Shown: one piece after another, positions 1 through 64,000 of the stretch
Layout: every line of letters starts with the position of its first letter
How positions within the stretch are numbered: the stretch's first letter is position 1
Assembly (NCBI GenBank): GCA_903813345.2
Contig: CAIIXF020000001.1
Coordinates: forward strand, 13,785,915-13,849,914
Length of the DNA: 64,000 nt
Direction: 5' to 3'
From: Owenia fusiformis
Lineage: Eukaryota > Annelida > Polychaeta > Sabellida > Oweniidae
Translations under genes and position numbers: made by a program
Notes under the pieces: model-generated
The model's database searches: none
What the model was told of the DNA's origin: nothing
Seen by the model: only the letters and a program-made list of their open reading frames with translations

Positions 1-752
1 TTAGGTAAACTGTTATGCCTTTAATGCATGTAATAATGATAAATATGATAATCTGAACAGCCAATAATTTATTATCTAGTAGTGATTTTATATATATTAA
101 ACTCCACGACAAAGCTTTGTATGGAATGACATAATCATATAATCACTAATTCACATACCATATAATTTATGGCATTGTGTTCTGGCGCATATTCCCATAA
201 GATTGATATGTGTCTATTAGTGATTTATCAATATGAAATACCTGGATATTTCGTTTATATTATACTTTTAAAGGGCACATGCAATATACCTTTCAAAAAC
301 AGAAAAACAAGTGAAGAAAATATCAAAATAGAATTTCAAAATGATCGTATAACACAGATGAGGCAAAGTTGGATACAATAGATGGATTGTGATAGTTTTA
401 ATGATGTTCAATGATCGCAGGAGATGAGTGCACAAGCTACTCCATATTATATGATCATAATAGGCAACGTTATACCTTGCAAGGAAGGATGGAAGATATA
501 TTATCATATCAAAATATCAATGTTAGTTTGAGGACTAAAACCACCGTCTGTTACTATCGAAGAAGGGGGTTATAATGTCCAAGCGGCAACCTAGCCATAC
601 TTACCGTTTGCAAAAGAGTCAGTGATAAAAGTAAACTAAAGTCCTTCTAATAAGCATAAATCGAGGCATTGCAATCATATTTAGGCCTATAGCGAGGACA
701 GCTTAAATGATTTCAATGCAACTGTTAGCTCTTGTATTACCCAGAAGATTAC

Positions 753-862
753 CTATTATACATAAGAATATCTGGCGTCCAAATGTATTTTGCAGGAAGT
801 CTAATACTCGTGATATTACCGTAGTCTGCAGGATTCCAATGCAGCTTATAATCAACCCATTC
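753..862 (-). CDS. nAChR-like exon 4, copy A
   Basis: This 110-nt exon encodes [15 protein letters not shown], an NIT sequon and [16 protein letters not shown]. It has an acceptor ending TACATAG and a GTAATC donor. It is the last recognisable exon before the left window edge; the next expected exon (Cys-loop) is not visible in bases 1-750. Coding potential is intact. Confidence 0.87.
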
Positions 863-3800
863 CTATGTACAAGGGAAGTAAATAAGTTCAACTTGACGAA
901 ATTGTTGAACTGTTTATTGTGGTTAGTCTTGAAGCATCTGCAATGAAATTGTTGATTTTCTTCTGGCCTAGATATTATATCTGGTAGGTCTGATATGTCT
1001 ACGGGGAACTATGGGCCCGGGACAATGGGACTTTCAAATAACGGCCGTTCGGTATTTTCCAAATAATCATTGGAGAATTCAAAGTCTTGGGGAACCCAGC
1101 TGTGTAAAAGAACTATACTTATTATGGATGTGCATGTGCATGTCTCCATTGTCCACATGGTCGTATCTTAAGATATAACAGCATAACAATAAATAGTAAC
1201 TACACATACCCCCTCTTATTGCAAATTATAACCACAAGTTACGACCAAAACGAGGACACAGGGAGTTATATTTTTTGAAATACGTCATGATTTTCCACAC
1301 AAATCATGCCATTTCTCCATCTATTGTAAAAATAGATGAACGCAACACAACACAACTGCAGCCCAACAGATTTAATGTTTTGTTTAAATAGTGTTTACAA
1401 AACCTTCCATATTTGATTTTAATGACTGCTCAATGACTATAATATTTAAAGGTTATGTCACTATTGTTGCATATATGCCCGAGGGTTTCAGTGATATATG
1501 GCCCGACCTTGGGAGGGACATTGATCACTGAGAACCGAGGGCATATGTGCAACTATAGTGACATAAACGATTTATAACATACCTATGATGATATAGTCTG
1601 GTCAGAACGTACCGTTTTCTTATCTTATTGACTAGCAATGGTTCGGAAATGATGATTTATTCCCATGTTTGTATCTTACGAATGTACGATCAATTTGACC
1701 TAGGCCTAATGTATGACGTAGTCCCAGCGCTTGACCAACCAGAAAGTTAGCGGGCGCGGGCTTTTCAAAAGTTATATTGGCCCGCTGTCTTGTGAACAGT
1801 TTACACTATACGTCATCATAGGTATGTTATAATAAATTATATTACATATAATAAACTATTAAATTTTGTATTTGGGAGTTGAATTATGTTGCATTCATCA
1901 TCAACAACTGAACATCTAGTAGAACAAAAATCAAGAATAAATAATTCTGTGCAAAAGGTAATGTGACAACGGGCTGTGGCTACACCAAAGAATAGTAAGC
2001 ATGCTGGAACGTCAGAAAATAACAAGAGTAAACAAACAAAATGCTCTTAAACAACTTTCATTTGACTTTTACGACTCATTTCTGGTAGATCAATGCAGTG
2101 TTGTTTTTATTGATGGCTAAATAAGAGCAGTTTGTCAAAAAACGAGAATTCCTGGAGTAAACACGGTGTATTACCTATTATACATTAATATATCTGGTGT
2201 CCAGATTTTTTTAGCTGGAAGACGAATACTTGTAATATTTCCATAATCCTCTGGATTCCACTTAAGCTTATAATCAGTCCATTCCTGCATAGAAACAAAT
2301 TTGTGAAATTATGTTAAAATTATCAAAGTGTAGACAATTAAAAAAGCGTAATTGGTCATTCATAAAGCAAAACCACCTTCATGCTCAACTCGTTATTGCT
2401 CAAGTATGATCAGGTGAAGCAAAATTTTGCAGATATAAATAAAAAGGTTAGTGATAATATAAATTTATAATTTCGATACCCATACACATTCATAAAGGAA
2501 CATATATGTAAACGTAACAACAAATTAACTGAAACAAAAATACATCAATTAAAAATGCCACGACAAATGTATGTTCTTCTCTAGAAACTCAGTGACAACT
2601 ACAATAAAAACAACAGCAATCATGCTATATTTATCAGCTGCAGTGCCATTGATCATTTGATTATGTTTACCTATTATACATCAATATATCTGGGGTCCAT
2701 ATTTTTTTGGCTGGAAGACGAATACTGGTAACGTTACCATATTCGCTTGGGTCCCATGAGAGTTTGTGGTCACTCCATTTCTGGTTGGCATTAATTAATG
2801 ACACATGATGAGAAATTGTTTTTAGTAATGCTATATTTGTCGGAATGAATTCTAAATATTCAAAGTTTAAATATTACATCTTATCATAATATTACATTTA
2901 TATAGAAAATTGGCATTATGTTAAGAAATATACTCACATAGTTTAACCATACGTTAGTATGTAACATCTCGTTCTTTTCGTCCTGTAAAATCAAGAAATA
3001 AAATGTTATATGTGCTATTTAATTCCTCACTTTCTTATTTCCTTGTCACGTGTAGTCAGAGAGTGTGGAATATGACAGTAAATGATAATAATGAAGAATA
3101 TTTATCTTCAATGTCATAATTATTAAAACAGCAATTACTTGATTCATTTACAACTTATATATTGTAATAAAGAATTTCTAAACTAACATTTTACTCATAT
3201 TCAAATAATACAAATAGTTTAGATTAAGAATACTGTGTAAATAAGCACACACACACTTTCTACAGTTACGAAGCATCGCATTAACACACGTGCTGAAGAC
3301 TATGGCACAAAAAACAGTACAAACAAAGAGATACATTTATGATACATTTAGCTCGTGGCATTCCCTATACAGTATACAGAATAGGGACCAGGTATGACGT
3401 CTAAATGCATCATATATTCCACTCATATTATTGTGGTTATTTTTGGTCAATTAATGATGATAAATAATAAATTCAAAAATAAATAAATAATTTGATTAAT
3501 AAATAATAAATTACGAAAATGATAATAAAAGGTTTGAATGATAAAGCCGATTGTAGGTTCCATATAAATCGTATGGCTAATGTTAATCCCATTGGAAATA
3601 TCTACTAAGTACTAAAGGTAGAATTTACTATTCCTGTTGAGTAAAAATCAAAGTTTGCATCAAATAGTATTGTTTCATACATTATCTAGTTTATCTAATG
3701 TCTACTGAAGTGTTATAAAAGAAATGTAACCTGATACATGGTTATTTCGTCTACAACATGTACAAGTAGTCCAGATAGGAAATAGGTTATGGAATAATAT

Positions 3801-6213
3801 CAAAATAGTTTTCTACATAATTCAATATCTACTAAAATGAGAGCAAATGTGATTGTTATTATCTAAAGAAAGAGTATCCCACAAAGGAAATAGGTTATGG
3901 AATAATATCAAAATAGTTTTCTACATAATTCAATATCTACTAAAATGAGAGAAAATGTGATTGTTATTATTTATACTAAGTATATCCCACAAAGGAAATA
4001 GGTTATGGAATAATATCAAAATAGTTTTCCACATAATTCAAAATCTACTAAAATGAGAGAAAATGTGATTGTTATTATTGTTATTATTTATACTAAGAGC
4101 ATCCCACAAAGGAAATAATGGAATAATATCAAAATAGTTTTCTACATAATTCAATATCTACTAAAATTAGAGAAAATGTGATTGTTATTATTTATACTCA
4201 GAGTATCCCACAAAGGAAATAGGTTATGAAATTATATTAAAATAGTTTTCTACATTATTCAATATCTACTAAAATGAGAGCAAGTGTGATTGCTATTAAT
4301 TATACTAAAAGTATCCCACAAAAATAGTTTTCTACATCATTCAATTTTTTTACTAAAATGAGATTAAATGTGATTGTTATTATTTATACTAAGTGTATCC
4401 CACAAAGAAAATAAGTTATGGAATAATATCAAAATAGTTTTCTACATTATTCAATTTCTACTAAGAGTATTCCGAAAAATGGATTATGCCATGGGGGAGT
4501 TTGGTGTACATCTACAATGGACTACACTAAAGAATTGTGGTTTAATTTCTCTGTAGTTTTGGGACAGGGTTCCATTAACTTACAACATCAATGATCTGTT
4601 GCAAAGATAGCCCATATTTAACTTCAAGCGTGTCCGTCTCTTGGGCAACGGGTCGAGCTAAGGATTGATAATTCCTGCCCTCGGGACTAAATATGTCATT
4701 TATAAGCCTTTCTTCATGTGGACCTTGCTTTGACTCTGTTAAATAAATGCAAATCAAACAAAATAACTAATATCATAACGACATGTAAGCTTTCTCTGTA
4801 CTTTTATATACCTGAAATAAAAGAAAATGGCGAAACAATAAACAAAAATATACATTCAGAGCTGGCAACAAGCAAACCAAGCTTCACACCAACGCCATAC
4901 CATCTCACCTCCTTTTATCTTGATATTGCCCATATAGCGTTTAGGGAAGGTCATGCATATATAGCATTGGTGTGATATACATTCATTTTGCAATGTCCTG
5001 TTTAAGCACCACATCACTTACAACTCCAATAATTTGTTGCAACGATATTCCAAACTCTACTTCTAGTGATTCACTTTCGTTGGCCACAGGCCGCGCAAGA
5101 TTATTGTAATTGCGCTTTTCTTTGTGGAATATTTCATCTATGAGTCTTTCTTCGTGTGGGCCCTGTTCTGACTCTATAAACAGTATAGAATAATTGTCTT
5201 ACAACAACACATATTTGTTATATTGATATATGTCTCGTTTGAGTAGTATAATTTTGTTCTATTTCTTAACCAACAAATAAGTGTAACCTCAACATTGTTG
5301 AAATTGATCATTTTTTGGTACATGCTAATATAGAACTAAAAACTAGAATGTCTGTGTCGCTAGGCATTCCAACAATGGGTAATGGATGAACCACTCCGGA
5401 GAGAGCTTCAGGGTTATATAATTTGATGCAAACTGGCATGCTAAATAGCAAATATGTAAGTACAGTAACATAAGCATAATTAAGAAAAATAGATGGGAAT
5501 AGGGATACATAATCAAATCCTAATTATTAATTTGTTTCCTGAGGCTAGAGTACATTTCAACTTTTTTGACGAATCCTTAGATTGAAAGCACCACTCTCAA
5601 AGTATCACTTGTATATACTAAAATTCATAAAACTAAGTAGTCATAGACTTTATACGACATCACTTCAAATTATTCATTCACTCCTTTCCGAAATACTCCC
5701 AAAATAATGAATACATACAGGGTGTAATAAATATATGTATTATGTAAATGCAACAAGGTTTGTCTTGTTTTACAAATATTTAAATCAATAACTTTTGCTG
5801 AAAATAACAGATACTGGGTCACTCTTTAAACAATTAATAAATTACTAGTACCTTAATATTCTACAATCTACGAATGTATTAACAGACCGAGAAATACGCC
5901 AGACAAAATTTTAAACATGTTTGATAGAAACAGCAGTATATAGAGGGCATTGTATATACACCACGTATATGTTGTGAAATTTAAAACTAATTATGTCGTA
6001 TATTATATCCTATATTTTCTAACCTTGGTCCAAGGGTATTTCAATATTTCCATACTGAGCTGCGACAGTAGCGAAGCCCTTTCTTGAAGGATGAGTTTTG
6101 GCATAATATTTGAGACTTCGAATTTGGTTTACTAGTACTAGTTTATTAATACTAGTTTGTAGAAATATTAATAAAATAACAAATAGTGTAATATAGATCA
6201 TATCAAGATTCAA
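753..6213 (-). CDS. Nicotinic acetylcholine receptor-like subunit, 5' half, with duplicated exons 2 and 4
   Basis: This is the N-terminal half of a Cys-loop ligand-gated channel subunit of the nicotinic acetylcholine receptor type, expected to be an extracellular ligand-binding domain at the plasma membrane. Seen on the minus strand in transcript order: a signal-peptide exon (6213-6024), two versions of exon 2 (5173-5022 and 4735-4584), exon 3 (2982-2938) and three versions of exon 4 (2780-2671, 2284-2175, 862-753). Family motifs are [15 protein letters not shown], a SLQQII string, TNVWLN, W-D-KL-W and [10 protein letters not shown]. Phases join: exon 1 ends in phase 1, exons 2 and 3 end in phase 0, exon 4 ends in phase 2, as in known nicotinic genes. 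The Cys-loop, the four membrane helices and the 3' end are not in the window. It could instead be the debris of several tandem genes. Confidence 0.85.
1452..1569. repeat. Short hairpin-forming inverted repeat
   Basis: Two arms of about 45 bp beginning GTTATGTCACTA are imperfect reverse complements, with a short spacer. The hairpin lies in the interval between nAChR exon-4 copies A and B and directly abuts the next small inverted-repeat element. It looks like a MITE remnant or part of a composite element. Confidence 0.6.
1572..1832. mobile_element. MITE-like element with 20-bp terminal inverted repeats
   Basis: The ends read TTATAACATACCTATGATGA and its exact reverse complement, about 260 bp apart. 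The interior is relatively GC-rich near its right half and has no coding potential. It lies in an intron-like interval of the receptor gene. The superfamily is not determined because no clear target-site duplication was seen. Confidence 0.65.
2175..2284 (-). CDS. nAChR-like exon 4, copy B
   Basis: This 110-nt exon encodes [15 protein letters not shown], an NIT sequon and [16 protein letters not shown]. It has an ATGCAG acceptor and a GTAATA donor. Length and phases are the same as in copies A and C. It is open throughout and is the closest of the three to the general nicotinic consensus. Confidence 0.88.
2671..2780 (-). CDS. nAChR-like exon 4, copy C
   Basis: This 110-nt exon encodes [15 protein letters not shown], an NVT glycosylation sequon, [16 protein letters not shown] and a split last codon. 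It contains the loop A region (IW.PDI..YN). The acceptor is CCAACCAG and the donor GTAAAC. It is phase 0 in and phase 2 out, and is the copy nearest to exon 3. Confidence 0.87.
2938..2982 (-). CDS. nAChR-like exon 3 (45 nt)
   Basis: This exon encodes [15 protein letters not shown], the classic short exon of nicotinic receptor genes carrying the conserved NVWL tryptophan of binding loop D. It has a TTTTACAG acceptor and a GTGAGT donor and is phase 0 at both ends. Only one copy is visible although exons 2 and 4 are duplicated. I looked for others between the exon-4 copies and found none. Confidence 0.87.
3776..4470. repeat. Tandem repeat, unit about 108 bp, about seven copies
   Basis: A unit containing GGAAATAGGTTATGG, TTTTCTACATAATTC and AAATGTGATTGTTATTAT recurs at about 3778, 3886, 3994, 4111 and 4215, with shorter degenerate copies to 4470. 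Spacing is mostly 104-117 bp. It sits in the interval between nAChR exon 2A and exon 3. There is no coding potential. Confidence 0.9.
4584..4735 (-). CDS. nAChR-like exon 2, proximal copy (2A)
   Basis: This second 152-nt version of exon 2 encodes [32 protein letters not shown] and SLQQIIDV. It has a TTTAACAG acceptor and a GTAAGT donor. No signal-peptide exon is recognisable in the 286 bp separating it from copy 2B, so it does not look like the start of an independent gene. It would join exon 1 in the same frame as copy 2B. Confidence 0.87.
5022..5173 (-). CDS. nAChR-like exon 2, distal copy (2B)
   Basis: This 152-nt exon encodes the start of the ligand-binding domain: [15 protein letters not shown], then [17 protein letters not shown] and SLQQIIGV. 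It is flanked by a TATAG acceptor and a GTAAGT donor. Phase is 1 in and 0 out, identical to copy 2A about 290 bp downstream. The two copies differ at many residues but keep all family landmarks, so neither looks decayed. Confidence 0.85.
6024..6213 (-). CDS. nAChR-like exon 1: signal peptide and N-terminal linker
   Basis: The exon starts at an ATG (6213-6211) and encodes 63 residues. The first 20 or so are a typical secretory signal, with a run of I, L, F and V after MNLDM. The rest (ending in IPLDQ) is a hydrophilic linker longer than usual before the conserved QGPHE start of the ligand-binding domain. The exon ends with CAAG before a GTTAGA donor, giving phase 1. Both exon-2 copies begin with AG, so either makes a Glu codon at the junction. 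The donor is not a perfect consensus, and the assignment to this gene rests on phase and order. Confidence 0.65.
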
Positions 6214-6438
6214 AATACAATTGGCTAGAGTGTAAGAGAACGTGTGCAGAGTAAACTATGCAACTTTACTATCGTTTTACAGTTTACAAGTGTACAAGTA
6301 CAAGTATCTGCACATCGGTATATACACTGAACGTGAAAATAGCTGTCTAAAACTATAAACCAACGAAATCTCAAGTTGAAAAACTATTCCGGGAATTATA
6401 AAGTTATTGCTCTGCGAAACTTTTTGCAAGTGTATTTA

Positions 6439-7287
6439 CACCCTATGCAGACAGAGCCTGTGGGAAATATTGGGTGCGGAGCAAATAAACGGAGGGTGCG
6501 GAGCTAACGGTCATTTTTGAATTTAAATTTGGGATATTTCTGAAACTAAGCCGTTTTGGGACTTCAAATATACCAAGATATGTGTATTTGACACCAAATA
6601 TCAATACAATTGTGAAAATAGTAGCGCAATTCATTCTATAGCGACGCAGTGTGCCTTAAACCTTTCCCAGACCTATATATTTTGAAATTATCCTTTTAAT
6701 ACTGAGTCCCCAGCATTCATAAAAAATGGTGTTCAAGGTGCACTATCTATACAAATTATTTTTGCATCTTGGAAGCCAGGCAGTATCTGTGTGATTTTAT
6801 AAAAATTCGGAAATGTTCTTCAGATATGAGCCCCTCTAAATATTGGGTGCGGAGCAGCTCCATAAACGTAGCTCCGCACCCAATATTTAGAGGGGCTCAT
6901 ATCTGAAGAACATTTCCGAATTTTTATAAAATCACACAGATACTGCCTGGCTTCCAAGATGCAAAAATAATTTGCATGGGTAGTGTATCTTGAACACCAT
7001 TTTTTATGAATGCTGGGGACGCAGTATTAAAAGGATAGTCTCAAAATATATAGGTCTGGGAAATGTTTAAGGCATACTGCGTCGCTATAAAATGAATTGC
7101 ACTACTATTTTCACAATTTTATTGATATTTGGTGTCAAATACACATATCTTGGTATATTTGAAGTCCCAAAACGGCTTAGTTTCAGAAATATCCCAATTT
7201 TAAATTAAAAAATGACCGTTAGCTCCGCACCCTCCGCTCATTTGCGCCGCAGCCAATATTTCCCACAGGCTCTGTCTGCATAGGGTG
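6439..7287. mobile_element. 849-bp palindromic foldback element with 5-bp target-site duplication
   Basis: The two halves are near-perfect reverse complements along their whole length (about 420 bp each) around a short centre near 6863. The ends read CACCCTATGCAGACAGAGCC. The element is flanked on both sides by ATTTA (6434-6438 and 7288-7292), a 5-bp target-site duplication. A CAC terminus with a 5-bp duplication is the pattern of the Transib superfamily, but no transposase is present, so the class is inference. A transcript would fold into a very long hairpin. The small open frames in the arms are mirror copies of each other and unlikely to be genes. Confidence 0.85.
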
Positions 7288-7292
7288 ATTTA

Positions 7293-9349
7293 GAAATGTT
7301 TGAAAATGCCATGATAAAAAATGATAAGGAACCACACGTCATTCTGCTAAGAGGGACGACCAGGGATTGTTAGTTCAAAGTCACGCAAGTCAAAAGATGT
7401 TTTAGTAGAACAGAATATTCCTCTATTACAAAAATATTCTATATCATAATATAATACAATATAATCCATAATTATACTTCAAAGATGTTCATAGTTTTAT
7501 TATTGCAAATATTTACTATTATATATTAGTATATGAAAAATTGCGTTTTTGGTTAATATTGACTGATAAATCAACCTTTGATCAAAATCAAGTCAAAAAT
7601 TTAGAATATCAACTCGTAAAACCGAGATTCTATTATTCATATGATATATGATATTTTATCATATATTAAAATACCGAAGGCGCAAAGGAGTAGGCTCTTA
7701 GGCAAAGGACTATATGAAATTCAATGTCATATACTGCCATAAGTCATAGAATCGAGGTCTTTGTTACGATTCTAATTTGATAAACAACTTCAAGGCACTT
7801 TCATTTTCAGGTTATCATAACGTCCATTTATCATATTAGAATACAAAAGCTACTTGTCAGTCCTATTTGGGAACTTGGCAAAGCGTTGAATTCAAAACAC
7901 TCTTACAGGTGAGTTCTACAAAAGTAATCAGTATTTAGTATATTTTGTTAATTTACATGTTAGGCCATTGTGGACTACACTGTCATTGAATTCGTTATAT
8001 ATGTGTATCTTTATGAGACAATAAGTTATAATGATTCTAAAGGAGATAGCTTACGAACTTACATTTAGTTTCGTATCTGGCCTTTGTATGTATCGCACAA
8101 GTCGAGGTTGAGAAAAATTCTGATCTAAAGGCAGTGCTACTGAATCAATGAGTCGATGAACTAACTATAGTTTCTATTCTATCGGATTAGTCAGAGTGTA
8201 GATATTCCTTTTTGAATATAGCCGGGTCATCAGCGGGGTGCGTCCATAAATCCTGTACAAGCTACGGTGAGCAAGCCGAGCAAACTTTGAGCAATAAGCT
8301 ATAGTGAAAATATGCATTGAATCGAAGTAGCCTCTCATCATTTGAGATAACGTTACTGACATCTATTGACGATATATGATATTACGATATTGTAAGTAAT
8401 AAAAATTTAAAATACATGCATGATACATAATTAGAAATGAATCCAGTATTAGAAGCCTAGATATTCATTTAAGACTTTCAGTTCAAAATATTACTTTAGA
8501 AAAAAACAAAAAAGGGGGACATTCGAGATTTGAGAGATTTGGTGGCATCTTAAACAACTACAAAACTAGTGATATGCTAACTCAGCATGTACTACGTTGT
8601 CGTTATATTACGGCTCCACTCCCCGGCTCCATTATGGTATCTTTAACCTGCACTGGCCGTGATCAAATTATTAGTAGATATAAGAGTAATTTGTTCAATG
8701 GAGACATGGGAGTATTTGTCTCAGCACAAATTATTTTACACCATAAATCAACCAGATTGAGAAGGTAATTGAATACAACATGTATAAATCGAGAAACTGT
8801 ATAACTACTGAAACGCGGGGTATTTCTTGAAAGATGTTCTAAACATATCAAAGAGATGATAGGTCAGAATGTTTAATCCTTTTTGTTTAAAACAACTTAT
8901 CTGAAATAAAGTTATTAAAGCGAAAAACTGTATTGTGAAAAAGATTTGCTGAAATATGTTATTTTATTGACCCAATATCCAAAGCAGAGCAACGTAGTCA
9001 TCTTTGATAATTGATATATCCTTGCTCATAGAACATCGTAGGCTTTTAACCATTTTCATTTTTATTCTGAACTGAATGCTAATTTACAATTATAAGCCTA
9101 ATTAAAAAGCCTGAACTTGTATGGATTGGATGACTTAATTAATTGCAGTTGGCAGGAAGAAAATTTGTGTTTCGATCGGTCAATGGTCTTCTACATCAGC
9201 TTGAGATCAGGGTGACAGTTAATATAGATCTGGTCGACCTGTTTTACCGAGCTAAATAATAACCAAGTACTAATAACCAAAGGACATAATTTAGAATTGG
9301 TCTTGCTTCACCATGTGATCTTTCAATTGTCTGCCTTCAACATTATGAG
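7293..9349. other. No gene recognised
   Basis: AT-rich sequence with only short random open frames. I see no family motif, splice-supported exon or clear repeat here. Confidence 0.5.
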
Positions 9350-10080
9350 CTTAATCTTGTCCTGCTTCAATAAGCGATCATCGAGATCTTGTCAAGCACT
9401 TGTCTGGCTTCCCGAAGCGATCATCGAGATCTTCTTTAAGAATGGTCCTGCTTCAATAAGCGATCAGATCATCTAGATGCTTCCCGAACCAATCCTCGAG
9501 ATCTTATTTAAGAGTGGTCCTGATTCAATAAGCGATCATCGATATGCTTCCCGAAGCGATCATCGAGATCTTCTTTAAGAATGGTGCTGATTCAATAAGC
9601 GATCATCGAGATGCTTCCCGAAGCGATCATCGAGATCTTCTTTAAGAATGGTCCTGCTTCAATAAACGATCATAGAGATCTTATCAAGCAATGGTCCTGC
9701 TTCACGCGATCATCGAGCTCTTATCAAGTACTGCTTCACTAAGCGATCATCGAGCTCTTATTTAGTACTGTTTCAATAAGCGATCATCGAGATCTTATAT
9801 ATTTAGCAATGGTCCTGCTTTACTAAGCGATCGTCGAGATCTTATTTAGAACTGGTCCTGCTTCATAGTCTTCAACATTTCACGGCGGCAGGTAAAACTT
9901 TAGTCTGAGCTCGATCGGCGCAGGCTTTCTACACTAATCGATGAACGAGATCGAATTTAACACTGGACATGCTTCACTTTAAGCGATCATCGAAATCCCC
10001 ATTAGCAGTGGTCTTGTCTCATTAAACGAGAAAATCTTAGTAGATTGGACATGCTTCAGTAAATGATTATTTAAATCAAA
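9350..10080. repeat. Degenerate minisatellite, AGCGATCATCGAGATC motif
   Basis: About a dozen or more copies of a roughly 40-60-bp unit carry CTGCTTCAATAAGCGATCA and GAGATCTT, separated by variable TTTAAGAATGGTCC linkers. Units at the right end are more diverged. There is no coding potential. Confidence 0.85.
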
Positions 10081-10593
10081 TTTAGTTCTATTTCGAACCT
10101 CCAGATCCAGTTTCTGTTAACTAAATATAGCAGTTGACTAAAGCGCATCGTTCATCATCACCTCATCAGGGTAAATAAACATCTATTAGTATCACGCTTA
10201 CCTTATGATAGTCTAGGCTACTCTTATTTTGAACTAACATATATTTGTAACACCATTTTGTTATTCCAGTGGAGATCGAGGTGAGACCTTGACACTTGGA
10301 ATTTGGAGGGAACATCACCTTGTATGAGGTTATAGACCCTATCGAATGGCAAGATTAATCTCTGGGGGATTAATGTTACGAAAATCCCATACTTAGCTCA
10401 TGATTGAGGTCGGTCAATAAAAAAAACTATAATGCATATTAGATTTTTCCACATAATGAAAATACAGATTGTGAGAGTCTTAGATTTGTTTGTAATCTAG
10501 CTATAATCTGTATGTGAATGTAGTCAGTTGGAGCATCCAGTCTTCGTCATTGAGCAATTAAAAAAGCAAGAAATAAGTTCAGAATATCTGATG

Positions 10594-10660
10594 CATCCTT
10601 CAAGATCGGGCTTCACTGCTATGACAGTATGGAAAGAATTGAAAACCCCTTGGACCAAGG
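10594..10660 (+). pseudogene. Decayed inverted copy of the nAChR-like exon 1 end
   Basis: From CATCCTTCAAGA to CCCTTGGACCAAGG this plus-strand stretch matches the 3' part of the minus-strand exon at 6024-6213, including the shared HPSR.GF reading frame. The donor position reads CAAGGATATG rather than CAAGGT, so the splice site is lost. No other receptor exon is visible nearby. It is best explained as a fragment of an inverted duplication, and it is short enough that a chance element cannot be fully excluded. Confidence 0.5.
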
Positions 10661-11814
10661 ATATGACGACTTGTAAATGTAGATGTAAAATTGTTAATGT
10701 AAAAGCACTCTCGTGATTTATCTTATCCGCATAGCACATCTGACAATAAGGGGCACTATCTGAATGAAGATGCATAAGGGACCCATTCCAAACATTATCA
10801 ACTTTTATTAAGTGAAGTTCATAACAATAATTCCATTGAAGTAGATGGGAAAGATTGTTTTAGGGTACTCTTTAGTCTAAGTTATAGCTCCGGTGAAAAT
10901 GTCCCGATGGTCCATTTACAAGTTTCGAATTATCCATCACTTCTGGTATTGACTGTTATGGTTTTGTCATAAAATGATCATTTTATCGTCCTAACGTTGT
11001 AGGGGATTAAATAATTAATGACTGCTTGAGAATACTTTTCTACAATGGAACAGTAACTTCAATTTCCAAAGCAGATGTTGGGATCTATTGGTTAGTCGTA
11101 AATGACAAAACAATCCACCGGAAATCATCAGACGCAGTACAACAGTTGTTCAAGTTATTCTTCCATATATAAGTGTTTTATAAATAATGTATCTAGAAGG
11201 TTTCTGACCTGACTAAGGAGATTATTAAAAAGCCGTAACATCTGACATTAAATCAGCCCATTGCCGAAAATATGCTCAACTGCCCGATGAGATATTCAAT
11301 ATGGCGTTTCACCAACTGTTGTGTTATTGGGTTCTATCTACCGGAACAGCTTGTTAAACAAATCAGATATTATTATACCTCAGGAATCACCATGTTATCT
11401 GTTGTAGCAGATCTTCTTTACATTTTGTGTACATTTTCTAGGGTAATTACACAAAGGCGTTTTTTGAGCAAGCATTCTTTACATTTAATAGACCATTTAC
11501 CAGCAAATGTTAAGTTTTTGCGGTGATTGTCTCAAGGATATGGCAAACAATATTTTTGTTTCAAACTTAACAGTATGATGTATATATGTATATTTGAAAT
11601 ATTCAAAATGCCAGTCAGAATTCAAGATGGCCACTTCAAAGTTGAGTCATCTAACAATGTGGAGAATCCAGTCGGTTTAAATAGATCATGGTGACAGGGG
11701 ATATTAGAAAGAATACAAAACGGTTTCCAAAGCTAATCAACTCTAGAATAGGACAATTCGAAGATCTGGAAGATCAAAATCATGATGCCGTGGAAAACGG
11801 TACATGACAAGAAT
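10661..11814. other. No gene recognised
   Basis: Short open frames only, including an 84-codon one at 11272-11526 with no recognisable motif. No repeat structure is evident. Confidence 0.45.
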
Positions 11815-11938
11815 GCTAAATACAATGAAACCTGTCTCAGTGAACACCCTCTCTCTAGTGAACACCTGTGTCCAGTGGGCACCCATTCTCAGCACATACT
11901 CCACTGACCTCTGTATAAAATCACCTCTCTATAGCGAA

Positions 11939-12768
11939 GACCTAACTACAATGAACTTATTTCTGCGGCTCCATAGATGTTCATTGTACATAAAGGAGGA
12001 GGGAAATTAGCGCAACAGATTTTGGACAGCCATTTGTTTGATTTTGGCCTTTTCCTGGGGATTTAAACAGGTGCATATGTTAGGCGAATGCATTACCTCC
12101 AGGAAAATCACTTCTAGAGATGATAAAATAATTTCGACTTTGAGACAGGGTAGATGCGAACAACCCACCCACATGTTTTTTTAAAATGTTTTCCTGATTT
12201 TCAACCCCTTCCATCCCTGCTTTTTTAATTAATTTTTCTTGCATCAATATGTCGTGTTTTGACGCACAGTTAATCTTTTAAAAGGGATAAATGATTCCTT
12301 TTAGATAAAGTGGAAAACAATATTTCCCATGTTATTTTCCCATAGGGAAAAATCATTGCTTTCAGCTAAATTTGGTCACCCATAATGGGTATCTTTAAAA
12401 CCCCTCATGAAGGAATCACTTATTCCTTTGAATTGGTTAACTATGTGTCAAAACGCACCATATTGATGCAAGAAAAATTATAAAAGCAGGGATGAAAGGG
12501 GTCAAAAATTAGTAAAACATTTCAGAAAAAACATGTGGGTGGGTTGTTTGCATCGACCCTGTCTCAAAGTCGAAATTATTTTATCATCTCTAGAAGTGAT
12601 TTTCCTGGAGAAAATGAATTGGCCTAACATATGCAATTGTTTAAATCCTCAGAAAATGGCCAAAATCCAACATATGACTGGCAAAAATCTGTTGCGCTAA
12701 TTTCCCTCCTCCTTTATGTACAATGAACATCTATGGAGCCACAGAAATAAGTGCATTGTAGTTAGGTC
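11939..12768. mobile_element. Foldback element, about 830 bp
   Basis: Long imperfect inverted repeats begin GACCTAACTACAATG and carry matching landmarks such as GGAGGGAAATTAGCGCAACAG and a CAACCCACCCACATG block, converging on a centre near 12350. The left flank (11820-11935) contains a degraded AACCTGTCTCAGTGAACACC end resembling the small TA-flanked elements elsewhere in the window. There is no coding potential. Arms of about 400 bp could form a hairpin RNA if transcribed. Confidence 0.85.
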
Positions 12769-15700
12769 CTCCTTTAACGGTATCACAAAGGTATTCGCAT
12801 ACGAACAGGTATGTATTACTTCCATTTATATACTCTGGCCCATTCTAGACACAGTGGTCATTACCCAAGGTGCTATTTTCGCTGATGATATACATATGGA
12901 TGACTGAACTGAAAAATGATTTGCCTAAGTAGAGAATTCGAATGTGGACAATCGATTAATCATAATAAACACACTTCAGTAACAGCATAACCCTTTTAGT
13001 TAAAACATCTGTCATTTCTGATCATTCGCATATCCTAGACCCTTTTCGAACGTGAAAAAGCTTATGCTGCCAGTAATATTCGAATTCCGTCATGCATGGA
13101 GTGATACTTCATGGAGTATATCTATATCACATCACCCATCCGTTAAGGTTTTGAGGTGATCATACCATTCAGTTTGCTAATACATATAGCCCCGTTTGCT
13201 ATGATACCTTCAAGCAAACTCAAGGTATCAAGGGTCTGGTATTCTTACATATTCCTTCGGTTACCTGCTCTCGCTTTAGATACAAAAATTCTCCCCCAAA
13301 TTGGAAATCTAAACATTCCTGATGCATTGTGGCTAGTTTGTCAGTGCAAAAGAAACAATTTCAAACGTAGTTGAGTGTGTTTGATGGATAGCTCAAACAA
13401 CAAGAAATACTCTCAACAACAATAAATAAACACAACCTCAAATGCCGCCCATTTGTAAAATGCGATCCGTTGGTTTTGTAGAAAGATAATGGTATCTACC
13501 GTATCTATTTGGCCAAATGGTTAAAATTGTCATTTTCAGATTTCGTCTTCCAATGCGAGTGAAAACTATTTTGTCCCAGTACTTCATCTCAATCATAAGC
13601 CTGAATATAGATGTCACTTTCGTGGTCATTTATTTCGTTTTATATCTTTAGTGACCGATAATTTGGGATTTGATAAGACGATACGACAATTAATTAATCG
13701 CTAACACTGATACATGTCAAAACAATCGTTTAAAACTCTCTTCATTGATGCTTTGAATTTCTGCTGAGGCCATTCACACTTGTGGTAACCATTGATTTTT
13801 GGCAATTTGAAACAAATAGTTTTTAATGCGGGCGCGGTAATTTGATAAAACACCAGATCGTAGTACTTTATACGTATGTCAGAGAAAATTGCAACCAGTG
13901 GGTCCAGATCTAATTAACAGAATGACTTCCAGTGAAAACAAATATTTACGTCAGAAATGAAGAGTTCCTTAAACGCCAATGCTCTGCCATAACCAGATTA
14001 AAAAACTCTAAAAATCGTTTAGCATCAGAACTCGATGGTTCCCATCTGTTAAATCTGCTGTTATGAATAATCAATGACATGAATCACACTTTAATGTCTA
14101 TTCACTTACATTCTAATGTCTTATTGCAAGTGTTTAGCAGCAAATAAAGTAGGTTTTAAGTAGATCAATTCTCAATACTTGATCGAATTGTACGAATGAT
14201 CAAAACAAAATTGTTTGGCAGAACCAAAGTAAGACCAAATTTCGCCTGGATGGTTAAATTGAAAAACGTTTTGGACTCAGTGTGCCTGTATGCCTCGGTG
14301 CGATTTTTCTTATTTTAATTTGTTCGAATTGAAATTCCAAAAATGTATTGGTTGGTTCTACTTTGATATTTATGTTAGAAGCTTAACTAGGGTCTGATGA
14401 GGGAATTAGACCTAAGACCTACAATGACCCGGAAAAGACCATTAGCCCTGCTCCAAAGAATTCTCATTTTGGTATTTGGTATTTTAGTGCGATCAAATCC
14501 CTGAGTGATGTATGCTGGTTTCCATCAAGTTTAAGTAATCACCTAAATTAAACCTATAGCCACTTATGCCATTCTTATCCAACCCAAAAAATCAATGTTC
14601 GTATTTGGTTAAGCTTCAATTCCGAGACGGTTAGTTGGTAATGTATTTAGAAGAAGACCTGTTCAATCTAACTATCTGTAGTGCCCTGTAACCCTATGCC
14701 ATCAATTTCTCGAGACTTTTAGGCACTCAGAATGACACGAAACTCATAGATCAGCTTTGAACAGTGAATTTGTTAGTGTCGTTTGTTTGATAGCACAGTC
14801 GATTTTACTAATTATTAGGGCATCTAAATCCTACCCTGCGTGCAGATCCTATATAAACTAGACGAAGCTCTATTTTAGAAGCGAAGTCAAACGAATCTAA
14901 AGGGTATCTTAAATCCAAGAACCAAAAAGGCGACCAGTCCATTTAACTGATACAAATATAAAGAGAACAATATCTAATAAAACGTGAAGACTTGTATTTA
15001 GATCTATGTTTTCGCACTTCCTTGACTATTACAGATGGCCACGTCGTAATTTCCAACGACCATCCCATTTCTTCCTTCGAGCTATGAAAAACAGAGGACA
15101 AGGGATCTGATTTATCAAGAATACTCAACAGTCAGTCTCTCTTGCTTTGTAAAGACAATTGTATAATTTGCTCTTTTGAGCCCTATTGTATGTTCAGTGT
15201 AGTTTCTGTTTAGAAAGTGAGCATTCAGTTTCTGATCCAGAGAAATAATTCTGAATCCCTAAAGCCCAATTTAGGAAAGAGCACCGAGTCATAAGCAATC
15301 GACTAATAGTACATTGGTGTATTATTCTATGCATTGTTGTACTTGGATGGTCAACTCATCATTGATGGAGTCGTAACTTACAAGTAGATTGTCTTCGTAA
15401 TTGTATTTTGTGAAGCTGATAATATCAGATATATAGCAAAAGGGGGGCAATTCTCCCTGGAAAGTGCGTTATTCCCATTTCCTTGGATTTCAAGATTCAA
15501 GATTTTAAATGTGTTTCAAGCCAAAACAATTAACTTCCTCACAAAATCAATTACAAGACATAAATGTAAAATGCAATTGTTAAAAATGATTTAAAGCTAG
15601 CTAGCTATATTTTGATTTTGAAGACGAAGCACGTACCAAAACCAGTACCATTTGTACCGTTCACAACTTGCGTTTAAAATGTGTTTTGGGATCCTAACAA

Positions 15701-16573
15701 AGACAACTTGAACTTACACAATTCCACTCTTGTCTATTTGAATAGAATCAATAAACTTAAGACTATGAGTTCTAGTCACAGTTTCTCCTTTTGTACATTA
15801 TTGGTATTTATTTTACGAAACAGATGTGGAGGATCGGGTAAAAACGATAAAAAAACTATGCCAGGCGTGAACAAGCTCTGTTAAGGATGTTAGAATGCAT
15901 CTATATCCTTTTATATTTAAGCCTGTGTAAAGACGTTGATGGGGTGTGATGAAAAAAGTATTGGTGACAATGGACTACAAAACAGCCGAAGAGAGGCGAA
16001 ACTGGACTAGATATAGATTGGGTTCCTTAATACTCATCTTAGTACCACATCCTCTACATAAGTTACATCAATGTTCAAAGGTCACACCGTCTATCAGCAA
16101 AGGGAAAAATACGATTATTAGTGTCGTTGATGTCAGCAAGAAAAGGCTTAAGTGTATTAACCAGTGTTCATAAATAAGAATGCTATTTGTTGATGAAAGA
16201 ATCTGACCATTTAGATGGATTACCACCATAATGTGAAGAGCTCTATAGCAAATCCATATCAATCCTCACTAGTATATTTTTAATCTTGGAGTTTTAATTT
16301 TCTCAGACAAAATATCTAGCCTCTGTGACCCGCTTGACAAGATATCCCTATACCAGAATAAATATAATAATGTATCTTGCAAAAAGGTCTGCATGAATAT
16401 TGTTATTTGATGGATTGCTAGTTGAAGGAATAAACAAACAAGTCATCGTGTATGTTGATGATAGGCTAAGTTACGTAATACCGCAGCTTGTCAGAAACCA
16501 GATTCAAAATCTTTAATGCGCATATTTGTAGCAACGCACTCCAAACCAGATAGAATCATGTTTTAATGAGACA
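12769..16573. other. No gene recognised
   Basis: Only short open frames without recognisable domains. Nothing spliceable into a known family was seen, and no strong tandem or inverted repeat. Confidence 0.45.
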
Positions 16574-16578
16574 TTGAT

Positions 16579-17870
16579 CACGGTGTATAACCCAAACGCT
16601 CCTACATGCACGACGGAGCGTTTCATTTACGCGGAAACGCTCCGGAGCGAAATAAAATGGCGGCTAATGAAGATTCCACTATGACCGTAAGTATTGTTCC
16701 TCTCGTTTCTCTTACATATCATATGTTATGGTGAAATATTATGTACCATTCGATGAACAATACAATGAGCAAAGATCTGATTTATTCAACTTCTGGTGGT
16801 AAACTGTTATTTGCTTGATCAAAGCTCCGTAGTGTAGATCGAACGAATCTGAAGATGAAGATTTGGCCACAAATTACAAATTAAACTAGTATTTCTATGA
16901 AAACGTTAATCTTTCTGTTAAAGTAGTAGATCACAAACTCGTATATTCTCATTTCCTAAAATTCCAGTCCAAATCCATTACTTGTTCTCGAAAAATCGCT
17001 TGTTTTCCTCGAAACGCTCCATCGATTTAGAACACAATTTTAGAAACGCTCTTACCATTTTGTTTTGATATAATTTTCAGATTATTAGAGAAGCGTTTCG
17101 AATCGAATCTATCTCTCAAAAACGTGTTGTACTTGTTAGGCAAATTGAATTATCTGAACCTGGTGGTGCTAAACGTGCAACTAGCTGATTTAAGCCTACA
17201 TTAGATGATGTCATGCCTACATATGTGCTAAATCATAAAACTATAGAAAAAAACTAAAATTTATATATGAATTAATCTTTCTTCTATTGATGCCAAGGGG
17301 TATAATAGATCTTTTCTTTCTCTTCCTGAAAAGAAAAGGCAGGCTATATATTTCCTAAACTGATCTAGACTACCGGAGCGTTTCCAGTTCACTGTGTTAA
17401 CCAGATCGGAGCGTTTCTTGAATATGAGAATGTCATCATTTTTAAGACTGGATTTTCGGTCATCAAATCACTATACCGATAATGTATGGTGCGTTGAATC
17501 ATTGGAATTTGACTAAAATATACGTTGGTGCTCTAATCTTAGCTCAACTAATCACATGAATCGACAAAAGGGGTTTTGACCGGTAGAATGACAAATACGT
17601 TTTTGAATTTTGATAACTATACTGCTTCGTACAGCTCTTCCTAATTGCTTTAAACGTCAACAGCCAGCCAAGTACAACATGAATATCACACCCATCGAAT
17701 GGTATACTCGAAATATGTAACTCATACCTCTTATTCCCATTATTGGGGAAATCGTCAGACGACTCATCATTCCCGCCAGTCAGTTTTCCTACTCCGGAGC
17801 GTTTCTTTGTTTAATTTCAGTAATGAAACGCTCCGTCGTGCATGTAGGAGCGTTTGGGTTATACACCGTG
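16579..17870. mobile_element. 1,292-bp DNA transposon, CACGGTG termini, 49-bp perfect TIRs, TTGAT duplication
   Basis: The terminal inverted repeats (16579-16627 and 17822-17870) are identical over 49 bp and begin CACGGTGTATAACCC. They are flanked by TTGAT on both sides (16574-16578 and 17871-17875). A 5-bp duplication with a CAC-initial terminus fits the Transib/RAG-like group better than CACTA-type elements (2-4 bp) or hAT (8 bp); this class call is inference. The interior holds about nine copies of GAAACGCTCC or its complement, including 16634-16643, 17011-17020, 17375-17384, 17408-17417 and 17796-17805, plausible transposase-binding subterminal repeats. No transposase frame exists, so it is non-autonomous. 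Perfect TIRs suggest recent activity. Confidence 0.88.
16657..16688 (+). promoter_or_regulatory. ATG in YY1-like context followed by a splice donor, inside the transposon
   Basis: Just inside the left terminal repeat, AAAATGGCGGCTAATG reads as a start codon in a good context overlapping a YY1-type AANATGGCGGC motif. Eleven codons later ATGACC is followed by GTAAGT, a strong donor. A TTTCAG acceptor occurs at the right end, next to the other terminal repeat. This could be a relic first exon of the lost transposase gene or a captured promoter; neither is proven. Confidence 0.4.
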
Positions 17871-17875
17871 TTGAT

Positions 17876-20800
17876 ATGCATTGAATACGCAATGAACAAT
17901 ACTAAATAATTGCGCCGATCGAGAGCCCATTGGTTTGTGTCATTTTTCATATCTGCAACTTACCTCGAACTGTGCAAAAGAACAAAACCAAACGAAAAAT
18001 GTACACCAGGAAATACAACTAATCATGATCTGGTACAATCGCATGTTTTGGGATTGACTAAGATCCTCGGGGACTTCCTCTTGCAAATTATGATCTGGTT
18101 AGCCACTGAGCTACAGAACCAACCATTGATTATTTTCGTATAATTATGGATTTCCCGTACTATCGGAAATCTTGACAGTAATTTTTATAGACATTATTTT
18201 CATTTCACATAACTACTCTTCCCCTTGTTACACCTCTCAATGTAATCATTAATACGCCTGAATTAAATGCTTCCAAACCCCAAGAGTCATTCAGCAAATA
18301 CAATTGCTGTAATTGAATAAATCTCAATAAGCGAACGTTGTGAGAGACAATGGTAGGGGAAGAAGTAACCTTTCCACCTAACAAGAAAACAATAAAAACA
18401 CCATCCATATGTATATATTATGAGAAGATAAAGTAGTCACATTTAATCCCCTTATATTTACGACTCTTGTTATTTTAAATGATGTACATTCCCAGGGGAG
18501 AGGTGAATGGATGCACTAAGTGGTGATATGAAGCAATTTGCTATTTGGTAATAGAGCTACTCTGGTTTATGGTGCTCTCAATTTAGACATTACTAGAATT
18601 GGATAACTCACTTACAGATTTGATTAACTAGATAAAACATCGTTGCTTTATTAAACTTATATTTTAGAACGTAAATTCGATGTTTCCATTAGGATAATCA
18701 AAGGCAACTCCATTGCCAAGGTCTGTATAGATATCAAGAGGGACGTAAGGCAAAACTGGCCATCAAGATTCATTGAATTATGTTAAATGCTCATTTTCAC
18801 CAATCAAACGAACATCGATAATGAAATCATGTGTTCATATGTGGATTAGCGCGCTTGTAATTTAGAAATAAAGAACGGAGAGTAGGTATTAAATCGACGA
18901 ATAAATACCGCAGTGCTGGGCACAAACGTTTTCTGTCGCTTTTGTGTCTGGCCCTAAGGTATTTATTACTCGATATAATACCTGATCCGAGGTCTATATT
19001 ACGACTTAAACATGAACAAAAGATCAGGTATTGTATCGACGAATAAATACCTGGTGAAATATTGACTTTGTTCACAGTTTATAGAAGGTTTGAATACACC
19101 TTGGAATAGTCATTTTCGAATAGTGACTACTGCTTTAATATTTGATTATCCAAAGTTTCCTTATAAATATGAATTTACAAGTCTGATTTTACATGGTGAC
19201 CTTATTCGACCTTGTCATGACAGTTGGGGCAAGGTAAGATCCAATATTTTTCTACATCGGCACAACTTGAACAGGAATCTTATTCTGATAAATTGAGAAT
19301 GATGGAACAACATAGACGCTTACACCTGCTCTTAACTTCTTTCTTTTTATAATTGTCGACATTATTGTAAGCGAAACAGATGCAATTTAAGTGAAAATAA
19401 ACAAGCAAATGCGAAGTGCCAGGCAAGGTGTACGTGTATCAGTACAGTAATGTAAGAAGTGAGAAGGTAGCATTAACTAAGAAGGATAAATGTTCTACCT
19501 ATATATTGACATTTACCTAAATATTTCTATGTAAAACATATGTAAAGATCAGGTAAGTAAGAAAAGTGCATAAGACTAGGTCCCAGACTTGGATGATATC
19601 TGCTTTAGAGAAAGGGGTCAAATACACCGATGCCCATTACATAGCCTAGTTCCCCAATACAGTTATTACTCTCTTTTAACTCAGTATGAATGGAACTGCA
19701 AATGGTCTTGGATATCTTGCTAGTTGATTATGGATGGTGGGGAAGGGGTGTCATGTTAGATACTGTCTCCTTACGTTAGATCAGTATTTCGGTTGCCAGT
19801 TCCTGGGGATTTGTTTCTTTATGGCCTGTGCGTGCTCTTAGTCATTCTTTTTGTTTTAATATTATTTTGGTCTTTGCCTTCACGATAATGTACTTTCTTC
19901 TGCTGGAATAGCACATGATCTCGATGGGGAGGATAATGGAGAAGGTTAATTGAATACAGGGTTTAATCTTTTGAATTTGGCCCATTCAAGCCAGACATTG
20001 GTTCAATTTGCATCGAATATTGTGTTTCGGAGAAAAACAAATGAGATCCTCTTCTAAACCTAACCGCAAAACCAAGAGACAATGTAAGAACTCTGATACA
20101 TTGATTGATGAAGAGACACTCGTGTAAGTAAGTCGATATTACATCATCATGAAATGAATAACGTTCGAAGAAACAATTGGTCAGAAGTCTCTCAAACCTG
20201 ACTGAAACTGCCAAAATACTGACACTCTATTTCATGCATTTTAGAAAGGCAATAACAATGAATATGTAGATGAGTAGATATCATTGAGTCATCAAGTAAA
20301 TACTAAGTTGTTTATCAGATGTACTGTATTTTAGTAAAAGTTAGGATTTGTAGACACTTTTATCTCTTTATAAATAGAACATGCGAGAGCCAGGTCTCTA
20401 ACTTCAGTCAAAATATTATTCTAGATAATGCAATTCTTCACAATTCTGTTGCATCGGAAGACATTGATTGCCAAATGATTTCCAGTTAAGGGTGTGGTAC
20501 CAAAATAAAAACGAAAAAACGAAGATTTTCTGTAGTGGCCTCAACTTTAGCCAACTAAAATTACATACTGATCAGGAACGAAAAAACAACAAATTACAAT
20601 TAACAACCAAAATACATGTATATCACTTGATTATGCTCCATATATGGAATTCAAATCAAACCATAATTACCAAAATGGTCATCCTATTTTTGAATATGGA
20701 GAATCGAAGTTACCCCATTTAATCTTTTTCCACAGTGTTTTTAAAAATATTTTGTTGTCAGTTGATGGAATGATATTAAAGATTCAGGTCATAAAGGAAT

Positions 20801-23800
20801 AACATAGTAGCACTGATAAGATGAATGCAACAAGGAAAAGTGGTATATCCATTCTAGGGGGTTGATAACCGGAGGAATTCAACGAATTAAATCTTTATTT
20901 TCACATACTCTTTTGCTTGGCATTGGGGCAAAATACGCAGTGCGGTTTGGGAGGGAGCTAGCTTAGATTCTTCATATTCAGAAGAAAATCATCATTACCC
21001 CAGCTGAGTAAAAATAGGATTCATCTAACCCTTGGTTCTTCATCTCAGTTATTTTGATTTTGGATGGTATCAGTTTTATTGCCGACTGGCGATTACAACC
21101 AAGATATGCAGTAAGCTTAAACTCTTAGCAAGAATTTTATAGCCTGACTATAAAACATTATATCTTTCATCACTTGCTATTCTTACTCAAAATTATCAAA
21201 ACACCGATATGATGCAGTTCGAGATATTCAGGAAATCCTTCCAATTACTATAAACTCATATATAAGAAGCTTTTATTTCGCCTCAGTGTGTGGCGATTCT
21301 CTCCTCCGAGAGTTGCTATTTCCTGATAATTAGAGTTGGGGATTTAACCTGTCACTATGATATCGTCATGAAAATAATGAAGTTCCTTTATTAAAATCAA
21401 GAGAAAGCAATATTCTATTAATTTTATCAATCAAACCTACAAGGTTTGATCAGTTGATCGTCGTAATAATACAAGCCGGCAGCTTTTTTGATAATAAACG
21501 ATTTAAGATCGGGACCCAATGAATCGTTGGTGTTTTATTGCATGGTGCTCTTGTTTGCAGTTTAAAACGAGGGCTTTGAAACTTGCATACAAGGATCGAA
21601 TTCGAAGTTAAGTCTTGTTGCATGATCCTATACTGCAAGAGGAACTTTGCTTATAAAACCTATAGCTCCTTATCTATTTGGACACATTTCTTGGTCATAT
21701 ATCATTGATGCCTTGCGTAGTTTGAAATTGGCATTCAATCTACAATATGTACACCCAAAATAGATTCTGTGTTAAAACTACATACGAATTGATCGATAAT
21801 ACATTTACTTTCATAAGTAGGACTTAATTTCACTTGTTGCGAATTTTATTTAAACAAAAACATAAGTTTCGCGCAATCTCTTTATGATGAAGTAATATAT
21901 CATCACGATGTTACATTGATTTGATGTAGTTCAAGTGATTGATAGCTTGTTAAAGTGCATTGGTAAATTACACTTGACGTCACCAGCAATTTATAAAAGC
22001 AAAAAACCAATTGTTTGCAAATGAGGTTTCTAATGAAACTAAGATAATTAATGTTATAGTACATCAATCAGAGAGTGACGTGGATCTCTTGGGAAGAGTG
22101 GTAGCCCTCAAAAGTGTTGGATAAAGGAGAAGTCTGGTAAATCAGAATGACTTGACCCGCTTTCAAAAGTCCCCTACAAGATATGGTAATACTAAACAGA
22201 TTCAAGATCAATGATACATGAAATTTGAAATACATATTTCTCAGTCAATTACACAACTAAATATATATGGCGCATGGGCTTTCATGAGATCAAGACTACT
22301 CAAAGTCCATGCATTGTCTATTTCCATAGTAACATGGTAACTAAAGGAAAATATTCAAGATACAAATTTGCAGCTTTCAGAATTACGATCTTGCAAACAA
22401 TCGTTTAATGGAAATGGTTGCATAGCGCATACGACATGGAAAGTAATTTGCATGATTTGGGCAATGATAAGACAAGAATGAATCTACTTTATGATAAAAA
22501 TCACAAAACCCTTTTACAATGTAGAGAAGAATAAAACATAGACTGCAATTTACATCTGTTTACTGACATGTTTTCGTTCTTATTTTCGTCTTCCACCTGT
22601 GGAGCAATACAACAACTCAGTATTATATCATTCCATGGTGTAAAGTAAGCGCTTTAGACAACGCCTGCCTGCTGTGTAAATTCAGATAATCTTATTTATT
22701 GAAACTCTGAAAGAGTAATTTGGCTTTTGGTATTTGGCTTTCCAATAATTTATCTGAAGCCATGGCCTATATGGTATTTAAAAATTGTTGTACTTTTAAG
22801 TTCTAGAAAATATCTATGTTATTTAACTAAGAATGGTATTATTTCTTACCTTTTATTGCAAGTAGAAAAATTCCTAGGACCAACTGTCCTTTCCAAGACA
22901 CCAGTGTCCGAAATCGTATTTCCATTATTGAGTGAGATGCTGGACGTCTAATGCGAATGTCTTAACGCAGTTTACATTCCGTACAGTTGGTATATGTTCA
23001 AATCCGTTGTCCTTATTTACATCATTTCATGCAGTGTTGATCTAATCAAGGACGGTAAACATAATGGTCACATCATCTGAAAGAAAGCAAAATAATAGTC
23101 CAGGTAAAATAATAATGCTAGGATATAGTATTCTCCTTCGCATCCCGATTGGTCACGATATATTACAACTGCATTCTTGTTTGACTTTCATAATATATAT
23201 TGAACTGTATTAGTTGGTCCCTAAATCAGGACTAAGCTAGTTGTTGTCACAGCGTGAGAGTTTTGTATCATACCAAAATGCTGACCCTTTCATGATTATG
23301 ATATTCTTGGCTAACGTATCCACAATACTGTAATTCTTTTGGGAATTTTTAACCTAAATATCCAAAGTTACCCATTCGCCAACCCCACGGAGTTAACAGC
23401 TGTTATCGCCCACACTAAAGGTCACATACACTCGGAGAATGTTGATGGAGTTGATGGTGATAACAAAGCCAACAATGATGGAGTCGATGAATGATGACTC
23501 AATTGACTGATATGCACTTTAGAAACCAGTCTCGCAGGAGTAATTAACAGATTAACTGATCAGATGTGAGACCTACCAAGTGTGGTTGAGTTAAATAAAA
23601 ATGATGTATCAATAAGTTCATATTTCAGTGTACCCATACTGTTGAACCAGTGTATTCCTTCAGTCATATGTAATACCTTGAAGGATCAAAATGGTGCACC
23701 TCACATACAGTGATTCCTAAGATGCTGAGACAGACAGACCAAAGATAAGTGTCCGCTTAAAATAACATTGGCGTAAGATTAATGACTTCAAAGAGGTGCA

Positions 23801-25927
23801 ACATTATCATGCACGGTATCATTATCGTATTATTCTAGTCTGTTCCTCTGCCCAATCTGCTACAAATACAAATGGGAACGTCTCGGATCAAGGCAACAGA
23901 CCTACCCCTATTGAATCTGTAACATTATCCGCCATGTTTATTTGGGCATTAAGATTATATGGTTACGTTATCATGGTCAGCGTGTTATTCTAATCTTCAT
24001 CTCTCACCTTTTAAATTGATATAGTAACACTCGCTTAGATCAACCCTTGGTCTCTGTTACTGAGAGGTGGGGTGTAATTTTCTATCTGTTTCGTTAGTTT
24101 TAAATGATATTATTTGGCAAAATCGTAGAATAAAATAAAAGGTCAGCTAAAACATCTCTAGGTGAGTTTAGGTGAGCCAGAATCAGACAAAACAATTCGC
24201 GTCATCTACTCAGTCCTTTACAGACCCCCAGACGTCTTGATTTCAAGCAACGAACAGTTGCAATGTTGAAATATAAACAATCTGCATTTGAGATGAATGT
24301 AAGACCAGTTGTTGTGTAACGAAAATATCTCTGTATTAGAGTCGAGGAATTCCCCAATTGGACAATCGGTACAATCATTGGAATGATCTACCTTATCCTC
24401 GGTTGTAACAGCAATGTGGTAAGCTACCTTAGCCTGTTCTGGGTCACGGCAACTGTTTTGTTTCTTCAAAAACGGTCTCACATGAAGTCCTGTTGCCCTT
24501 AGGAAAGAAATACGAGACTTAGTGATGTAAGACTTCGGAGATACAAATGATCAAATGGCTGAAGATTTAAACAAGAAGTCACTTCATCCGATTGATGCAT
24601 TCGATGCTTATCTCCGACCTCTATCTAAACATCCACGCGACTGCCTTGGGATACTGAGCTATCAAAGCTATATTATCCAATAACAGATGAGAGTGGGATA
24701 TTGCCCATATTGATACAATATTGAACTAGATAACTGGATAAAAACATAACTGTTTGATTTAAGAAAAATATCGAACTCTTATCGATAAGGGGGAAATACA
24801 AATATAATCATAATGTACTCTACGGAATAATAGTGCCTTTTGAAAATTGTTTAGCAAGAGAAGTAGTCACTTAATATTTATTTTCTGACTTAATTTAAGA
24901 TACCTAAATCTAGTAATTTGCTAAATTGTCCAAAGCCCATTCTGATTTATCAGAGTCCCTCTTTACCTAACGTTTTTGAGAACTATTCCAAAAGGATAGT
25001 AAAGGCTGTGGATCCCACAATGTCCAAAGCCTATTTACAACTATGGGTACGTCATTGTATGTTATGATTTGTATGTATTCGCGTTACATCGAAGAGACTT
25101 TCCAAAAAACCCTTGGAGGAATAGAAATCAGAATCTAGAGATTAGATCTGTCAATAAAAAGTCTAATATCAAGGAATCGGTTTCTAAACAATATCACCGT
25201 GACCTCTGAAACAAACGTTTATTATGAAATAGTGCTCAATTTGACATCGTCCCAAAAATTTGGAACTTGTACTAAAGAATAAAGATCCATAAAACGTCTT
25301 CAATATGAGAAAATGAGAACAAAATTGTTGATACACTTTATACCATCACAAGGTTAAGCATTTGGCAGTTATATTTCGTTCATTCAAAAACAACTGACAT
25401 TGAAACTAAGAATCGTATTTACCGAGTGATGGAACATATACAAGATGAAAGTGGCAAACTTGTTAACGCAAAGAACATGCGAATATACAAAACCTCTCTC
25501 AACTTTCAAAGAAATGTGATGGGCAGTGGTTCTGTAGCCGCCTTCTCGACTTTCAACATTCTCTTGCGAACATGCTTTAACACAAATCTGATCTCTAATT
25601 TTGACATGTTTCTCAAAGTCACGGTGGTTCTATTTACGATAGATCAAGATCAATAAATGCATAACTAAAAATGGAAATGAACCACACGTTTTTGGCATCG
25701 ATTTATGGGTGAACATTTTCCAGAGCACAACGACAAACCCGCGTGATCGCTGTCTGGCTCATTTTGCAGAACTGTTGACAGTTGTCCAATGTCCAGACTA
25801 AAATCATTTTGAGTGTTTAAACCGTCACTTAATCGAAGTTGAATGAAAAATGGGTCAGTGTAAGGAAAATTAAGCATGGTATTTTTTGTGTAAACATCAT
25901 ATTGGTAATATATTAACGCAAATAAGA
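17876..25927. other. Long interval with no gene recognised
   Basis: About 8 kb of AT-rich sequence. Between 18880 and 19055 a motif CGACGAATAAATACC occurs twice, and its inverted form GGTATTTATTACTCG once, suggesting a small degraded repeat. Open frames are under 90 codons and match nothing I recognise. A short HTH-like string near 20490 is discussed among rejected items. Confidence 0.45.
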
Positions 25928-26490
25928 GATGAATTAACAATGATATTTACAAGAAATAGATGAATTAACAATGATACTGTATTTACAAGAAAGAGTTGAA
26001 TTAACAATGATATTTTCAAGAGTTGAATTAACAATGATATTTACAAGAAAGAGTTGAATTAACAATGATATTTACAAGAAAGAGTTGAATCAAAAAAGTA
26101 TATTTGAAAATAAGTGATGAACTAACATCGATATTTACGCAAAAAGAGTTAAATTAGTAAAGATATTCGTGAAAACAAGTGATGAAATAACATTGGTATT
26201 GATGTAAACAAGAGATGAATTAATAAAGTTATGTACAAGTTATGACTTACAATTGTTTGAAAATAAGTGATGAATTAACATTGGTATTCACGCAAAATAA
26301 GAAATAAATTAATAAAGGTATTTCACAATTACTAACATTGTGTTTTTGAAAAAAAGTAATTAACAATAGCATTTTCCAGTAAAAAGTCAATTACCATTGG
26401 CTTTTAACAAATAAGAGTCAAATAACACAGTTCAGTTTTACGATCATTTAATGAGTTAAACTAACGATGATATTTACGAAAATAAGGTAT
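25928..26490. repeat. Degenerate tandem repeat, GAATTAACAATGATATTTAC unit
   Basis: A unit of roughly 30-60 bp built on GAATTAACAATGATATTTAC plus AAGAAAGAGTT is repeated many times with increasing divergence from left to right. No coding potential. Confidence 0.85.
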
Positions 26491-29400
26491 GAATTAAAGA
26501 AAACTTTGAAATGTACATTTATGTTCAGAAATGATGACGCTTCAATGTAAAACCAAGAAACGCAAATGTTACAGGATTTCCCTTTAACTCACTTGGACAT
26601 GCTATGGTTGTAAAAATGTGGGTAACAAATAAATTCTGATGTTTTGCGTTGCTATTTCAACACTAAACCTTGTTCTGCCAGAATAACGTACAGAAACCAT
26701 CCATTGATAACTGAACTGGTCCCAATGGATGCTCGTTATATTTCTACATGTCATTTATTGGAGAGACCAATGGAACCGAACATATTGCTCTGCAATATAA
26801 ACGTGTATGGCATAAAAATCGTAATTGTTGTTCAACATACTCTAGAAAATATAAAACACAACAGTAGTACATATTAATTATATCAACCGATCAGAATTTT
26901 AATCAGAAAATGATCATTCGAAAAAAATCAGTCAGTGTCACCTTTAACATTTCACAGAAAGTGTTTATTACATAAAAACGATTTTTAAACACTTGATTTG
27001 TGTTGGCCTGTTGAAATCCCTGGTGAAACGGTGGCACGTTCACCGATCAAGTTGAATCAGTTCAAAATTCGCGCAAGAGAAAATAATGGAAAAGATCAAA
27101 CGATATTGCTCAATATAACTGTTATTGAAACCTTAATATATAAGCATTCACTTACCATTTTATTACATATAGATAGAAATAAAGAATCCTATAAGAAGTG
27201 GCCCGATATTACTCCGCTCTTTGGTGTGAATTCTTCCCGTGATGTGTGTGAAGTGAGCGCTTTTTATCTATTTCAAGTTTGCAGCCAGAACAGCTGGGAA
27301 AGCGGCATTAAGAATCAGACCAGCGAAACAGTAAATGAAAATCCTACCACTAATAACTCGGTTGGATTCCCCCTCACTACGTTAAGACTTATCCCATCCA
27401 ATCGAAGCAATGACTATTTATCTCTTTTAATCCACTAATTCAATATAAAGAGTCGTGGTAAGCCCTTCCTGGGTGAAATTCTAATAACGCGGAACTTGGT
27501 ATACGTACATCTCTGTTTCGCCAGTGATTATTAACATTCAATTGAGTTATGTATTGCGGATACAGTTTTTTGGATTAAGTGAGAGTAAATTGCATGCGAT
27601 ATATGGAAATTATCCAGCGTTGTTTTAATATCAGTTCCGAGTGTTCTACGCATCATACATATTTAACTCATTATCTGCTATTTGGTTATGCGTTCATTTG
27701 GAGCACATTGTGTTTGTATTAAAATACTATTACAATGTGTTCCTTTAATGTAATTTGATCACAATAATTCACGAGAAAATATAGCATTCAGAACTGTAAA
27801 ATGATATTTCGATAGTGAGTTCAATTTCAATATTGGCACTAGCTAATTGAACCAGAAAGAAGGTTAAAAATATCGGTTTTTTGATGTCGAAGTCCATAAT
27901 GTGTCAATTGGTAAGCAGTAGCGAGAGTAAAATATATTCTGCCCCGAATGTAATTACACTTACCGCCTCTCTGTAAACAAAAATGCTATTCTTCATAGTT
28001 GATTTGATGCTTTGGTGGTTTTGGTCAAGCCATCTTTAAACCTTCTCCTAATTGAGTAACTGAGTCACTTTCAGATGAAACACTTCGATTCATGTTTTTT
28101 CGTTCCATGACATTAAACACAAGTTTGGTAGTGATCACGAAATAATACGATTGAGGGGTTGTTAAGTTAGCACGCTGGCACTTGCAATTCTTACTAAATT
28201 ATTTTAACAACGTGCAATGTTTTTGACATTATTCCCGTGTAAAACTGAAAAACATTTGAACGGAAAGAGATACCGCGAAACTTTTGGCCCACTCTGTATA
28301 ATTGTCGAAATACAGGCTGTATCAATATGGTCCCGTATTTAGCGTCCTAAGTGGTACTGATAACCTAAACTAAATTAAAGTACGACTGTCTTTTGGCTAC
28401 AAAAAATGACCCGGTGTAAAAGGGTAGGAGGTCCTATCAAATTATGGTCCTACTCTCCATCGATTTATATGGTGACCTAAATACAACACTTTCCCTCATT
28501 ATCTTATACGCAATCAGGGCCAGTAAGGGCCGTTAAGAAAGGGGACCATAATCCCTGGGGGACCATCATTTCTTTCACACCGGGCTTCCTTCTGGTGTAT
28601 TTGGGATGCTGATTTCATGAATTGTAGTTTTAAAGTAGTCAAACCCTCCCCTAACTTATACTGCCATGATTCAATGAGCAACTTGATCCGAGAATACGTC
28701 CGCAAAATGAAACACCCTACACTATCAAAGAAAATAATTAAAAAACTGTTAATGAGCACAAAATGTCCCCGTCTGGTAACAGAAACGGATTCTGTATAAT
28801 GATCAGTTGATACCGTGACTTATCTGTTTCTACCCGTCAATTGAGCTCCCATCGAGTTAGTACACTACCGAAAAGTAGATTATGCAATGAGAATCCTTAA
28901 GTGTTATATTATATAACGCAATACTTCGGATTTGTGTTGTTTCGAATGTGTTTATAAACAAACTGGCGCAAGACTTGGCCACCTCTCGTCGAGAGTAGAT
29001 GATGAAGTGCAACATTATCAATCTACGATTCCTAGGTGTTTACTAAGTACCGTGGAATTTCCAGCAAATTATGAGTTGAACACCCTTACGAAGTTCTGGC
29101 CGAATGCTGTTCAAGAGTAAAAAGCCTCATTTCTTTTCAAATGGACCATTATTGAGGGTCAAAATTTATGGCTAAATAAATTATTTGATTGTGTATGCTC
29201 ATGATGCTATCATTTTGAAAAAAACACAAAAGTAGTCCGTTTAACAGAACAATTTGTCCAATCAAAGACTCACTAACTTGCAAGATGGACTCGCTACGGG
29301 CTAATGGCTTTAACACACATCGCATCCTCTTACCTATAAATGATTATTCAAATGGTTGCCCTAATAGTGCAAGGTACGCCCAGGTAAATGTACTAAGTAT

Positions 29401-30239
29401 GTACATGTATAATGTGTAGGAGAGCAATTTAAAAAAGCTAACTGATGATGGATCATGCCAAACTGTTGTGTTGTGAAGCATAGGAGATCATCGGTATCAA
29501 GTAATCCACAAGAAAACACGTGGGTCTTATAATTTATAAATTACGGTATCTAGAGTATATTGTAACGTTTGTGTTGTCGGCAAAATAAGTTACGTACCAT
29601 TGGATACCGACCAAATCAGCTCTAAATCGGCAATTGTTAATCTATTACTAATAAGGTGATTAACCCACCAATCAACTCTTATAGTTACAAAAACTAAAAT
29701 AATATAATATGGTTGCCCCGTTATGTTATCGTGGCCACAGACATTCTGTTTGCGGTTATTGTGAAAACTTACAACATTTGACGGAAAGAATCATCAAAAA
29801 TTACTATGAGGCAGATATGCACATTCTTTTCCATATCCAACATGATGATTCACTCACTCTTTAAAAAAACACACATTTGCAAAATATGAAAATGTCGAAA
29901 CTCAGTAAACCTACCTAACCATAATGATTTTTTAAACGGAACTAAAAAGTTCCACCGAGATTCCTGACTTTGCTAACATTGTTACTTATATTTTGAACAG
30001 CAGAGGCGACCAACAGGTACGCGTTCTCAACTGGCGTTCTACCAGCCTGGTAATTTACCCTTGGTCCCTTATGCAGACCTTTTTGCCTCGGCTGGACGTG
30101 GACGTTGTCTACCATGTATTTACAATTATCCCTTGAAGTCTATGGAAATTAAAATGCTAAATGTTTAGAGATATATGATCACTAAGCAACATAACACCTA
30201 ACACCATAGTGATTGGTATACGTACGGCTGTAATTGTCA
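26491..30239. other. No supported gene; one 146-codon open frame
   Basis: The longest open frame (26998-27438, plus strand) has no recognisable domain, no signal peptide and no supporting splice sites; I treat it as probable chance. The rest is AT-rich and unremarkable. Confidence 0.4.
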
Positions 30240-31915
30240 TTAAAAACGAAGCAAAAACTAATCTTCAAAATATTGAATCCATTAATTTTGAAAATAAAAT
30301 TCAGGAAATGCAAACTGTAATAAGTAGATATAGAAAAAGAAACTTATCAATAGTAGGAAAAATAACGGTTCTTAAATCATTTGTTTTGCCTAAAGTAGTA
30401 CATTTATTTCTAGTGTTACCCAAATTGTCATGTGCAAATCATAAAAGAATAAAACAACTGTTTACTTCTTTTATATGGAATTCCACAGTAGCAAAAGTAA
30501 GCTTCTCGCAATTAGTTCAAAATGTTGAAGATGGAGGTTTGAGAATGATTGAACAAACGCTCTTTGAACAATCCCTCAAACTTACATGGATGCAAAAACT
30601 TCTTAGAGATGGCTCTTGGCAAGAAACTGCTTTAAAAATCATCAATGTAAGATCAAGAAACGAGCTTTTTATGTATGATTCAAAATCAATTCAAAAAATT
30701 GAGGAAAAAATTTCGAATAATTTCTGGAGAGATTTTGTTCATGTTCTGAGAATTTACACACAACAGAAAGAAAAAGAAGCTGAACATAATACTAAACTGA
30801 GAGCTGAACAAGCTATGTGTAATACATGGGGGAAACATACCAAAAATCAAAATGTTCAATATATACTGCAAAATACAAAGGTTAACAATGAAGTAATTGT
30901 ACTACAGGAGGTATTTCATAATTCAAAAAGACTTCTAACGCTTTTAGAATTCAATGACAAATTCCACAGTAATATTAATTTTTTAGACTATTTGAGTCTA
31001 AAAAACACTATTCCAAAATCTTGGCTAAGAGACGTCATGGAGAATAATCAGAATACCACTGATTATGAAAGAAATAAAGCACACGTACAAAAGTTCCTTA
31101 CTCAGTCAAAGATTAGTAAAATAATATACTGGGAATTTGTTCAGAATTTAGAAAAGAATTCAAAATATATAGAAGGATGGAATAAAGATCTGAATTTGTC
31201 ACTCAATCAAAATGATTGGAAGAAGATAAATAAACTTAACAAACTGAGTAACTATGAACCTAAGTTATCATCCTTCACTTATAAAGTCCTTCACAGATTT
31301 TTAGCAACTAATACATACCTAAAAATGTGTGGACTCGTAGAGTCAAACATTTGCACTTTTTGTAAAGCAAATCCTGAAACGATTTGCCATCTTCTGTATG
31401 AATGTACTATTGTAAGTGCCGTATTAAATGACATTAAACAATGGCTTCCTTTAGAGCTCACATTGCTATGCACTAAACAAAATGTATTGATAGGACCTGA
31501 GAGTATAAATGAGAAGACAATCATCTTAAATAATATGCTATGTATTTTTAAAAGGTATGTTTATTTGTGCAAATATTCTATGCTAAAACCAACACTTAAA
31601 GGTTTTATAAGTAATGTGAAGGAATATTTTATTATGGACAAACGGGTTGGCAGAGGCGATAAGTGGAAAATCATGGAAACAAAATTAAACAAATGAAACT
31701 GATGATTTTTTCCTTTAAATAAATAAAAAAATGCCAATGGTATAACGTCTCTTAAGACGAAATATTTAACCACTGTACTGTATTGTAAAATTGTTAAATG
31801 TAGGATTACATGTAACTGTACTGTAATTGTTTTTTGCAATTGCTTTAACATGCTTATTCTTTGAAATAAAAAAATTATAAAAAATAAAAAAAAAAACTAA
31901 AAAAAACTAAATCGC
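30240..31915 (+). mobile_element. 5'-truncated LINE (L1-like): C-terminal reverse transcriptase and zinc-knuckle region
   Basis: A 495-codon frame (30209-31696) reads as the C-terminal third of a non-LTR retrotransposon ORF2. It has the post-palm RT stretch (NLSIVGKITVLKSFVLPK, then FIWN, then EDGGLRMI and SLKLTWMQKLL) and near its end a zf-RVT finger CTFCKANPETICHLLYEC (CxxC...HxxxxC). The catalytic FADD part is missing, so the copy is dead by 5' truncation. The frame is otherwise open, implying a young insertion. The 3' end is followed by an untranslated region and an A-rich tail near 31865-31910. The exact 5' junction and clade are uncertain. Confidence 0.88.
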
Positions 31916-32508
31916 ATCATTTTGTAAGATGCAGTTACTGCCGTCGATGAATCCTGATACGAGAAGGTAAGCACCGTTTTGAAGAACGTGTACGTGAAAC
32001 GTGTAAAATGATGGTCCCCTGACTCCTATGGACAATTTTCACTTCATTGGCCTAAAATTATTACCCGTTTGACTATGCATGAAGGTATAAGGGGAATCGT
32101 TGTAACAAGGCCCCCGTTTAAACCAATTGAGAGTTGGATAACAATTCCTGGTGGTCATAATAGTACACGTTCACGTTAACAAGTTCTCCCAAATGCGTAT
32201 AACCAGTGAATTAACTGGGATGGGTGAATAAACTTGAGGCTTTATATACCCAGCGAGGACAGGTGAAACATTTCCATTTTGTATTTCTTCCACAAAATAT
32301 CTGGCGCACAGGCTTTTTCTTTCGGCTGTATTTTGACTGCTGCATCTGTTTCCAACCAAGTTCATAATATCAAAATTAGATATAGAAATAAATAGTTCAG
32401 ACAACCTGCTAGTCTGTTAAAAGTGTGGCATGTCATCACAATATCTGCTATTAACACATACTAACACTTACTGTTAAGTTATACACTGGTGATCCGCTCG
32501 ATTACGCG
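31916..32508. other. No gene recognised
   Basis: Sequence between the LINE tail and the next foldback element. No motif or repeat identified. Confidence 0.45.
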
Positions 32509-32958
32509 TTCGTTTTGGTAACAAAATGTCGGAACGTCGAAGGAACGATTTTTCTTTTTCCCTATTTCACGCGTTGTAGGCAGTCCCCGCGACGTTTTTT
32601 CTCACAAACGTATATCAGTATATTTTAGAAAATGTACATGTTTGCGGAAAAATAACTCAGAAGACAACAGAATCGTCGATTTAATTCCTCACTTAAGTTA
32701 CAGAAACGGTTTGGGGTAAAAATGCAGATCTTAACTGTTTTTCGAAATACCGTTTCTGTAACTTAAATGAAGAATTAAATCGACGATTCTGTTGTCTTCT
32801 GAACTATTTTTTCGCAAATGTGTACATTTTCTTAAACATATGTTATTGATACACGTGTGTGTTAAAAATGTCGTGAGAATTCTGCCTACAAGGTGTGAAA
32901 TAAGGAAAAAAGAAAAATCGTAGATTCGATATTCCGACATTTTGTTACCGAAACGAAC
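32509..32958. mobile_element. Foldback element, about 450 bp
   Basis: The arms begin GTTCGTTTTGGTAACAAAATG and its imperfect complement and remain paired to a centre near 32735, where a block GACAACAGAATCGTCGATTT is mirrored exactly. No coding capacity and no obvious target-site duplication. Likely a MITE or foldback transposon. Confidence 0.85.
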
Positions 32959-34293
32959 CGTTGTAATGATTAAATATGATCGTTCAGCTTGTACCAATTA
33001 GATAATTCAATTAATCTCCCCGACACGATCTTTTAAAACGCTTCCACCTGTTTAATAGAAGGAAAAAACGTCCATTCAATTTGGATTTATTTCCAAAATA
33101 ATTGGATTTTTATGGATAAATGTTGATCAAGCGTCATTGCATAAATGTAATAAATGGACGATAAAAACTGTTCTAAATGTGGTGTTCATTTCCGGTATCA
33201 ATCGTATTTTCTAACTTACAATGCTAAATTATTTTACATGAATGATTTGGAAAATAAAATTCTAATTCTCTTCAGTAAGGCCAATTATATGGTAAAGTGA
33301 ACAATATGTAACATCTTGATATTTTGGCTTTTAGAGTGGTACATATTCGCTTTGCTGGATATGTGTATATGACTCGAATATAGTACACTCCCCTCCAAAA
33401 GTATGTAAACTTTGTAAAATCCCATCTCCTCCACTGGACCATGTATTTAGTGTTATGTTTGTCGTTATTCAAGTTGTTGTGATTGAATTCGAATTCATAA
33501 ACAAGCTGCTCAAGCTGTCCAATGAAGAGTCGTGTCGGCATCACAAAACATATTGTGGGCAAAACCCCAACGGAGTTCTGCGGACCGGATCTGGAATGGA
33601 CGGTAACCTCATACTCGTCCCAACCCGGATACGACTGTCACGGCAGAAAGTATAAACTGACAGAAAAGCAAGGTTCAGTTATTTCAGTTTATAAGACCAG
33701 TTTAGAAATGTCACGTGGAACGATAGCTCCAAACGATTCGGACATTTTTGTTAGCTCAAATTAAACAATTAGGTATGAACTGGGATTCCTCTCATACATG
33801 ACATGGTCCCAAACATTGATGATATTGGCCTGATCATTGCAAGCCTTGTCATTGATCAGTGACTTTGTCCTATTCAATGATACTAGATGTGTTTTGAGGG
33901 GGCAAGGTTTCATTCATAATGATGTTGCCTTGTAGAATGACAACATGATCTGACTCACGGTTGTCATTGATCTTTTAATTGATGATATAGCCAGACATCA
34001 TTTTGGGGGTTAAGATCTCTTCTCATTCATTGCCCGAAACGAGTACGTAGCGTGACTCATTATTTTCTAAATGGCTTCATTCACTGTTCAAGATATTGCA
34101 TTGGTCTCAGTTCGAACTTAGAATGATCTCAACGGTTGTATAATTATATTAATTTATGATGGTATTATATTATCTTTTGGTGACATTGACTCCGATGTAT
34201 TAGCTCAACGATGACATATTCCCTTTTATTAGATACCATTACCATGTGAGTAGACATGCATGGCATTAATTTGCTAAGATTAATTCGTTAAAG
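32959..34293. other. No gene recognised; Tc1-like terminus at 33384
   Basis: TACACTCCCCTCCAAAAGTATG at 33384 resembles the end of a Tc1/mariner element and matches the terminus of the 37664-39987 element. An 80-codon frame (33522-33764) is unrecognised. From 33800 to 34040 the motif CATTGATGA/TCATTGAT recurs irregularly. Confidence 0.4.
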
Positions 34294-34625
34294 GACAAAT
34301 CAGAGGTACCCTACATTAACCATGGTCTACCCAACCAATATTTCAATGACCTACAAATCTGCCCCCCTCACCTCATCAATGATGACATTACCTGCAACAA
34401 CATCATTGTTGAAAGCAACTTCACGACATCGGTTCGAACCATCCTTCACGTTTAAGAGGTGACAAATCAGAGGTCCCTACATTAACAATGGTTACCCGAG
34501 CAATGTTTCATTCACATATAACCTGCAAATCTGCCCCCTAATCTCTAATAATTGCATTAACTGTTATAGCAACAACGCCATTGATGGAAGTAACATAACG
34601 ACAGCGGTTCAAACCACCCTTCACC
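34294..34625. repeat. Two-copy tandem duplication, unit about 167 bp
   Basis: Copies at 34294-34460 and 34461-34625 share GACAAATCAGAGGT, CTACATTAAC, AAATCTGCCCCC and an end near ACCATCCTTCAC, with scattered differences. No coding potential. Confidence 0.8.
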
Positions 34626-35970
34626 GATCGCTACTACCGCGCAGGAAAGAAGTAAAATACCCTTGAACCAAGGATGGTCCAAACACCCCTAAAAGTTTGT
34701 TTTGCCCAGTAACACCTAGTCCCTTTTGTAGTAACACGACAAATCCGTTTACTGATCATCACCGAAACACGTGACATGATTAGTTACAATCGAGTATTTT
34801 GATTTTGTTAGAAAAAAGCATTATGCAAAAAAGTGTCATTTCTGGCATGTTCCTGAGCTTTTCTTTCGTGTTATGCAAAAGATGGCAAGTGAAAAATAAA
34901 CTCCACACGATTTTGTTAATCTGAGTATTTATCACACCAGTTCACGATGAACGCTTCAAAAATACATTAATCCATTAAGATAATATCCCTAAATTGTGAA
35001 AATTTTAATTTTCTTCAAAAATAAGCACATAATTAGACGTGCCGTCGATTGTTATATTAGGAGATTTACTCATATGTGGTCTTAAGTCCTCGTCAAAATC
35101 CTTTTATTAAAACATGGGCGATCATTTGTTCAGTCGTTTCACAAATAATGCCATTTAAAAATTACCTAAAACATTGAATTAGAATGCATCGAGTGTGAAA
35201 TATCATAATAGTCTAAAGAATTAGTCTTTTCAGCCAATTTAGCCACTTTGTACTCGACATACAGATTTTGCTGTTTGATAACATAATTGAAAAATTTGCG
35301 TACTCTCCCATAGTTTGCTTCAACAAAATAGAGTTTCGTATATAAGATAATAGGCTATGGGAATACTTACTTTCGGTGTACTATATTTACGTGTACTGTG
35401 TTGATTATAAATATGTGTCGAAGCAACGTGCTATCTTTTGTTAATGTCTGTCTTGATAAAAATGTGCACCCCAGTATCGATTTAAATGGAGAAATGTGCC
35501 AGTTGTGCTCAATTGAAAATTTCTCCTTGTTCAGAAGGAGATAAAGATTCAGATGAGTCTTTATCGATTAAGAAGGAATTCCAACTAAGTCTTCACTTCC
35601 CTGTTAATTGCTCTTCCGAACGCCCAGATGTTCGAACATATTTTGTCTATTTACTTACATTCTTGTATTTCACATGTTCTTTATTGACCCGAGAAATATT
35701 TCATCTCTAACTACAGCGCATGTATTATGATGGACCAGCTCCGAATTTCAGTTTCTTAAATTTTTCAAATGTTTCATAATTATTTTGCGAACCCTAGTCC
35801 CAGGCCACGTATGTTAACTTGAAATTGAAGCGTCGTTGGAAGAACTGCAGGAATCATTAAAATTGATCCAAAAATAAAGATAACATATTCTGGGGTTTAC
35901 ATATTTCGAAAACACCTGTACGTGTGTTTTTACCTGGCATTTTACTAGTTCTCAGAAGGTCAGGAAAATA
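34626..35970. other. No gene recognised
   Basis: AT-rich, with a 74-codon frame at 35486-35710 that I cannot assign. No repeat structure stands out. Confidence 0.45.
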
Positions 35971-36161
35971 CAGTAAGACCTGTTTTATCCGAACGCCACT
36001 TGGCCCATGACTAAAAGTGTTCAGATTAGCAGGTATTCACATTTCAAGGTTTTAAAATATGTGAGCCAATGACGGGAGATAACAAATTTGGAACTGAGAA
36101 AAAAGTGTTCACATTAAGAGGTGTTCGGGTTATAGAGGTGTTCGGATATACACCTTCTCTG
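35971..36161. mobile_element. TA-flanked MITE, pogo/Tc1-mariner-like
   Basis: The element starts CAGTAAGACCTGTTTTATCC and ends in the imperfect complement (ATACACCTTCTCTG), with TA on both sides. GTGTTCGG motifs recur internally. Related copies lie at 48163-48415 and 51266-51450. TA duplications and CAGTRAAACCT ends suggest the pogo/Tc1-mariner group; no transposase is present. Confidence 0.7.
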
Positions 36162-36163
36162 TA

Positions 36164-37663
36164 CAAATAGCACACGTAAGGTAAAATGGATCCCGTGGTT
36201 ATAGATAGTGTAATAAAAGTCATTTAAAAATAATAATTTTATGGTGATAGGAAGTTGTTGGTTTTCATCTTCTTTTTTCATAAACATTTTAAACGATTAC
36301 CGCAAGCGTGTTCAAACCACTTAATCACAAATATACATTTTTTGTTTCTTATATTTAAAATGAATTATAAAGTTCTGAATTTCAAGATGACCTGGTATAT
36401 CTATTGTAAAACCTGTATTTAAAATCGTTCACATCGTGTCTTTATTTTCATAATTTATAACTGTAATCTTCTACTTACCCGTTTTAACATGCTATTACGC
36501 TCCTTTCAGGAACAACGGGGGTTCAGTTCTAGAATTCTATCAGCCACTGAATTTTTAATAGCATGGAGAAATATTGGTTTAACTTTCAACTGGATCGATC
36601 TTTTGAAAGTTTAACTATCGAACATTTGTTATTTAGCACTTATATTCTACTTCACCGTTCAACACATTAATGAGTCAACATTCCGAATGCTTCTCTGTTT
36701 TCTGAATGGGAAACTCCTTCAGTATTATGACTTTGAACAGACTGGTTGAAAGCACAGCAAGATCACGAGCAAATTTTCTGATCAGCCTTACCTTACCGAA
36801 TTGTTTACAAGGCATTGCGGTATATTTACAATACCTATTCTACAAACTTCTTAGACAAATTAGGAAAAGATTTCAATTGAATAGGATAAATGTTCTTGAG
36901 GGAGTATAGCAAATTGACATTGTATTGAATTTCTACCCTAACTGAATGGCGCAGTGCGTGTATGCAAGCATTGATAATGCCGAAATACAATAAATGTAGA
37001 CATTTGAATCAGAAAGTAAGAAAGTATCTGTATTCTCCTGTAACGGGACCTCGACATTCCATCACACCCAAAGTGCAAAGAACTCTCTGCAACAGAAAGG
37101 CTCTTTGTGGCTACTCACTTCCAAATCAAAGGAATTTAAATGTATACAGTCCCAAACAGCACCATGCCCATACTACAAACCTCAAATTAAGTCAACGATA
37201 CTTTTGCTCCTAGTATATTAATTTTTCTATGTCAGAAACCAATACTGAACTTCCTTTAATTTACAAACACTGTGCCAAAATCTAATCAAAGGATGAGATT
37301 TAATCATTGGATAAAAAATTGCATGTGGTGGAGTTTGACGCAAATGCAATGAGATAATATAAAGAGCCATACTAGCATATCATTACAATACTAGTAGTAC
37401 CCCTGTTCGCGGACATTATTTTGGACCATGCGATATCAATTTATTCTTTATGAATGAATGGAATGTTATGGCCTTACTTTTGTTAAAAAGGCAGAGCCAA
37501 TATCATCATTCAACCAGCACGTGGCATAGCACTTGTATAAGTTGCGTCTATAACATTATGGTGGCCCAGTCGCAATTTGTTTTATTTAACTTTTTTAATT
37601 TGATGTAATTTAATGATAACTAATATGCAATACGCGAACTTTGAAATATAGAAAAGCAATGTA
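36164..37663. other. No gene recognised
   Basis: AT-rich with short open frames only (for example 36962-37213), none recognisable. Confidence 0.45.
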
Positions 37664-38210
37664 CACTCCCCTCCATAAGTTTGGCAACCTTTTTTCCCCC
37701 ATTGAACTACGTGTTATGTAAAGCCTCTTTACCTTTGAATTTTATTTACTTAACCTGCGATGAAAATACTTATACTATTGATGGAAACGTAATTTGACTT
37801 TAATTCCAATAGCTCCAAATTTTCTCATTTTTATCCTCAATTACAATAGATCGAAAATTGATGATAAATTTGGTGAATTTTTGAAAATCGACATTCCCAT
37901 GTTAACCAATGGGAAATGGTAGGTTTGCCGCAAGTCATATGACAGAATATCCATCCATCCGAGTCCTTGCAAAAAATACGAGTTAGGCAGGCAATTGAAT
38001 TTGCTAACTTTATTTAACAAAAAAATGATATGTTTCTTCAGGTTCAACAAAGTTATAGGGCTTTAAAGTCAAAATTGTTTTTCAAAAAACCTCTCCCATT
38101 GAAATAACACAGGAGGCGAAAGATTATTTTCAAAAATGACTTTGAAGCGCCGTAACTTCAATATTCATAAAATAAACTAAACACTTAGTGTTCAAAAAAG
38201 TTAGACAATT

Positions 38211-38757
38211 CAATTTTCTATATAAAAATATTTTTTGCTGAATCTTTTACTGAAAAGATATCCTGATTTCTGATTTGCCCCGAACCTTTTATTTCCCATT
38301 GGATTACATGGGAATGACGATTTTCAAAAATTCATCAAATTTATCATCAATTTTATGTCACCACCAAAAGTGGTGACATATTGTTATGGTCTCCGTTTTT
38401 TTGCGACGGCGGTTGGCGGTTGGCGTCCGGCGGTTGGCGTCCGGCGGTTGGTGGTTGGAGGTTGGCGTCCGGCGTCTGTAACAATTTTCTATATAAAAAT
38501 ATTTTTTGCTGAATCTTTTACTGAAAAGATATCCTGATTTCTGATTTGCCCCGAACCTTTTATTTCCCATTGGATTACATGGGAATGACGATTTTCAAAA
38601 ATTCATCAAATTTATCATCAATTTTTATGTCACCACCAAAAGTGGTGACATATTGTTATGGTCTCCGTTTTTTTGCGACGGCGGTTAAAGGCGGTTGGCG
38701 TCCGGCGGTTGGCGTCCGGCGGTTGGTGGTTGGAGGTTGGCGTCCGGCGTCTGTAAC
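38211..38757. repeat. Two-copy 271-bp tandem duplication with GC-rich core
   Basis: Copies at 38211-38481 and 38482-38757 are nearly identical. Each contains the palindromic ATGTCACCACC...GGTGGTGACAT motif and a GC-rich run of GGCGGTTGGCGTCC repeats that is striking against the AT-rich surroundings. Their near-identity indicates a recent duplication. The motif is shared with dispersed copies elsewhere in the window. Confidence 0.9.
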
Positions 38758-38817
38758 AATTTCTTACAACTTCCTATAACTTAACAAATACTGTTTAGAC
38801 TGACTTCAATTTTTTTC

Positions 38818-39740
38818 TAAATCATCTACATGTTCTCAGAAGTTCAAATCTGACTTTAGATTTGACATTTGACCTTCAATGACCTTCTCAAGGTCAAAAA
38901 GGTCTTTTTTCAACTTGCTTCACATTGACTTAATTTTTTTTCAAAATCATCTACATGTTCTCAGAAATTCAAATCTGACTTTAGATTTGACACTTGACCT
39001 TCAAATCTGACTTTAGATTTGACATTTGACCTTCAATGACCTTCTCAAGGTCAAAAAAGGTCAAAAAGGTCTGTTTTCAACTTGCTTCAAATTGACTAAA
39101 AAAAATTTCAAAATCATCTACGTGTTCTCAGAAATTCAAATCTGACTCTAGATTTGACTTAAGATTTGACATTAGACCTTCAATGACCTTCTCAAAGTCA
39201 AAAAAGGTCAAAAAGGTCTTTTTTCAACTTGCTTCAAATTGACTAAATTTTTTTTTCAAAATCATCTACGTGTTCTCAGAAATTCAAATCTGACTTAAGA
39301 TTTGACATTTGACCTTCAATGACCTTCTCAAGGTCAAAAAAGGTCAAAAAGGTATTTTTTCATCTTGCTTCAAAGTGACTAAATTTTTTTCAAAATCATC
39401 TACATGTTCTCAGAAATTCAAATATGACTTTAGATTTGACTTAAGATTTGACATTTGACCTTCAATGACCTTCTCAAGGTCAAAAAAGGTCAAAAAGGTC
39501 TTTTTTCAACTTGCTTCAAATTGACTTAATTTTTTTTTCAAAATCATCTACATGTTCTCAGAAATTCAAATCTGACTTTAGATTTGACCTTTAATGACCT
39601 TCTTAATGTCAAAAAAGGTCAAAAAGGTCTGTTTTCAACTTGCTTCAAATTGACCAAATTTTTTTTTCAAAATCATCTACATCTTTTCAGAAGTTCAAAT
39701 TTGACTTTACAAGTTCTCAGAAATTCAAATCTGACTTAAG
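38818..39740. repeat. Tandem array (about seven units, 126-166 bp) rich in AGGTCA half-sites
   Basis: Units anchored on ATCATCTACATGTTCTCAGA recur at about 38821, 38947, 39113, 39259, 39399, 39541 and 39671. Most carry TTGACCTTCAATGACCTT followed by CTCAAGGTCAAAAAAGGTC. These read as clustered nuclear-receptor half-sites (AGGTCA, including the extended TCAAGGTCA form) in direct and inverted arrangement. Whether any receptor binds is unknown. Confidence 0.88.
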
Positions 39741-39987
39741 TTTTAACTCTTAATATTGTGAGCAACTAGGTGGTGACATTTTGTCATGTTAATGCCTTGT
39801 CGACCTATTGTAACTGAGGAAAAAAATTGAGAAAATTTTGACGTATTGGAAATAAAGTCAAGTTAAGTTTCCATCAATATTAAAAGTTATTTCATCGCCG
39901 GTTAAGTAAATAAAAATTCAAACGTAAAGAGGCTTTAACACGTAGTTCAATGGGGGAAAAAGGTTGTCAAACTTATGGAGGGGAGCG

Positions 39988-41092
39988 TCACAAATTGCAA
40001 TTTGCAATCGGCCTATAATACAAGAATTTTTTTAGTTCATTTAGTTACACCATTAGCCCATTATCCAAAATTTGTCGAAAGGCCTGAACTATGTTCACTA
40101 CCAAGATTGAAAATACGTGTATTTCATTTTAAAACAAGGCAATTATCATGCAAAATGTCACCACCTGCCATTTGTTACAGACACCACGTTTGGAAAGCCC
40201 TCTTTACATTTTACTTCTTATTTAGTTCATGTCCAATTGTGGTTTGCAAGTGAAAAAATTATAACTGTCAAATTCTATTTTCTCCTCTGTCGGCTTCGTC
40301 TGACTTAAATATTTCTTAACATGCAATATAACGATTTGTAAAATACGAATTAATGGCTACATTTCTTTTTTTTAGATTATTGATATCATATTCACACATA
40401 GCCAGACATGATATACGTCATGGATTGTCCCTTCCTAAACCTCGACCTTCGGTTTTTGGTTTAAGGAAGGATCAATCCACTTGTGATATATTTTACAAAC
40501 AAAGCATTGTGTTTAGTGCTTAAATCCTTAAGTCGATCCCAGACGAAACGATATATTTCCAGACTATACCTCCCTTAAGACGGATTAGTGTCAATTAACT
40601 AATCGGTGGATTAAGTGCGAACAATCCTCATCGACTTTTACAATTTAGATATACCTGACGTTTGCCAATTTATCACGGCACTATTAAAACTAAGCGGAAT
40701 ACCAGAGATGATCTTGAAGGCTCAAAACAGCAAGAACGAGGCAGAACCTTGCAAGATTCATGCGGAAACGCAATTCACGTAACCGCCTGCAGGGAAACAC
40801 ACATTCTTATCACACCAGCAGCAGTTTTCGTAACCATATACAAAATATGATACATGTTTTCTATTTTTGTGTCCAAGAACATAAGTTTATCAACACATAT
40901 AAGTAAGATAGATAGATATGGAAGATATAGTTAATTAAAAATTGATGTTCTCTATTGCCGCTGAGTATGGTATCCCCATGTGGCTACTGATTGCCGCCAT
41001 ACTGGCATAAAGAGGGGCAGTGAACGGACCATACTTTATGCCACTAATAGCTGAGCAAAATAGGCAAAGCGAAAATGTTTTATGATTTGAAT
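39988..41092. other. No gene; small repeat fragments
   Basis: A fragment of the GTCACCACC repeat family occurs near 40150-40185 (AATGTCACCACCTGCCATTT). A small hairpin lies at 40408-40491, where GGATTGTCCCTTCCTAAACC pairs with the GGTTTAAGGAAGG block. No coding region recognised. Confidence 0.55.
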
Positions 41093-41574
41093 CACTGCTA
41101 CCCACCTAGTTACACAGACGTATCGTCAGTGTATCATGGCTGAACTACTTCCGGGATTTGAATTTGGTAAGATATTTTTATTTCTCGATTTACATCTACT
41201 TATAAGTCACGATGTGGATTATAATTTGGCTCCAAGTTATGGGAGATAGTCTAGTTTGAGAATGTGTCGATGGTTTTAGGTTTGGTACGTTAACGAAGAC
41301 GCATTTCACATATTTAGTCCCTCGCTTTTGTTACACTGACGATCGGCATTACACTGATATTGGTCGTTCGTCAGTGTAACAAAAGCGAAAAAACCATCGA
41401 CACATTCTCAAACTAGACTATCTTCCTTAACTTCGAGCCAAATTATTATCCACAACGTGACTTATAAGTAGGTGTAAATCGGGAAATAAAAAAATCTTAC
41501 CGAAACCTAGTCCCGGAAGTAGTTCCGCCATGATACACTGACGATACGTCTGTGTAACTAGGTGGGTAGCAGTG
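41093..41574. mobile_element. 482-bp foldback element with a start codon and splice donor in each arm
   Basis: The ends read CACTGCTACCCACCTAGTTA and complement. Paired sequence continues to a centre near 41333, where CAGTGTAAC motifs face each other. Each arm, read outward-in, contains ATGGCTGAACTACTTCCGGG or the ATGGCGGAACTACTTCCGGG variant, followed about 10 bases on by a GTAAGAT donor. ACTTCCGG is an ETS-type site. It may carry a duplicated promoter and first exon; no further exon is seen. A target-site duplication was not found. Confidence 0.8.
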
Positions 41575-44500
41575 TAGAATATTACCACTACTGTGAATGA
41601 AAATATGTCCTGGTGAGAATCCTTTACCATTAAATCATGGACTTTTGCCAGTTATAAATTGATGACATGGATGACAATTTTTCATAAAAATCCACATTGA
41701 AGAAGATTTTGCATGTATTGTTTACGTCAATTTTATTTGACTAAAACTTTGTACATCCTATTTTTTCATTTGTAGTACTAAAATAGTTATGACTGAATTA
41801 TCAAAGTTTTACAAAATATCAAGCATTAATTTTTTGCCCACGACATTCCTTGTCATATCTGTCTTCGAAATAGGTTCACAAGTTCTGACTTTATTTAATA
41901 AATATTCCTTGATTAATAAGATTATTTGACATTAATTCTGAAAAGTGGACGTTGGCCAGATACCGTGACGTCAACCTTTTTCAGATATTAAATTTGGGAT
42001 AGTAAGTGACACAATTTTGTTGAAAACACCTATATTCGTTAATGCTTCTTATGAGGAAATTAGAAGGGTGCAGAATGTTGGAAACAATCTATTCAAAGAC
42101 CATACCCGAAGTCCTTATTCTATTTTTGACAAGAGAATTGTGATATCTGATCCAATATAAGAGTCATTGTTGATGAGTTAAGATGCAGAGATGTCCAGTT
42201 TCATCACAATTGAAAATGGGACGCCCAGTCAGAACTGTTGAACCTTTTAGATAAAGGGCAGTGATGCCTTTGGATACCCTTTGCATTCGTTCGACTTTGC
42301 TTCTCAAAAGAGAGCTTCGTTATAACTAAACTCTGCGCACAGGGTAGCCATGGAATGGTGTAAGGAAAAACGTATAATTGTGACAATTTTCTGAGCGTAC
42401 GCTGGACTTATCTCAAACGTTTCTTTTCCATTTAGAGTTATACGTCAACTTTCTAATAGGTAAAACCCAATAAATAACAGAGTTAAGAAACCATACTATT
42501 TATTTTAAAGAAAAATTAAACGTCAGAAAATGGGTAAAAATCTTGGATCCGAGAAAAATAAACTTTTGTGAATTTTAGATCTCTCTTCATGAACGGGCTA
42601 AAAAGGTCTGACTGATCACTTGAAATCATTTTACCCTGTGATGACAGATCCTTGTGTTGGTTCTCCCATCTTTCCATCGGTGTATAAAAGCCATTTGTGA
42701 AGAAGGCATCATCTTTTTTCGAATCTTTACTTTGCTGTGAAAACACAGATTGAAATTCTGCGCTAAGGACTGATGTGAAAAGGTCAGTCTACCCCAATGA
42801 GATCGAACCCGCTACCCCTCGTTTTTACTTAGGTATTATATTCAGGTTTGATTATTGTGATAGTACAAGAAAAATATTAGTTTTTATGGTTACGCATCTT
42901 CCAGCACATACTACTCATAATTTCATTACGTACAGTTGTTCCTAAATGTTAGCATGTTATATGCAATATTTCATGTTTATTTTCAAATGTGACACTAATT
43001 AAGTTCGTGTAAAAAATCGAAAGAAATATTACGGCAGGTCGAGGGCAACTAAACGTTTGGAAATCTAGCACAGAAAAACAAACAAAATAGACGATCACAT
43101 GTGCCGTTGGTCAATATCAGAAATATTGCGATTTTGATATTTGTTTTACAGGGAGGAGGGGGCGGTAGACGATGGGGTATAAAGAGTGTCGGAAACACAG
43201 GTCAATACGCTCAAGGAGCGGATGTGAAACGAGAGGAGCCCACATTTCGAGTCTGAAAACAAATTTCCGCAAAAAATATTTTTGGGCCCCTAAAACCAAA
43301 TATTTGGACTATTGACAATTTAACGTCCATTTTGTTGATAATTTAAAATTATATCTGAAATAAGGCCCAAATGGCCCAGTAATGCCCAAAGAGGCCGACA
43401 AATTGTTCCCCTCAAAAACATTTTGGGCCAATTTTTCTGAAACCATCCTAGAGGGGGGCAGATCCGCCATTGCGCTCATGAAGTCGTTCCTCTCTGAAAA
43501 ATTACATACAGGGAGCCCAAATATAGATAGGATTTGTTTTAAATTATTGTGAATGTGTGAATACTCGCCGTGGAATGTTAATTTTGAACCAGATAGAGCT
43601 AAAAGTGCAAGATTACTGAACCGAGTAAAGTACGAAATGGATAATTTCCGCAGGCGATTTACTAGATCCTGCTATACACGCATGACTTATAAATGTACAT
43701 ATAATACGTTATTTTGACTCGTAAACTAACGAAACGTTTCTAAAATAATGATGTATCTTCGAACCATTACGCGGCATGCTCTTCCAAACAATTAGTCCAA
43801 CAAAAGATCGAATCTACAACTAATAGCCCCAACCAGGCGCGCATACTTATACCACTGCAAACAAAACCATTTCCCTATTTCAAATTGTTTTCCAATCGTG
43901 GTGGAAATTTTATTTCATGACGATACATATTTACAATGTATATTCATTTGCAAACATCTAGTTGTTTCTTGGAAAGGAGAAGCTATGAATCTTTTTCCAG
44001 CAGGAAAGATCTGACCTTGTTGTAAGAATGTTGTGTAGGTCACATGTTGCTGTCAATCAAACACCTTTGATTGGAGGTGGGCCTGTATCATTCCCTCGAT
44101 ATCAGTAGGCATCTAGAAGGCTAGATTTCAAGATTATGCTCCAAAGAACAATCTTTTGAGAGGCCTTCACTTTCAGAACATTTTCAAACTGGTATTCGCA
44201 TGATTTGATTCAAAGTGTTTTGGAGGGCCGCTTTCAGTTTAAATAACAGACCCGTCTCAAACCCCAATCATAATCTGAGTATTCTAAAGTCCTAATAAAT
44301 ATGTTTTTACTTTAAGGAGCTGAAACATACAAATGATTACCCTGAAAACAATAGACTAGTAGTGATTACTACCCTCTAGGATGGACAACTGTATATATCG
44401 CTTTGGATGTTGACGAGATCTTAATGGCCCCAAATGTAGATGGCATGCCCTTTAATGAGAATATAAAACAAAATGATGTTTCTGGTGCTTATTTAGGCAT

Positions 44501-44630
44501 AAAATTCTTTGACTATTATTCTGATCAGATCGGATAGTTTATAATTTTGATAACTTATTCTGGCTAAATCTAACGATTATTTCTAAGATTCAAAGAATGT
44601 GGACGAAACGTTCTCAAAAATAAGTGGAAA
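41575..44630. other. No gene recognised
   Basis: AT-rich interval with open frames under 80 codons, none recognisable. A purine-rich stretch near 43145-43175 and C-rich stretches near 43440-43460 are unremarkable. Confidence 0.45.
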
Positions 44631-44733
44631 CATACCATTAACACAACCTGCCATTTGTTACAGACGCTCAACCGCGGAACACCGTTCGCAAGAAAGTTGG
44701 AGACAACAATGTCACTGCTTGTGGTGGTGACAT
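44631..44733 (+). repeat. GTCACCACC-family repeat copy
   Basis: It contains ACCTGCCATTTGTTACAGACGC near its left end and GTGGTGGTGACAT at the right end, the same architecture as the units at 38211-38757 and the intronic copies in KDM1B. Confidence 0.65.
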
Positions 44734-44799
44734 AAAAAGGGAAGCCAATGACATGCGATATCTCAAATATGTATATCCTCTTAGTCTATTATTATTCAA

Positions 44800-45180
44800 T
44801 GCTTTATTGTACTAAAAATCCCTTTCGGGTGAGTGTACAGCAAATAAACATGATAAAATAAAACTAAAACTATACATACAATTACAATAACATACAATGC
44901 AAATTTTACATGGCATATAATGACAATATAATGTGATTGACTGATCATTAGATATATACCAACAACTACTATTAGCCTACACCTACATGTATATATTTAT
45001 ATTGATAATATAGTTGTTGATCTCTTTTCAATTATTTCATAAAGGTATTTTGCAAAGGTGATACACATGTTACCCTCAGCATTAAACATATAATTAGCCT
45101 TTTCTTCGGTAGTCAATACAGTTAGATTTGGGCAAATCGAGTTAAACGTATCAAAGTATTCATATCTCATTTTTTCCAAT
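44800..45180 (-). mobile_element. LINE 3'-end fragment
   Basis: Read on the minus strand, a short frame (45179-44997) has the form of the extreme C-terminus of a non-LTR retrotransposon ORF2 (FDTFNSICPNL, LTTEEKANYMF, then FAKYLYEIIEKR). It is followed by a 3' region containing CACTCACCCGAAAGGG and AATAAAGCATTG near the end. The assignment is from resemblance to typical CR1-group tails and is tentative. Confidence 0.45.
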
Positions 45181-45910
45181 TGTTATTATGTAGTACGGAT
45201 ATTCAACAAACAATTAAGAACATGGACAGTGTATAGGCTTTCTTACCTTTTTCAAGTATTTCGATTTCGTATCTTTAAAACAGAGCTGTTTCTAAATAAT
45301 ACAAGCAGCTGGACCTAAGGGAAGGTCCTTATGCTATATGGAGTTTTGATGTCCTCTCTTCATATTCCAAATTCCATATGTTGAAACAGGTAGTCCAAGG
45401 ATGATAGCTACCTCCAGACCAACTCCATTTAATTCATATCAGGCGATATTACCCTAGACAGTAGTTCACATGCTTCATTAAGGCCAAAAATTAAATATAG
45501 ATATCAGCTAAACTAATGCTGCCTCCAAAGGGAATCATATCAGACTATGAACTCCATAACCCTTGTTATTGAATTTCTTCATGTTCAAACTTCTATGAAA
45601 GACCATCACAGCAAGTTTGGTTGTCATTAAGAGGCTTATAACCTTGTTTATTTTTTTGTGAAGCCACTCAGTCGAATGTTGTCTTCCCGATTTCAGTCAC
45701 AATATAGGGTGCACACTTTAGGTAGACTTTGTCATTCCCGGATGCCCAAATGTCTCATGAACACATAGGTACTCGACTGATCTTGATTGGACATCATGGT
45801 GCAGAAAAATCGTAATTTTATTGAGGGGCTCAACAAAAAATTAACAAGGTTATAGGCCACCTTAAGATTTTATCAGTATGGAAACTGTAGGATTATCTCT
45901 TAGTTACCCT
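45181..45910. other. No gene recognised
   Basis: No coding signal or repeat recognised; may include further decayed LINE sequence upstream of the fragment at 44800-45180. Confidence 0.4.
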
Positions 45911-46709
45911 ACTATCACACCAAACTAGTTCTCACTACGTTCTCGAAAACGGGCTTCAACTGTGTACGGACGGACTGGACGTACTAAGAACCGTTTGGGA
46001 TCCATTTAGAAACTTCATCGAACGTACTCGAACGGGTAGGTCCTCTAGAACTTAGACAATGCTCAAAATGTTCTCGTGGTCGTCACGTTCTACAATTAGA
46101 ACGAGTGACAACGTACTAACGACGAGCGGGACGTACTACGAACGGAACCGTCGTACTTCAATCCTACTAGGGACGTTTTAACAACGAGTTGAACTGTCCG
46201 AGGACGTGTTGAGAACGAGGTAGAACTCATTGCAAACGGGTTTAAACTGATTAAGAACGTATTTAACACTGCTTATGAACGAGTTAGCAAAAATATAGCT
46301 ATCACACCAAACAAGTTGCCCCTGCGTTCTTCAAAACTGGTTTTAAACTGTGTGCGAACGGAATGAACGTACCTGCAACTTTCTAAGGTCTATTTACGAA
46401 CTTCATGAACGTTCTCAGACGGGAATGTGATTTTAGAATTTTGAATCGATTCAAAATTCGATTGCGACCATACCGTTCTGTTATCAGGTCATGATGACCT
46501 TCTAGACTAAGGGACGCGTTCTACGGCGTTGCACACCGACGTGGTGCGACCTGAACGAACTGCGAACGAGATGGACGTATTGAAGACTGTTTAAGAACGA
46601 AGAAGCTAATTATTTCAGACATATTTCCCGACCACAGCCAGATTGAGCCCGTTTTACGACGTTTTCGTAGGACTGGCAAGAACGGGTAAGAACGAGTTTG
46701 GTGTGATAG
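45911..46709. mobile_element. GAACG-rich DNA element with CTATCACACCAAAC termini
   Basis: The left end CTATCACACCAAAC (about 45912) is matched in reverse at the right end (GTTTGGTGTGATAG, ending 46709). A second left-type end occurs internally near 46300, so one element may be nested in, or duplicated beside, another. The interior is packed with GAACG/CGTTC motifs, often spaced by 10-20 bases, which read as candidate transposase-binding subterminal repeats. No transposase frame. Confidence 0.75.
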
Positions 46710-48162
46710 GGGGGTTAGAGCGTATACGCTACTCTGTACCAACTTCTAAGTCTCAGGGTGGAAGTAGATGAGGTTGGATCTAAATGCTAGTAATGATGGT
46801 GATGATGCGAGGTATGTTCTATACAATAAATCCTCAGATGTAGCTTAACCATGCATGGAGATTAGATATCTAGAGATTACCTGTCAGAAAGAACTGAAGT
46901 GAGGTCTTATTTATTGGGTCTATTAGCCTATAATGTTAGTTTGATACGGAAAACTAGTTGTAAGTTGTAAATATTCAGTTATTTTTTTCTTTTAATTGGT
47001 AGATAGTATCAGAAACTACCATCTTAAAATGTTATTTTACTGCATTTGTGTAATTTACATTGTGAGACCTATCCCATATGAAAGTCGGCTCCTCTCCAGT
47101 TTATTATAGGAACTAATGTGTCACTAATTTTGAAAAATTTCCAAATTTTGAAAATCAATGACAATTACATAGCCTGCCACTTTTTATCGTGTATATCAAG
47201 ATCAAATCAAAGCCAGGGATAAAATTGATGTTTTAGTTCTACTGGAATAATCAAAAAGATCATTTTAATTTCCTCAGATTTCTGAAGTATGATTCAGATT
47301 GATCTCCCGAGAGCTCGTGTGTGTTAGGATGCTCTGACCCTTATGCGTTAAATATTAGACAAGTTTTTCCTATCACAAACTACTTACATATTTCACTAAT
47401 GCTGACAGTGATCTTGTGATAAGGTCAGATTAAGGAAAGCATTTACGAGAACATCAGGGTGGTTCTGCTTCTGAAAATAGGGCTTACTGATTTACTAATA
47501 TGGGAAATGTTAAGTAGAAGGAAATCAAATATATTTCAATTGAAGATTTCATTTTGATAAATGGGTAGGTTTGGATAGGGACAATTATACTGCCTCCAAG
47601 GCTCATGCAAACTTGGCCCCCACTGCATTCATACGGGAGCCGAATGCACGAAGATTTCTCAGACTAACATTTCAAAAAGATTCTGTATTTGAACATAGTG
47701 GTCAATATACCAGGGTGCATTTTCCTTTTCCTTTTTTGGCTGAAAAGATCACGGTCGAGATGAAAACTATCTGGCTCCATATTAACCCACCCACACATGA
47801 AATAGCAGCTAATAGGTGAGAAGAGGCCTTGACTTCATAAAGGGAATTAATCAAAAAACTGTATGATTAAGTATTTACAAAATCATTCACACTAATAGGT
47901 AAGAGCCCTTACCTTCATAAAAAGAATTAATCAAAAAACTGTATTTACAAAACCATTCACACTTTCTATCTATTTCAATTTGTGTTGTATTATATTACAT
48001 CTGTTAAAAACCATTTGATATATTTACATAACACGTGTATACAATATACATGTACATACAATAATTTCTATAAAGAATATTAAACAAAGCTATGAAAGAT
48101 GGATCGCCATTCTGTAAGAGTATTCTATGGATCCAGCCACCACAACACTGAATACATTAAGT
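46710..48162. other. No gene; local tandem duplication at 47810-47969
   Basis: A segment with GAATTAATCAAAAAACTGTAT and CATTCACACT is repeated twice (about 47810-47892 and 47893-47969). An 82-codon frame at 47571-47819 is unrecognised. Nothing else stands out. Confidence 0.5.
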
Positions 48163-48415
48163 AGTAAAACCTGTCTAATCTGAACACCACTGGGACTGGT
48201 TAAGTGTTTGAAATAGCATGTTTTCTTTCAAGTTTTTCTTAAAATGAGAGTCTTTGGCTTTGGGAGATAAAAATTGGGACCAAAAGTGTTCACATTGGCA
48301 GGTGTTTACATTTCAAGTTTTTCTTAATATGCGAGTCTATAGGAGATAACAAATTGGGACCAAAAAAGTGTTATTTGGAGGTTCCAAGAGGTATTCAGAT
48401 ATACAGGTTTCACTG
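48163..48415. mobile_element. TA-flanked MITE, pogo/Tc1-mariner-like
   Basis: It begins AGTAAAACCTGTCTAATC and ends ATACAGGTTTCACTG followed by TA. Two internal AAGTGTTCACATTGG/GTGTTTACATTTCAAG stretches look locally duplicated. It is related to the elements at 35971-36161 and 51266-51450 and lies just beyond the 3' end of the KDM1B coding sequence, possibly in its 3' untranslated region. Confidence 0.65.
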
Positions 48416-48676
48416 TAATAGTATTCATCATATCATTTTCTAGTAGAGTCAATATAAACCAGGAGTGTATGAAGACTGATGTGGTGCAACATTATGAAAT
48501 ATCAATACTAAAATGTCGATGTATGCCCAACCAGTTATTTCATTCTGAAGAGATGGTAGATCATTGTAGTTTTCATGCGATTCAGTCTAAAATATTATTA
48601 AACATTCTCCTGGTATCTCCACAATCTCAATTATGGGATTTGTAAAGCTTAGAATCATGCATATTAATGTTAATAT

Positions 48677-49936
48677 TCAAGTTGTATCCATACTTTCTTC
48701 TTCATCACCACACTCAGTGTCCTTTGTTCTTTCTGTTGCTGATGTATTCGGATCATCTGCAGTCTTTAATTTTGGTTCACATACATTTGGTTCCTTTATA
48801 CTGTCATCCATTTGGTTGTCATCATCACAATTTCTCTCAGCATTTTCCTCCATGCTGTCAATTTTAGATTTGATAAGACCATCTTCTCGAGTGACAGTTT
48901 CGTCCATTTTGTTTACATTATCTTCTAATTCATTGCTATTTTCATTATCATCAACAGTATTTCCTTCCATTTTGTCACCATTTTGAGATCCATCATCCTC
49001 AACATTTTCTTTGACAATGTTTAATTCAGCTTGATCACTGGCCTTGAGATCATTACCCAATGGTTCATTCTCATCTTTGTGAATGCCTTCTTTATGTTCA
49101 TCCTTTCCTGTTGCAGTCTCATTTTGTGATTCAATTTCCTCTTCCTTTGATGAATCTTCAGATGCAGTCTCATTTTCACACTCTTTACTCTCTGTACTTT
49201 CAGAATGTTCTTCCTTAGCTTCAGTTTCTTTGTCAGAGTTCTCAGTGTGTTCTCCATTAGAAACATTTGAACTATTTAAAGATTCTTTTTCCTGAGTGTT
49301 TCTGCTTTCATGTGCTTCATCCCCATTTGCCAACACTTTGTCAGGCGCTTCGGTTATAATGTCCTTGTAGTCATCTTGGGTTTCATCTTCCTTTGTACTT
49401 GAAAGGTATTCTCCCACAATATCAAGACCTATAGAGCCTAGCAAAGCTTGAGTATTTGAGGGAGATATATGTTTAACATCAGTCTTTTCTTCAGTGCTGT
49501 CATCTTTTGATGCCTTTGTTTTCCGTTTCTTCACTACAGATTCATTTTTAAGAGTGTCTGATTTCTTTTTCTTTGCCACTTGGCTTTTGTTTGTTTCAGG
49601 TTTTGGACTTTCGGATTTAGTTTTCTTTGATTTTAAAGTTGAAATTGATTCTGCTTTGGGGATATCGGATTTCTCTTTCTTTGATTTTGGGGTAGCTTCA
49701 GGTTTTGGGGTATCAGATTTCTTTTTTCTCTTAGCAGGATTTGATTCATTATTTGGAGTTTCAGTTTTAGGACTTCTGTCCTTTGTTCTTGATTTTGATT
49801 TAGGAGTTTCTTTGATAGCAGGTATTTCTGGTTTTGCTGGTCTTCCTTCTACAAGTGAATCTATGATTTTGTTGGCTTCTCGTATACCACTAAGATAGGC
49901 CCCAGTCACTGTCTGTGGATGCTGTCTGTTTGTTGC
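48677..49936 (-). CDS. KDM1B: KDM1B terminal exon: end of oxidase domain plus 390-residue charged tail
   Basis: The exon opens with [20 protein letters not shown], the last motif of the oxidase domain, where vertebrate KDM1B stops after about ten more residues. Here the frame continues for about 390 residues. The first half is rich in Lys, Pro and Ser with repeated PKPE/KSK blocks, resembling linker-histone tails. A short hydrophobic island follows ([14 protein letters not shown]). The second half is strongly acidic and Ser/Asn-rich, ending EEESMDTT. Long open frames on the plus strand here are shadows of this composition. Confidence 0.93.
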   Translation of the reverse strand, partial: ATNRQHPQTVTGAYLSGIREANKIIDSLVEGRPAKPEIPAIKETPKSKSRTKDRSPKTETPNNESNPAKRKKKSDTPKPEATPKSKKEKSDIPKAESISTLKSKKTKSESPKPETNKSQVAKKKKSDTLKNESVVKKRKTKASKDDSTEEKTDVKHISPSNTQALLGSIGLDIVGEYLSSTKEDETQDDYKDIITEAPDKVLANGDEAHESRNTQEKESLNSSNVSNGEHTENSDKETEAKEEHSESTESKECENETASEDSSKEEEIESQNETATGKDEHKEGIHKDENEPLGNDLKASDQAELNIVKENVEDDGSQNGDKMEGNTVDDNENSNELEDNVNKMDETVTREDGLIKSKIDSMEENAERNCDDDNQMDDSIKEPNVCEPKLKTADDPNTSATERTKDTECGDEEESMDTT

Positions 49937-52900
49937 CTGCAAAAATAACATGAAAATGGTTTTGTTACATAATATGTGTGTTGTACTTAACATTTTAAAT
50001 TCATTGAATAAAATAATTTTAAGGGGGTTCAGAACATTTAGAACATTTAATAGATGCTGATCTGATAGGTTCTGATCTGAAGATCATTCAAAACAATCCA
50101 ATACTGTTAGATTATCTAAATTTAACCTCTGGTGTCCAGGTAGCCAAACTCGTCTGGCCCAGTTATCTACTCGCCGATTCTGAAATGTCGTACGACGTCA
50201 GGAGTAGATAACTGTGCCAGACGGTTTTGGTTAGTGTCCAGGCAGTTAAAGATTAGCATATCTTCAAAATTACATGCTGTTCATTTGTTAAAGAACATCT
50301 GTAAAATTCAAGTAAGAATGTTCTCACCAACTTGAATTTTGACTAAAAACATAGCTCAGCAAAATAACCACTTATGTAATATATTGTTTACCTCGCCTGC
50401 GAAGTACAACTTGTCAGCTACAGATCGAGCAATCTGGTCAAAGACACTCGCATCACAGCCAACTGGCACATAACTATAGGCCATCTTGGAGTATGGGTCA
50501 CTGCTCCAGTGGCTCACATAGTACTTTGTTGGCTTGGGAACATCCTACAAATATGGGAACATGTTTAATGCTTGAATTTCAAATACAAGAAGCACTAATA
50601 TTATGATACATGGATGGACAATATCCACAAATGTATAGTTTGCAAATGATACAGACTTCAGTCTACAGTAATGTAGATACAACTATTTACGATTAAAATG
50701 GCTTATGTTTTCTTTTCAAATGACAATCTTGATTCAATGGACTTCAAAATTGGTATCATTAAGTGGGTTTACTGATTCCTCCATAATAAGCAAAAAGTAG
50801 GAGCTGAGACCAATTGTGTAAAGTATCAGCATTTCCATTCAAAAGTTGTTGCCAGATGGAGTGATACAGACAGTGTGAATGCCTCCATAAGCACACCATG
50901 TGAGCCAAAAATGACTGATAGGGAGTCCAGTTATCATCGCAGGCAGTCAATGAAAGCAAAATGAACAACTGACTTGATATCAAACCATCTTATAAATGGA
51001 TCACCTGGGACAATACCTCCTTTGCTACACTAGGGAAGCTTAACATACCTCCTCAGGGAAGAGTTCATTGAGAATCTTCATTGCCATGTCAACCACCTGC
51101 TTGTCTGACTTCTGCTGCAGATTACTCAGGGCTTCTCCACATATATGAGTACTCAGAATATAGCTAGCACCTTCCTCATTCTAAATATAAAAGATTGATA
51201 CATGCAACAGTTTCAAATGTGTGGGCCTGCTGGCTGAATATTATATACAAGATATTTCTAATCTATAGTAAAACATATATATCTGATCACCTCTATAATC
51301 TAAACACCTCTGAATGTCTGAATGTGAACACCTTTTCAGTCACATCATTGCAATCAGGAATTAGCATATTAAAACCTTGAAATGTGAACACCTGCCAATC
51401 CGAACACTTTAGCTAGTCCAAGTGGCAATAGGATTAGACAGGTTTTACTATACACAAAGTACACCGTTTTGACATGTTCTCAGTGTGTTTCTTCTCTTAT
51501 TTCAGTCTATGCATTTATTAAATTCTATACTCTAAGTAGTAAAGAAGTTGATTGATATGAATCATTACCTGTGTTGACAAATCAGTGAACACTGAGAAGA
51601 GTCCCCTGTCTTTCTCTTTGCTTACAACACGTCCAAAGTAGCTGTTCCCATTCAACTTGGATTTCCAGAAACAACGAGGGAACAACAAGGTCACCTAGAA
51701 ACAGAGTCATCAGAAAAATGAGTTTGTATAAATTGAGATCAAATCACTCTTGTTTAAATCCCTATCATTGAAGCATTGTTAATCATCACCGTTAAATTAT
51801 ACCTGATCACCTATTATAAGAACAGGATCACTAAATGGTTTGCAATAATGAAGAGATTGCAGATTGCCAAACAGGTGGCTTAAAAATATAAAAATATTCC
51901 TATTTATCTTCCAAAGGATGAAGTACAATACAATGCAATACAATACAATACAGTGAATTCAATCATATAAATAACAACTAGAAATAGAGAAAAATATGAA
52001 ACAGATTCAATTTAGCTTTACCTTTTCTACATGGCCAGTAGCTAAGCTGTTGAAGGCTGCTATCTTTTCTGCATTCAGCTTGGGTGTGAACTTGATCTGT
52101 TCTCCTTGTAATATGGCTAGAGGTACAGTTATAACAACCTAAAACATACAACATATTGTATCGAACAAAGTAAATAAGGCATTAACTTGCTAAATGTCAC
52201 CACCTGCCATTTGTTACAGCAGCTGAACTCAGATCATCTACACCAACCACCTAACAGCAACCACTCCACAAAACAGTTAGAGACAATAACAATACGTCAG
52301 ATGTGGTTTCGACATAAAAAGAACAATTTTTATTTCTGATCCCAAATTGTTTCATCAAAGGGGAGTCATTATTTTCATTATATTGAAAAGACTGTACAAA
52401 CATCTTTGCATCTTTTTGATTATATGGTACATGCTTTGAGATGAAGTGCATTTTTGAAATATCTTTGATGTACTTTTGTCTATGTTTGTTATTTGTACAT
52501 AGAGAGCATATCACATGGAGGATTTTAATACTCACTTTATCAGCAGTCCACTTCCTCTTGCCACTGTCAGACACTATCACTTGGTCACCACTATAATCAA
52601 CACTATATACCTGAAACAGAATATTCAATTCAGATGACATATTCAAAATTAAAGAATGGTGCAGTTAACAATAATCCAGTTAAACATGACAAAATGTTAA
52701 CATTGTTACCACTTGGTAAGGTATTACAGAGCTACACAAGTGTAACATTTCGTTACAGATGCTGAAAAGCCTGATTGCTTATGCCAACTTGTCACGAAAA
52801 GTGGCTGAATAAGATGTCACTGCTTTTAGATGGTAACTTAGAAAAACAAAGACAGAGCTTGTTTCAGGGTTCTTCTAGAATTTTTTTTAATTGTAAATCT

Positions 52901-55900
52901 TTTTAATTCAAATCTTTTGCTTAAAAAACATGATTAACTTACGATTGTATTATACTCTATATTCAGGTCTTTCGCAAGCTTTTGCAGAATTTCACCATAA
53001 CCATTTTTCAATATTGCATGTTTGCCACCAAACTGTGGAAATGCTTCATTTTGATCCCAGTTTGTTGCGGAGATCTTATCCAGAGTTGCACCACATACAT
53101 ACTCCAGGTTACCAACATGGAAGTCTAACATTTTGAGCTCTTTTTCAGAAAACTGCATGCCTGACTCCTCAATAAACTGATTGTGCATCTCTTTGAATTT
53201 AGCTGGAAGTAAAAGGATCTATATGCATTCACGTACAACCAGTCGTTAAAAACAAATCCCCAGCATTAGGGTGTAAAAGTAAACTTGGCATTAACATGCA
53301 AATGTGAAGGAAAGTAAACAAAACACAGAGAGAAAAGAAACATTTCAAAGTATATCTGGTACATTTCCCACTATTTAGAAACCATTACCACAATCCCAAA
53401 ACCCCAAGACCATAGGACATTTTATTTTCTGAAGTATAATAACAATAAGATTTATCACTCAATAGGCTTGCAATGTTTTTCACAACCTAAACCTGAACGG
53501 ATAATATTTAAGTGGTGCATTTGTATGGGCGATTGGTCATACATATAGGTTGGCGTTTCGAGTTAATATGCAAGCTTTAACTCCCTTATATCTAAAGTCT
53601 CATAAGCCCAGGTAAGGCTGGCTATTTTAGATAGGTGACACTTAAATAAATGAATGAATAAATAAATATCTTGGAATACTTACCCATAAGATTTGTGTCC
53701 TTTTTATTCTTATTTTTCTTTCTCCACTCAGCAATGTTATCCAGCATGGCATTAAAGTGGAATTCTATGGTATGGTCTGTATATGAGTCAACTGTAGCAC
53801 CACCAGGCTCTATCAACCTACAGTTCTCAGATAGTTCACTCAGAGGCCTGTCTTTCTACAATAGAAATATTTCAACAATTCTTCATTACTGTAGACTTTA
53901 TCTGTGTCCTCCTTCCCCAGTGATCTTCAAATATTTTTTTCTGAGCAAGGGGCTTAATCTTATTTATCCTGGTAAAAATATTTCAGGGTGCAAACATATT
54001 TTCAGCATATTTGCATGTAATTTCCGACTACTCAACATGTACTTTCATTGTAACATCCATCACAACTGTTCTGATTTGATAAATAATTCGCTATGGTGTC
54101 TATACCTGTTGACAGATGAGAGCAAATGGATTGTTGAGACTTCCACTAAGGACCTGGGCTCCCTCTCCTACAGTTGCTTGACCCAGGGGTCTGTCCCACA
54201 CCCTACCCCCAAGCCTATCCCTGGCCTCTAGGACTGTCACTTCCAGGCCAAGAAGCTGGAGAAGCCGAGCTGCTGCTATTCCCGAGGCACCTGCTCCAAT
54301 TACAAGCACCTTGGCCTAAAAGTATGTATTTACTAATTTTAAATGGCTCAAAACAAAACAAGGCGTTAACGTGCAAAATGTCACCAAATGCTATTTGTTA
54401 CAGATGTCAACTGTCAAACATTAACCACCAAATGCCAAACATTAGCCACCGAACATTGTCCACAAAAAGTTGCAGACTATAGCAATATGTCACCACAAGT
54501 GGTGGTGACATAGAAACACCATAGCAACTATGAATGAACTCAGATGCAAACATTCTTTTCTTTGAATACCAGAGCTTGAAAATTACTTAAGACTAGCCCT
54601 TCATAAAAAGTACAAGATTACAACAGCTTTACAAGCAAAATTCTTCAAGTGTATTTTCTGAATTCAAATGAGTCAAAATAATTTTGAGTTGCACTTTCAT
54701 GCTTTTCCAAAGTAGCTGACTTTAGTTCATACCTGTTTTAGCTGTTCATCTGAATCAAAGTAGATCTCTTTTGGTAGATTTCTTAATATGCCTGTGTTTA
54801 TGGCACCCTTCTGTGTGAGATATCTAATGATGCGATCTATCTCATAGTGACATCTTATCCTCACAAGACCTCGACAGATTAAGTATGGCACACAACGATC
54901 CACTGTTAAATACTCCTAAATGATAAAATATGATGTTTTAACACTGGAACTCTGGGCTATATATTAGTGCATATTTACAGGTCAATGATACTTTACCAAT
55001 TTTTATTAAATCTATGAAAATAATCTTTGATCATTAGCTCAAGAACTGCATTTAAAATTGTTACAAAAACTGTGGAGGTCTTAATATTAAAACGTATCAG
55101 TGTAAGTTATTTTCCATGATGTGTTGTCCAACTGACCAACTGATTACAACTTCAGACGGTACGCTTTAGACTTAGGCTTCATGGTATCAGAACTTTCAAT
55201 GTAAAGACTTACCTTATAATTTAAGCACCAGAGTGACAGCACCAGATTTCTAAGTGAGAGGTACATGTGTTGTGCACTGAAACAAACACAGTGTTATGCA
55301 ATGCATTATTTATTAATTAGTAAACATTAATAAATATATTTAAAACAACTATATATGTCTCTGTTCATTTATTATCAGGAATGAGTTCTGGCACTAGATA
55401 TAAAGTGCTTATAGTACAGGTCATATGAATGTTGCCAGATTCTTTAATTTATCAACTTTATAGAAAAACTTTATAGATATCCCCTAGATTATCATTCTAT
55501 GGATACTGAATATAGCAATTAGCTCTTACTGGGCATATTCTGAGAATGTCTCCACTTCATCGCTGTCCATCACCTCTGGCTTGTAGCACATTGCCATGGC
55601 AACATCAGTGGGTTCAGCAAACATGTGCATAAATCGACTCGTCCCTGACACATGTGGAGGCCCAGCATCAAAATTATTTTCTTTATCTGATAATAAGAGC
55701 AAATACATACAAATACATTGACATCAATACAATCAGCATGGGGAAGAGGCATGTGAAATGCCATTGCATACCAGTTGCTACATATCAGTGACAAGCACTG
55801 TAGCTACTTTTACTTTAAAGTTAGTGATCGAGTATCTGGATTAATACCATTTCGTAATTAATTTCAAGCTGCATTTTCATTTCAAGAAAAGAAAAAAAGA

Positions 55901-58900
55901 GTATATGGTCCATACAACAATCTGAAATCTCCATAATGCAAGAACAATCCAGCTAAATCCAAGAAATAGTAACTGAAAGGTTTAGAAAACACTTCCTCTC
56001 CAACTAGAATTAACCAAGCAGAATTTTAATTTAATGTACATGTACCTGCTTTAAGGTGTGCCATGTTTGTAGGTAGTTCATTATCAACAGCACTGAGGCC
56101 CACACAGTCAGGATAATAGGAGGCAAGGAAGGGGGTGGAGGGGGAGAACTTGAGGTATGGAGGCAGGATCAAACTAGTAATCCAGTTCTCATCTAACACT
56201 TCCTCAGCTCTCTAAAACAATCAATGCTTTATTCATTTACTAATATGACTTGACCTCTAACTGATAAAAACATTTTGATCCTATTGATTTTTTAAACGAA
56301 CCTTATTTATTTCTTGAAGTAAAATGGTTCTACTAACAAACATTTAAAGTTATATTCATGGATTCAACTTTATTGTCAAACTAAAGAGAGGCGGTCCTCA
56401 TAAACACAACAATGATAATGCCGACTATAATGATTGTACATTATAATGAAAAAATATATAATGTTAAACATTGATTGTATAATTAATGGAAATAAATATT
56501 TTACCTTGTCCATGGGTTTGGCACATTCTGTCTCTGAAGGGGATCCAGTTTCTTCTTCATCCTCTGACATCCCACACACAAACTTGCGTATAAATTCAGG
56601 TGTCAGCTGGAAATTAGCTGACATCTCTCGCCATTTCCTACACTCATTGCATTGAACCCAGTAAAATAGCACCTGGAATTACACATTTTAATTTAACTTT
56701 GAAGAGATCTCAAAATTGATGCAAATTAACTTTTTGGCTCCTGGGGTTGGGCTGGGAAAATTAGAACATGGTATATGCTACCAAAATTGCATACAGTAAT
56801 ATTTATTTCTAAAATAATCTGATGGTTGAACTAAGTCAAAAAAAGCATTCTAAAAATACAGGCAAATGATGGAAACAGCATCTTTTACATGGCATGTCAA
56901 CTGCAGGTAGGTAAAGAAAGCAACCACATAGCTTGGTCCACTGACAAATTGGCAAAATTCAAGAAATAATTTCTCAAAGGGGATTCCCCATACTTTGTAA
57001 AGAATTCTACTATGTTCACCGACACAAAAGCAAAATAAAACAATTATAGAAACACAATATACTTTTTACCTTTAAATCAATGATATATCAGGGATCATGG
57101 CAAACAATATAACAAAAAATATATTCAAATGTACTATAAACACAACTAACTAATCAAAACCAAGCCACAATTTCTTCACCTCATGTGTGTGTACATAGTA
57201 TAAATGCCACTTCTCAGAACTGAAACTCAAGCTGAAAGTGAAACTCAAGTAAATTCCATTAACAAAGAAAAGCTGACGTAAATATTTACATGATTCATAA
57301 ACATACTTTGATCGTTAGAATCAGGGATGTAATTTTGATTTGACAACAGAAAATTCAGAATAAAGAACTTCAGATCTACACAACAAGCATTATACTTTAC
57401 AGATTAAAAGTCAGCCTGAATTTATACCGCTGTGTGGATAACGGTGGTTTATAAAAATCAAGTTTATGATGGACAAGCATTGAAGCAAGTAGCTCCTTAA
57501 CTAGGATTATTCATTAAACATCAAAATGGGACAAAAACCTAGTAAAGCATCAGCACAACTTGCTTCAAGTTCACAAAGCAGAGGACGTAGGAGTTGCATG
57601 CAGTTTACAGACTGTGAGAACAAGACACTGAAACATAGAAGTCAGTACATCCACAGTACAGATATACCTCCCTACATAGACTGCAGGTAGGAGTTACGTA
57701 ATACGTACAGTGGGGTTGTCTAATTGGGAAATACCCTTTTCTTTCTTTTCATACCCCACCCTACTTAGTTTCAGAGGCACAACATCTTTAGTAGCTTTGC
57801 TTTTCATACTAAAAAGAGGTGTTCCTAGGGTTATTAAATTGGGTTACCCTTTCCTGTCTTTTCATACCACACCCTGCTTAGATATTTTAATTTCTGAGGT
57901 ACAACAGTCATGTCCTTATTATCTGATGGTTGAACTAAGTCAAAAGGGTTCTTACATGTCTTTAATTTTGCCTTAATTTTCATAATGTCATCTAAATACC
58001 TGACTAGCCAGCACAGCCAAGTTGAGTATTACTTAGTTTACACAAAGCTATCTCCTGAGAGATAGCTTGCAAAATTCTATATTCCCAGCCCATGTTAAAG
58101 GTCTTTTACAGAAATGTTAGAAATTGTGGGAACACTTACACTTCTTAAATCGATGTATAACATCATAAAGTATCGTTGTAATAATCGTAGAACGCTAACT
58201 GGAGTCGGGAGACAGTGTAATTGACGAAAATGAATTTGGAACTTGTTATTTTCCGTGGCGTCTGAACAGGAAGTCTTGCCAATGCGCATGCGTGTAATCG
58301 GAAGCGGAAATCTCATGACATGGAAGCGCAATGCACATTACTCAACTTCCTGAGAAGCCATCTTGAAAATTATCATCTCTTCAACATTTTTTCCACATTT
58401 TTCGTCAATTACACTGTTTCCCAAGTGAGCACAGTGACTTATGCTTTTCATACTAAAAAGATGTGTTTCTAAAAAGCTTGAGTTCACTAAGGCAGTAGAT
58501 AACTGCACGTCAGAACAATGAATCAGCAATAAAAATAGACAGTAGGCTATTATTCACAAAAACAAAACATTAGCATCTTGAAAGCCCATGCTTCTAGGCA
58601 TTAGTGTCAAGTCCTTTTGTTTGGTTGTTTGGTTAAAAGCAGCTCAATCAATATAAACCACATTGTTTAAAAAAGTACCCTTTCTTTTTTCACAACGATA
58701 TTCAGAATACAAAAACTATCCAACTTGTAATTTTTGTCCGATTTCTTCTGAAAGATTTAGGTTGCCAACAAAAAATAGTATGCCTTCATCGGCCTTCCAA
58801 TTTTAACATGTACCAGGTACACTTAGTACTGGAAGTTATTATATTCAACCATTCAGAGACAGCAATTAATGCCTTTATACATTTGTATTTTAGTGATCGT

Positions 58901-61900
58901 CCCCCATGCTGGTACTGGGAGACTTGTAAGAGACAGGATGGCTATGAACATATGGCCAAGTACCTCCATCCATGGGAACTAGCCGGTGAGTTGAAACGTT
59001 ACAATAATAGGCCTGATAGTACAACCCCCCTTATCATACCCATAATAGATTCTTATCTCATTATGTACAGGGGTCAATCACACAGTAATTGGTTCATGGG
59101 GGACACTGTTCAAGGATCCCCCTGAATTTTTTTTTTCTTTCCTGATAAAGCCAAAAATATATTTCTCAAGATTCTACCTTAAAACCAAAACATTTTTCTA
59201 ACAGTGTTCAGGTACAGAATATTTTACAGCTGATGAAGGTCATCTTGACTTCAGTTTGTACTAAATGATAAATTACCAACAACACACAAGAGTTATTTTA
59301 AGGTGAACATATGTTAGCGCACTGACTCTAACAGTCATATTACTTCACTGTTTTTGTCTGTCATGTAAATAAAATAAAACACTCCACCCTTTAAATAATA
59401 AATAGCACTTGTGATAATGGATTAATGGGTTTGATAATTATTAACTTTGAATTAAAATCACCCTATCATAACTTTCATTCAACTGTCTGATGTCAAATTC
59501 AAGAGCTTACACATGAGTATTTGGCAGCAATGCATTTTTAAAATTTTTATTCCTCTTCCAAACTATATGCTTTAAATAGTAATTTTCCTTATGTTCTACA
59601 TGAAGAATTTCTGTTCAGTTAATACACATTTTTACATAATAAGGGTCATTAAAACTTGTTTCTTTGTTAGATGTTAGACTGGGATATTGTAGTTTTTTTG
59701 ACCATTTAAACTTCAAGCATCAAATTAACACATTTTCCTCTTTAAGACACATTTTGATGGTCTGAAATAGCAAACGTGCTTAAACACCATTTCACATATT
59801 ATGACAATATGAAAGTTAGACTGTATATAGCATTTGGTATGTTAAATTGCTACATAAAATTTAGGTAAAATTGCAATTTGACTTGATTTGGTTTGACAAA
59901 AGATGGTGTATTTAATCAGACAGGGTGATATGGTTTCATCATGATTTATTTATGTTCACCTTCAATCTCATTTTTGATTCAGATGAAGTGCGGACAGTCC
60001 TGATTGGTAAAACAGGGGCGGGCAAAAGTCTCTCATGCAATACCCTACTGGGCAAAGAGAAGTTTCAGAGTGTCCTTGGTTTCCAGTCAGACACAAGTTC
60101 TTGTCAGTATGACTATGTCAACTATCAAGGGACGAAATATATGATCGTCGACACTCCAGGAATATTTGACACGAGAGTCAAAAAGGATCAGAATGCTATC
60201 GAACTGTTGAAGTGTCTGAGTATATGTGCCCCAGGGCCTCATGTTTTCCTCATCACTATAGCGATAGGACATGGACGGTATACAGTTGAAGATGAGACAA
60301 CGGTTGAGCTATGCCGTAAAGTATTAGGAGATGGTATGTTAAATCATGCAGTTGTGTTGTTCACTTGTGGTGATAAACTGATTGAAGAGAATATGACTGA
60401 GGAAGAGCTGATGAACAATTCCCCAGAAACACTGAAGAAACTGATCAAAGATTGTGGTGGACGTACATTTATTATAAACAATAAAACCAGCCGTGAACAC
60501 AGAACCAACCAAGCGAAAGACTTGATGATGAAAATCAGTACATGGGGCCTTGATAAAACTGCATATGAAGACAAACATGGACTTTTCAAGAAAATAGAAG
60601 GAATATTTATGAAAGAACAACTGGAAAATAACACTTCACGAGACGAAATTAAGCAATCTATAATAAGAAACCTGCGTAAGGCAAAGCCTATCATGAAAAC
60701 AATTATAACAGCTATTGGCCCAATGATGGGCGAGATACCACACCAATATGCACAAGGAATTTCCAAAGTAATGACAGTAGTTACACCAATGCTGATTATT
60801 CCATTGCTAGATCACTGGGTAGATGATGACATAAAAGAAACTCCTGATGGTTAGTGGAATAGCAAGAGTATACATGCCCTGAACTATTATGCAAGTATGG
60901 ACATAAAGGATGAATCAGGAAATATGCACATAATTGGCCCTTGCTTAAATGTATTCGAAATATTGATTATTTTATTGTGAAATAAAATACACCTTTTATG
61001 AATACTGATGCATAATTGACCTTCTGCTGTAAATCAAATAAAGATAAATTGTTTTCATAGTTCAATGTATTTTTTAATGTTTTAAATCATGATGTACAAC
61101 AATATATTAGTACAACATCAAAGTACTAGCATTTCAATGTTAAAAAAATGTTACAGCACTTGTGAAAGACTTAGATGACTTTTTGTTGTTGTTGGGCATT
61201 GAAATGGAGGGAATTGGTTTATGAAATGCTTCAACTGAAACAGAACTTTTTTTACTCCACTTTGATCAGCCACATTTAATTTAGCAAACAGATTCTATAT
61301 TTTTTTAACTTCAGTTAAATACCAAACACTTAGATTCTTTTGGTGTTGGTAAATCATACTTACAGCATGGAACATTTTTTTTGTCCAAATTAGTCAATAT
61401 AACAATAGTTATACTAATGGTGCACAGCATATTTGTATACAGGGTGTCCCGAAAAGTATGGGGCCACCCCTAGGTAGACATGTACCTGAGATGGCACGAG
61501 AGGACACATTGACTAGTGATTTGGTGTAAAATTAAACTTAATTTTGACCAAACACTAAATTTTTAAATGCCTGTAACTTTTTCCCATTTGAGAGTTGAAC
61601 CATGATACTTGGCAAATCAATGTAAGTTTGGATAAACTTTAAAATGATATATGACACATACTATTACAACACTGGTATATGTCTGCCTAGGGGGGGGGGG
61701 GCATACTTTCGGGACACCCTGTACATGAAAAGAAAACTTCGAAGACTGACAAAAGCTTAAGTAATGACCAATAATGAAGTTCTAAGTCAAAGAATGAAAC
61801 ACCACTGGCCAACAGCTATTACCCATCAATATACAATAATACACCTCTTTGAAATATTTTACATACCTGATCGATCATGAATGTTTTAATTGTAGGTTCT

Positions 61901-61963
61901 GTTTTTCCATTCTCTGACCACTCTTTCTTCCACTGTTCCAGCATGGGAAATCCTGCCTTCTGA
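48677..61963 (-). CDS. KDM1B: Lysine-specific histone demethylase 1B (LSD2/AOF1), 5'-incomplete, 15 exons
   Basis: This is a flavin-dependent histone H3K4 mono/di-methyl demethylase of the LSD2 type, a nuclear enzyme. Exons in transcript order: 61963-61867, 56672-56505, 56211-56046, 55686-55530, 55276-55213, 54915-54733, 54315-54106, 53855-53684, 53202-52943, 52610-52536, 52138-52022, 51694-51569, 51180-51049, 50544-50392, 49936-48677. All have GT-AG boundaries and phases join without a break to give 1,112 residues in the window. Order of domains: end of the N-terminal zinc region, CW zinc finger (about 35-85), SWIRM (about 150-278), FAD-binding Rossmann motif GAGASG (about 284), then the amine-oxidase core to about 720. 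The SWIRM-CW combination separates KDM1B from KDM1A. The extreme N-terminus, including the C4H2C2 finger, is not found before 64000. The C-terminal extension is unusual. Confidence 0.95.
50146..50232. repeat. Small hairpin MITE in a KDM1B intron
   Basis: Arms reading CGTCTGGCCCAGTTATCTAC and its imperfect complement flank a short GC-richer centre. It lies between the last two coding exons. Confidence 0.7.
51266..51450. mobile_element. TA-flanked MITE in a KDM1B intron
   Basis: It begins AGTAAAACATATATATCTG and ends TTAGACAGGTTTTACTA, with internal TGTGAACACCT motifs. Related to the 35971 and 48163 elements. It lies between the exons at 51180-51049 and 51694-51569. Confidence 0.6.
52022..52138 (-). 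CDS. KDM1B: KDM1B exon ending at the flavin-proximal lysine
   Basis: It encodes [19 protein letters not shown], then [11 protein letters not shown]. The final lysine aligns with the LSD-family lysine that contacts the flavin N5 through water and is needed for catalysis. It is retained, so the enzyme is predicted active. Confidence 0.9.
52192..52317 (+). repeat. GTCACCACC-family repeat in a KDM1B intron
   Basis: It opens AAATGTCACCACCTGCCATT and TTGTTACAG and ends near a degraded GTGGTTTCGACAT. Compared with the 54361 copy it has lost part of the right palindrome. Confidence 0.65.
54106..54315 (-). CDS. KDM1B: KDM1B exon: FAD-binding Rossmann motif
   Basis: It encodes [17 protein letters not shown], then [16 protein letters not shown], the GxGxxG dinucleotide-binding loop and the following acidic residue that binds FAD ribose. 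The end contains [14 protein letters not shown], the second flavin contact. It is 210 nt, phase 0 at both ends. Confidence 0.95.
54361..54512 (+). repeat. GTCACCACC-family repeat in a KDM1B intron
   Basis: It starts AAGGCGTTAACGTGCAAAATG, carries TATTTGTTACAGATG, and ends ATGTCACCACAAGTGGTGG with TGACAT. The right-hand palindrome is intact. A tandem AAACATTANCCACC motif fills the middle. Confidence 0.7.
54733..54915 (-). CDS. KDM1B: KDM1B exon: C-terminal half of the SWIRM domain
   Basis: It encodes [20 protein letters not shown], then [20 protein letters not shown] and TGIL, the SWIRM helical core. It is 183 nt, phase 0 at both ends. The preceding exons (55276-55213 and 55686-55530) supply the first part of the domain with [13 protein letters not shown]. 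Confidence 0.92.
56505..56672 (-). CDS. KDM1B: KDM1B exon: CW-type zinc finger
   Basis: It encodes [19 protein letters not shown], then [13 protein letters not shown] and an acidic linker with [10 protein letters not shown]. Tryptophans and CxxC are the CW signature; the third and fourth cysteines are in VCGM and ETEC. It is 168 nt, phase 0 at both ends. Confidence 0.92.
57526..57686 (+). CDS. PBZ-GIMAP exon 1: myristoylation-type start and first PBZ finger
   Basis: The ATG at 57526 sits in an AAAATGG context. The exon encodes a Ser/Gln-rich lead, then [10 protein letters not shown] and HRSQYIH, matching PBZ spacing and the conserved aromatic two residues before the final His; the usual Tyr-Gly after the first Cys is replaced. 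It ends phase 2 at a GTAGGA donor. Without the splice the frame would stop immediately (TAG at 57688), which supports the exon end. Confidence 0.72.
57526..60854 (+). CDS. PBZ zinc-finger / AIG1 (GIMAP-type) GTPase fusion protein
   Basis: A three-exon gene (57526-57686, 58894-58985, 59983-60854) encodes 374 residues; exon phases (2, then 1) join exactly. It starts MGQKPSK, a good N-myristoylation signal (Gly2, Ser6, Lys7). Residues 24-43 form a first PBZ-type finger with C-x5-C-x6-H-x5-H spacing. Residues 59-79 form a second, RPPCWY..TC...H...YLHP, with C-x5-C-x7-H-x5-H. PBZ fingers bind poly(ADP-ribose). Residues 86 onward are an AIG1 GTPase: G1 GKTGAGKS (93-100), G3 DTPG (141-144), the conserved GRYT box (182-185) and G4 TCGD (212-215). 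A hydrophobic stretch ([14 protein letters not shown]) lies near the C-terminus. AIG1 GTPases act on membranes in immune cells. The gene lies wholly in a KDM1B intron on the opposite strand. The GTPase is certain; the fusion rests on splice phase. Confidence 0.85.
57710..57960. repeat. Internal duplication in the nested gene's first intron
   Basis: Two similar segments containing CTTTTCATACC, CACCCT and AGGCACAACA/GAGGTACAACA lie side by side. A phrase CTGATGGTTGAACTAAGTCA at about 57922 also occurs at about 56820, so this intron holds duplicated local sequence. Confidence 0.55.
58207..58422. mobile_element. 216-bp inverted-repeat element carrying promoter-like motifs
   Basis: The ends GGGAGACAGTGTAATTGACG and complement (GGGAAACAGTG...) bracket a relatively GC-rich interior. 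That interior holds a perfect NRF1-type TGCGCATGCG (58283-58292), ETS-type cores (AGGAAGT, CGGAAG) and, on the minus strand, CAAGATGGC in a YY1/Kozak context. It lies in intron 1 of the nested gene and the large KDM1B intron. It could act as an alternative promoter. Confidence 0.6.
58894..58985 (+). CDS. PBZ-GIMAP exon 2: second PBZ finger
   Basis: A 92-nt exon between a TATTTTAG acceptor and a GTGAGT donor encodes [16 protein letters not shown] and [15 protein letters not shown]-x-x-C, the aromatic at C+2, H-x3-Y-x-H and the following Pro are PBZ landmarks; the expected Gly is Trp. Phase is 2 in and 1 out, completing Ser with exon 1 and Asp with exon 3. Confidence 0.78.
59983..60854 (+). CDS. 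PBZ-GIMAP exon 3: AIG1 GTPase domain
   Basis: A large exon after a TGATTCAG acceptor encodes the whole GTPase and C-terminal helical region, ending in a TAG at 60852-60854. Motifs are [36 protein letters not shown] and LFTCGDKL, then INNKTS as the G5-like segment. An in-frame ATG upstream at 59941 would give a GTPase-only product if transcription started inside the intron. Confidence 0.95.
60981..61042 (+). promoter_or_regulatory. Candidate polyadenylation signals of the nested gene
   Basis: AATAAA occurs at 60981-60986 and again at 61037-61042, about 130 and 185 bases after the stop codon. Either is a reasonable 3' end for the plus-strand gene. Confidence 0.5.
61043..61437. other. Intronic sequence, nothing recognised
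   Basis: AT-rich KDM1B intron sequence after the nested gene; no motif or repeat noted. Confidence 0.5.
61440..61721. mobile_element. TA-flanked MITE with CAGGGTGTCCCGAAA termini
   Basis: The terminal inverted repeats CAGGGTGTCCCGAAAAGTATG and complement enclose 282 bp with TA on both sides (61438-61439 and 61722-61723), a Tc1/mariner-type pattern. A poly-G run near the right end replaces the matching CCCCTAGG on the left. It lies in the KDM1B intron. Confidence 0.85.
61867..61963 (-). CDS. KDM1B: KDM1B exon: linker before the CW zinc finger
   Basis: It encodes [19 protein letters not shown], then [13 protein letters not shown], closely matching the segment that precedes the CW finger in vertebrate KDM1B. 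It is phase 2 in and phase 0 out, with a GTTTCAG acceptor and GTATGT donor. A second AG four bases downstream of the acceptor leaves a small ambiguity. A 5.2-kb intron follows that contains the nested gene. Confidence 0.88.
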
Positions 61964-62126
61964 CTGAAACAAACAATTGAGAACTTTCACTTGATCTCTT
62001 GTGGTTTACTCTATTTCTTAAAATATTAATGAAAAGCTTTCCACATGAATCCATGAAATGGTTTGGCTGGAAACCTGTTGACATTCCTTGACAGACAAGA
62101 TTTTAGGAAAAAAATCCAAAATAGAC

Positions 62127-62740
62127 GGTAAAGATTAAAAGGTGGATTGGATCGAGTGGATTGGGTTCATGTAAAAGGTGGATTGGATTGGCTATCTTCA
62201 AAATATGGATTTTCCTTTAAAAAATTCTATTGATCTCCCTTTAGGAAGATTGGTGCTCTCTTCACTTGCACAGTGTCAAATAATAGATGTAATATTATTT
62301 TGCTTGGGTGGGCTAGAAGGTTGACCTGGTACCTGCTTTCTGATACACGATCTTATTCATTCCAAGTGTAATTTGAGACATTTCATAAATCATAAGGCAG
62401 ACTGGTTTGAAGATCCATATCTGTTTTCAATCCAAACTGAACATACCAAAAATGTTTTGTGAACATTCACACATTAATTTGAATGACAGGTTTTCTTTTT
62501 CTAAAGATCTATGTCTTACAAAAGTTGATTTACAAGGGAAAGCAAGAGTGTCCCTGAACTAATTGGAGTATGTATTTGTCATTGCTTTGTTCTGATTTCT
62601 CAAAAGGGACCTGTAAAACTGTAGAGGGAAATCAACAGAATTTTTTTTATAAGAAATTCCACATTTTGAAGATTCCCGATCCAATCCACCTTTTACATGA
62701 ATCCAATCCACTCGATCCAATCCACCTTTTAATCTCTACC
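62127..62740. mobile_element. 614-bp DNA element with 8-bp target-site duplication
   Basis: Arms of about 100 bp begin GGTAAAGATTAAAAGGTGG or the GGTAGAGATTAAAAGG variant and carry repeated GGTGGATTGGAT. The element is flanked by AAATAGAC on both sides (62119-62126 and 62741-62748). An 8-bp duplication suggests hAT- or P-type integration. No transposase. It lies upstream of the first visible KDM1B exon, probably intronic. Confidence 0.85.
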
Positions 62741-62748
62741 AAATAGAC

Positions 62749-64000
62749 ACCCTAACATTTATCCAGACTGCCTAAAAACTAATCAGCTTTAAACTTTCGT
62801 ATGTAATAATATCCATAAAAATTTCAATACAACATTTACCTAGCATTTACCTTACATTTAACATTTACCTAACATTTACCCAGACTGCCCAAAAACTAAT
62901 CAGTTTTAAACTTTCTTACGTAATAACATCCCTAAAGATTTCAGATGAATCCATGAAACGGTTTGACTGGAAACCTGTAGGCAAGCCTCGACACACAAGA
63001 TTTCCTTAATATTTAACCAGAATGCCTCAAATATAATCAGTTCTAAACTTTCGTAGGTAGTAACATCTTCAGGAGACAAGGGGATATGAGGGTTAGACAC
63101 ACCCCTAGGGGTTGCCTTTTTATGTACAGTGTTTGTAATCATGAATGAGAAATGAGAAATAAACTGAACAGAATTGAATTGAAATGTGAATTTACTTATA
63201 TCTATAGTAGGCTAGGCAAATGGAAGTTTAACATCCCAAAAATTGCAACAGTTTTTAAATTAGGCTTATATTGTATATTGATACCAGTTGAAAAACATAT
63301 CAAAAATATAGAAAAATATATGCAGTGGACAAATATGAAATGTCACATTCCAGGTACCCCCCTCCAAATTTGAGTATGGGATTGTAAATATTTTTTTATT
63401 TCAAAATGGAATACTCTTGTCAACTAAACGAGTAATATTATGATAGTTTACTGACATAAGAGCAACTAAAAATTGTTAACCAACTATTTGAGTGCAATAA
63501 TTGGCATTTCTAGCGCCAAATATCTGAAAATAGGCCATCAAATAGCCCGAATTTAATATAACAATGTATTTATTTCTGTATCAATTCATCAGAATTGCAT
63601 GAAAAATATCTAGGAGGGTATTGTACACCTGAACATTGTCTTTGATAAGTATCAGGGTCATTAAATGAATATTGAGCGTGAAAATAATATTTGAAATTTC
63701 AATATTTTACCACACCCACTTTTGGGGTGACCTTACTTTTGTTTAATTACTTCCAAGATATGTCATATTTGAACTCAATAGCACAACTAAATTATTTGTA
63801 AAGGCTTATTTTGTCCCGAAAACAGTTTTTTGAGGTTTTCAGAAAAGGATTATGCAAAAAAAGTAGAAAAACAGCAAATGCCAGGTGAAATATAGGGGAA
63901 GCCCTACTTTTAGTTGATAACTGTTAAATTATCAAATGTTTTCTCCTTTTAAATTCAATTTGATATATAATATACCTTTTCTGATAAAACAGAGAACGAT
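62749..64000. other. Probable KDM1B intron; degenerate local repeats
   Basis: Segments with CTAATCAG..TTAAACTTTCGTA and GTAATAACATC recur near 62760, 62890 and 63020. GAATCCATGAAACGGTTT with GGAAACCTGT occurs near 62945 and, on the other side of the 62127 element, near 62045. The missing 5' KDM1B exons were looked for on the minus strand and not found. Confidence 0.5.

What the first reader, a model, noticed from the sequence alone, without database searches (positions are those of the whole stretch)
57526..60854. Two PBZ fingers fused to an AIG1/GIMAP GTPase
Three exons with canonical splice sites and exactly matching phases (161 + 92 + 872 nt = 375 codons) join two poly(ADP-ribose)-binding-type zinc fingers to a GIMAP-type GTPase. 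The second finger is close to consensus; the first keeps the C-x5-C-x6-H-x5-H spacing but is diverged around the first cysteine. PBZ fingers are known from DNA-damage proteins such as APLF and CHFR; AIG1 GTPases from immune cells. I know of no described protein with both. It could recruit a membrane GTPase to poly(ADP-ribosyl)ated targets.
Basis: partly seen in the sequence, partly recalled or inferred. Interest (0 to 1): 0.88.

Follow-up and report, generated by a model that had tools for sequence, protein, structure and literature searches.

The report
GIMAP-type GTPases with PAR-reading zinc finger
This animal gene joins a zinc finger of the kind that reads poly(ADP-ribose), a cellular alarm polymer, to an immunity-type GTPase; four sister genes in the same genome do the same and one more puts the same finger pair on a cGAS-like sensor enzyme, which suggests a way of wiring poly(ADP-ribose) into innate immunity that is still untested.

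Summary
The gene model is right: three exons, canonical splice sites, 374 residues. Pfam finds AIG1 (162.6 bits) and one PBZ finger, finger 2 (25.2 bits, over cut-off). Finger 1 keeps the C-C-H-H ligands but is not recognised by the PBZ model and lacks the consensus PAR-contact residues in 4 of 4 copies, so 'two PBZ fingers' is half right.

The fusion is real. Five genes in this genome carry PBZ exons 0.5-4.4 kb upstream of, and in phase with, an AIG1 exon; about 0.001 such linkages are expected by chance. The finger-2 exon is under stronger purifying selection than the GTPase exon (window against L004: pN/pS 0.05 and 0.28). Three of the five begin MGxxxS[K/R], an N-myristoylation signature. 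Unexpectedly, the same two finger exons are also joined to a Mab-21/cGAS-like nucleotidyltransferase.

Most likely mechanism: a lipid-anchored GIMAP-type GTPase recruited and clustered on poly(ADP-ribose). Architecture is shown; PAR binding, membrane anchoring and immune role are inferred. No transcript or second species could be tested. No held paper contains both AIG1 and PBZ or zf-CCHH. New variant of a known kind.

The parts
57234..57245 (+). ISRE/IRF-like sequence GAAAGTGAAACT, 292 nt before the ATG (tentative)
   Evidence: 2 matches of GAAANNGAAACT in the window against 0.36 expected, 4 of 100 shuffles had 2 or more; IRF consensus recalled
57526..57686 (+). Exon 1: start codon, N-myristoylation-type start MGQKPSK, finger 1
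   Evidence: donor CTGCAG|gtagga; phase 2
57526..57546 (+). MGxxxS[K/R] N-terminus (residues 1-7)
   Evidence: same motif in L001 (MGNSSSK) and L004 (MGGAQSR); myristoylation rule recalled
57595..57654 (+). Finger 1, C-x5-C-x6-H-x5-H (C24, C30, H37, H43); PBZ-like spacing, not recognised by Pfam
   Evidence: ligands invariant in 4 of 4 copies
58894..58985 (+). Exon 2: finger 2
   Evidence: ttttag|TGATCG and TAGCCG|gtgagt; phase 1; pN/pS 0.05 against L004
58907..58969 (+). Finger 2, PBZ type (C59, C65, H73, H79)
   Evidence: Pfam zf-CCHH 25.2 bits in the protein; genome match 28.2 bits at G000:C1:13844812-13844889
59983..60854 (+). Exon 3: AIG1/GIMAP-type GTPase and C-terminal tail, with stop
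   Evidence: attcag|ATGAAG
59991..60542 (+). AIG1 domain: [13 protein letters not shown]183 (GIMAP7 arginine-finger position), TCGD
60981..60986 (+). AATAAA, possible poly(A) signal; a second at 61037-61042
56673..61866 (-). Intron of a KDM1B-like gene on the opposite strand that holds the whole PBZ-AIG1 gene
   Evidence: Flanking exons, joined, align without a break to KDM1B 4fwe residues 78-151 of the chain; zf-CW 37.4 bits; boundaries read by eye

Best explanation
The locus encodes a 374-residue protein: an N-terminal myristoylation signature, a divergent zinc finger (finger 1), a PBZ finger (finger 2) and an AIG1/GIMAP-type GTPase. It is one of five PBZ-AIG1 genes in this genome. Likely mechanism: N-myristoylation holds the protein at a membrane; finger 2 binds poly(ADP-ribose) made by a PARP after damage or infection; the chain gathers several molecules, the GTPase domains pair in their GTP form and stimulate each other through the conserved arginine, and the assembled GTPase acts as the effector, by analogy with vertebrate GIMAPs. 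Shown: exons, domains, paralogues, selection. Inferred: PAR binding, lipid anchor, dimer activation, immune role.
For: Five genes over both Pfam cut-offs. In-phase splice sites in 5 of 5 models. Probability of 5 or more such linkages at random placement about 1e-17. Finger-2 exon pN/pS 0.05-0.17 in 6 of 6 pairs, upper bootstrap bounds 0.39 or less; introns 1 and 2 of window and L004 give no blastn match. In L004 no ATG lies between the last in-frame stop and the P-loop, so its GTPase needs an upstream exon. Finger 2 aligns with both APLF fingers (2kqb), and 6 of 6 PBZ-type fingers keep the K/R at -3, the aromatic at C1+2 and a basic residue at C2+2. MGxxxS[K/R] kept in 3 of 3 two-finger AIG1 genes although the stretch after it diverges; P-loop, DxPG and R183 invariant in 5 of 5. 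GIMAP7 3zjc E = 2.3e-35. The genome has PARP and PARG exons. The same finger pair sits on a cGAS-like enzyme.
Against: No transcript, binding or localisation data. The window's finger 2 has K66 where APLF, L002, L004 and C10 have tyrosine, and W62 where the consensus has G; the phmmer match of finger 2 to APLF is weak (E = 0.1). Finger 1 lacks the contact residues, so the high avidity reported for tandem PBZ may be missing. Synonymous differences are near saturation in several pairs (dS infinite in 5 of 15 comparisons), so the ratios are rough. L002 and L003 do not start MG (L002 ends CNIM, CaaX-like; L003 has neither). Nothing here shows an immune role; 19 of the 24 strong AIG1 matches have no PBZ match.
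Confidence: 0.55

Rival explanations
1. The fingers bind something other than PAR, such as single-stranded RNA or a protein partner; the PBZ resemblance reflects ancestry and fold only.
For: [quoted passage not shown] Finger 1 lacks PAR-contact positions in 4 of 4 copies and the window's finger 2 lacks one aromatic.
Against: A PBZ finger passes the cut-off in 5 of 5 AIG1 genes and in the Mab-21 gene; L002, L004 and C10 keep tyrosine, tyrosine and arginine at the contact positions.
Confidence: 0.27
2. The PBZ-AIG1 proteins act in the nuclear DNA-damage response like other PBZ proteins, not in immunity or at membranes.
For: Mammalian PBZ proteins are APLF, CHFR and SNM1A, and Dictyostelium has PBZ in damage-response proteins (PMC4030884, passages); another PBZ match here has a LIG3_BRCT frame about 0.3 kb downstream.
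Against: MGxxxS[K/R] starts in 3 of 5 and a CaaX-like end in 1 of 5 point to membranes; the finger pair is also joined to a cGAS-like enzyme. AIG1 proteins are known mainly as membrane and immune GTPases (recalled; PMC7053062 passages).
Confidence: 0.13
3. Two separate transcripts: finger exons in one gene and a GTPase that starts inside intron 2 in another.
For: An in-frame ATG lies upstream of the AIG1 exon in the window, L001, L002 and L003.
Against: L004 has no such ATG before its P-loop; phases and splice sites agree in 5 of 5 genes; the same exon junction leads in frame to Mab-21 on C10.
Confidence: 0.04
4. The window copy is a decaying pseudogene of an active family.
For: K66 replaces the aromatic kept in L004 and C10; no expression data.
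Against: Three open exons and intact splice sites, pN/pS well below 1 in exons 2 and 3, AATAAA after the stop.
Confidence: 0.03

Closest known systems
Vertebrate GIMAP GTPases (GIMAP7, GIMAP2, GIMAP5)
   Same: AIG1 G domain with P-loop, DTPG and the arginine of the GRYT motif; E = 2.3e-35 to GIMAP7
   Different: Vertebrate GIMAPs have no zinc finger and bind membranes by C-terminal segments (both recalled); here a PBZ finger, and an N-terminal myristoylation signature in 3 of 5
Tandem PBZ of human APLF (2kqb)
   Same: Two C2H2-type fingers in tandem; finger 2 aligns with both APLF fingers; the C10 finger pair aligns in one stretch along the APLF pair at E = 0.0027
   Different: Finger 1 lacks contact residues; the fingers are N-terminal to a GTPase and not part of a repair factor
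Biomphalaria glabrata AIG genes (PMC7053062, passages seen)
   Same: Invertebrate AIG1 family with added domains (death domain/CARD, kinase, ARM, Hint)
   Different: The main text has no occurrence of 'zinc finger' (figures and supplements not seen)
cGAS-like receptors / Mab-21 proteins (8gjy, MID51)
   Same: The C10 sister gene carries this catalytic module after the same finger pair, with GS, EFD and SID motifs at the aligned positions
   Different: The window gene has a GTPase in its place

Membership tests
AIG1/GIMAP GTPase | AIG1 domain over the Pfam cut-off | tested here: met
   162.6 bits, cut-off 27
AIG1/GIMAP GTPase | GTP-binding motifs (P-loop, DxxG, G4) | tested here: met
   [12 protein letters not shown] present; G4 reads TCGD, aspartate kept, lysine not; motif rules recalled
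AIG1/GIMAP GTPase | Coiled coil beside AIG1 (criterion used in PMC7053062 for GIMAP against other AIG genes) | not tested
   No coiled-coil predictor was run, so 'GIMAP-type' here means AIG1 GTPase close to GIMAPs
AIG1/GIMAP GTPase | GTP-dependent dimerisation and hydrolysis | not testable with these tools
   Arginine at the GIMAP7 finger position invariant in 5 of 5; role of that residue recalled (one search listed no GIMAP7 paper)
PBZ (zf-CCHH) finger, finger 2 | Pfam PF10283 over cut-off | tested here: met
   25.2 bits in the protein, 30.1 isolated, cut-off 22.7
PBZ (zf-CCHH) finger, finger 2 | Consensus [K/R]xxCx[F/Y]GxxCxbbxxxxHxxx[F/Y]xH (PMC4030884) | tested here: inconclusive
   Met at K/R, C, F/Y, C, first basic, H, F/Y, H; G is W and second basic is Q
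PBZ (zf-CCHH) finger, finger 2 | Binds poly(ADP-ribose) | not testable with these tools
   Needs a binding assay
PBZ (zf-CCHH) finger, finger 1 | Pfam PF10283 over cut-off | tested here: not met
   No match for the fragment at a limit of E = 10; against this, the C10 pair with its finger 1 aligns along the APLF tandem (E 0.0027)
PBZ (zf-CCHH) finger, finger 1 | Aromatic at C1+2, aromatic/basic after second cysteine | tested here: not met
   Q/K at C1+2 and N/D at C2+2 in 4 of 4 copies
N-myristoylated protein | MG at start, S/T at 6, basic at 7 | tested here: met
   Window, L001, L004; rule recalled, no predictor run

The most novel reading that the evidence does not exclude
Poly(ADP-ribose) is a second messenger of innate immunity in this animal: a portable two-finger reader cassette, moved by exon shuffling through a phase-1 intron, gates both lipid-anchored GIMAP-type GTPases and a cGAS-like nucleotide second-messenger enzyme, so that PARP activity during infection switches on a set of immune effectors.
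Probability: 0.3. Interest if true: 0.9.

Novelty: new variant of a known kind. Interest (0 to 1): 0.72.

Why it matters
In mammals PBZ fingers are reported from only three proteins, APLF, CHFR and SNM1A, though they are more widely used in some other eukaryotes such as Dictyostelium (PMC4030884 and PMC9881148, passages). How invertebrate GIMAP-type GTPases and cGAS-like enzymes choose their triggers is largely open. A family in which a PAR-type reader is fused to both gives a direct, testable link between ADP-ribosylation and immune effectors, and a natural module for building PAR-responsive switches.

Tried and rejected
Rejected: chance co-location; separate genes (L004 lacks its own start); a single freak fusion (five genes plus Mab-21). 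Tested and not supported: one clear origin of PBZ-AIG1. In the AIG1 tree (23 of the 24 strong genome matches plus GIMAP7; C3:9043765 dropped because its open frame was not held, and the 11 weaker matches not used) the window, L004 and L001 form a clade (99/98), L002 and L003 are unresolved, the label needs 3 changes, 0% of 200 bootstrap trees make it one group, and 27 of 500 shuffles are as low; one origin is not ruled out.

Led nowhere: viral-contig scan with the GTPase (8 pattern matches, none confirmed); profile comparison of finger 1 with finger 2 (probability 1.4%, E 0.038, four sequences each), so common descent of the two fingers is not shown; a paper search meant to place the species (329 papers, 6 listings seen, none to the point).

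Literature (10 of 10 searches used): AIG1 + PBZ, 0 papers; zf-CCHH + AIG1, 0; cGLR + PBZ, 0; GIMAP + AIG1 + mollusc + domain architecture (3 of 4), 17 papers, 16 listed, two opened by passages; PBZ + zinc finger + GTPase + ADP-ribose, 8 listed, none opened; GIMAP + PARP + ADP-ribose, 39 papers, 20 listed, none opened; PBZ + APLF + CHFR, 12 listed, two opened by passages; cGAS-like and domain shuffling terms, 52 papers, 12 listed, none opened; GIMAP7 arginine finger, 84 papers, 6 listed, none with GIMAP7. GIMAP + PBZ without the word AIG1 was not searched. These searches cover only the held open-access library; protein databases such as UniProt or InterPro could not be searched, so the architecture may already stand there as an automatic annotation.

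Full report
What was checked. Pfam finds AIG1 at residues 88-271 (162.6 bits) and zf-CCHH at 56-81 (25.2 bits; cut-off 22.7); a 59-residue fragment with finger 1 gives nothing at a limit of E = 10. The best solved relatives of the GTPase are GIMAP7 (E 2.3e-35) and GIMAP2. Two AATAAA sites follow the stop, 127 and 183 nt after it.

The gene lies antisense inside an intron of a KDM1B-like gene: exons on either side (about 61867-61963 and up to 56672, minus strand; boundaries read by eye), joined, align without a break to KDM1B (4fwe), and the second carries a CW zinc finger.

The family. In the whole genome (498 Mb, unnamed) PF10283 has 22 matches up to E = 10, 11 of them over the cut-off. PF04548 has 35 matches, 24 of them strong (E below 1e-27). 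Both counts are lower bounds by the tool's own warning. Five of the 11 PBZ matches lie 546 to 4395 nt upstream, on the same strand, of an AIG1 match; these are the five best AIG1 matches. Expected at random placement: 0.0013. Gene models: window (C1), L004 (C3:27.42 Mb, 378 aa) and L001 (C3:8.02 Mb, 347 aa) have finger 1, finger 2 and AIG1 on three exons with the same phases; L002 (C4, 335 aa) and L003 (C11, 343 aa) have one finger exon and a phase-1 intron to AIG1. All five score over both cut-offs. The other six over-cut-off PBZ matches: one on the C10 Mab-21 gene below, one (L005) upstream of a LIG3_BRCT frame, two near-identical ones (L006, L007) with F-box and BRCT frames nearby, and two (L009, L010) not assigned. 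The DNA held for the other 19 strong AIG1 matches shows no sense-strand PBZ pattern (one antisense match in L022; the upstream stretches held differ in length, and for C3:9043765 only upstream DNA was held).

Selection. Between the window, L001, L004 and C10, the finger-2 exon has pN/pS of 0.05 to 0.17 in 6 of 6 pairs, with upper bootstrap bounds of 0.39 or less. The AIG1 exon gives 0.28, 0.40 and 0.42 in its 3 pairs. For window against L004 the figures are 0.05 (exon 2; 0.00-0.14), 0.28 (AIG1 exon; 0.21-0.37) and 0.52 (exon 1; 0.33-0.82). Exon 1 is weakest: 0.29 to 0.61 over 6 pairs, and in two of them the interval passes 1. Several pairs are saturated at synonymous sites, so the ratios are rough. 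Introns 1 and 2 of window and L004 show no blastn match, so the finger exons stand out by coding constraint and not by recent copying. In L004 no ATG precedes the P-loop in the open frame of its AIG1 exon, so that GTPase needs an upstream exon; the other four have one in the intron.

The fingers. Published PBZ consensus: [K/R]xxCx[F/Y]GxxCxbbxxxxHxxx[F/Y]xH (PMC4030884, passages). In 6 of 6 PBZ-type fingers (window, L001, L004, C10 finger 2; L002; L003) the K/R, the aromatic at C1+2 and the first basic residue are kept; tyrosine or phenylalanine follows the second cysteine in 4 of 6 (window has K66, L001 has H). The G of the consensus is W in 6 of 6. In 4 of 4 finger-1 copies the zinc ligands are invariant but C1+2 is Q or K and C2+2 is N or D. 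Finger 1 is thus probably structural or binds something else. It may still be a decayed PBZ: the C10 finger pair aligns in one stretch along the APLF tandem (E 0.0027), while a profile comparison of the two fingers is not significant. For APLF, the tandem is reported to bind over 1000-fold better than one finger (PMC9881148, passages); whether finger 1 adds affinity here is open.

Ends of the proteins. Window, L001 and L004 begin MGQKPSK, MGNSSSK and MGGAQSR: glycine 2, serine 6 and a basic residue at 7 are kept while the residues that follow diverge. This is the N-myristoylation pattern (recalled). L002 instead ends CNIM, a CaaX-like end; L003 has neither.

A second effector. The finger sequences searched over the genome give both exons in four genes and in a further locus at C10:3.89 Mb. 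One of the four, at C10:22.06 Mb (L008 + L011), is joined through the same phase-1 intron not to AIG1 but to a Mab-21 domain with its C-terminal partner (55.3 and 50.7 bits); 434 aa; best solved match cGAS-like receptor 1 (8gjy, E 1.1e-22), with GS, EFD and SID motifs at the aligned positions (their catalytic role recalled). Of 32 Mab-21 matches in the genome this is the only one within 5 kb of an over-cut-off PBZ match. The cassette has therefore been joined to two families that are both known from innate immunity (recalled).

Mechanism. Best reading: finger 2 recognises poly(ADP-ribose), the lipid anchor restricts the protein to membranes, and PAR-driven crowding promotes pairing of GTPase domains; arginine 183 sits at the position of the GIMAP7 arginine finger (position by alignment; role recalled). 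The genome has PARP and PARG exons, so the ligand should exist. An IRF-like site lies 292 nt upstream and IRF exons are present; a second such site lies 97 nt upstream of L002; 3 sites in 246,924 held bases. The promoter region was looked at after seeing the site, 4 of 6 genes have none within the 1.2 to 2 kb examined, and 4 of 100 shuffles of the window reach its count of 2, so this is only a hint of immune regulation. My estimates: architecture real 0.95, finger 2 binds PAR 0.6, membrane anchoring 0.65, immune role 0.45.

Novelty. In the held papers no text contains AIG1 with PBZ or zf-CCHH, nor cGLR with PBZ. The B. glabrata study lists death-domain, kinase, ARM and Hint partners of AIG1 and its main text has no occurrence of 'zinc finger' (passages); the lancelet study mentions varied AIG1 architectures without naming PBZ in the passages seen. 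Other animal genomes and protein databases were out of reach. I class it as a new variant of a known kind: AIG1 GTPases with a new, conserved reader domain.

Noticed in passing
L008 + L011 (G000:C10:22054989-22059158, minus strand): Gene with the same two fingers joined to a Mab-21/cGAS-like nucleotidyltransferase with GS, EFD and SID motifs present.
   Followed up: partly
L026:938-1586 and L028 (G000:C10:3.884-3.891 Mb): A finger-1-type exon followed by an exon with two finger-2-type fingers; no AIG1 or Mab-21 match lies nearby; an open frame of 1552 residues lies upstream on the same strand and may belong to it.
   Followed up: partly
window 57234-57245: IRF/ISRE-like GAAAGTGAAACT upstream of the gene; a similar site, on the other strand, 97 nt upstream of L002.
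   Followed up: partly
window about 56500-61963, minus strand: KDM1B/LSD2-like gene whose intron holds the PBZ-AIG1 gene on the other strand.
   Followed up: partly
window 58207-58422 and 61438-61723: Two short elements with inverted repeats at their ends (24 nt, 96%; 17 nt, 100%), MITE-like; the first lies in intron 1.
   Followed up: no
L005:1934-2583: PBZ match followed on the same strand by a LIG3_BRCT frame (67.8 bits), perhaps a DNA ligase III-like gene with a PBZ finger.
   Followed up: no
L006 and L007 (C1:51.73 Mb minus, C1:52.81 Mb plus): Near-identical PBZ exons 1.1 Mb apart; an F-box frame near one and a BRCT frame near the other.
   Followed up: no
L002:822-1678, minus strand: PBZ-AIG1 paralogue ending in CNIM, a CaaX-like end.
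   Followed up: no
G000:C4:24.90-24.97 Mb and C4:31.66-31.74 Mb: AIG1 and Mab-21 matches lie within about 50 kb of each other in two places on C4.
   Followed up: no
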